Of a stretch of 32,874 nt of DNA, positions 1-32,874 are shown piece after piece. A program made the position numbers and the translations under genes. This DNA is from a virus. The notes under the pieces were generated by a model. It made no database searches and was not told the DNA's origin. It worked only from the letters and a program-made list of their open reading frames with translations. Location: positions 1 to 32,874 of IMG/VR virus record IMGVR_UViG_3300010392_000031. One strand, given 5' to 3'. The stretch's first letter is position 1; every line of letters starts with the position of its first letter.

Positions 1-2
1 AC

Positions 3-515
3 GCCCTGCGCGACCAACTCGCAGCGGCCCGGAATGAGACGCTGGAGGAAGCTGCGCGCGTGGTGGACATCGAGTATGAAATGCACAAGGATTATCGGAA
101 CGCAAGCCTACTGTGCAACAACGACGAAGACGCTCAATGTCGCCTAATCTCCATGACGACGTGCGCTTCAATTTCTGCTGCCATCGACGCCCTCAAGGAC
201 ACCACCCCTGCCCCGCTATTTGTCTCTAGCCGCAGCATCCAGATGGACGCCCCGAGCGAAGATTGGCAGGAACACGCAGACAAGGCATCGGCTATTATAC
301 GCGGTTCGGCACAGCGCGAAGTAACCGTGCAGGAGGCGGCGCGGGTGCTGCTGGCAAACCGCTGGGCAGGATACGGCAACTCAAAGGCCATGCAGGCGAT
401 GTGCAACTACGTTCACGACGAGCAAGGCCGGATGCCGTTCCCGGCGTCGTTCTATGACGGTGTAATGCAAGCGGGCCTCCGCGCCCTAGCCAAGGAGGAG
501 CAGAGCGATGGGTGA
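3..515 (+). CDS. Hypothetical phage protein, 5'-truncated
   Basis: I do not recognise a family. The reading frame is open to the window edge, and the residues encoded before the first GTG at 60 (ALRDQLAAARNETLEEAA) look like normal coding sequence, so the true start probably lies outside the window. If not, GTG 60 would give 151 residues. The visible protein is Ala-rich and mostly helical in character, with no clear membrane segment or catalytic motif. Its stop overlaps the start of the next gene by 8 bp, and a strong AAGGAGGAG ribosome-binding site for that gene lies inside its 3' end, so the two are translationally coupled. Small proteins like this are typical of phage early regions. Coding status is fairly sure; function is unknown. 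Confidence 0.6.
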   Translation, partial: ALRDQLAAARNETLEEAARVVDIEYEMHKDYRNASLLCNNDEDAQCRLISMTTCASISAAIDALKDTTPAPLFVSSRSIQMDAPSEDWQEHADKASAIIRGSAQREVTVQEAARVLLANRWAGYGNSKAMQAMCNYVHDEQGRMPFPASFYDGVMQAGLRALAKEEQSDG

Positions 516-861
516 CGCACCGGAACTGAAACCGTGCCCGTTCTGCGGCCAGAGCAACACCATTCAGACGTCGCGCCTGTATTTGGAGTGCCTTGAATGC
601 GGATGTTACGGCCCAGACGCCAAGAAAGGGCAACCAAGAAATGACGAGTACGCACCTCATCGCGCTTGGAACACCCGCGCCGACACCATCACCGCCCTAG
701 AGGAGGAGAACAAGCGGCTCCGGGAGGCAATGGAGCGGGCGGCAAGATACGCGGACGGAATACGCGGTGCCGTAGAGACGAACCAAGTAGCAGACAAGGA
801 CGTTCGCGGGGTGGCGATACTCATTCGCAACAATCTGCGCGCAGCACTGAATGGAAAATAA
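508..861 (+). CDS. Lar-like zinc-ribbon protein
   Basis: The 117-residue protein starts with a short zinc ribbon. CPFCG (Cys10, Cys13) is followed by a second pair in ECLECGC around residues 28-32, then the HRAWNTR signature near residues 51-57. This matches the Lar (restriction alleviation) family of small phage and prophage proteins. In the Rac prophage, Lar modulates type I restriction; many homologues are untested. The C-terminal half is a charged helix (ALEEENKRLREAMERAA) likely to form a coiled coil. The start at 508 has an ideal AAGGAGGAG about 8 bases upstream. The gene is the last of a rightward unit and ends six bases before a terminator. A restriction-alleviation role is inferred from the family; this copy could simply bind nucleic acid. 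Confidence 0.75.
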   Translation: MGDAPELKPCPFCGQSNTIQTSRLYLECLECGCYGPDAKKGQPRNDEYAPHRAWNTRADTITALEEENKRLREAMERAARYADGIRGAVETNQVADKDVRGVAILIRNNLRAALNGK

Positions 862-862
862 C

Positions 863-1054
863 CTACGGCGTCCAGCCGCAAAACTGGGCGCCCTTTTTGT
901 TGTTGGTTAGGATCTGGCGCGCAAGATCATCAGTCAGCGCATCTGCGGCGCTAGGGCGGATCGGCGTTGCCCAGTCGCATTCATTCTTTACGCACCCACT
1001 GATCAAGCTCAGAGCGCACAGCATCGTCGCTGCTTTTTTCAACGTCATCGTCAA
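863..1054 (-). CDS. Rz1-like spanin lipoprotein (o-spanin)
   Basis: The 63-residue protein has a charged N-terminus (MTLKK), a hydrophobic stretch and a lipobox LISGC with Cys21 as the predicted acylation site, so it should be exported and anchored in the outer membrane. The mature part carries CDWATPIRPS and LARQILTNN, a recurrent pattern in alphaproteobacterial phage Rz1 proteins, and ends FCGWTP. Rz1 partners Rz across the periplasm and fuses inner and outer membranes in the last lysis step. Its start lies inside the Rz gene in another frame (74-bp overlap), the classic Rz/Rz1 arrangement. It is the last gene of the late operon. Its final codons also form the stem of a terminator for the opposing transcript. 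Confidence 0.85.
   Translation of the reverse strand: MTMTLKKAATMLCALSLISGCVKNECDWATPIRPSAADALTDDLARQILTNNKKGAQFCGWTP
867..898 (+). terminator. Rho-independent terminator inside the Rz1 3' end
   Basis: A 9-bp stem (867-875 pairing with 884-892, one G-U pair) encloses an 8-base loop and is followed on the plus strand by C and five T residues, then GTTGTT. It starts six bases after the Lar-like gene stop. It lies wholly within the last codons of the convergent Rz1 gene, so the same bases encode the conserved GAQFCGW end of Rz1. It would stop rightward transcription from running antisense into the late operon. Confidence 0.75.
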
Positions 1055-1220
1055 TTTCCTTCGCCTTCTGCACAGTATCCAGCCGGTCTTTCAGCGCATC
1101 GTTCTGCGCCTTACGTTTCCCGCTAGACCTTCCAGACAGCCACACAGCGCCCAGAGACGCCACCAGAGCGACAAACGCTGCGATGTAGCCACCTGCCTCG
1201 GATAGCAGCCATCCAATCAT
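981..1220 (-). CDS. Rz-like inner-membrane spanin (i-spanin)
   Basis: The 79-residue protein has one N-terminal transmembrane segment (about residues 12-30, YIAAFVALVASLGAVWLSG). A highly charged helical tail follows, containing KDRLDTVQKAKEIDDDVEKS, which should form a periplasmic coiled coil. Size and topology match small Rz-type i-spanins that bind an Rz1 lipoprotein. Its 3' third overlaps the Rz1 gene out of frame. Its start overlaps the previous small membrane gene by 4 bp (ATGA type). Acts at the inner membrane at the end of infection. Identity rests mainly on topology and the Rz1 overlap. Confidence 0.85.
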   Translation of the reverse strand: MIGWLLSEAGGYIAAFVALVASLGAVWLSGRSSGKRKAQNDALKDRLDTVQKAKEIDDDVEKSSDDAVRSELDQWVRKE

Positions 1221-1414
1221 GTTGCGCCGCCTCTGCGCTTCGCAACGCGGCTTACAGCGAACGTTCCGACAAACGCAGCAAGGCCGGATAGCGCGTGCGC
1301 TAGGTTGTCGATTTCAAACGTGATCGTCCCGGCTTCTGCGTCGAAGATTGCCAGACCCTGACCGGCCAGAAGGCCGCCGATCAGGTATAGCGCCATGCGA
1401 ATATAAATCATCAT
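1217..1414 (-). CDS. Small two-segment membrane protein, holin-like
   Basis: I place the start at the ATG at 1414 (MMIYIRMALY, 65 residues). It is preceded by GGAGTGAAGAA, a good ribosome-binding site, and overlaps the endolysin stop as ATGA; the longer upstream extension only reads the endolysin gene out of frame. There are two hydrophobic segments (about residues 6-24 and 39-57) separated by a short acidic loop, and the tail is basic (VAKRRGGAT). A two-helix protein of this size between endolysin and spanins is probably a holin, antiholin or pinholin. Sequence alone cannot decide, because a second membrane protein lies upstream of the endolysin. Confidence 0.7.
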   Translation of the reverse strand: MMIYIRMALYLIGGLLAGQGLAIFDAEAGTITFEIDNLAHALSGLAAFVGTFAVSRVAKRRGGAT

Positions 1415-2064
1415 TTCTTCACTCCAAACAGTTTGAAAATTGCGTTGATGATGGTCAACCAGATCGACGGAACGGCGCTCCCGTGCGCAACCTCGTTGTC
1501 CGGTCGCACTGCCCCGCGCAGGAGCGCCAAGGCCTCCTGCGGATCCAGCCTGCGGGCCGGAACCCACTCCACGCGCTTGTCAGGCGTCACGGCCCAGACG
1601 GTCACGCCCTGCGCCGGGTATTTGCCGGTTGCGAAAAGCTCCTGCTCGGACTGGCGCCGGGGGATGATTTCGCGCGGTTTTGTCCAGTTCATGATCTGCG
1701 CCGTCGCCTTGGAGCGGTCGCCAGCATTCAGCGACTTGACCCAGCTCGCCCGATGGATCGCTCCGGTGTTGAAATGGAAGCTGACAGCCGCGTCAAACTC
1801 GTGCTGCTCAACCGGCACCGTGATCGCCCTGGCTACGGCGGCCTCGTATTTCTCAAGATCGCGCCGGAACACATCAAACACGCGCACAAGCTCCGCGTCT
1901 AGATCGTCAGGCATGCCGGGGGCCATGCGGGCCGGGTCAGGCGATCCCGCCGCCGCCGTGTGGCCGACGCCGTAGGTCAGCACCTTGACGGAATCGAGAT
2001 ACGGGCCGGGCACAATCCCTTCGTGCCCGATCAGGGCAATGACGCCCTTGTCGCTGGTTTTCAC
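1411..2064 (-). CDS. Endolysin, GH24 (T4-type) lysozyme
   Basis: The enzyme cleaves the beta-1,4 MurNAc-GlcNAc bond of peptidoglycan. Starting from GTG at 2064 gives 217 residues and a GTGA overlap with the upstream holin-like gene; the longer possible N-terminus is the upstream gene out of frame. The catalytic signature is clear: Glu15 (IGHEG), Asp24 (YLDS) and Thr30 (LTYGVGHT) reproduce the E11-D20-T26 spacing of T4 lysozyme. There is no signal peptide or SAR-type helix at the N-terminus, so release should need a holin. The C-terminal 20 residues (PSIWLTIINAIFKLFGVKK) are hydrophobic or amphipathic with a basic end and may associate with membrane. Confidence 0.93.
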   Translation of the reverse strand: MKTSDKGVIALIGHEGIVPGPYLDSVKVLTYGVGHTAAAGSPDPARMAPGMPDDLDAELVRVFDVFRRDLEKYEAAVARAITVPVEQHEFDAAVSFHFNTGAIHRASWVKSLNAGDRSKATAQIMNWTKPREIIPRRQSEQELFATGKYPAQGVTVWAVTPDKRVEWVPARRLDPQEALALLRGAVRPDNEVAHGSAVPSIWLTIINAIFKLFGVKK

Positions 2065-2297
2065 GCCTTGCCACCTTTCCAAATAGACCGCCCAAGCGCC
2101 GCCAATGACAAAACGCCGGTGGTGACGACAATCAGGGCCTGCGGGGTTATTGCGGCAACAGAACCGTTGATAGTCCACGTCCACAATGTCACGTCAAGGA
2201 ACGGAACAACGGGGGATGCCGCGCTAGTCCCGCCCTGTGCCGCCGCGTTTGCCCCGACTGCCGCAATCACTGTTCTTTCTGCGCTCATACCAATCAA
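2061..2297 (-). CDS. Small membrane protein, probable holin
   Basis: The 78-residue protein has a hydrophobic but Ala/Thr-rich N-terminal half and two likely membrane segments: VVPFLDVTLWTWTINGS (around residues 30-46) and ALIVVTTGVLSLAALG (around 54-69). It ends in a basic tail, SIWKGGKA. It overlaps the next gene (endolysin) by 4 bp and the previous gene by 4 bp, so it is translated as part of the lysis block. Position directly upstream of an endolysin that lacks a signal peptide makes it the leading holin candidate. No family-specific motif is visible, so the call rests on topology and context. Confidence 0.65.
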   Translation of the reverse strand: MIGMSAERTVIAAVGANAAAQGGTSAASPVVPFLDVTLWTWTINGSVAAITPQALIVVTTGVLSLAALGRSIWKGGKA

Positions 2298-2752
2298 CCA
2301 CCCGTCTGAGAACGAAATGAATGGCTATCGCGCCCATGACTGCCATCAAGCTTTCGAACATATGCGCGACCACCAATCAACAAAAATGCGGTGTAGTGCA
2401 CAAGCTCCTGGCTCAGGACGTAACCCGGATACCTTGACACAACTTGGAGTATATCAAGGCTCGCGGCAAAAATGAACAATAGACCGAGCCAAATGTGGAC
2501 GACGCCGCCACTTTTCTTATCGCGCAGCCTGTGCCCCCATTCGACAAACATTCCGGCGGCGATCAGATTTAGGGCCAGGTTCATTTCGACAGGTGTCCGA
2601 TCCCCTGTCGCGAGATAGGCGCCCAAGCCGCACCAGAACGGAACCTGCGACAGCCCCGCGGCCCCGAGCCACAGGTAATTCCGACGGTGGAGCAGAAACG
2701 CGGCGAACGCTGCGAACACCGCCCCCATAATTGCGTGCTCAAACCACCACAT
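2294..2752 (-). CDS. Multi-pass membrane protein of unknown function
   Basis: The 152-residue protein has about four hydrophobic segments: residues 5-20 (EHAIMGAVFAAFAAFL), 27-48, 57-71 and 86-103, then a more polar C-terminus. Positively charged loops (HRR, HRLRDKK) suggest inside loops. I do not recognise the family. It lies between a small soluble gene and the probable holin, with single-codon overlaps on both sides, so it is co-expressed with the lysis genes. It could be an accessory holin or a membrane factor that modifies the infected cell. No enzymatic motif is seen. Confidence 0.6.
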   Translation of the reverse strand: MWWFEHAIMGAVFAAFAAFLLHRRNYLWLGAAGLSQVPFWCGLGAYLATGDRTPVEMNLALNLIAAGMFVEWGHRLRDKKSGGVVHIWLGLLFIFAASLDILQVVSRYPGYVLSQELVHYTAFLLIGGRAYVRKLDGSHGRDSHSFRSQTGG

Positions 2753-2988
2753 CAGCGGTCACCGCCACCCAATGCGATCACGTCGCCGGACTGTTCCGGA
2801 TAGTGCTCGATCAGTGCCTTTGTCGCCTCTGAGTGCAGGACCACCGCCGCGCCGTAAATACCCATGGCCGCGTTCGCCGCATCGGGCCGCCCGGCTGCAG
2901 CGTTCAATTTCTGAATCGCCTTCATCGCGCGTTTGAATTCGATCAGCGCAACTTGTGCGTTGCGGATTTCTTCAAGTTCTGTTGCCAT
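2752..2988 (-). CDS. Small helical protein, unknown
   Basis: The 78-residue protein is predicted to be nearly all helix: an N-terminal charged helix (TELEEIRNAQVALIEFKRAM) and a second helix ending KALIEHYPEQ, with a Gly-rich tail. There is no membrane segment and no recognised motif. The ATG at 2988 follows AAGGGAACTGACGAA, an acceptable ribosome-binding site. It sits between the tail spike and the lysis block in the late operon, and its stop shares a base with the next start. It may be a chaperone for the spike or a small virion protein, but neither is supported directly. Confidence 0.65.
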   Translation of the reverse strand: MATELEEIRNAQVALIEFKRAMKAIQKLNAAAGRPDAANAAMGIYGAAVVLHSEATKALIEHYPEQSGDVIALGGGDR

Positions 2989-3012
2989 TTCGTCAGTTCC
3001 CTTATTGTGTCA

Positions 3013-5046
3013 TCAAACAACCATGCGTGCAGAAAATTTCGTACGCCCAGAAGTCGCTGTGATGTTCCGTGTTCCATTTGTTTGCAAAACGGCAATTGTC
3101 AAAGTGTCGCCGTCGCTCATGTCCATCGTTCTGCTGATGCTGAATGTTGGGTTCTCCGCCGCCACGCTAACGCTGTCACGCTCAATTTCAACACCGCCGA
3201 CATAAATGGCGATGTTCCCGGACGTGTTGGCATTGAATTCAACAGTGGCATCAATGGAATAACGACCTGCGATTGGGGCCGTGAAAGTCGGTGACGAGTA
3301 ATCCCCGCGCGCATCGTAAATGACCGTCCCAAAGTTGACCACAGTAGGCGTCGATACCGGGACAGACTGAGTCCCAGAGTTGCGTGCGACCACATTCGAC
3401 GGGACCGCTAACTTAACCGTAACGGGGCCGTTGAATATTCCGTCAGTTCCAGTAACAAACGAATTGACCTCGACTAGGTTCCGTTCTGTATCAGACTCCG
3501 CGTGAACCGCGTATCGACCGTTGACGCCTGGATCTGCATTCAGGCCGTACACTGCGTTGTCATAGCACCCAACGCCGCCTCCACCGCCATCGAACCTGAC
3601 ACATGCCGTGGTGTAGCTGCCGCCGTACACTCCATCAGGGTCAATATCTGTGGCGGAAACACCATACACCCGGTTTCCTGCGGTGGCTTGGGAAAGGTAT
3701 CCGCCGTTTCCCTCAAAAAAAACTACCACCTGCTGGCCACAATCCTCGCCGGAAACGCCGTAGAACGTATTCCAAGATGCCCCGTGCCCTGCCTTTAGGA
3801 CGCTTCCTTCGGTTCGAACACCTCGAAACCCGCCGCCTGTGCATTTGTTGGCGAAGGTGTCAACCACTTCGCCCACGTCTTCTCCGTGGATATCTTCAAT
3901 GTGATGTCTGTCTCCGCGCTGCACATTTACAACGTCAGACTGCATCCCCCCTGCAAGGGTTGCGGCGGCGCCAAGGTTGCGAAGATTGTAGCCATAGACG
4001 GATCGAATGGTTCCGCTGGTGGACAGGACGCTGTTTGTGATATCGTTGTCCAGTTCAACAGCTGTAATCTGCATGTTGGTCGCGGTGCCGCCAACATGCG
4101 CGGTGGAGTTCGTGCAATCACGAGCCTCTACGCGTGTTATGCTCCAATCGCCGGTCAGCGTTCCGCATTTCAGCAGTCGACCCGTAGGAAAGCCCTCGAA
4201 CCGAATTTTATCCACATTGAAATTCTTGCAGTTTTGTGCCTGCGCGGCATTGACCACACGACCCTCTGTTGTCTCATAAACAAGACCGACGCCCCGCCAG
4301 GTCTGATTTTCCTTGGGCGTGAACGCACCTCCTGTTTCACCAGAGAAATCCAAGCAGAGGTTGGCGTCGCCAATAGGGGCGGTGACATCTGTGTTGGTGA
4401 AGCCAGACGCCAAAGCATACAGATAGTCTTCGTGCTCATTATCTCCGGCCAGGCCGGTATCGTTCGGAATGGTGATGCGAGATGAAAACGCCTGGGCACC
4501 TTTGATCTGCACGGGCTGCTTGATGGTAGATCCGTATGCAAGCGCCGACTGGACGGCTGATGTCATATCGGTAGTCCCCGGCGTAGTGTTTTCCTTGAAA
4601 TGCAAAGACGACAAGCGACCAAACGGCAGCCAGCCCGGCATATCGCTGATTACTGTCTCGCCTGCTTTCGCAATGTAAAACACGGTTCCGTCGCTTTTTA
4701 TCGTCCCATCGGCGGCTTCAAATCCACCGGCGATGTCTGTTACAGCTTGCGCACGGCTGGGCCACGGAACTTGCGCGCGACCGTCTGTCAGGTCAAGCGG
4801 CTTGTTGACTTGCGATGCGCCCACACCGACGAGGATGTAATACCGATCCGGCTCGGTGTAGAATTCATAGCGTCCGTTTTCGTCCGATACAAAGTCAACG
4901 CCGTTGTTGATCAGCGTGCTGCCCGTGACGTCCGTGTAAAGCGTCGCAAGGCTGTTGTCAGCGGTCCGTCGTACCTCGACGGCGGCGCCAGCAATGATGC
5001 TGCCAGCACTCGTTCGCGCCCATTCTGTGTGACCGGTCAACGCCAT
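3013..5046 (-). CDS. Tail spike/fibre: beta-helix with C-terminal C1q-like domain
   Basis: The 677-residue protein has three visible parts. Residues 1-115 resemble a virion-anchoring head with a carboxypeptidase-regulatory-like beta-fold (YTDVTG, ENGRYEFYTEPDRYYILVG). Residues about 140-540 are rich in Gly, Asn, Thr and hydrophobic alternation and begin with a TDMTSAVQSAL segment, typical of pectate-lyase-like right-handed beta-helix spikes. Residues about 556-677 look like a C1q/TNF-type jelly roll: TPTVVNFGTVIYD, FTAPIAGRYSIDATVEF, then IAIYVGGVEIER. Such tips trimerise and bind receptors. The gene is the last large structural gene before lysis. Host-surface glycan or lipopolysaccharide recognition is inferred; no catalytic residues could be assigned. 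Its start overlaps the stop of the upstream gene by one base. Confidence 0.82.
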   Translation of the reverse strand: MALTGHTEWARTSAGSIIAGAAVEVRRTADNSLATLYTDVTGSTLINNGVDFVSDENGRYEFYTEPDRYYILVGVGASQVNKPLDLTDGRAQVPWPSRAQAVTDIAGGFEAADGTIKSDGTVFYIAKAGETVISDMPGWLPFGRLSSLHFKENTTPGTTDMTSAVQSALAYGSTIKQPVQIKGAQAFSSRITIPNDTGLAGDNEHEDYLYALASGFTNTDVTAPIGDANLCLDFSGETGGAFTPKENQTWRGVGLVYETTEGRVVNAAQAQNCKNFNVDKIRFEGFPTGRLLKCGTLTGDWSITRVEARDCTNSTAHVGGTATNMQITAVELDNDITNSVLSTSGTIRSVYGYNLRNLGAAATLAGGMQSDVVNVQRGDRHHIEDIHGEDVGEVVDTFANKCTGGGFRGVRTEGSVLKAGHGASWNTFYGVSGEDCGQQVVVFFEGNGGYLSQATAGNRVYGVSATDIDPDGVYGGSYTTACVRFDGGGGGVGCYDNAVYGLNADPGVNGRYAVHAESDTERNLVEVNSFVTGTDGIFNGPVTVKLAVPSNVVARNSGTQSVPVSTPTVVNFGTVIYDARGDYSSPTFTAPIAGRYSIDATVEFNANTSGNIAIYVGGVEIERDSVSVAAENPTFSISRTMDMSDGDTLTIAVLQTNGTRNITATSGRTKFSARMVV

Positions 5047-5501
5047 TAATCAAACTCCGCAGTATCTTCGACGCGAAACACGCCCTTCCCAACCATTCGG
5101 CGCTCGTCGCCCGACAAAATTACCCACGCCTCGCAGTATTTTGGACCGGGCGTCATGGCCGCGCTTTCGGTCCCGCCGACATCGAACGTAAATGAATACG
5201 TATTCGCCAGGACAATATCGCCGCCAGTGAGCGTCTTTCTGAAAATCTGAACGCCGTCGATGGACTCTTTAAGCAGGAATATGATCTCAGTAGCTGACGA
5301 ATAATCCACCGTGGGCGCATCGCGCAGGGTGATTGTCTTGTCGGCACCCTGCGCGATGCATAGGTCGAGTTTCTGCGAGCATCCGCATGACATGTAATCG
5401 ATCCTTGCAGTTTGGGTCGCGTTTTCCCGGATAGTATACGTGCAAACGACCGCGCCCGCCAGCGTCGGCAATGTCGGATCTGTTGATACATAGATCGCCA
5501 T
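5046..5501 (-). CDS. Beta-rich virion protein, possible baseplate/appendage adaptor
   Basis: The 151-residue protein falls into an N-terminal region with a Cys-rich patch (YMSCGCSQKLDLC, about residues 37-49) and a region from residue 50 (QGADKTITLRDAPTVDYSSA) that resembles the Ig-like N-terminal domain of baseplate upper proteins: an intrinsic-polarity beta pattern, FLLKESIDGVQIFRK, then SFTFDVGG and MVGKGVFRVED. I do not see a specific named family. It lies directly upstream of the tail spike and shares a base with its start, so it may connect spike to tail. The Cys-X-Cys cluster could bind metal or form disulfides in the virion. Confidence 0.6.
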   Translation of the reverse strand: MAIYVSTDPTLPTLAGAVVCTYTIRENATQTARIDYMSCGCSQKLDLCIAQGADKTITLRDAPTVDYSSATEIIFLLKESIDGVQIFRKTLTGGDIVLANTYSFTFDVGGTESAAMTPGPKYCEAWVILSGDERRMVGKGVFRVEDTAEFD

Positions 5502-5914
5502 TAGCCGCCCCCTATGATTGCTTTGAGGCGATCAATTTCCGCAAGGCACGATTTTACCTGCTCGCTTGTCGGCCGATACTGGCTGCGCAGCATCTTGTTC
5601 TCCGCCATCGCCTCGGTCAACTCACGACCGGCCTCCTGTGCTGCCGAGCGCAATTCGGAGTTCTCCGCCAGCGCCTCGGTCAACTCACGACCCACCTCCT
5701 GCGCCGCGGTGCGCAATTTGGAATTCTCCGTCATCGCCTCGGCCAGCTTGCGACCGGCCTCCTGTGCGGCGGTATTTTTCCACGCGGCAAGCTCCTGCTT
5801 AACAGCATGCAGTTCCTTTTGGGATCTGGCCAAATCCGCACGCAGGTTGCGACCGCGTTCAATGTCGGCCCGCGCTGCGGTCAGCCTTTTCTGCAGTTCG
5901 GCTTTTGTCGGCAT
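5501..5914 (-). CDS. Coiled-coil protein with three 21-residue repeats
   Basis: The 137-residue protein is almost entirely charged helix with heptad spacing. Residues 49-111 are three consecutive 21-residue repeats, each starting AAQE(A/V)GR and ending (M/L)(T/A)EN..LR(T/S); 21 residues is exactly three heptads, so each copy extends the coil without breaking phase. It is flanked by further helix (ARSQKELHAVKQELAAWKN) and a C-terminal helix SCLAEIDRLKAIIGGG. It sits among appendage genes upstream of the tail spike. A stalk or spacer of a tail appendage, or a trimerising chaperone, is the likely role; that is inference. The nearly identical repeat DNA suggests copy number can change by slippage or recombination. 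Confidence 0.65.
   Translation of the reverse strand: MPTKAELQKRLTAARADIERGRNLRADLARSQKELHAVKQELAAWKNTAAQEAGRKLAEAMTENSKLRTAAQEVGRELTEALAENSELRSAAQEAGRELTEAMAENKMLRSQYRPTSEQVKSCLAEIDRLKAIIGGG
5582..5770 (-). repeat. Three tandem 63-bp repeats in coiled-coil gene
   Basis: Three in-frame direct repeats of 63 bp (21 codons) lie head to tail. The central copies share long identical runs such as TCAACTCACGACC on the plus strand. The unit length keeps both reading frame and heptad phase. Confidence 0.8.
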
Positions 5915-5923
5915 GTCTGACCC

Positions 5924-6457
5924 CTATGCCACGATTCCGGCGTTTGCAAAAGCCTGCGCCGCGATCGTCGTTGTGGTTGTCCCGCCTGCGAAAAAACGAA
6001 TGTGCGATATGTCGGCGCCCGGCACGCCAGCACTATTCGAATATGTCCCGGCGCCGCCAGCCATTTGCCACACCGACGGCACGGCGCCGGTGGCAAAGTC
6101 AACGAACAGTGTCACAGTCCCAGAATCATTTCCGAGGACATCGGCGACCACAGCAGTGCTTCCGAACGTGGATCCGTCGTTGCTTAGAGACAGGACGAGC
6201 GACGTGGTGCCGACCGCGACGTTGCGATATTTGATTTCGATCTGGGCGCCGCCGTAGCCGGTGAAATCCGACAGGGTGACGGTGCCGACCGCAGAATCAG
6301 TGAACGCAGTATGTCCCCAGGCCTTCGGTGATACGCGCGGCGCACCATCGTCGCCGTTCGCAATTGCGATAGGGTTTTCGACGACCAGCAGCGCCTTTGC
6401 GGATGTCCACGGCTCACCTGGTAGATAGTCGTTCAGATCTGGTGTTGTCCACGCCAT
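5924..6457 (-). CDS. Beta-rich structural protein, unknown
   Basis: The 177-residue protein is rich in Gly, Thr, Ala and Val, with alternating hydrophobic pattern (VTLSDFTGYGGAQIEIKYR, LVLSLSNDGSTFG) that resembles a beta-sandwich, perhaps carbohydrate-binding-like. The N-terminus (MAWTTPDLNDYLPGEPWTSA) has a common phage structural-protein look. No signal peptide or catalytic motif is seen. It sits within the distal-tail gene group, upstream of the coiled-coil protein, with its start sharing a base with the preceding stop. A minor tail or appendage protein is likely; specific function unknown. Confidence 0.6.
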   Translation of the reverse strand: MAWTTPDLNDYLPGEPWTSAKALLVVENPIAIANGDDGAPRVSPKAWGHTAFTDSAVGTVTLSDFTGYGGAQIEIKYRNVAVGTTSLVLSLSNDGSTFGSTAVVADVLGNDSGTVTLFVDFATGAVPSVWQMAGGAGTYSNSAGVPGADISHIRFFAGGTTTTTIAAQAFANAGIVA

Positions 6458-6804
6458 TAGCCAATCCTCGCCTGAAATGCCACGATGTCAGACGCCGGGT
6501 TGCTCCGACCCGGTGCTGGTGCATGGCGCCACATTGCCGCCTTGCCAGAATCGGGCAGCTCAGGCCAGATCGCCGGACCGATGTATGGTCGCCGACCGCG
6601 AAACAAGCAGCGCACCTCTGCAGACGGGGGGATCGGGCAATCACCGCCAGACCAAGGCGACAGCGGGCCAAATACGTAATCCGGCAACCCGCTAACCCAA
6701 TCCGGGCGGGTTTCGACCGGGTTGCCATTCAAGCGGTGTCCGAGTTCGCCTTCTTCGTACTGGTGGTTGTTTGTCGTGTTGTACCAAACGTTTGTCTGTA
6801 TCAT
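6457..6804 (-). CDS. Small protein of the tail region, unknown
   Basis: The 115-residue protein is rich in Pro, Trp and Gly (SPWSGGDCPIPPSAEV, YIGPAIWPELPDSGKA) with little predicted helix. I do not recognise a family. It begins MIQTNVWYNTTNNHQYEEG. Its start overlaps the end of the large hub-like gene by 4 bp and its stop shares a base with the next start, so it is translated with the tail-tip genes. It may be a small tail-tip or assembly protein. Confidence 0.55.
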   Translation of the reverse strand: MIQTNVWYNTTNNHQYEEGELGHRLNGNPVETRPDWVSGLPDYVFGPLSPWSGGDCPIPPSAEVRCLFRGRRPYIGPAIWPELPDSGKAAMWRHAPAPGRSNPASDIVAFQARIG

Positions 6805-8597
6805 TGCAAAAGATAAGGCTCCGTTCCGTCAGGCATTAGCCCGGTATTTTCAGCGATCCAACATCCGTTTAGGCGCTCTTCGGCAGTCGCCAGCGAGTAA
6901 ATGGGCGCGGTGTTTTCCATGATTATAGCGAACTTGCCGACGTATAGATAGGACTGCATTTCGACCTGCAATTTCTCACCCGCTTTCGTCTCGGTGGCGT
7001 CGATCACCTGCCAACGCTTGGACACGCGGTTGCCCTCGGTATCCAACTGGTGGCGGGTTTCCAGATCGATCACGTCGCCGATCGAGGCGTCCCGGTCTTT
7101 GGCGTCCACTGTCACCGTCGCGTATTCGGGCGGCAGGCGGTAGCGTAGCAGCTGAGACGCGCCCACAAGCAACGCATTGCCGAACGTCTGCAGCCACCGC
7201 GAATAGATGACGTTTTCTACGATTTCGCCCCCGGCCGCCTCGGCAAGCTCAACTTCGCCGTCTATGCGGACGCGCCGGTTTTCGTAATTTTTGACATCAT
7301 CCTGGGCGGCGAACGGGTCGCGCGGCTTGAAAAATATGCTGACACGGGTCAGCCGATCGTCCGGTTTCACGGTCTTGCTGTAGGTCTTTTGCAGCACGTT
7401 TTCGGCATCCGTCCAGACCACGGGGGTTTGCCCGGGCGGCCTGACGGCCAGCAATGGGATGCGCTGCAAACGTTCATCCCACCAGATCGAAAACAGACCG
7501 TCGCGGCAAAGTTCGCCTAGCAGATCCTCGACCGCTTCGGATTCGGGAATTGTCGCGCTAACCTTGATGGTAGACAGGTAGCTTTGCCCCTCATCGTCCC
7601 ACTGGCCGCCGGTGTTCACATAGCTGTTATCGACTTCGGTGTGATTTTTCAGCAGATCTTCGGCGACCTCATACGGGCGGATGTTCACATACCGGCCAAC
7701 CCGCTGCACGGCGTCATTTTCCGAGTGTTCCGCCGGTGCGGTGCCAAGCCGGGCGCGGCGTACCCCGGTCAGCGTCAAATCCGGCTCCGTCCCGGAATAG
7801 CCGGTATACTCGATGATTTCGTCGTCAATGGCGATAAATTTTGTGGCGCCGGTGTTGCCGTATGCCGCGGTCAGCTGCGCTTCAAGGCACGTCACCGGAA
7901 TGACCTGCGTGGACGCGTCAATATCTGCGGCCAGATCAATCTGTGATACCGCCGGGAATTTTGCCTTGCGGCGGCGCGCTTTATCCAGAGGGTCGCGCCC
8001 GGTGATCGTCACCCTGCCGTTGGCGTCCGGGCCGCTTACATTTTCCAGATCATACAGGCGCACCTGCATAGCTGACAACGCCTGCCCCTTGTAGCCCTCA
8101 TAGACCCGGATCTTGATATTCGGATAAAACGGGTTGCGAACCGTCCACAGTGCCCAGAAACCCGGACGCTTGGCGGGCGCTGTGCGGTCGGCCAGGTAAA
8201 AATCACCGACGTGATCGTCCCACGGGATATCCTGCATCTGGATCCGCACCGATGCGCGCGTACCCAGTGGGCTTTCACCCTTGCGGTTCGCACCGATATT
8301 GATCCGACTGGACGTTGCCGACACGCTGCGCACCATCGGGATGCAGTTCGTCGCGATGTTGTTCGCGTCGGTCTCCTCATAGACCCAACGCAATTGATCT
8401 TGAGGGCGACTGAACCGCCACTTGATCGACCCCGTGCCGTTATAGTTCGGCGTGTCTAGGCAGGTCCAATAAACGTTGTAGCACTTCGGGGTGCCCGTCG
8501 CAGTGCAAGGCGCCACGCCGAAGCGATTGACGCAGCGCGGCTGCTCAATTTCGACAATCTGAACCGTCTCGCGGCCGTATGCGGATTCGTCAGCCAA
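6801..8597 (-). CDS. Large tail hub/tip-like protein
   Basis: The 598-residue protein has four Cys early on (Cys22, Cys31, Cys39, Cys46) in a compact cluster, reminiscent of the Cys-rich segments in DUF2163/BR0599-type tail proteins. The middle part has IAIDDEIIEYTGYSG, a motif I associate with phage tail-tip proteins, followed by LTLTGVRRARLGTAPAEH. The C-terminal part (QTFGNALLVGASQLLRYRLP, VTVDAKDRDASIGDVIDLET) resembles baseplate hub beta-domains. Position right after the distal tail protein and before the appendages fits the tail hub that closes the tube and holds fibres. The exact family is uncertain. The start overlaps the previous gene by 8 bp. Confidence 0.65.
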   Translation of the reverse strand: MADESAYGRETVQIVEIEQPRCVNRFGVAPCTATGTPKCYNVYWTCLDTPNYNGTGSIKWRFSRPQDQLRWVYEETDANNIATNCIPMVRSVSATSSRINIGANRKGESPLGTRASVRIQMQDIPWDDHVGDFYLADRTAPAKRPGFWALWTVRNPFYPNIKIRVYEGYKGQALSAMQVRLYDLENVSGPDANGRVTITGRDPLDKARRRKAKFPAVSQIDLAADIDASTQVIPVTCLEAQLTAAYGNTGATKFIAIDDEIIEYTGYSGTEPDLTLTGVRRARLGTAPAEHSENDAVQRVGRYVNIRPYEVAEDLLKNHTEVDNSYVNTGGQWDDEGQSYLSTIKVSATIPESEAVEDLLGELCRDGLFSIWWDERLQRIPLLAVRPPGQTPVVWTDAENVLQKTYSKTVKPDDRLTRVSIFFKPRDPFAAQDDVKNYENRRVRIDGEVELAEAAGGEIVENVIYSRWLQTFGNALLVGASQLLRYRLPPEYATVTVDAKDRDASIGDVIDLETRHQLDTEGNRVSKRWQVIDATETKAGEKLQVEMQSYLYVGKFAIIMENTAPIYSLATAEERLNGCWIAENTGLMPDGTEPYLLQ

Positions 8598-9417
8598 GGT
8601 CTTGCCTATATCCCATCAGATCCAGCGTCACGCTGCCGGATATTTGCTTGTTCGGACGGTCGCGCGACATGCGGACCAATGACGACGACCATGCATAGGC
8701 CACCTCGTTCGGATAATCTCCCGGTCGGGTGGCAATGAAAAACAGCGCATCCTCACCATTGGCATACGCCTTGAACGTGGCAAAATCTCCTGTCCGAAAC
8801 GCTTCGGACAGGTTGTCGATCTGTACTTGGAATTCCAGACCGTCACTGACTACTGTGCGCCCGACCAATAGCCCGGTGTCGCTCATATTGTCGGCAAACG
8901 TGATCCTGTCGCCTTCGGTGATCGGCGTGCCGGTCCAGACCGATTTTTGCGGCCATTCCATGATCGGGCCGCCCGCGATGCTGGCGATAGTCGGTTCGCT
9001 GTCGGCGCTGTTGATCAGCACTCGGTAGCCGTCAAACGTTTCCTGTTCAAACAGGCACAGGATCGCGCTGTCGTCGGTCGGTGTCAGATTAGCAAGGCCG
9101 GCTACGGTGTCCCATGTAGACCCCGCGTCCGATGTGGTCTGTATCGTTATGTCGGCGTTCTGTGTGCCGAGGTCGTGCGCCGCGATGCCGACATAACCGA
9201 CAGCCCGTGGTAAATTGAAGATGGTGGACCAGTTGGCGGGCAACGCGGTCGGGCGCCAGGCGCTATCAACGCGCACGTTGCCCGCATTAAGTGCAGCAAA
9301 TCCACTCGCCTCAGTCGATGCGACAGCGTTTGCCGCGCCGCGCCGCCGGTGTGCAATGCGCGGGTGGTTCAGATCGTAAGCGAGACCTGTAAACCCGGTT
9401 TGGATGTAAACGCTCAT
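8590..9417 (-). CDS. Distal tail/minor tail protein
   Basis: The 275-residue protein begins MSVYIQTGFTGLAYDLNHPR. Its first half looks like a galactose-binding/discoidin-like beta-sandwich (VDSAWRPTALPANWSTIF, VGYVGIAAHDLGTQNADI, DGYRVLIN), and its second half like a tube-type beta-domain with IDNLSEAFRTGDFATFKAY. Directly downstream of the tape measure gene, in the same order as in many siphoviruses, it should be the distal tail protein that joins tube to hub, possibly with a carbohydrate-binding insertion. Overlaps the tape measure stop by 4 bp. No signal peptide. The assignment is mainly positional. Confidence 0.65.
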   Translation of the reverse strand: MSVYIQTGFTGLAYDLNHPRIAHRRRGAANAVASTEASGFAALNAGNVRVDSAWRPTALPANWSTIFNLPRAVGYVGIAAHDLGTQNADITIQTTSDAGSTWDTVAGLANLTPTDDSAILCLFEQETFDGYRVLINSADSEPTIASIAGGPIMEWPQKSVWTGTPITEGDRITFADNMSDTGLLVGRTVVSDGLEFQVQIDNLSEAFRTGDFATFKAYANGEDALFFIATRPGDYPNEVAYAWSSSLVRMSRDRPNKQISGSVTLDLMGYRQDLG

Positions 9418-11534
9418 TGCGCAAGGATCCCCTCAATTCGCCCGCCGTCTCGGACAGCATCGTTGATGCGTTCGATCAGCGCAATGCCGCTTTCCCGGCT
9501 GAACGTGTCGCCTTGAAAGTCGATCACGATGTTTTGCCCGGGCTGCTGTGGTGCGGTGGCACCCGCCGCCGGTGTGGTTGCGCCCACGCCGCCCCCGCCG
9601 TTGTCGGACACGCTCTTGATGTTCGCCACCTGTGCCAAGCCGGACGCCAGCGTCGAGGTGGCCAGCGCCGTACGCAGGAACGGTCGCCCAATCAGTGATG
9701 GGTCGGCCAGCACTTCGGTGAAGGCGCGGTAGCTGTTGATCAGGCCTTGCGCGACGCTGAACGCCTTGGAGATTTTCAACAGTTTGCCGCTACCAGCCTT
9801 AAACGTCGTGGCGAGATTGCCGAACAGCGTCCCGTAGCTGTTCAATGTCTGCGATTGCTCGGTGCTGCGGATTTCGGCAAGCCGCCGCTGATATTCCTCT
9901 TCAAGACGCAACTTGGCCGCGTTCACCCCGCCGATCGCCTCCAATTCCTGATCGGTTGCGGATTTCAACGCTTCAAGATTTTCCTCCCGCCATGTTTCCA
10001 GCAACTCGCGTTCCGTCATCAGACCCTGCTGCAATGCTTCCAGGCGGGCGGCAATCTCATCCGCACCACCGCCGCCGGGTAGAATCGGCAGGTCCTCGGG
10101 CGGGTCTCCGCTGTCACCATCAGTTCCCGGAAGCGTCGGGCGATCTGCCGCGCCAAGTTGAAGATTCGCGACCGTCAATCGCGCATTTGCAAGATCCCCT
10201 GTAGCCTGCGTCAATTGGGTCAAAAGGCGGTGTTCTTTTGCGCTCGCCTTGGCTTGTTCTTCCATCGTCAAGTTGCGCAAATGGCCGTTTTTCACCATGT
10301 CGCCAATTCGCACTGCTTCGGCACGGTGCAGAGCAAGCTCCGCCTCGGCGGCGGCAAGCGCGGCCTCAGCCTGCGTTTTCAAGTCCTGCGCATAGCCCAA
10401 AGCTTCCGAGGCTGCCGACGGTGCGCCGGTTTGACTAAACGTCCCCAGCGCAGTGTTCAGGTTTTCTTGCGCCTGTTTCGCCGCTTCCGCACTTGTCGAT
10501 ACATCGTTCAGCCGACCACGCCATGTTGAAATTCCCACCAATGCTGCCGCCAGAGCACCGGCAACCAGCGTCAAGGGGCCGCCCACGGCGGCCACGGCAA
10601 CAGCAAGACCACCAAACGCAACGGTTAAAACTTCAACGTTTTGCGATGCGATCACAAACGCCTCTGCTGCCCCGGCGGTGAAATTCGCCAGACCCTCAAA
10701 CGCGCCCGCTACGGCGTCGATAAATTCGGGTTTTAGGATCACGTCGACCAGGTTGCCGAATGCTTTCGACAAGCGTTCAACCGCGGCGGCAAGCGTCGTT
10801 CTGGCGAGCACGTTGAACCGCTCCGCAACCTCTTCAAGCGCGGGGGCAACCTCAGCAGCAAGGCGCAGTTTCAGGCTGTCGAGAGTTAGCGTAATCGTTT
10901 GGAGCGCGGTGTGGGCGCGGCTGGCGCTGGCGATGACCGAATCGTCGATAATCTGGCCCGCCTCCTGCGCGGCGTTTCCAAAGCGCAGCATTTCCGCGCC
11001 ACCATTGCGCAGCAGTGGCAGGAGGGACGTGGCCTCGGACGACAAGGCCTCCATAAAAAACGTCATCTGTGCTTGACTGGCGCCCGCTTTTTCCAAGGAC
11101 GAAACGTAAAGCTGCAACGCCTGCGGACCGGACAGGTTTTTGAAGTCTTCGGCAGTCACGTTGACCAGCGGCCCGATCTTTTCGAAGAAATCCGCCATCG
11201 GGCCGCCGCCGGTGACAAGGAAGTCGCCCACCCTGTCGTTCACATCCTGCAGGATGTCGGACATTCTTTCCATGTCAACGCCGACGGAACGCGCCCCGGC
11301 CGCCATTCTCTGGAAGTCCCGCGGCGTGCTGTTCGCCCGCTTTGCCAAGACGTCGATCTGTTTCGCCAGACCCACACCCTGCGCCGTCAGCACGGCAAGG
11401 CCACCAGCCGCCGCCACAGCAGCCCCGGCAGCGGCGACAGCGAACCCTTTGATATTCCGCCCGGCGCGGTCCAATGCGCGGTCCAGCTGTGAAGTGTCGC
11501 CGCCAATGATGACTTTAAGCGGTTTCAGGGCCAT
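9414..11534 (-). CDS. Tail tape measure protein
   Basis: The 706-residue protein starts MALKPLKVIIGGDTSQLDRA, a typical tape-measure N-terminus, and is followed by an Ala-rich hydrophobic segment (about residues 31-50). A second long hydrophobic stretch lies at about residues 300-337 (AFGGLAVAVAAVGGPLTLV). The rest is largely helix with several coiled-coil stretches (EAALAAAEAELALHRAEAV). It scaffolds tail tube assembly and sets tail length; at roughly 0.15 nm per residue the tail would be near 105 nm. It lies directly after the frameshifted chaperone pair and overlaps its stop by 20 bp. The last 35 residues (IVIDFQGDTFSRESGIALI) match the usual tape-measure C-terminus. Confidence 0.93.
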   Translation of the reverse strand: MALKPLKVIIGGDTSQLDRALDRAGRNIKGFAVAAAGAAVAAAGGLAVLTAQGVGLAKQIDVLAKRANSTPRDFQRMAAGARSVGVDMERMSDILQDVNDRVGDFLVTGGGPMADFFEKIGPLVNVTAEDFKNLSGPQALQLYVSSLEKAGASQAQMTFFMEALSSEATSLLPLLRNGGAEMLRFGNAAQEAGQIIDDSVIASASRAHTALQTITLTLDSLKLRLAAEVAPALEEVAERFNVLARTTLAAAVERLSKAFGNLVDVILKPEFIDAVAGAFEGLANFTAGAAEAFVIASQNVEVLTVAFGGLAVAVAAVGGPLTLVAGALAAALVGISTWRGRLNDVSTSAEAAKQAQENLNTALGTFSQTGAPSAASEALGYAQDLKTQAEAALAAAEAELALHRAEAVRIGDMVKNGHLRNLTMEEQAKASAKEHRLLTQLTQATGDLANARLTVANLQLGAADRPTLPGTDGDSGDPPEDLPILPGGGGADEIAARLEALQQGLMTERELLETWREENLEALKSATDQELEAIGGVNAAKLRLEEEYQRRLAEIRSTEQSQTLNSYGTLFGNLATTFKAGSGKLLKISKAFSVAQGLINSYRAFTEVLADPSLIGRPFLRTALATSTLASGLAQVANIKSVSDNGGGGVGATTPAAGATAPQQPGQNIVIDFQGDTFSRESGIALIERINDAVRDGGRIEGILAQ

Positions 11535-12113
11535 TCTTTTTCGCCTCTCGTTTTGCCCGGGCTTTCGCGGCCTCTTCCTTGATGGCCTCCAAATCGCCCT
11601 CGGTCAAGTTCCCGGCGTAATCTGTCGGCGCGTGCGGGCGGCGCGTTTCGAATTCGAGAATGAATTCGGCCATGGTCATTTGCCAGATTTCGGACGGGGC
11701 CAATTCCCAGCCCCGCGCCGCCATATACATGACGTTGAAGTCTAGGTCTTCTTGCGGCGCCCCGGCTTCGACTTCTTTTTCTTCGGCGCGGGGGCTGCGG
11801 GCTTTTTTCCGAGGTCCACCGACGGAATGACGGCCTGCACATACGCCAGCTGAAATTCGACAACTTCCGATGCGCCAGAGGTCAGGAACTCGTAGCTTTC
11901 CTCTTCGGTGATCGACACGCCAGCCGCGCCCAAGAATGCGCGATGGACAATCACCAGATCGCACGGATCGACGCCGCCGTGGAAGCATTCGCTGGCAAGC
12001 TGCACGTTGTTCAGACCGTGCGATTTGATGCTGCGAAGAATGGAAAGGCTGGGCGTCATGGTGTACACCTCGCCTTTCCATTTCAGTTCGATTTCACGAA
12101 ATACGCCGCCCAT
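11515..12113 (-). CDS. Tail assembly chaperone, -1 frameshift fusion (G-T type)
   Basis: This is the long product of programmed -1 frameshifting. The first 104 codons are shared with the short chaperone. Ribosomes that slip on A_AAA_AAG (11808-11802) continue in the -1 frame for 95 residues, giving about 199 in total. The second part holds DFNVMYMAARGWELAPSEIW and MTMAEFILEFETRRP, followed by a charged C-terminal helix (EEAAKARAKREAKKNG). This copies lambda gpG/gpGT: the ratio of short to long forms governs loading of tail tube protein on the tape measure. The -1 reading frame extends upstream without its own plausible start, which also argues for frameshifting. The product ends inside the tape measure start. 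Confidence 0.82.
11742..12113 (-). CDS. Tail assembly chaperone, short form (G type)
   Basis: The 123-residue protein is the zero-frame product: MGGVFREIELKWKGEVYTM, then a helical core (SILRSIKSHGLNNVQLA) and a Lys/Pro-rich tail (PAPKKKKSKPGRRKKT) that exists only in the non-shifted form. It resembles tail assembly chaperone family proteins, located as expected between the tail tube protein and the tape measure protein. It acts in the cytoplasm during tail assembly and is not normally in the virion. Its start shares a base with the tail tube stop. The basic tail lies downstream of the slip site, so low conservation is expected there. Confidence 0.82.
   Translation of the reverse strand: MGGVFREIELKWKGEVYTMTPSLSILRSIKSHGLNNVQLASECFHGGVDPCDLVIVHRAFLGAAGVSITEEESYEFLTSGASEVVEFQLAYVQAVIPSVDLGKKPAAPAPKKKKSKPGRRKKT
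11802..11808 (-). promoter_or_regulatory. -1 ribosomal frameshift site A_AAA_AAG
   Basis: On the minus strand the zero-frame codons GGA AAA AAG place the heptamer A_AAA_AAG exactly in the X_XXY_YYZ register. Slipping one base back continues into GCC CGC AGC of the chaperone extension frame. A purine-rich GGTGGA lies a few bases upstream and could act like the internal Shine-Dalgarno stimulator of dnaX. I saw no convincing downstream hairpin, only GC-rich sequence. Confidence 0.85.
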
Positions 12114-12505
12114 CAGACAACCGGCGCCTTGGTGATTTCGCCAACGGATTGCAGGGTGCCGCTGATCGTGCTTTCTCCATCATACGGCGCGCCGATGCTG
12201 AAACCAGCCTGAAACTGCCAGGTTCCGGTCAGCGTGAACAGATCCGAAACGGTGATCGTGAAAGTGTCCTGCGCGCCGCTGAACGCCATGTCCGACAGGG
12301 TGGTGTTTTTGATCACGCCGTCGATCGCAAGCGTCACGTTGTTGGTGTTGAACACACCGTCGAGCGTGGTCGTCCAGCCGGAATCGCCCGAGGTGGTGAC
12401 GTCCACAAGCTCGCCGTTGAAGTTCACCGTTTTGGTGCGCAGTTCGTCTTCGATTGTTACGGCGTTCTTGTCGATGGTGACAAGGCGCCCATTGAAAGCT
12501 GCCAT
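12113..12505 (-). CDS. Major tail tube protein
   Basis: The 130-residue beta-rich protein (MAAFNGRLVTIDKNAVTIED, then FNGELVDVTTSGDSGWTTTL, TFTITVSDLFTLTGTWQFQA, ESTISGTLQSVGEIT) resembles the compact tail tube proteins of siphoviruses (TP901-1/HK97 gpV-like families). It forms the hexameric rings of the non-contractile tail. It lies just before the tail assembly chaperones and after the tail terminator, the standard order, and its stop shares a base with the chaperone start. It is shorter than many tube proteins and lacks an added Ig domain. Expected to be highly expressed. Confidence 0.85.
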   Translation of the reverse strand: MAAFNGRLVTIDKNAVTIEDELRTKTVNFNGELVDVTTSGDSGWTTTLDGVFNTNNVTLAIDGVIKNTTLSDMAFSGAQDTFTITVSDLFTLTGTWQFQAGFSIGAPYDGESTISGTLQSVGEITKAPVV

Positions 12506-12517
12506 GATGTGGCCCCC

Positions 12518-12928
12518 TTATGCCGCCGCGCCATCGCGCAGCATGTTGAAATTCACGGTGAACAGGCATCTGTCGCCGTCGTCACGTCCGATGAAAGTCA
12601 CGTCGGAAATCGCGACCCACGTCAGGATAGTAGCATCTTCGACCGCAGATTGCAGGTCATTTACGAGCGCCTCGTATGCTTCGTTCGCTTTTTGCCACCC
12701 CGAGACATACGAGGCGGACCGGACGCGTACCTGGATCGACGGATTGCGCAGATCGGCAAGAATGTTTTGCGCGCCGCCCGTGTCGTAAACGGTCACGCAG
12801 TTCACTGGCCCGTCGGCCGCCAGCGGTTCGCGACCCACATACGTTGACCAGTCGTCCGCGCCGCCGAATGCGCCGAACCCGGCCAGCGCCGACAGTGTCA
12901 GAGCGGTATCGTGCGCGGGCGTCCTCAT
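12518..12928 (-). CDS. Tail terminator/minor capsid-type protein
   Basis: The 136-residue protein holds the pattern VTVYDTGGAQNILADLRNPS followed by QVRVRSASYVSGWQKANEAY and NDLQSAV. I recognise this from the phage minor capsid/tail terminator family: a beta-strand with IQVRVR and a helix with EAL. Such proteins form a ring that caps the tail tube at the head-proximal end. Position between the head-completion genes and the tube gene fits. The start shares a base with the preceding gene stop. A 12-bp gap follows before the tube gene. Confidence 0.7.
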   Translation of the reverse strand: MRTPAHDTALTLSALAGFGAFGGADDWSTYVGREPLAADGPVNCVTVYDTGGAQNILADLRNPSIQVRVRSASYVSGWQKANEAYEALVNDLQSAVEDATILTWVAISDVTFIGRDDGDRCLFTVNFNMLRDGAAA

Positions 12929-13335
12929 TAAAGCGTAACGCCCGGGTTTTGTGGATTGAATTGCAAGGTGCTGGCGTCGCTGGCCAATCCTAGCAAAATG
13001 ACGTCTTCGCCGACGCCGAGATCGGCCTCGGGCTGCACGCCCCCGGCGGTCTCCGAAAGATAATAGCGCGCCCCGGCGGTCAGCACCGCGCCCAGCGCGA
13101 CGTCGCCCCGCTGCAGAACGGTGATCGGCTGGCCGTCTGACGCGCCATTCAAAGCGAGATAAACGACAGTCACACCGGCAGGCATGGCATCGGAATCGGC
13201 AAGCTTATATTTGCTATCGGTCGGATCCAGATAGACGATGTTCCCGGCGACAATTGTCGCGCCGGATGTGCCGGCCTTCTGGATTGTGCCAGTTCCGGCA
13301 ATGACGCTTGCGGGGGTGATTGTAATGTCGACCAT
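12928..13335 (-). CDS. Beta-rich structural protein, unknown
   Basis: The 135-residue protein has a repetitive beta pattern with Gly and Ala (ITITPASVIAGTGTIQKAG, IVAGNIVYLDPTDSKYKLA, QPITVLQRGDVALGAVLTA). The segment AGARYYLSETAGGVQP resembles small capsid-decorating or cement proteins, and the protein shares its style with the decoration-like gene at 15867-16328. It lies between the gp10-like protein and the tail terminator, an unusual place for a decoration protein, so it may decorate the tail or neck. No family could be named. Confidence 0.6.
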   Translation of the reverse strand: MVDITITPASVIAGTGTIQKAGTSGATIVAGNIVYLDPTDSKYKLADSDAMPAGVTVVYLALNGASDGQPITVLQRGDVALGAVLTAGARYYLSETAGGVQPEADLGVGEDVILLGLASDASTLQFNPQNPGVTL

Positions 13336-13337
13336 GG

Positions 13338-13742
13338 TCAGACTCCGTTGATTGCTTCTTCAAGATAGGCTTCCACGATGTCGCGGACCTCTTCGGCATT
13401 CTCATTCACGGCGCGTTCCAGGAACTTCGGCCCGCCGGGATTCCAGTATGTTCCGAGGCCAGACGGGCGCGGCTCGCCCTTCAAAACCTGCTCCATATTC
13501 TCATGGACAAACAGGGCATATGCCGCGGTGTGGCCGACCTCTGCGCCAAGCTGCGTCCTTTGCGTGTATGCAGAGCCTTTGAGGTTCCCATACTCGACGG
13601 GAGTGTTTTCCTGTGACGCCCGCTGGATCACAAGGCCGCCCGCGAACGATGCGCGGCGCACCGCCACCGGGGCCGTTTTGGCGATCTTTTGCAGCTGGCG
13701 GTTCAGGTCGTCCAGCCCTTCAACCTCAATTCCTACAGCCAT
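13338..13742 (-). CDS. HK97 gp10-like head-tail completion protein
   Basis: I start it at the ATG at 13742 (MAVGIEVEGLDDLNRQL, 134 residues); the longer reading extends over the upstream gene in another frame. The pattern GLDDLNRQLQKIAKTAP, APVAVRRASFAGGLVIQRAS, TPVEYGNLKGSAYT, HTAAYALFVHENM, and the C-terminal PGGPKFLERAVNENAEEV is typical of the HK97 gp10/minor tail-completion family. These proteins join the neck to the tail. It overlaps the upstream gene by 10 bp and is followed 2 bp later by the beta-rich gene. Confident family call. Confidence 0.85.
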   Translation of the reverse strand: MAVGIEVEGLDDLNRQLQKIAKTAPVAVRRASFAGGLVIQRASQENTPVEYGNLKGSAYTQRTQLGAEVGHTAAYALFVHENMEQVLKGEPRPSGLGTYWNPGGPKFLERAVNENAEEVRDIVEAYLEEAINGV

Positions 13743-14047
13743 AATTTGATAAGCTCCTGACCGGCTTTCAGCGACGGGCTGGAACCGCGCTGGCGGATCT
13801 CTATGGCCTCGTCCACAGTTGCGGCGCCAAGCCCGATCTTTCCGCCCACCCGGCAGTCGTATGCCGGATAAACGACTGACGACGACACGACCTCGCGGGC
13901 CTGCGTGTCGCGAAACAATTCGGCCTTGTCTTGCCAGCGACATTTGATCGCCACACCCGGGCCCCATGACAGATCGCCGAACCCATCCTGCCCGAGCGGC
14001 GGATAATAGATCGCATCCTGGTTCATGTTCCGGGTGTAGATGGTCAT
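13733..14047 (-). CDS. Head closure (stopper)-like protein
   Basis: Starting at the ATG at 14047 gives 104 residues and a TGATG junction with the preceding gene. The protein begins MTIYTRNMNQDAIYYPPLGQ, then GFGDLSWGPGVAIKCRWQDK and VGGKIGLGAATVDE. A small beta-barrel with this order resembles head closure or stopper proteins, which follow the connector and seal the packaged DNA. The assignment is from position (after the connector-like gene, before the gp10-like gene) and general appearance; sequence motifs alone are not decisive. Confidence 0.65.
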   Translation of the reverse strand: MTIYTRNMNQDAIYYPPLGQDGFGDLSWGPGVAIKCRWQDKAELFRDTQAREVVSSSVVYPAYDCRVGGKIGLGAATVDEAIEIRQRGSSPSLKAGQELIKLWL

Positions 14048-14427
14048 CAGAAAAGCGCCTCCACCGTGGCAGGCGGGCGCCCGAGGCGCGCAAGACATCC
14101 GTCAGTGTCCAGCATCAAAGCTTGCTGGCCGTAGTGCGTGGCCTTCAATCCCTCGCCACTCAGTGACGATTTTGCATAGCTTTCAGACGCATCGCCCATC
14201 TTGAAGCTGGCCAGCGACCCGGACCCTGACCCGCTGGCCCCGTTTGTGCTTGCGATCAGGTGGCAGGCTAACCATTTGATGATCGCCGTTTGGCGCGCAT
14301 CGGAATACGCCGAAACGCAGCCCTCGGCAATGAGGGCTGCATCCGCAATGATTGCGTCAACCACGGTCTCCGAAAAATCGGTTGCCGTGAGCGCAATGAC
14401 TTCACTTGCCGTTGGCAGTGTCGGCAT
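14047..14427 (-). CDS. Head-tail connector/adaptor-like protein
   Basis: The ATG at 14427 (MPTLPTASEVIALTATDFSE, 126 residues) is preferred because it matches a typical adaptor N-terminus and is preceded by AAAGG. A more upstream start would only add a basic stretch inside the upstream gene. The protein is helical (VDAIIADAALIAEGCVSAYS, RQTAIIKWLACHLIAS) with a Gly/Ser linker and a C-terminal ALMLDTDGCLARLG segment, the pattern of gp6/gp15-type adaptors that bind under the portal. It overlaps the previous gene by 26 bp. Probable first completion protein of the neck. Confidence 0.72.
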   Translation of the reverse strand: MPTLPTASEVIALTATDFSETVVDAIIADAALIAEGCVSAYSDARQTAIIKWLACHLIASTNGASGSGSGSLASFKMGDASESYAKSSLSGEGLKATHYGQQALMLDTDGCLARLGRPPATVEALF

Positions 14428-14779
14428 TCTTCGAACCTTTCGCGCCAGGCGACGGCATGCCACCAGCCGGTGCTTTCAGCTTGGTCAGTTCGGCTTCGGC
14501 CGCAGCCAATTTCTCTTTGACCTCCCCCAGTTCCTTCTGCGCTTCGTCGGCGGCGGCCTTGTACAGATCGCGACCTTTCTCGGCCTCGGCCAGAGTGGAA
14601 GCATCTGCCGAAACGCCGACCGGGGCCGATGCCAGCTGCAGGCGATCGGGCATCGCCTGCAGCATTTTCTCGGTTCCCATAAACGTATCGCCGTCGGGCT
14701 GGCCAGGGCCGTATTTCTTGCCATTGACCGTGTGGTGGCGACGCGTCACGCGTAGTTTGATCTTTTTGGAATCAGACAT
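14402..14779 (-). CDS. Small coiled-coil protein after the capsid gene, unknown
   Basis: Starting at the ATG at 14779 gives 125 residues (MSDSKKIKLRVTRRHHTVNG) and a TAATG junction with the major capsid stop. The N-terminal 45 residues are basic and beta-like; residues about 70-110 form a strongly predicted coiled coil (EAQKELGEVKEKLAAAEAEL); the C-terminus is a Gly/Ser/Ala tail. Genes of this type often lie between capsid and connector. It may be a minor head protein or assembly factor. I cannot name a family. Confidence 0.6.
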   Translation of the reverse strand: MSDSKKIKLRVTRRHHTVNGKKYGPGQPDGDTFMGTEKMLQAMPDRLQLASAPVGVSADASTLAEAEKGRDLYKAAADEAQKELGEVKEKLAAAEAELTKLKAPAGGMPSPGAKGSKNADTANGK

Positions 14780-15855
14780 TATGCGGTGCTCCCGTGGCAA
14801 GTGCCGCAACGGCCGTCATAGTCCGATTTCAGACGCGGCGCCCATGCGGCATAGGTCTTGAAGTTGTTGGTAAAACCGGACCCAGATTGCCACTGAACGG
14901 TGGTCACGTCGGCAGCCACAGCCAGATCGATAACGCGGCGGTTCATTTCCTGCAGGATCACGTTGCCGTCGGTCAGCACGTCGGAAACGCGAACCCGGGC
15001 AATGCTGTCCTCGTCCTGAACGCGTTCCATCAGCGTTTTGTCGGAGAACTCTTTGAAATCCTCGCGGAAACGCGACGCATAGACGCCTGGGATGTACAGG
15101 TTGAATGGGCCGTAAGACCGCTGGTTAGTTTCGAGCGCCTGCACCATTGCCAGGATCTCGGTGAAGATCGTTTCGGGCGTCACAAGCGCGGACGACCAAT
15201 CCGAGATCGTGTAGGTTTCGCGATCTGCAAAAGTGGTCAGGCCGGGAATGCTGTAGCTGGTGCCCGCGCTGTTCGACGCGCCGATGTTTGCGCCAAAGAA
15301 CACCATGCTTTCCGACTTGCGCGCAACGGCCCGGGCCGCCTCGGTGCCAGTGGTCACGTCCAGGGACGCGCCGCGCTGACGGGAGGCCAGCAGCATCCGT
15401 TCGCCGATGGTGAAATCTTTCTGGATGATCGGGATCGGCACGCCATTCAGGCCGAACGCTTGGCGATCTTTGTTGTTGACCGTTTCGCCATCCATGGTGA
15501 TTTCGGCGTCGGTGATTTCCGATCCGGTTTCCCATTCGCTGATGATCGTGCCCAGCCCGCCGACGTTGTAAGTCAGGTCAGCGGATTGCAGATCGTCAAC
15601 GATAACCAGGCGTTCGCGGGCGGCTTCGATGATCTGATCTTCAAGATCGATCCATTCGTCCTTGCGCAGCGTGGCGTTCGTGTTGATCGGGCGTTCGGCG
15701 TAGACGGGGTTTCCGCCTTCGTCCAGCTGCCCGGTGTTGACAGTAACCACCGGATGACCAGCGTAACGGCCATTGGTGGCGATGTACGGGCGCTTTGCGA
15801 GAACGTCGTTTTCGCCGCCCGCCATGCCCGAATTCATGAAGCTTTCAAAAGACAT
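14779..15855 (-). CDS. Major capsid protein (HK97 fold, DUF6260-like)
   Basis: The 358-residue protein has features of HK97-fold capsid proteins of the DUF6260/encapsulin-like group: LRKDEWIDLEDQIIEAARER near the N-terminus, LGTIISEWETGSEI, and RMLLASRQRGASLDVTTGTE in the P-domain, RSYGPFNLYIPGVYASRF with DSIARVRVSDVL further on, and AVAADVTTVQWQSG near the C-terminus. It assembles into the icosahedral shell. It follows a protease-scaffold and a decoration protein, the usual order. The last 15 residues contain two close Cys (CGTC), possibly available for cross-linking in the capsid. Expected to be the most abundant virion protein. Confidence 0.88.
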   Translation of the reverse strand: MSFESFMNSGMAGGENDVLAKRPYIATNGRYAGHPVVTVNTGQLDEGGNPVYAERPINTNATLRKDEWIDLEDQIIEAARERLVIVDDLQSADLTYNVGGLGTIISEWETGSEITDAEITMDGETVNNKDRQAFGLNGVPIPIIQKDFTIGERMLLASRQRGASLDVTTGTEAARAVARKSESMVFFGANIGASNSAGTSYSIPGLTTFADRETYTISDWSSALVTPETIFTEILAMVQALETNQRSYGPFNLYIPGVYASRFREDFKEFSDKTLMERVQDEDSIARVRVSDVLTDGNVILQEMNRRVIDLAVAADVTTVQWQSGSGFTNNFKTYAAWAPRLKSDYDGRCGTCHGSTA

Positions 15856-15866
15856 GCTGCCTCTCC

Positions 15867-16328
15867 TTATGCCGGTGCGGTGCGCTGCGCCGGGATGATT
15901 TCGACTTTGATACGAACGGCAGTTCCGCCGCCCGAGTTGTCCACGGCTTCCAGCGCCTGCGCAACGACGACGTCATCAAGGCCGGCGATTGCCAGCGTAC
16001 CGTCACCGGCCGAGGCCAGATAGGCGTTCTGCGTGATGGCGGTCGCCCCGGCGGCCACAAGGGCGTAGACGGATGAGCCGGGCGCATAGGTTTTGTAGAT
16101 GCACTGGTCGCCAATGGCGTAGTTGTCATCGATGCCGCGCCCGGTCAGACCGTATTCCTGCGCGATTGCCGGTGCTGCGGTCTCGCCCGCGACATTGTGG
16201 GGGCGAACACCGGTTGCGGTGCGGGTCAGGAGCATGCCGGGGGTGACGACAGCGTCGGTTACGGTCGCCTCGTTCTGGATCCCGTAGCCGTAAAGCTCGA
16301 TCACCTTTGGGGTGGTTGCGGACGTCAT
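15867..16328 (-). CDS. Capsid decoration-like protein
   Basis: The 153-residue protein has a beta-rich, Gly/Ala-rich composition: ATVTDAVVTPGMLLTRTATG, VRPHNVAGETAAPAIAQEYG, then YAIGDQCIYKTYAPGSSVYA and AYLASAGDGTLAIA. This resembles head decoration proteins (lambda gpD-like or DUF2190-like) with the start on the outside of the shell. It lies between the protease-scaffold gene and the major capsid gene, the canonical place for a decoration gene. It likely stabilises the expanded capsid. Family call is by pattern and position. Confidence 0.72.
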   Translation of the reverse strand: MTSATTPKVIELYGYGIQNEATVTDAVVTPGMLLTRTATGVRPHNVAGETAAPAIAQEYGLTGRGIDDNYAIGDQCIYKTYAPGSSVYALVAAGATAITQNAYLASAGDGTLAIAGLDDVVVAQALEAVDNSGGGTAVRIKVEIIPAQRTAPA

Positions 16329-16331
16329 GTC

Positions 16332-16949
16332 TTACGCCTCCTTTTTCTTGCCGCCGAGAACGCCGCGCAGCGGCATCGGCTGGACGTTGTTGTCGATGGC
16401 GTCCGAGTTCGTCGCGAAACCACCAGCGCCCGAGTAGTCCACCGGGCGGATCATCTGTTCGACCGCTTCCAGCTGTTCGACGCTCATCGCATTCATCTGG
16501 TCCTCGGTCAGCTTATTGGCGGAGTTGGTCGCCAGCTTGCCCAGAACTTCGATCCGGCGAATTTCGCTCTTCACGCCTTCGGCGACGCCGTTTGCGATCA
16601 GCTTGTTGATGTCGGCTTCGGTCATCACCTTGGGCGCGTCACCCTTGTTCTTTTCGCTCTGTGCCATCAGCGGCATGTCCTCTTCTTCGCCCGGCATGTC
16701 TTCCATGCCTTCCGGCTCTTCCATTTCGCCACCCATGTTCCCAAGGGCGCCAATGAAAGCGGCCATGACCTCGCGGTCGGCGGGGTCCATCTTCTGGATG
16801 GCCGCGAGTTGCTTGGCGTCGATCATGTTGGCTTTCACCAGACCTTCCGCCTCTTTCAGAATGTCCATGCCTTGATCCTCTTCGCATTGACAGTTGCTTT
16901 TGAGGCCAAGGGCTTTCGCCAGCGTGACCATCGCTTCATTTACCTTCAT
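16332..16949 (-). CDS. Putative nested scaffold protein (internal start)
   Basis: Within the protease-scaffold gene, in the same frame, the ATG at 16949 (MKVNEAMVTLAKALGL) is preceded by AAAGGA with a 9-base spacing, a strong ribosome-binding site for an internal codon. Translation here would make the 205-residue scaffold without protease. This repeats the lambda C/Nu3 arrangement in which free scaffold is made in excess. The start falls exactly at the boundary between the protease domain and the acidic helical part. Production of this form is inferred. Confidence 0.5.
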   Translation of the reverse strand: MKVNEAMVTLAKALGLKSNCQCEEDQGMDILKEAEGLVKANMIDAKQLAAIQKMDPADREVMAAFIGALGNMGGEMEEPEGMEDMPGEEEDMPLMAQSEKNKGDAPKVMTEADINKLIANGVAEGVKSEIRRIEVLGKLATNSANKLTEDQMNAMSVEQLEAVEQMIRPVDYSGAGGFATNSDAIDNNVQPMPLRGVLGGKKKEA

Positions 16950-17522
16950 GGCAAACGATCCTTTCTTGCTGTTGACCCGCGTGCCGCAGCCGTCTTGAAC
17001 GCTGCATGCGCCAATCTCCCCCGGCAAAAGGGCCAAATGATCCGGGCGGATATTGCGATGAATGGATGAATACGGCGCGCCGTTGTAATCCCCGGCCCGC
17101 ATTTCATCGTCCGAAAAATAGCCGGTCGAGACTTCGACAATCTCACCGGCTTCGAGCTGCGTGATCAGGTCGCCATAGCCGAGGCGCCGCGATTTTTCGG
17201 TGTTGATCCAGGCGTCGGCCTTCAACTTGCCGTCCACAACGCGCGCATTGAAGATCGTGCCGATCGTGTTCCGCTCGATAACGTCCGGGCGGTTCGCGCT
17301 GATATACGCCCCGTTTTCCTGTGGATGCAGGACAGGGATCGGGCGGCCGTTCCACGCTTCGGGGTATTTTCCGAACTCTGCGGCAGGGACCAGGGCGTCA
17401 TTCAGAACGCCTTCGCAGATCATCACCACCGGCACGACGAGATGTTCGACGCCTTCGAACACGTCCCGACGAACGCCGTCCGGGGCGGATTGGAAATTTG
17501 CAGTGATTGTGTGCAGCGTCAT
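16332..17522 (-). CDS. Prohead protease-scaffold fusion (DUF2213)
   Basis: The 396-residue protein has an N-terminal DUF2213 domain (residues about 15-180). Candidate catalytic residues are His66 in PVLHPQENG, Ser132 in EVSTGYFSDDE and His162 in RPDHLALLPGEIG, consistent with the Ser-His herpes/HK97-type prohead protease fold. Residues about 190-396 are acidic and helical (MGGEMEEPEGMEDMPGEEED) like an internal scaffold and end in the basic GGKKKEA. The protein should direct procapsid assembly and then cleave the scaffold. It precedes the decoration and capsid genes. An internal start at 16949 may make the scaffold alone. Confidence 0.85.
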   Translation of the reverse strand: MTLHTITANFQSAPDGVRRDVFEGVEHLVVPVVMICEGVLNDALVPAAEFGKYPEAWNGRPIPVLHPQENGAYISANRPDVIERNTIGTIFNARVVDGKLKADAWINTEKSRRLGYGDLITQLEAGEIVEVSTGYFSDDEMRAGDYNGAPYSSIHRNIRPDHLALLPGEIGACSVQDGCGTRVNSKKGSFAMKVNEAMVTLAKALGLKSNCQCEEDQGMDILKEAEGLVKANMIDAKQLAAIQKMDPADREVMAAFIGALGNMGGEMEEPEGMEDMPGEEEDMPLMAQSEKNKGDAPKVMTEADINKLIANGVAEGVKSEIRRIEVLGKLATNSANKLTEDQMNAMSVEQLEAVEQMIRPVDYSGAGGFATNSDAIDNNVQPMPLRGVLGGKKKEA

Positions 17523-17551
17523 TTCGTGCCCGTGTCAGAACGTTTTGCAAA

Positions 17552-17580
17552 TTTATAACATGGAATATGCAAATCGCAAA
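17552..17580 (-). promoter_or_regulatory. Candidate promoter upstream of capsid genes
   Basis: In the 61-bp gap before the protease gene, the minus strand holds TTGCGA, 16 bases, then TATAAA (17 bases if read TTTGCG). The -10 is 5/6 to consensus; the -35 resembles TTGCG elements found at two other leftward candidate promoters (22572-22600 and 30265-30293). It could boost capsid expression. Confidence 0.3.
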
Positions 17581-17583
17581 CTG

Positions 17584-18141
17584 TCAATTCTCTGCCGGAA
17601 GCTCCCAGCAAATGATTCGGATATTGGATGTATACGTGCCGCTTCCCGCTGTCTGCTGGACGCGCAACAGGGACGATCCGGCGGGAAACATTTTGAAAAC
17701 ATCTTCGCTATCCGTCCCGCCGCTATCAATCCCGCTACCCTGCCCGAGGCCGTTGTCGATAAATCCATTCGTGCGGACGGTCAATGCTCCGACAGGGGTT
17801 ACGCCGCCAAAGATTTGCGTTTGGACAGTTTGTCCGGCGCCCGCCCGCAAAGTTGTTCGCAGCGCAGGGGTGCCGCCGGTATAACCTCCCGCCGACGAAA
17901 CAACATCGACGTTGTAGGCGCCTTCGGTTAGCGTCAGATCCCTCCGATACAGCACAAAAACGCGACCCACCGGAACCGTAAAGCCGTAATAATACGTCGA
18001 TAGTTCGGGAATCCCGGTTGTGCGCAGCGTGATCTGTTCAGCCCCGTTGCTTGCGGTCTGCCAAAACGTATCGAATTGGCGCTGAAATGAAATCCATTCG
18101 CGCACTGTCTGCGTATTGAATGGCGGGTATTCCAGTGCCAT
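17584..18141 (-). CDS. Beta-rich protein in head module, unknown
   Basis: The 185-residue protein starts MALEYPPFNTQTVREWISFQ, with aromatic residues (FDTFWQTA), then becomes Gly/Thr-rich beta structure (TYYYGFTVPVGRVFVLYRRD, VDVVSSAGGYTGGTPALRTT, RTNGFIDNGLGQGSGI). No known family is recognised. It lies between the small membrane protein and the protease-scaffold gene, a region that in other siphoviruses can carry head fibres or inserted accessory genes. A head-surface protein is possible. The 61-bp gap after it is one of the few in the late operon. Confidence 0.6.
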   Translation of the reverse strand: MALEYPPFNTQTVREWISFQRQFDTFWQTASNGAEQITLRTTGIPELSTYYYGFTVPVGRVFVLYRRDLTLTEGAYNVDVVSSAGGYTGGTPALRTTLRAGAGQTVQTQIFGGVTPVGALTVRTNGFIDNGLGQGSGIDSGGTDSEDVFKMFPAGSSLLRVQQTAGSGTYTSNIRIICWELPAEN

Positions 18142-18306
18142 TCAATTGATCCCCCAGAGCATTGCGAAAAGTAACGGCGCGACGAGCGCAGCGCCAGCAA
18201 TCGCAAGGCGCCCCCAGTCGCCACCATTGACCCGATCACCGGCAGCCTGCGCAGTTTTCAGGAAGCCCCAGATCACAAACACGGCAAACAAAAAGCCCCA
18301 GATCAT
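18142..18306 (-). CDS. Small two-segment membrane protein in head module
   Basis: I start this at the ATG at 18306 (MIWGFLFAVFVIWGFLKTAQ, 54 residues). It overlaps the preceding stop as ATGA and follows GAGGTGAATTTGCG, a good ribosome-binding site; the longer reading is the upstream gene out of frame. Two hydrophobic segments (residues 2-16 and about 34-51) flank a polar loop (AAGDRVNGGDWG). A membrane protein amid head genes is unusual. It could aid host membrane entry or superinfection exclusion, but there is no direct evidence. Confidence 0.6.
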   Translation of the reverse strand: MIWGFLFAVFVIWGFLKTAQAAGDRVNGGDWGRLAIAGAALVAPLLFAMLWGIN

Positions 18307-19172
18307 CGCAAATTCACCTCTCTCGGATTCTTGACCACCGGCAGCCATGTGCAGCGGCAGTTCGGGTGCACCGGCAGCATACCGCGCGCCTCCCGGATCG
18401 TGAAAGTTTTTTCCGCAAGCGCCTGGCATTCCTGACAGACCTTGTCGTCCTGTGCCGTGGTGAATTCCGCCTCTAACGATACGCCTTCGGCCTCGGCCTC
18501 ATCAAAAACGTTCAGGCTCGCTTCGGCGTGGGCGGCCACAACTTCTGTCCGGGCCAGCATCCGAGCCCGGACGATGCCGATCTTTTCGACCCGATCCACC
18601 AGAGCGCGGGCGATATCCATTGGGCCTTTACCCTCTGATAGACCGGCGGCGAGCGTACGGCTGATCTGCTTGTCCATTTCCGCAGTGATGCCGCGCAGGT
18701 CGTTGAACGTCCGGGTGTAGGCGAGCCCGACCCGATCTGCATGGAACGGTCGCGTGAATGCCGTCTCAACCCATTCCGGCGCAACCTGTGCGCCTTCGGC
18801 CCGCATCCGGGACGCCGACTGTGCGATGCCTTTCTGGTACGCGCTGCGGATATACACGTTTGTCCAGGCGCGTTGGCCCGCTTGCTGCATCGTCTCGCCA
18901 CGGCGGATTTCCAGAACGCCAGCATTAACCTGCTGTTGCAGCCACTCCATGAACGCCGCGACTTTCTGGTCGGATCTGGCGAATTCGAATTCACCCCGGT
19001 TCGTTTTCAGGCCGAACCCGTCATCCTGTCCGACGCGTTTCCTGATCTCTTTCGCAATGGCCCGGAACCGACGGGCCAAGTCCGCCTCAAACTGCTGACG
19101 CAGCGTGGTGGTCTGCGTCGGGTCGTATCGGCGCGCCGCGTTGGTGGTGATTTGATCGCACGCCTTACACAT
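18303..19172 (-). CDS. Mu gpF-like head morphogenesis (minor capsid) protein
   Basis: The ATG at 19172 (MCKACDQITTNAARRYDPTQ, 289 residues) is preferred over a more upstream reading because it gives a normal N-terminus and only an 8-bp overlap with the portal gene. The C-terminal region carries the family hallmark: RARMLARTEVVAAHAEASLN, then DDKVCQECQALAEKTFTIRE and LPVHPNCRCTW, in which conserved Cys and His residues probably bind metal. Mu gpF-type proteins act with the portal in head assembly and may be carried inside the head. It follows the portal, as expected. Confidence 0.9.
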   Translation of the reverse strand: MCKACDQITTNAARRYDPTQTTTLRQQFEADLARRFRAIAKEIRKRVGQDDGFGLKTNRGEFEFARSDQKVAAFMEWLQQQVNAGVLEIRRGETMQQAGQRAWTNVYIRSAYQKGIAQSASRMRAEGAQVAPEWVETAFTRPFHADRVGLAYTRTFNDLRGITAEMDKQISRTLAAGLSEGKGPMDIARALVDRVEKIGIVRARMLARTEVVAAHAEASLNVFDEAEAEGVSLEAEFTTAQDDKVCQECQALAEKTFTIREARGMLPVHPNCRCTWLPVVKNPREVNLR

Positions 19173-20466
19173 CAAGCGGCTCGTCTTCGCTGAATCCGGG
19201 CAACGCCCCCTCATAACCCAGCCCCTTGCGGAACTCGGCAGGACTCACCAGCAATTCGGAACCCGGCGCATTGGCATAGGTCGCGATGGCCTGAGCATTC
19301 TTGAACGCGATTTCAGCGCGCCCCGCCTCGCCCAGTGTGTCGTTCTCGGGCCACTCGATGCCCTCATAACCGGCGGGCAGGACGCCCAGCGCGGACAGGC
19401 GGGAAATCGTCGCCTCGGCGATGGACGGACCGGCGTATTGCTCGCGCCGCTCCTCGACGCGGCCGGTGAAATTGTTTTCGTCCTGCTGCGACGACAGTTC
19501 GCCACGCTCCGAACCAATCAGGATACGGGCTGGGATGCCTTCCGAACCGCCGATAACCTTCAAATTCCAATCGATCAAATTTGACGGATCGGCACCTTGC
19601 AGACCCGGGGCGATGTTCTGGGCGTCCACGCCGCGCGTTCTCAGCCAACGGGTCAGGCCGTTCTGCATTTCATCGATCTGGGATTTTAGCGCGGCGGCTT
19701 CCGCCGGATCCCACTGGACGTCAAGTTCAGCTTTCAGGTGCATGATCATCGCCGCATTCTGCCAGTACATTTCAGCACCGGCACCCAGCAGCTTATCCAG
19801 ATCCTGCAAACGGTTCCAGACGCGTTCAAGCCGCGGCGTCCCGATGCTTTCATCTTCAAGCGCCCGCTCAGCAAAATGGATCACGCGCGAATGGTGAACG
19901 GTGATCGACTTTTGGCCTGCGCCCGATCCCGTCCAGTTGACGCCGGTAGTCAGCCGATACAGTTCAGGCTTGCCGAACCGGGGCGATTGCGGGTTATCAT
20001 TCCATCTGGTGATCTGTGCTGTGCGCTCCGAATGTGGCTGCACGTACAGCAAATTGAACCCCGTCCCCCGCACCGGCTGATCCATGGGCTGACCACCATC
20101 GAGGCCCAGCAGCAGCACGCCATAGTGTCCAAGGTTGCCCAGCCGGTCGCCGCGGTGCATCGCGCGCCAGAGGTTCAGCTTCTTGTCCAGATCGGCAAAG
20201 GCTTGGACGAATTCGCCAGACCCCTTGACCTTGGGCGCCTCGCGCCATGTCGCATCCGGGTAGGCATCGACCACACGGGCCGCAATGTCCTGTCGCAGAT
20301 AGGCGTTGACGTAATCTTGCGGATCGAGGTTGCGCACATAACCAAACGTTGCGTAAAGATCTCGCTCCCCGCCGTGGGTCACACCGGCCAGATTTGACAG
20401 GCGATTGCGCGACACCAGTTCGCTATTCACACGGACTGTTCCGGTCTTCGGTTCGTCTGTCACCAT
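19165..20466 (-). CDS. Portal protein (DUF1073-type)
   Basis: The 433-residue protein matches the DUF1073 portal family (whose Pfam name refers to the anti-CBASS Acb1-like N-terminal domain): AYLRQDIAARVVDAYPDATW, RAMHRGDRLGNLGHYGVLLL, QKSITVHHSRVIHF, ESIGTPRLERVWNRLQDL, and EGIPARILIGSERGELSSQQ. It forms the dodecameric portal at one capsid vertex through which DNA passes, binding terminase and the neck proteins. It follows terminase by a 7-bp overlap. No cyclic-nucleotide phosphodiesterase (Acb1) domain is visible, so anti-CBASS activity should not be assumed. Confidence 0.92.
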   Translation of the reverse strand: MVTDEPKTGTVRVNSELVSRNRLSNLAGVTHGGERDLYATFGYVRNLDPQDYVNAYLRQDIAARVVDAYPDATWREAPKVKGSGEFVQAFADLDKKLNLWRAMHRGDRLGNLGHYGVLLLGLDGGQPMDQPVRGTGFNLLYVQPHSERTAQITRWNDNPQSPRFGKPELYRLTTGVNWTGSGAGQKSITVHHSRVIHFAERALEDESIGTPRLERVWNRLQDLDKLLGAGAEMYWQNAAMIMHLKAELDVQWDPAEAAALKSQIDEMQNGLTRWLRTRGVDAQNIAPGLQGADPSNLIDWNLKVIGGSEGIPARILIGSERGELSSQQDENNFTGRVEERREQYAGPSIAEATISRLSALGVLPAGYEGIEWPENDTLGEAGRAEIAFKNAQAIATYANAPGSELLVSPAEFRKGLGYEGALPGFSEDEPLDV

Positions 20467-22019
20467 GTCACCTTCGTTTTATCAGCAGCGGTTGCGGGCT
20501 TGATGATAGCATAATCAATCGCATCAATCATTACATCAGTTTGGTCGTCGAATCTATGGCTGTCGTCGGCGGTGAAACTGGCCACCTCTGCCACGAACTC
20601 GAAATTCTGCGGATCGTCAAGCGGCAGCACCACCTTACCCGCCGCCTGATGGCCCTGGGCGTCCAGCGCGCGGGTCAGCTTGTCGCGTTCGCGCGGGACC
20701 GGCGTTATCCGCAACGGCAGTTTGCCCTGCACTTCCTGAATCAGACCGGTACCACTCACCTTGTCTTCGACCAGCACCGCCCGCAGGTTGCCCGCTAAAC
20801 CGCTATTTTTCTCCCAACAGGCGTTCACGAATGACGTAAAATCCCGCCGTAGCTGGGGCGCTTCCATTCGGGCGCGCTGATAGTTCAGGCGATAGATACG
20901 GCCCTCAAACACGCCCCATTCCGCAAACACGGTCCAATCGTTCCAAGTGTTCGTTTTCTGCGCGGTGTCTGCCGTGATGAATCGATATTCCCACTTGCGG
21001 GGTAGCGGTAGGTCGGCGCCGCCATCTTCATCACCAAAATACAGAAAGCCGCCCTCGGTGAAAATCCCGCCATCCAGCTTGTTCGGCGCCTGCATGTATT
21101 GGCTCAAAAACGTGTAAGGGTGCGCCTCGCGCAACGCCAGCAGGTCGGCAATGCTTTCCTTGGCGGGCCAGTAGCTCCACAACCCGTCAACAGGGTCATG
21201 CCCGCAAACGTCCCGAATGCAACGCTCCCGGACGGCATCCGGGAGCTTGTCGATGTAGTCCTGATCGATCAAGGCCGGTATCTCAATATGCAGATCGACC
21301 GATAGCCCCATGCCGCCGGACAAAATGAACGCACTGCTATCGTCGGTGTGAAGGCGCTGTTGGATAAACAGGAAGGGTGTGTCGTATTGAGCCCGCCTCG
21401 ACCGCAGCGTGTTAACAAGGCGCGTGTGTGAGCGATTGCGCTTCGGATCGCTGAACATATCGTCCGGCTTGTCCCAATCATCGGCCGAGACGTAGCCGGA
21501 AAAGCCCGGACCCATATATCCGCCCCGCGCCCCGGTAATCTGCCCGCCATTGGACCGACTGAAAAGCTGGTGCGCCCGCTTGCCGTCTTTCTGGACCGTC
21601 CAGTTGTCCACCTTATCCTTGCCGATCTGAAATCCATAGATCTCCTGAAACTCAGAAGACCGGACCAGTTCCCGGCTGCGTCCGCTGTTTTCGTCCACGA
21701 GGTCTTTCGAATACGATCCGTTCAGGACGCGGACTTTCGGAAATTTCACCATTGCGTAGACTGGTAAGTGGATGCTGAAAAATTCTGTCTTGGTCGCACC
21801 GGGTGCCACGTTGATCACAACGCATTTTGCAGCACCGGACAGCAGCTTTTCAGCAGCCCATGCATAATAGTGATGATGCCAGTTCGCTTGAAAACTTTCG
21901 CCCTGGGTAATGTTGAACCATGCCGCAGTGAAGGCTAGCGGGTTCTGTTCGCCAGCCGCCGCTATGGCCAGCCGCTCAACCGCCGACAGCCCGTCCCATT
22001 CAATCGGGGGGACGGCCAT
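20460..22019 (-). CDS. Terminase large subunit
   Basis: The 519-residue protein has an N-terminal packaging ATPase and a C-terminal nuclease. The P-loop is a terminase-type variant (VAPGATKTEF, residues 71-80) that lacks the second Gly of the standard motif. Walker B is YVSADDWDKPDD (Asp180/Asp181), followed by the coupling segment FIQQRLHTDD (residues 218-227). The RNase H-like nuclease has Asp351 (FITADTA), Asp419 (VLVEDKVSG) and Asp495 (DDQTDVMIDAIDYA). It cuts concatemers and pumps DNA into the prohead. It shares a base with the small-subunit stop and is the second gene of the late operon. Confidence 0.95.
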   Translation of the reverse strand: MAVPPIEWDGLSAVERLAIAAAGEQNPLAFTAAWFNITQGESFQANWHHHYYAWAAEKLLSGAAKCVVINVAPGATKTEFFSIHLPVYAMVKFPKVRVLNGSYSKDLVDENSGRSRELVRSSEFQEIYGFQIGKDKVDNWTVQKDGKRAHQLFSRSNGGQITGARGGYMGPGFSGYVSADDWDKPDDMFSDPKRNRSHTRLVNTLRSRRAQYDTPFLFIQQRLHTDDSSAFILSGGMGLSVDLHIEIPALIDQDYIDKLPDAVRERCIRDVCGHDPVDGLWSYWPAKESIADLLALREAHPYTFLSQYMQAPNKLDGGIFTEGGFLYFGDEDGGADLPLPRKWEYRFITADTAQKTNTWNDWTVFAEWGVFEGRIYRLNYQRARMEAPQLRRDFTSFVNACWEKNSGLAGNLRAVLVEDKVSGTGLIQEVQGKLPLRITPVPRERDKLTRALDAQGHQAAGKVVLPLDDPQNFEFVAEVASFTADDSHRFDDQTDVMIDAIDYAIIKPATAADKTKVTW

Positions 22020-22537
22020 CAGCCTGTCAGCTTATCGACCAGGGCGGCCACGGCTGCGGGTGTCACCGTGTCGGGCGCTGCTGGCGTCATGCTGCCGTCG
22101 CTGGACGTGTGGTCCACCTTCTCTACAAACATGCCCAGATGCTTGCCGAGGCGATCCAGCGCGGCGATCTTGTCATGCATCTTGACCACAATCCCTTCCT
22201 TGGTGTTCCGCACCTCAGAGATAGCACCCGCGACCTTATCCGGAATCTGCCCGCTGTCTTTTGTGTTGATCCGTCCACCGGACCAATCGGCCACTTGCCG
22301 TAGATCGCTGAACGCAATTTTCGCCAGTTCGTGGATCACCCGGTCCTGTGTCACCTCGGTCCGTGCGGCCCGCTGCATCTGGGCCTTGGCGACGGCTGCG
22401 GCGATTTCCGGTTTCGTCAAGTTTTCGTGGGCAATTTTTCCAGCCGTGTTTTCACTGTAGCCCGCACGAATAGCCGCCTGCGTGGCGTTCAGGTCTTTCA
22501 AATATTCTTGGACGAAACGTTCCTGTTTCGGTGTCAT
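22019..22537 (-). CDS. Terminase small subunit
   Basis: I start it at the ATG at 22537, giving 172 residues that begin MTPKQERFVQEYLKDLNATQ and continue AAIRAGYSENTAGKIAHENL, the typical helix-turn-helix of the terminase_2 family, which recognises the packaging start site. The rest is KIAFSDLRQVADWSGGRI and a coiled region (VVKMHDKIAALDRLGKHLG) for oligomerisation. An upstream in-frame extension to 22612 reads through the likely promoter and is doubtful. It is the first gene of the late operon, beside the repeat-rich control region, which is therefore also a candidate packaging site. Confidence 0.9.
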   Translation of the reverse strand: MTPKQERFVQEYLKDLNATQAAIRAGYSENTAGKIAHENLTKPEIAAAVAKAQMQRAARTEVTQDRVIHELAKIAFSDLRQVADWSGGRINTKDSGQIPDKVAGAISEVRNTKEGIVVKMHDKIAALDRLGKHLGMFVEKVDHTSSDGSMTPAAPDTVTPAAVAALVDKLTG

Positions 22538-22571
22538 TTCGCATGGGTCCAGATTGTTATCAGTTGCGGTC

Positions 22572-22600
22572 AATATACGGGCAAATGCGACCCCGCGCAA
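22572..22600 (-). promoter_or_regulatory. Candidate late promoter
   Basis: On the minus strand TTGCGC (22600-22595), 17 bases, then TATATT (22577-22572, 5/6 to consensus). Transcription would start near 22565, about 28 bases before the small terminase ATG. One 13-bp element (22631-22643) lies roughly 30 bases upstream of the -35, a position fit for an activator. Confidence 0.45.
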
Positions 22601-22674
22601 GACGGCTGCCACGGGGGGGTCTGTGCCGGCTGTGCCGATAGATTCTATTTCACTCTGGCAAAAAACAAACGCCC

Positions 22675-22724
22675 AGATAATAACGGATAAAATCGGATAA
22701 AATCAGACAATATCGGCTAATACG
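22675..22724 (+). repeat. Five 10-bp phased AT-rich repeats
   Basis: Consecutive decamers AGATAATAAC, GGATAAAATC, GGATAAAATC, AGACAATATC, GGCTAATACG. Two are identical and the others share the pattern (A/G)G..AATA.C or similar. The period equals about one helical turn, as in DNA-unwinding or iteron elements. Confidence 0.6.
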
Positions 22725-22749
22725 AAATTATAAATTAACCTTTTCGTAT
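22720..22749. repeat. AT-rich 8-bp inverted repeat
   Basis: ATACGAAA (22720-22727) and TTTCGTAT (22742-22749) flank a 14-base AT-rich loop. It begins within the last decamer of the phased repeats and could extrude or melt easily. Confidence 0.5.
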
Positions 22750-22960
22750 ATTTTTCTCTGACAGTGGATACCCCCTATTCTATCGGCACAGCCGGCACAG
22801 AAGGATAGAAACATATGAAAAACAGCCACTTGTGCTGTGCCGATAGAAATATTCTATCGGCACACTACTGGCACAAATCGGTTCTATCGGCACACGGATA
22901 AAATTTTGCTGTGCCGATAGAATCGCCTGTGCCGATAGAATTTCGGTCTATCGGCACAGC

Positions 22961-22981
22961 AAAAAGGGCGCCGAAGCGCCC
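22961..22981 (-). terminator. Leftward terminator with UUCG loop (second)
   Basis: On the minus strand GGGCGC-TTCG-GCGCCC (22981-22966) is followed by TTTTT (22965-22961). The tail runs directly into the 13-bp element at 22946-22958. It is a back-up stop for early leftward transcription. Confidence 0.75.
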
Positions 22982-23005
22982 CGTTTATTAGCCGTTTATG
23001 TGCCA

Positions 23006-23065
23006 CTATTCAGCCAGCATTTCCCGCAGCTTCTGTTCTTGGGCGTCCCGTGCGACCCGTGTAAG
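23006..23065 (-). pseudogene. Possible coding remnant between two terminators
   Basis: A 19-codon minus-strand frame reads LTRVARDAQEQKLREMLAE and then TAG. The composition and helical pattern look like the end of a real protein, but a TAG lies immediately upstream and no start codon is usable before the late ATG. It may be the decayed end of a lost gene. The evidence is weak because the frame is short. Confidence 0.2.
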
Positions 23066-23078
23066 CTAACAGTCAGCC

Positions 23079-23105
23079 AAAAAAAAAGACCCGCCGAAGC
23101 GGGTC
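23079..23105 (-). terminator. Rho-independent terminator after the primase operon
   Basis: On the minus strand GACCCGC-TTCG-GCGGGTC (23105-23088), a perfect 7-bp stem with a UUCG tetraloop, is followed by nine T residues (23087-23079). It lies 68 bp after the primase stop and should end the early leftward operon. Confidence 0.92.
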
Positions 23106-23172
23106 AGTTTCAACAGGAGGAAGTGAGTGGTGGTTCCGATGCTTTCCACGCTACGCGTTGCAGGACGCTGCG

Positions 23173-25812
23173 TCAAGTCCCCGGCGGTTTCATCGGCACA
23201 ATATTCGAACGTTTCGGCTGAAGTTCTTCGGCCTGGGCGGCGTCGTATAGTTCAACGACCCGCTGCGTTTCACATTCGGCAAGTGTCGGGTCGTTGAAGT
23301 AGAGCCGTGCTTGCTTAGCCGCCGGGAACCGCATATCCTCTGCCGGTGTGGGGCGGAACCGCACGCTGTCACAGTAGCCGAGGCGGCGCATGTGCTGGGC
23401 CATCCACCGACCCGCAGGCACCCGTAACCCCTCGCCTTCCATCGCTGTACGGATCGCATTGCTGGACACGAACCCGCCGCGAAAGCCCGGATCACCTGCC
23501 GCGATGCATTCCCGCGCAATGCGGATCAGATCCGGCTCGGAGGCGGCCACAGCGTCCGCCCGTGTGGTTGTCATCGGCGCACGACCGGGTGTCGCCATAG
23601 CGCGCGTCTCAAGCATCCCCCGCACCGCCTCGTTGCCGCCCATATTCCACCAGGTGCGGTAATAGGTGAACCAGTTCTGACCAAGCCCGCCTGCCGCCTC
23701 GATCACAGTGGGGTATCCGTCCCACAGATCGGCAGGGAATGCCGCCTCGATGGCTTCCGGCGTTTGCAGGACGCTAACCAGTTGCGCCCAGCGCCGTTCG
23801 CTTGGGTCGTTTGCTAACATGCTGTCAATGTGGTTCGTCATGAAAAACCAGCATGTGAAATTCTGGCCGCTAAACGGATCGGTTCGCATGAGGCGGTACG
23901 GTACGACGCTTTCCGCTACGGGCTCTTTCAGTTCCTCGATCAGGTCCGTCATGGCAGCCTTGGAACGTTCCCCGATTTCGTCCACCACGACCGTTGTTTT
24001 CCGGTACATATAGCCGTTGTATTCGGCCACCAGCGCCTTCGGACTGACAACGCCAAGGTTCCCACCGATGCAGTGCGACAGTGGTTGTTTGATCAGCAGA
24101 CCCTTGCCGCAACCTTGAGCCCCTTGAAGCACGGGCGCCCACAGCAGCATTTTTCCGGGGTTCTGAACCGCAAACGCCAGTGCGCCGAGTATTACCTCCT
24201 GATCGCCCGGATCTGGATAGTTTGATGCGAGGATGTGCAGATATGGCGAAACGTCCTGCCCGGTCGGCGCCGATGCGCGATGCGCCGGCAGATAGGCGTT
24301 GCGCAGCATTTCCCCGTGATCGGTCCGCCACTGTACGGGCTTGTCGGGATCGAAAGCGAGTTCTGCGTATCGTTCGGTTTCGGGGTCTGACCACCAGTGC
24401 GCGGCAGCCTCGACCAGTTTGATTTTGTCACCGGCCGGAACCGCAATTGTCGGGAGATGTTTGAACCGGATCAGGAAATTTCCGAACGTTACCGCCCGCC
24501 CCGTGTGGCGGTTGATGGCCGCTGGTGATCCGGTCCCGTCGTCGCCGACAATAAACCAGCGGGAGAGCTCGCCGCCCCGTATCGCGTCAAATTGCTGTTC
24601 GCCCTGGGCGACACGGAACGCGTCGATTTCCGCACCGATGGCTGCCTGCAACGGCTTGGCAATATCGGGACGCGTCTGTTTGACTTCGGTCAGCAGCGCG
24701 TCACGTTCCGCCGCAGACAGCCGCGCCGCGTGACTTGCGAGTTCGTCAACTGCGTCGGGATCGGTGCGCTGAGCAAGTTCCTTCAAACCTTCGAGCGATC
24801 CGGTCGCGCGCCGGTCGGCGGTTGCTGTCACCTGCGCCTGCCAGTATTCGCGCAATTCCCGTTCGCATTTCTGACGCCGCGTTTCGCTGCCAGACGGCGG
24901 ATAAGTTTTGTCAACGAACCCGAAGTTCAGCAGCACCTCGCGCGCCACATCGTTTCGGCTGGTGACTTCCGCTGTCGCCCGCATCATCCAGCCCCAGACG
25001 TCAGACGCATCGCCGCCGGACCGGTCCGGAATGCCGAGGTCTAGCAGCATGGCGTTGCGCCCGCCGCGCAGTTTCCGCGTCACCCGATCACAGAGCGCGC
25101 GGAATTCTTCGGGACTGATCGGCCCGTCATCGATCGCAGCGGGCGTCGGCATGACGGGCGGAACGGGGGCGCTTGCGTGCAGCCAGGATTCGAACGCTGT
25201 AAATTGATTTGGATCAAACCGACCACCCGTGCCGCCGATCACCGCCGCGGTCGATGGCTGCCAGCCCGCGGCGGATTTATCCGGGTTCGGATAGGCGATG
25301 GTTCCGGGCAGTTTCATGATCCGGGAGGCGTCCACGGCTGCTTTATCGCCGCCGACCAGCCGTACGGTTGCGCGGTTCATCTGCTCGATGCGGTCGATGT
25401 TTTCCGGCGTCGCTTCCGCGGCGTCCCGCAATCTCCAGTAAGCTTGCAATCCGCGCCCGCTGTTAATGATGATCGACGGATTGCAGGCCGTCACCCTTGC
25501 CAGCGCATCGGCGCGCCATGCGTCATAGTTGGGCCCTGGACCCATACCCGCAGGCGGGTCAAGATCGACGTGCCAGCCGATCAGGGCGGACAGTTCGGAT
25601 TTCGTCAGCTTACCGCTGTTATTGGTGTCGGCTCCAGGGTTGACGTGGAAATAGACGTTGCGACGCGCTGCGTTTTGCAGACTGGCCCACTGTGCCGCCG
25701 CTGCGGGGTCTGTAAACGTCTGCCCGGTCGGTCCGCCGCCGTCCACCGGTATCGTTGTGAGGGTGAACGGCGCACCGCCGTACCAGTTCGCAAGAAATTC
25801 TGCGGAATCCAT
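23173..25812 (-). CDS. Primase-polymerase/helicase (NrS-1-like, DUF5906)
   Basis: The 879-residue protein combines an N-terminal archaeo-eukaryotic-type PrimPol and a C-terminal SF3-like helicase. PrimPol signs are the metal-binding Asp pair in GWHVDLDPP (Asp83, Asp85), INSGRGLQAYWRL (residues 117-129) and DASRIMKLPGTI (161-172). The helicase has Walker A GAQGCGKG (564-571), Walker B TVVVDE (607-612) and a sensor Asn in FFMTN (Asn660), as in DUF5906. Such proteins start and partly carry out phage DNA synthesis; NrS-1 is the best-known relative. The ATG at 25812 follows AGGTGA. It is the last gene of the early leftward operon and adjoins the repeat region, a natural place for its origin. Confidence 0.9.
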   Translation of the reverse strand: MDSAEFLANWYGGAPFTLTTIPVDGGGPTGQTFTDPAAAAQWASLQNAARRNVYFHVNPGADTNNSGKLTKSELSALIGWHVDLDPPAGMGPGPNYDAWRADALARVTACNPSIIINSGRGLQAYWRLRDAAEATPENIDRIEQMNRATVRLVGGDKAAVDASRIMKLPGTIAYPNPDKSAAGWQPSTAAVIGGTGGRFDPNQFTAFESWLHASAPVPPVMPTPAAIDDGPISPEEFRALCDRVTRKLRGGRNAMLLDLGIPDRSGGDASDVWGWMMRATAEVTSRNDVAREVLLNFGFVDKTYPPSGSETRRQKCERELREYWQAQVTATADRRATGSLEGLKELAQRTDPDAVDELASHAARLSAAERDALLTEVKQTRPDIAKPLQAAIGAEIDAFRVAQGEQQFDAIRGGELSRWFIVGDDGTGSPAAINRHTGRAVTFGNFLIRFKHLPTIAVPAGDKIKLVEAAAHWWSDPETERYAELAFDPDKPVQWRTDHGEMLRNAYLPAHRASAPTGQDVSPYLHILASNYPDPGDQEVILGALAFAVQNPGKMLLWAPVLQGAQGCGKGLLIKQPLSHCIGGNLGVVSPKALVAEYNGYMYRKTTVVVDEIGERSKAAMTDLIEELKEPVAESVVPYRLMRTDPFSGQNFTCWFFMTNHIDSMLANDPSERRWAQLVSVLQTPEAIEAAFPADLWDGYPTVIEAAGGLGQNWFTYYRTWWNMGGNEAVRGMLETRAMATPGRAPMTTTRADAVAASEPDLIRIARECIAAGDPGFRGGFVSSNAIRTAMEGEGLRVPAGRWMAQHMRRLGYCDSVRFRPTPAEDMRFPAAKQARLYFNDPTLAECETQRVVELYDAAQAEELQPKRSNIVPMKPPGT

Positions 25813-25914
25813 TACACGTCACCTGTTGCGTCAGAGTATAATTTGCTACCCCGCTGCCCGCGTGGTCGGCAACGAGTTTATTTTTCCCGCATCTGTTGAC
25901 ACGAAATGTAGTGG

Positions 25915-26175
25915 TTAGCGGTAGGAAATACCCATAGCGCGAGCCTGTGCGCGCATGTCATCCGTGCAGTTCGGATGCAGCAACACACGCTTGCGCAGAT
26001 CTTCCAGGTTCGGAAAATAGTGCTTTGTCAATTGCGGCGACGTGTTGACGCTGCACGCCTCTGCCAGCACGCGGCGCGTCCAGCCACATAGGCCGTGTGT
26101 TTCGGACGCGGTGACGGCGGCATCGATTATGACGCGCTCGCGCTGTTCCGGTGTCAGTCGGACAATTTCGGTCAT
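25915..26175 (-). CDS. TetR-type HTH mini-protein
   Basis: The 86-residue protein resembles just the N-terminal DNA-binding domain of TetR-family regulators: RERVIIDAAVTASETHGLC, GWTRRVLAEACSVNTSPQ, then LTKHYFPNLEDLRKRVL, in which KHYF occupies the usual (Y/H)YF place after the recognition helix. The ligand/dimerisation domain is absent; only about 17 residues follow. The ATG follows GAGGGG. It lies just before the primase gene in the early operon, with a 102-bp gap afterwards. It is probably a phage regulator; the 13-bp palindromic elements are a possible target, which is speculation. The fold call is by eye and moderate. Confidence 0.65.
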   Translation of the reverse strand: MTEIVRLTPEQRERVIIDAAVTASETHGLCGWTRRVLAEACSVNTSPQLTKHYFPNLEDLRKRVLLHPNCTDDMRAQARAMGISYR

Positions 26176-26209
26176 GGGTGTCCCCTCTTTCGTTGACCTT
26201 AGTTATCAG

Positions 26210-27460
26210 TTATTGCCCGGTGCGGTCAATCCCCGGCTTGTATGTCGGATCCAAGAACAGCGCGAGCGCGGCCCGTGTGGTCAGATATCCCACGCCGCCG
26301 CGACCCCGCTTGAGCGTTTCCAAAGCAGATTCGACAAGCTGGCGATCAACAACGCCACACATGCGATAAAGTGCTTGTTGACTAGGTGACATTGGAGAAC
26401 GCCTCGATGAAGACCGCGGCCTGTTGCGGATTGATTGCATTGCCGTAGCCCCGCAGGAGCCCCACACGGCCGGGAACCCCATGAGCCAGCGGGAATGTTC
26501 CGGGTTCAACTGGCCGCCACTTTCCATCCCGGCAGAACAGCCAGTCAGGATCTGACCAGAAGCTGTCAGGCGCATCGGTCCGACCAGCTGCGCCTGTCTC
26601 GGCAGTTGGTCCGTTCGGCTGCGGGTCGTCCCGTCGGGGTTCGTCGCGGTTGTCGCCATACCGGCGCTGTCCTTCCAATCTCGGGCCGATGCTGTCACCC
26701 AGCCGGTCAGCGAAATAACCTTCCTGCTGTAATCCGTATTCCCCGCCGGATTGTTCCCGTTTTGCGCTGGCGTTCCGGCCATCGGCGTCGGCCAACCACT
26801 GACTTGCGCCACATCGTTCAGGTTCGCCATCCCGTGGCCCTGCGCTTTCTTCGCGGCGATGTATTCCGGGCTGTGCGCCGGGAAGTGATCGCGGGCTTGT
26901 GGCGTCGGCCACGCCGCTATTTTCGCCATAACCTGCAGATCCGTTATCTCGGTCCTGTTTGCGCCGGTCCCGTCCCGCTCGCCCATCCGGCGCTTCATTG
27001 CCAAATGCGCTTCCGGGGTTTTCCCGTCCGGGCGTGCTACTGGCGTTGGCCATCCGCTGAGCTTCGCGATCCCCGGCAGGCTCACTGTTCCTTTGCTCCC
27101 ATCCGCCCTGCGCCCCGTAGAGGTCATCCCCGTCATGTTCTGTGAGCCGGTCGCATTCCCCACTGTCGGACTTGGCCAACCTGAGCGTATCAACCGCCCC
27201 AAAGTAGGTGCGTTGTCTGATGTGCGGGGCGTCGACGCCCGCTGACGGGAAATCGACCGCCCCAACGGCGTAACGTGCTCCTTCCAGGCGATCCGATAGA
27301 TCATCGAGCCACGCCCATTCAGGCGCGATTTCAGTTCCGTTTCGAGTGCGCTTTGCAACCTTTCCGAAGACTGCCGCGCTGGCGACTTGTTCGCCAAACA
27401 GCACCCCGGGGCGGCAGGCCCCGACCAAGCTGATAAATTTGGGGGCAAGGTGTCGTTCAT
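26210..27460 (-). CDS. WPTP-repeat protein overlapping the methyltransferase gene
   Basis: The frame, shifted +1 from the methyltransferase, is open for 416 codons from the ATG at 27460, which has its own AAAGGA ribosome-binding site 8 bases upstream. The protein starts MNDTLPPNLSAWSGP, contains SRLNGRGSMIYRIAWKEHVT, then repeats (SGWPSPTVGNA, SGWPTPVARPDG, AAWPTPQARDHF, SGWPTPMAGTPA, TGWVTASARDW) and LNPEHSRWLMGFPAVWGSC. I recognise this set from many phage-encoded proteins, so it is not a random frame. Function is unknown. The last 60 residues (from MSPSQQALYRM, ATG at 26392) run past the methyltransferase stop and might be a separate small gene in the same frame. Confidence 0.65.
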   Translation of the reverse strand: MNDTLPPNLSAWSGPAAPGCCLANKSPARQSSERLQSALETELKSRLNGRGSMIYRIAWKEHVTPLGRSISRQRASTPRTSDNAPTLGRLIRSGWPSPTVGNATGSQNMTGMTSTGRRADGSKGTVSLPGIAKLSGWPTPVARPDGKTPEAHLAMKRRMGERDGTGANRTEITDLQVMAKIAAWPTPQARDHFPAHSPEYIAAKKAQGHGMANLNDVAQVSGWPTPMAGTPAQNGNNPAGNTDYSRKVISLTGWVTASARDWKDSAGMATTATNPDGTTRSRTDQLPRQAQLVGPMRLTASGQILTGCSAGMESGGQLNPEHSRWLMGFPAVWGSCGATAMQSIRNRPRSSSRRSPMSPSQQALYRMCGVVDRQLVESALETLKRGRGGVGYLTTRAALALFLDPTYKPGIDRTGQ

Positions 27461-27740
27461 CGTCTTGTCCTTTATTCTCTCCCGCAACAGAAAACGGCTG
27501 ACACGGCGGCGAACCCGTCCACACCGGGCGATCATCGGGCCAGCCCGCTAACCGCAAGGCCAGCGACCAGCCGCCGATACCGGCAAAGAAATGACACTGG
27601 GTGAACTCGGCCAGTTCTCTTGGCTGCACGTCCAGAATTGACCGTTCGTCAACGACACCCGGCGCGATGTGACCACCTTTGATCAGTTCGCGCAGCCACT
27701 CTGCCGCGCCCGGGTCGAATTCGTTATAATACGCGGTCAT
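26382..27740 (-). CDS. DNA cytosine-5 methyltransferase
   Basis: The 452-residue protein has C5-methyltransferase motifs: I HFFAGIGGWSLAL (residues 50-62, SAM binding), IV TGSPPCQPFSVAG with catalytic Cys80, VI LFGEQV (EQV in place of ENV), VIII IRQRTYFGA (174-182) and X GYGNAINPQQAAVF near the C-terminus. Between VIII and X, about 250 residues are Gly/Arg/Asp-rich with repeated (L/M/V)A(D/N)A segments, in the place of the target-recognition domain. It methylates cytosine in phage DNA, probably against host restriction; specificity cannot be read. From residue 94 to the end a second protein is encoded in the +1 frame. Confidence 0.92.
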   Translation of the reverse strand: MTAYYNEFDPGAAEWLRELIKGGHIAPGVVDERSILDVQPRELAEFTQCHFFAGIGGWSLALRLAGWPDDRPVWTGSPPCQPFSVAGENKGQDDERHLAPKFISLVGACRPGVLFGEQVASAAVFGKVAKRTRNGTEIAPEWAWLDDLSDRLEGARYAVGAVDFPSAGVDAPHIRQRTYFGAVDTLRLAKSDSGECDRLTEHDGDDLYGAQGGWEQRNSEPAGDREAQRMANASSTPGRENPGSAFGNEAPDGRAGRDRRKQDRDNGSAGYGENSGVADATSPRSLPGAQPGIHRREESAGPRDGEPERCGASQWLADADGRNASAKREQSGGEYGLQQEGYFADRLGDSIGPRLEGQRRYGDNRDEPRRDDPQPNGPTAETGAAGRTDAPDSFWSDPDWLFCRDGKWRPVEPGTFPLAHGVPGRVGLLRGYGNAINPQQAAVFIEAFSNVT

Positions 27741-27985
27741 CGCTTATCCCGTTCACAAATCAGTTTGTAATCGACCGCCCGTCCGATTTCCCAAATGCGG
27801 GTGTGGAGATCCATTTCGAATAGTGCCTGCCGTGCTGCCCACAGTCGCGCCTGATCGGCATCGGATGCGGTCGGCCCGCCGATTATCACAGGTCGCCTGC
27901 ATGCTTCGTATGCCACCCGCATCGTTTCGCGGGCGGTCTGTTCCCCGGCGGCTTTAATCATGTCGCGCAGGATTTCACGGGTCAT
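27737..27985 (-). CDS. Small helical protein, unknown
   Basis: The 82-residue protein is largely helix (MTREILRDMIKAAGEQTARE, TMRVAYEACRRPVI, ARLWAARQALFEMDLHTRI). It ends with a basic segment (LICERDKR). No motif or family is recognised. It overlaps both neighbours by 4 bp (ATGA), so it is coupled to the pentapeptide-repeat protein and the methyltransferase. It could be a small accessory protein of either; no evidence decides. Confidence 0.6.
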   Translation of the reverse strand: MTREILRDMIKAAGEQTARETMRVAYEACRRPVIIGGPTASDADQARLWAARQALFEMDLHTRIWEIGRAVDYKLICERDKR

Positions 27986-28566
27986 TGTTTCGCCGGACTC
28001 GCATCGATCAGTTGCAGGACAAGTGCGAGATATTTGTCAGCCCATTCCGCTGCTTCTTCGTCCATTTGTGCGATCCACTTGCGACCCGCAGGAGTATCCC
28101 ACTTGCGCCATTTTTCGATGGTGTGCCGCTGACAACCGATTTGTAAGGTGTCGTGCGTGTAGCCAATCGACCATGTATCAAACTGGGCTGTTTTGATTTC
28201 GAGCATATTGCCGCTACACAACAGGTGCGCACCGCGCAGGTCCGCACCGCGCAGGTCCGCATCGATCAGGTCCGCACCGCGCAGGTCCGCACCGTACAGG
28301 TTCGCATCGATCAGGTGCGCACCGTACAGGTTCGCACCGCGCAGGTTCGCACCGCGCAGGTGCGCACCGTACAGGTTCGCACCGCGCAGGTCCGCATCGA
28401 TCAGGTGCGCACCGCGCAGGTCCGCATCGATCAGGTCCGCATCGATCAGGTGCGCACCGCGCAGGTCCGCACCGCGCAGGTCCGCACCGCGCAGGTCCGC
28501 ATCGATCAGGTTGTCCCCTTCAATTTCCAAAATTACAGCACCGGTCCAACGATTTTTGATTTGCAT
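27982..28566 (-). CDS. Pentapeptide-repeat protein with C-terminal phage domain
   Basis: The 194-residue protein has a short N-terminal strand region (MQIKNRWTGAVILEIEGD), then 19 uninterrupted pentapeptides of type A(D/N/H)L(I/R/Y)(D/G) (residues 19-113), predicted to form a right-handed quadrilateral helix. Residues 114-194 form a separate domain with SGNMLEIKTAQFDTWSIGY, LQIGCQRHTIEKWRKW and a helical end. This combination is common in phages but functionally uncharacterised. Some pentapeptide proteins mimic DNA and block gyrase; the uncharged-to-basic repeat here (Asp, Arg mixed) makes such mimicry uncertain. The ATG follows GGGAGAAGTGAC. It lies between the helicase and a small gene in the early operon. 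Confidence 0.88.
   Translation of the reverse strand: MQIKNRWTGAVILEIEGDNLIDADLRGADLRGADLRGAHLIDADLIDADLRGAHLIDADLRGANLYGAHLRGANLRGANLYGAHLIDANLYGADLRGADLIDADLRGADLRGAHLLCSGNMLEIKTAQFDTWSIGYTHDTLQIGCQRHTIEKWRKWDTPAGRKWIAQMDEEAAEWADKYLALVLQLIDASPAKQ
28228..28512 (-). repeat. Nineteen 15-bp tandem repeats coding pentapeptides
   Basis: The DNA is built from 15-bp modules. On the plus strand most are one of CAGGTCCGCACCGCG, CAGGTCCGCATCGAT or CAGGTTCGCACCGTA, plus GTGCGC variants. The near-identity at wobble positions implies recent expansion by slippage or recombination. All frames of this array lack stops, which makes false ORFs on the other strand. Confidence 0.92.
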
Positions 28567-28611
28567 GTCACTTCTCCCATGTTGTCACCCGTTATTAGCT
28601 GGTGCGGTCGA

Positions 28612-30240
28612 TTACGTCAATGCCTTATTTATTTCGTCACGCAAAGCGAGCGCTTCCCGCCGTTTCAGAGTTTGAGCCGTCATCACGTCCACCCCGAACC
28701 TGTGGAAGAACCGCGCTTGCATCTGTTCATCAGAATACCCTGCCGCCAACTGCACGCCTCCCCAAAACTGCATCACCTCTTGCAAGCTGTTTTGCGCCAT
28801 CTGCCATTCCGCTTGCTGCTTGTGCCGCGCGCCGACGATCACATCCGACGCTCCGCGCGGAATCGCAGGCTCCGACCAGACTTCGGCTTTCGCCATCCGC
28901 AGGCGTTCCAGCAGTTCCGGCGACATTTCCGCCAGGATGCCCGCCACCTGTTCGGGCGCGCCGCGGTCCTGCGGCACATGTACATGCCCGCAATACGGGC
29001 AAATCATGGTCGTCGCTTCGAAGGTTAGCGTACAGTTTTCGCAAGCTTTGTGCGGTATTGCGTCGGGTTCTTTCTGCTTCCGCTGCCCCTGTTCACGCCA
29101 CAGTTGCCATCGACGGGGTGTATCGGGCATCCCGTACTTCGCCGCCATCCGTAGCACGTTGCCTACATGATCAATGATGACCCCGAACCGTTTACCGTCC
29201 GCAGGCGTCAACGGGCGGCAAAACTGCTGAACGAACATGCCAAAGCTCATCGTCGGGCGACACATAATGCAGACGTCCACACCGGGCAGGTCCAGCCCCT
29301 CGCTGAACAGTTCGCAGTTTGTCAGAACTTTGATTTCGCCGCGCGCGAAACGATCCATCGCCGCTTGGCGTTCTGCATCCGGTGTCGTGCCGTCGAGCGA
29401 AATAGCCGAAACACCAGCCTGTCGAAATTTTTCCGCGAGTTCTTCCGCTTGGGCAACGTCAACCGTGAACGCAATAGCCGATTGACCCGGCGTGTGCTGC
29501 ATGTAGGTCGCGACCGCATCGCCTACGATTTGCGATTTATGCGCAGCGTCCCGCATCGATTTGTCGGTATAATCGCCCGTGCTGCCGATTTTCAATTCTG
29601 CTTCGGCAATGGACGGTTCCGGCGCGACGACCCGATATTCGCAAATGTTGCCCGCATCGATCAGGTCGCGCATCCCGATACCCTGGACCAGCGCATGAAA
29701 CACCCCGCCCTGATCCGCGTGTAGCGATTTCCCGTCACCCCTGATCGGTGTGGCCGTCACCCCCAACCCCTGCGCATTCGGAAAAAGCGCGGTCGCCTTG
29801 CCCCATTTGTTCGACTGGCGGATATGGTGTGCTTCATCCGTAACCCATCGCCCGACAGTTTTGCACCAACGCTGATCGGGTGTAAAACGGCGGATCAGCG
29901 TATCCACCCCGGCCACAGCGGCGGGTGCGTTCGGATCATAATAGGAGCGTCCGGCCTCTTTGATTTGCTGCTGAATGCAGAAATTGATTACCGGTTGCGG
30001 TGCAATGATGTTGTGCGGAACGCTCATGCGCGCATGAGTGGTGGATATTTGCCCGATCAGTTCTTGCCGATGGACGATAGCGCACGACGGATTCGGATCG
30101 TTTTCCGAAAGGCTGGTAAATGTGACGGTTTTACCGGATCGGCACGGCATAACCGCGATCACGTTTCGGTTGCCCGCCACCCACTGCTCGCGGATCCCGG
30201 TCACAAGTTCGCTCTGATACGGTCGCAGTTGGACAGCCAT
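28612..30240 (-). CDS. SF2 DNA helicase (ResIII-type) with C-terminal zinc finger
   Basis: The 542-residue protein has a Q-type start (RPYQ, residues 6-9), Walker A MPCRSGKT (31-38; usually PTGSGKT), DEAH (135-138), TATP (162-165), motif V SEGLDLPGVD (313-322) and a divergent motif VI QQFCRPLTP (338-346; Cys where Gly is usual). Residues 400-417 carry CENC and CPYC, a likely zinc finger. The C-terminal 120 residues are helical. It probably unwinds or remodels DNA during phage replication or recombination. It is the first gene of the leftward early operon; the ATG follows AAAGGGTGA. Confidence 0.88.
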   Translation of the reverse strand: MAVQLRPYQSELVTGIREQWVAGNRNVIAVMPCRSGKTVTFTSLSENDPNPSCAIVHRQELIGQISTTHARMSVPHNIIAPQPVINFCIQQQIKEAGRSYYDPNAPAAVAGVDTLIRRFTPDQRWCKTVGRWVTDEAHHIRQSNKWGKATALFPNAQGLGVTATPIRGDGKSLHADQGGVFHALVQGIGMRDLIDAGNICEYRVVAPEPSIAEAELKIGSTGDYTDKSMRDAAHKSQIVGDAVATYMQHTPGQSAIAFTVDVAQAEELAEKFRQAGVSAISLDGTTPDAERQAAMDRFARGEIKVLTNCELFSEGLDLPGVDVCIMCRPTMSFGMFVQQFCRPLTPADGKRFGVIIDHVGNVLRMAAKYGMPDTPRRWQLWREQGQRKQKEPDAIPHKACENCTLTFEATTMICPYCGHVHVPQDRGAPEQVAGILAEMSPELLERLRMAKAEVWSEPAIPRGASDVIVGARHKQQAEWQMAQNSLQEVMQFWGGVQLAAGYSDEQMQARFFHRFGVDVMTAQTLKRREALALRDEINKALT

Positions 30241-30264
30241 AAATCACCCTTTGAATTTTCGAAG

Positions 30265-30293
30265 AACATAGCCCGCGCAATTATTCACCGCAA
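30265..30293 (-). promoter_or_regulatory. Candidate early leftward promoter
   Basis: On the minus strand TTGCGG (30293-30288), 17 bases, then TATGTT (30270-30265). It points to the helicase gene starting at 30240. The -35 matches the TTGCG form seen at 22595-22600 and 17574-17579. Confidence 0.45.
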
Positions 30294-30309
30294 GAGCCAA
30301 TAAAGGCTA

Positions 30310-30338
30310 TTGACGGATAACAGCGCGCCCGTTAGAAA
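30310..30338 (+). promoter_or_regulatory. Candidate early rightward promoter
   Basis: TTGACG (30310-30315, 5/6 to consensus), 17 bases, then TAGAAA (30333-30338, 4/6). It points to the gene at 30374, whose ATG follows AAAGG. The short inverted repeat CAATA-AAGGC-TATTG (30298-30312) overlaps its -35 and may be an operator. Confidence 0.5.
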
Positions 30339-30373
30339 GTCTGCACAACCAACGAAATCGAAAGGTTCTTGAT

Positions 30374-30979
30374 ATGGAATTCAAATTTGACCCCACATAT
30401 CCGCCGGATCGCGACGCCGCTTTGCGCGTCATCGGTCTGTTTTCCGGCAGCGCACCCGCCGCAGATCCGGCACCCGCCGCAGATCCGGCAGAGGTGGATA
30501 TTCACGGTATGGTGTGGGACGGTGAAATTCACGCATCGACCAAAGCGAAAAACGCCGATGGTTCCTGGCGGGCACGCAAAGGGCGGTCGGACGAATACGA
30601 AGCCGCAATCGCCGCCCATAAGGCAGAGCAAACCGAAGCGTCCGGCGCTGCGATGGTCCCGACGACTGAACCGGAGCAGTCCGCCGCACCCGCCCCGACG
30701 GGCAGCATGCCGATGCCTGCGCCGCAGCCCGCTGCACCCGAACCCACAACGCCGCAAGCGCCGGTCGGCTATGAGGAAATGGCAAACCGCTTTGTCGGCA
30801 TGATGAACGCCGGGAAAATCGCAGACTTTGAGGCGGTGTATCGTGATCTCGCGATCAATCACGCAGATCTCGAAACGAACCTCACCAGCATCGACCGGCT
30901 GTGGCAGTACATGACTGCGATTGATGCAGGCGCCGGACACCCGGACGCGGTGCAGCGCGCAATGGCGGCGGCAGGCTGA
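30374..30979 (+). CDS. Hypothetical protein upstream of the nuclease gene
   Basis: The 201-residue protein begins MEFKFDPTYPPDRDAALRVI and then has a linker APAADPAPAADPA encoded by an 18-bp direct repeat (30452-30487). Residues about 43-80 (VDIHGMVWDGEIHASTKAKN, WRARKGRSDEYEAAIAAHK) look like a small conserved nucleic-acid-related motif found in phage proteins upstream of recombination genes. A Pro/Ala-rich linker follows, and a helical C-terminus (YEEMANRFVGMMNAGKIADF) resembles a domain in other phage replication proteins. No enzymatic call is possible. It is joined to the nuclease gene by a TGATG junction and heads the rightward operon. Confidence 0.72.
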   Translation: MEFKFDPTYPPDRDAALRVIGLFSGSAPAADPAPAADPAEVDIHGMVWDGEIHASTKAKNADGSWRARKGRSDEYEAAIAAHKAEQTEASGAAMVPTTEPEQSAAPAPTGSMPMPAPQPAAPEPTTPQAPVGYEEMANRFVGMMNAGKIADFEAVYRDLAINHADLETNLTSIDRLWQYMTAIDAGAGHPDAVQRAMAAAG

Positions 30980-32070
30980 TGACGCGCCCGGTTGAAACCA
31001 GACCGTCAGGGGCAAATCGCTGGACGAAATGTTCAGCGGCGCCCCTGTTCGCCAGCCGCGCGCCGGTCAGGCCGGAAGGCGATCCGGCGCGGGAAGGTAC
31101 ATGCGCGGCGTGGGTTGCCGAACTGGTGCTGACCGGGCGCGCCCTACGCTGTTCCGACCTGATCGGCGAGTGCCACGAAAACGGCTGGGAAGTGGACGAC
31201 GAAATGGTCGGGCGCGTTCAGGGCTACGTTGACATGATCCGCGCTGATGGCGGTTTCGTCAGCGCGGAACGGTTTGTCAGGCTGTCGGATAAAGTTGCCG
31301 GGACACTGGACAACGCTGCGTCGTATCTGAACGGCGTCCTTAAAGTGCGTGATTTGAAATACGGGTTTCGCACAATTGAGGCCGATTCCAATCAGCTTGT
31401 GATTTATGCCGGAGCGTTGCTGGCCGAGTTGCTGGCAAGTGGCGGAATCGTGACTGAGGTGTGGACGGAAATTTATCAACCGCGCGGGTTTCATCCGGAC
31501 GGCATCCACAGGCGGCAGTGCTGGACGGTTGCGGAAATTCAGGAACGGTGCGCGTGGATTGCGGAACGGGCCGGGGAATGTCACCGACCGAACCCGGTTG
31601 CGACACCGGGCGCGCATTGCCTCGATTGCGACGGTGCGCCCGGGTGCGCGGCGTTGGCAGCCACATCGGCAAATCTAATCGCAATGGTGGAAGACACGCG
31701 CCACCGTGAAATGACCCCGGCAGAAATCGCCCAGCGCCTTGCGTTCATCCGCGATGCGAAAAAGGTGATTGACGCAGCGGCCAGTGCCGTGGAGGCTGAG
31801 GCTTTGGCGCGGCATACTGGTGGCGATCACATCCCTGGTTGGGGTCTGAAAGAGCGGCTTGGACACCGGAAGTTGACAGCATCGCGAGAAACGATCCGCG
31901 CGCTGACCGGCATCGACCCGGTAAGAGAGGCCGACATGACGCCCGCCCAATTGAAGGCGGCGGGCGCAAGCGAAAAGCAGCTGTCCGTTTTGTCGGTTCG
32001 TCCGACGATTGGTCACAAACTGGAACCCCTCGACCCGCGCGACCTTGCGCGGCAATTCAAGAAAGGTTGA
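30979..32070 (+). CDS. DUF2800/Cas4-AddB-like PD-(D/E)XK nuclease
   Basis: The 363-residue protein fits the phage DUF2800 family. Its nuclease signs are EG at residues 39-40, KVAGTLDNAASY with Asp111, VRDLKYG with Asp125/Lys127, and NQLVIYAGALL with Gln139. Four Cys, one N-terminal (Cys18 in RWTKCS) and three C-terminal (Cys214, Cys217, Cys223 in CLDCDGAPGC), have the spacing of an AddB/Cas4-type [4Fe-4S] cluster. It probably trims DNA ends in phage recombination. It lies upstream of an ssDNA-binding-like gene, so together they may form a recombination pair. The ATG is TGATG-linked to the previous gene. Confidence 0.85.
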   Translation: MTRPVETRPSGANRWTKCSAAPLFASRAPVRPEGDPAREGTCAAWVAELVLTGRALRCSDLIGECHENGWEVDDEMVGRVQGYVDMIRADGGFVSAERFVRLSDKVAGTLDNAASYLNGVLKVRDLKYGFRTIEADSNQLVIYAGALLAELLASGGIVTEVWTEIYQPRGFHPDGIHRRQCWTVAEIQERCAWIAERAGECHRPNPVATPGAHCLDCDGAPGCAALAATSANLIAMVEDTRHREMTPAEIAQRLAFIRDAKKVIDAAASAVEAEALARHTGGDHIPGWGLKERLGHRKLTASRETIRALTGIDPVREADMTPAQLKAAGASEKQLSVLSVRPTIGHKLEPLDPRDLARQFKKG

Positions 32071-32073
32071 GAA

Positions 32074-32874
32074 ATGGCTAACTATCCAACAGAATACGGT
32101 ACGACCCCGGTCGGCCGGATCATCATGCACCCGCGTGAAGGTTTGTTTCAGAAAGGGACAACCGACCAGCACAACCGCCCGATTGAGCCGAACAAGCAAC
32201 GATATTTTGTCGGGCTGGCCGTGGAAAAGTCCGCCCCCGGCGTGAACGAGATGCTTGGCATTTTGCAAAAAGCGGCAATGGCCGGTTACGCGTCGAACCC
32301 GCAGGTGATGCAGCAGATTCAAATAGGCCTTGGCGCGACTGCATTTTCCTGGAAGGTGCAGGACGGCGACGAAATGATCGTCAACCCTGAAACCGGCCAA
32401 CAGGAGCCGCGCACGCCGCACGGCCAAGGTTGCTGGATCTTCAAGTTTTCGACCACTATCCCGATGCGCGCGGCCAAATTTCCGCCGGGTGCGAACGTAC
32501 CTGTCGATTGCGGCGAGGATGAGCTGTACAAGGGCTGTTTTGCGCAGATTTCCTATTCGGCCAGCGCGAACGGGAATATCGACCACACCGCCGGGGTCTA
32601 CCTGAACCCGAAAACAATCTGCCTGATCGGACACGGCGAACCGATCACCGGCGGCCCGTCGCTTGAACAGCAGTTTCAGGGCGGCACGGGCGGTTACGTC
32701 CCCGCCGGTATGTCACAGACACCTCTCGCGCCGACCGGCGCACTGGGCGGCATGGGCCAGCAGCAGCCCATGCAGACGCAGCAGCCCATGCAGACGCAGC
32801 AGCCCATGCAGACGCAGCAGCCCATGCAGACGCAGCAGCCCATGCAGACGCAGCAGCCCATGCAGACGCAGCAG
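32074..32874 (+). CDS. Phage ssDNA-binding-like protein, 3'-truncated
   Basis: The frame starts at ATG 32074 (MANYPTEYGTTPVGRIIMHP), 3 bases after the nuclease stop, with AAAGG upstream, and remains open to the window edge (267 codons). The body (KQRYFVGLAVEKSAPGVNEM, ATAFSWKVQDGDEMI, HGQGCWIFKFSTTIPMRAAK, QISYSASANGNIDHTAGVYL) resembles DUF2815-type phage ssDNA-binding proteins with an OB fold. The C-terminal part is a flexible Gly-rich linker and a QQPMQT repeat of at least six copies. Protein interaction tails are common in such proteins, but here the usual acidic tip lies outside the window, if present. Placement after the nuclease fits a recombination/replication role. Confidence 0.75.
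   Translation, partial: MANYPTEYGTTPVGRIIMHPREGLFQKGTTDQHNRPIEPNKQRYFVGLAVEKSAPGVNEMLGILQKAAMAGYASNPQVMQQIQIGLGATAFSWKVQDGDEMIVNPETGQQEPRTPHGQGCWIFKFSTTIPMRAAKFPPGANVPVDCGEDELYKGCFAQISYSASANGNIDHTAGVYLNPKTICLIGHGEPITGGPSLEQQFQGGTGGYVPAGMSQTPLAPTGALGGMGQQQPMQTQQPMQTQQPMQTQQPMQTQQPMQTQQPMQTQQ
32761..32874 (+). repeat. 18-bp tandem repeat at the window end
   Basis: Six perfect copies of an 18-bp unit (CAGCAGCCCATGCAGACG, coding QQPMQT) plus six bases of a seventh run to the edge. Identical copies at an edge often mark an assembly break. Confidence 0.95.

Follow-up and report, generated by a model that had tools for sequence, protein, structure and literature searches.

The analysed stretch of DNA (the window) comprises 32,874 nucleotides of the viral record IMGVR_UViG_3300010392_000031. 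Both its ends overlap, without mismatch, with those of another contig, IMGVR_UViG_3300005600_000058, which gives a circular map of 39,463 bases, and therefore the uniqueness of the repeat array considered here could be checked over the whole phage. The contigs end at different places, and this suggests a circular or circularly permuted genome. The left operon includes a ResIII-type helicase gene, a methylase-like gene, a gene of a TetR-like HTH protein and a PrimPol-helicase gene, followed by the array and then by the terminase and structural genes. The right operon codes for a DUF2800 protein, a gp2.5-like SSB, a DNA polymerase and a processivity-factor-like protein. A phage with such a replication set would need an origin that its own initiator can find. 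The main coding features around the array are as follows:

22019-22612, minus strand: small terminase ORF (Terminase_2), whose likely true start is the ATG at 22544 or 22537
23173-25812, minus strand: PrimPol-helicase gene (879 aa; Pfam DUF5906, phage DNA primase PHROGs), the proposed initiator
23296-23538, minus strand: predicted winged-helix domain of PrimPol, about residues 759-839, the proposed reader of the array
25915-26175, minus strand: HTH86, an 86-aa TetR-like HTH protein, kept beside the primase

The helicase part of PrimPol (SF3/D5-type) is backed by profiles (DUF5906, 1.3e-10; DNA primase PHROGs, down to 1.3e-16), whereas for the N-terminal primase part the PHROG matches are weaker; the name PrimPol itself is taken from the initial annotation. 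Within the early operon, a 194-aa pentapeptide-repeat-like protein (DLRGADLRGA...) is encoded at 27982-28566 on the minus strand, and the 15-bp repeats of its gene dominate k-mer counts. An 18-bp tandem repeat, translated as QQPMQT, was found in the C-terminal part of the gp2.5-like SSB gene (window 32694-32874; L020 6905-7825). The methylase region (26210-27740, minus strand) contains two long overlapping ORFs of 441 and 452 aa in different frames.

The array is built of sites of the form TGTGCCGATAGA[A/T/C], located at 22631-22958 of the window:

22631-22643, plus strand: site 1, TGTGCCGATAGAT, 1 mismatch
22778-22790, minus strand: site 2, TGTGCCGATAGAA
22836-22848, plus strand: site 3, left half of a 13-3-13 palindrome
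22852-22864, minus strand: site 4, right half of the 13-3-13 palindrome
22882-22894, minus strand: site 5
22910-22922, plus strand: site 6
22928-22940, plus strand: site 7
22946-22958, minus strand: site 8, 1 mismatch

The counts of the initial annotation were confirmed: eight copies, four per strand, in about 330 bp, six of them packed into 22836-22958 (123 bp), and a perfect 13-3-13 palindrome formed by sites 3 and 4 at 22836-22864. Twelve columns of the site are identical in all eight copies, and column 13 is A in six of them, T in one (22631) and C in one (22946). On the 39,463-base circle the 12-mer occurs four times on each strand, always in the array, at an expectation of 0.004 from base composition. 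The same pattern read backwards gave no match in the same search.

The surroundings of the array contain several features beyond those listed initially, namely a 23-bp inverted repeat, an AT core and two leftward terminators:

22620-22642, plus strand: left arm of the perfect 23-bp inverted repeat, holding site 1 and an extra TGTGCC
22643-22778: AT-rich core between the arms of the inverted repeat, a putative unwinding element
22779-22801, minus strand: right arm of the 23-bp inverted repeat, holding most of site 2
22965-22982, minus strand: leftward intrinsic terminator beside the array, GGGGCGC-TTCG-GCGCCCT, TTTT
23088-23105, minus strand: leftward intrinsic terminator after PrimPol, GACCCGC-TTCG-GCGGGTC, T9
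22572-22600, minus strand: putative terminase promoter TTGCGC-17-TATATT, outside the array, found by eye (the consensus scanner reported none)

The array sites flank the AT-richest stretch of the genome: at 31% GC, positions 22641-22760 have the lowest value of any 120-bp stretch of the circle. The array is thus placed between the two terminators behind the PrimPol-helicase gene and the putative terminase promoter, after which the likely starts of terminase follow. The array strand folds strongly (z -13), as inverted repeats entail, and iterons are present as well. The GC skew, initially suggested as a check, does not switch at the array and is uninformative for an origin because it follows gene direction (minimum at 30762).

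The window's own word pair, searched in viral contigs, was found in the same phage only (the repeated site sequence is called the word below). Syntenic relatives were obtained by a polymerase search and by a search with a three-sequence PrimPol alignment, a seven-sequence alignment being too diverged to serve as a query; the viral relatives are mostly contigs and possibly fragments. In relatives with the region covered, a terminator directly follows PrimPol, and then come about 300 bp with an AT core (about 27-37% GC) and a mixed-orientation repeat array; in L122 and L127, where the match is cut or duplicated at that point, no array could be read. Five words, A (TGCCCGGATAG), B (GGCCCGGATAG), C (TGGACAGATAG), D (GGCCCGGCTAT) and E (CCCCGGCTAG), were distinguished. 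The initial annotation had proposed to look for the same element beside the primase-terminase junctions of related phages; an array is indeed present at this position, and each word group spells it differently. The words differ even between close relatives, and the positions and orientations of the sites are largely kept, with a layout recurring across word groups (e.g., +63+, +84+, +97-, +141+, +265-, +312+). Judging from these sequences, the word appears to have been replaced in place within a fixed layout. The top k-mer beats all or nearly all shuffles in most of the relatives' loci; for L117, where no single k-mer was significant, the assignment came from an alignment with its neighbours.

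More distant relatives, L181 and L182, have a core with 17-19% GC that is flanked on either side by GGTCTCA repeats (six copies). By k-mer scan, no clear array was found after the primase in six better-known phages with related primases, Agrobacterium phages 7-7-1 and Milano, Klebsiella phage MEW1, Edwardsiella phage MSW-3, Shewanella phage SppYZU01 and Pantoea phage AAM22, or in ctUhy936, and several distant viral relatives also show none. Relatives found through TerS and TerL do not share PrimPol, and the search of genome contigs for PrimPol relatives confirmed none. In Curvibacter phage PCA1 (L089), a mixed-orientation cluster of CCTAGGGGC repeats is situated downstream of the primase at 8254-8594, and a weak GTTCCAA repeat in an AT-rich stretch (28% GC) lies directly behind the primase, just after 6683.

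These arrangements bear on the idea that the small terminase binds the array as a site where packaging begins (pac/cos). Such sites are often near the small terminase gene, which in the window comes directly downstream of the array. In L111, L112, L149, L153 and L156, however, the next gene after the array is not a terminase, the genes beside the relatives' arrays are methylase- or ParB-like, and in L153 and L156 a terminase-like ORF is 2-4 kb away. In addition, the word tracks the end of the primase, and the DNA downstream is uncorrelated with it. A packaging role is therefore very improbable in our opinion, and among the functions considered initially it is the origin that is supported, while packaging is disfavoured by an array that stays with the primase when the terminase, in those relatives where it was located, is kilobases away.

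The PrimPol proteins of the relatives have a conserved helicase core, and their last approximately 100 residues are split by word. The distances between winged helices (residues 765-845) correlate with the word distances at a partial Mantel r=0.90 (p=0.0005) with the helicase core (520-764) as control, a value in which phylogeny is only partly modelled, the word groups were set by eye beforehand and the independent switches are few. For residues 700-764 the partial r was 0.48, in a stretch that overlaps the control region. Between words A and C, fixed differences occupy exactly five of 590 comparable PrimPol columns, all at 776-840, and three of the five are consecutive (NRC/TKT, 826-828). The helicase cores of L123 and L124 are 98.8% identical, yet both the word and the winged helix differ. 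The initial annotation had found nothing in the neighbouring genes to explain the array; the PrimPol gene probably does explain it. The PrimPol of the window is only about 35-40% identical to this set over its C-terminal half, and the pairing of the window's own word with its PrimPol is thus extrapolated from the relatives. In L123, L124, L125, L132 and L133 the N-terminal region of PrimPol is strongly variable or unmatched despite a highly similar helicase, suggesting from sequence comparison that the priming domain may have been exchanged too.

HTH86 was also considered as a reader of the array and was rejected, as no covariation between it and the word was observed (partial r -0.10, p 0.66, 45 pairs) and its sequence hardly changes among relatives with words A-D. 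Of the binders named initially, PrimPol is thus favoured by covariation and the TetR-type HTH protein is not. The same result weighs against a late-gene control array, that is, a set of operators for HTH86 or PrimPol that would switch the terminase/late promoter at the end of the early phase. The place of the array between two transcription units, after leftward terminators and just upstream of the putative terminase promoter, agrees with such a function, as does a TATAAT-like stretch in the AT core conserved in several relatives. But the sites are distributed to the left and right of an AT core of 100-140 bp and not over one promoter, and the downstream genes vary (terminase in the window, methylase-like in relatives) as the array stays with the primase. 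We consider late-gene control unlikely as the main function; it may be a secondary one, and bound PrimPol may have a secondary autoregulatory role.

Covariation could also result from linkage only, if the primase end and the array were co-inherited in recombination tracts with no mutual contact. They are adjacent, the N-terminal regions of PrimPol are visibly shuffled between relatives, and L141 contains a mosaic join. This explanation is disfavoured because it predicts a strong signal in the PrimPol tail and the terminator, which is absent or weak: the tail (residues 846-870), located between the winged helix and the array and nearest to the latter, gave a partial r of 0.07 (p 0.27), the terminator segment only 0.20, and for the 300 bp downstream of the array the value was -0.09. 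Moreover, the fixed differences between words A and C are located in the winged helix, and the pattern also holds for L168. Thus, linkage without contact seems quite improbable.

In L168, fetched after the groups had been defined, PrimPol is followed by nine or ten TGGACACCAA-like sites. The wing letters of L168, TKTR, are those of word C, and TGGACA is common to both words; helix 3 differs from that of word C, and so does the 3' half of the word. At the sequence level, L168 supports the connection between word and winged helix. A search for a sixth word revealed GTGGCAC arrays in L148, L149, L153 and L156 directly behind a primase with a C-terminus different from that of PrimPol, called VapE-type here from a reading of its sequence and not from a profile result. 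The HTH protein in L149 and L153 is 79-84% identical to that of a PrimPol-type relative, and the 336-aa gene downstream in L149 and L156 is of the same kind as in PrimPol relatives. Another VapE-type primase, in L113, is accompanied by a nine-copy AGGTGCCC array around an AT-rich stretch of its own. One contig, L141, contradicts the pattern: an A-type PrimPol end is joined to a GTGGCAC array. Its PrimPol has several frameshifts, and the match changes over from PrimPol-type to VapE-type at the shared terminator; from this sequence, L141 is likely an assembly chimera or a dead recombinant. In L109 and L110, a further C-terminal piece of PrimPol, interrupted by a stop, is present at 121-450 (minus strand), beyond the G007 array, and is perhaps a relic of an earlier primase exchange.

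An AF2 model of the window's C-terminal domain (mean pLDDT 71) consists of helix, strand, helix, helix, strand and strand, the order of a winged helix. The residues that track the word lie at about 798-804, where helix 3 begins, and at about 833-837, in the wing strand. A PDB fold search with this model gave no significant match, and the structure model of a longer construct was poor. The predicted topology indicates that the domain likely has a winged-helix fold.

Taking these data together, we estimate a probability of about 0.83 that the array is a replication origin bound by the C-terminal winged helix of the phage's own PrimPol-helicase. PrimPol-helicase monomers would bind non-palindromic sites of 12-13 bp through this domain, in both orientations and on both sides of the AT-rich core. 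Binding would load helicase rings at the core, the core would melt, and the PrimPol domain would prime synthesis for the phage polymerase. When the word changes in relatives, either the domain and all the sites would alter together or the whole primase-helicase would be exchanged. The spelling of the word changes with the DNA-reading end of the primase-helicase, and so origin and reader probably evolve as lock and key.

Features of the P4/SaPI type were found at the locus, including an SF3/D5-type helicase, short repeats around an AT-rich region and an array directly downstream of the initiator gene; by analogy, the array may function in the manner of the origins of P4 or SaPI. SaPI Rep and SCCmec Cch2 are described in PMC7581432, citing Ubeda 2007, as self-loading initiator helicases whose C-terminal domain recognises iterons directly behind their genes. 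An initiator helicase with a C-terminal DNA-binding domain, iterons downstream of its gene and cognate specificity, indicated here by covariation, would be common to these systems and the present one. In contrast to them, the helicase is fused here to an N-terminal primase-like domain, the phage is apparently a free one that encodes a polymerase and an SSB of its own, and near-identical relatives have different words at site positions that are conserved. P4 alpha, another precedent for an origin behind the initiator gene, binds origin repeats with a winged helix according to PMC4234260; P4 alpha carries a bacterial Toprim-type primase, and the sequence and layout of its array differ.

The protein ORF904 of pRN1 combines PrimPol, an SF3 helicase and a C-terminal winged helix, and the origin is behind its gene (PMC4234260). 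The domain order is similar to that found here, as are the location of the origin after a terminator downstream of the replication gene and a sequence-variable stretch between conserved flanks. The pRN1 origin is a stem-loop of roughly 100 nt with no iterons, whereas the present locus contains many short sites; a stem could also arise here from the two 23-bp arms that enclose the AT core. In PLE satellites, the origin and the origin-binding domain are exchanged together, possibly under Odn attack (PMC8263062). Iteron origins swapped between relatives with the origin-binding domain of the initiator would be common to PLE RepA/ICP1 Odn and the phages studied here, although the initiator and its domains differ. 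The only sequence match with a solved structure was the PrimPol of phage NrS-1 (6k9c/6k9e), a weak one in the helicase region (E about 0.006); studies on NrS-1 deal with template motifs recognised by the primase (PMC8718748) and not with a C-terminal winged helix that reads an array at the origin. What sets the present array apart from these systems is the combination of a helicase fused to a primase-like domain, an apparently free phage lineage and a rapid turnover of words in a fixed layout.

More tentatively, and with rather less than even odds, it may be proposed that the origin word and the winged helix diversify fast, jointly and in a modular manner, the wing corresponding to the 5' half of the word and helix 3 to the 3' half. 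Phages that are otherwise nearly identical would then have origin types incompatible with one another, and the driving force may be satellites or nucleases that attack the origin, as has been proposed for PLE and Odn.

A change in the specificity of an initiator and its origin without loss of function is difficult to observe in nature. Here, near-identical helicases (98.8% in one pair) are accompanied by different winged helices and fully re-spelled arrays of the same layout. Such a series may be used for studies on the recognition code, on origin incompatibility between phages and on the drivers of change. It also offers a simple guide to the origins of uncultured phages that have a primase of this type, which may be sought directly behind the primase-helicase gene.
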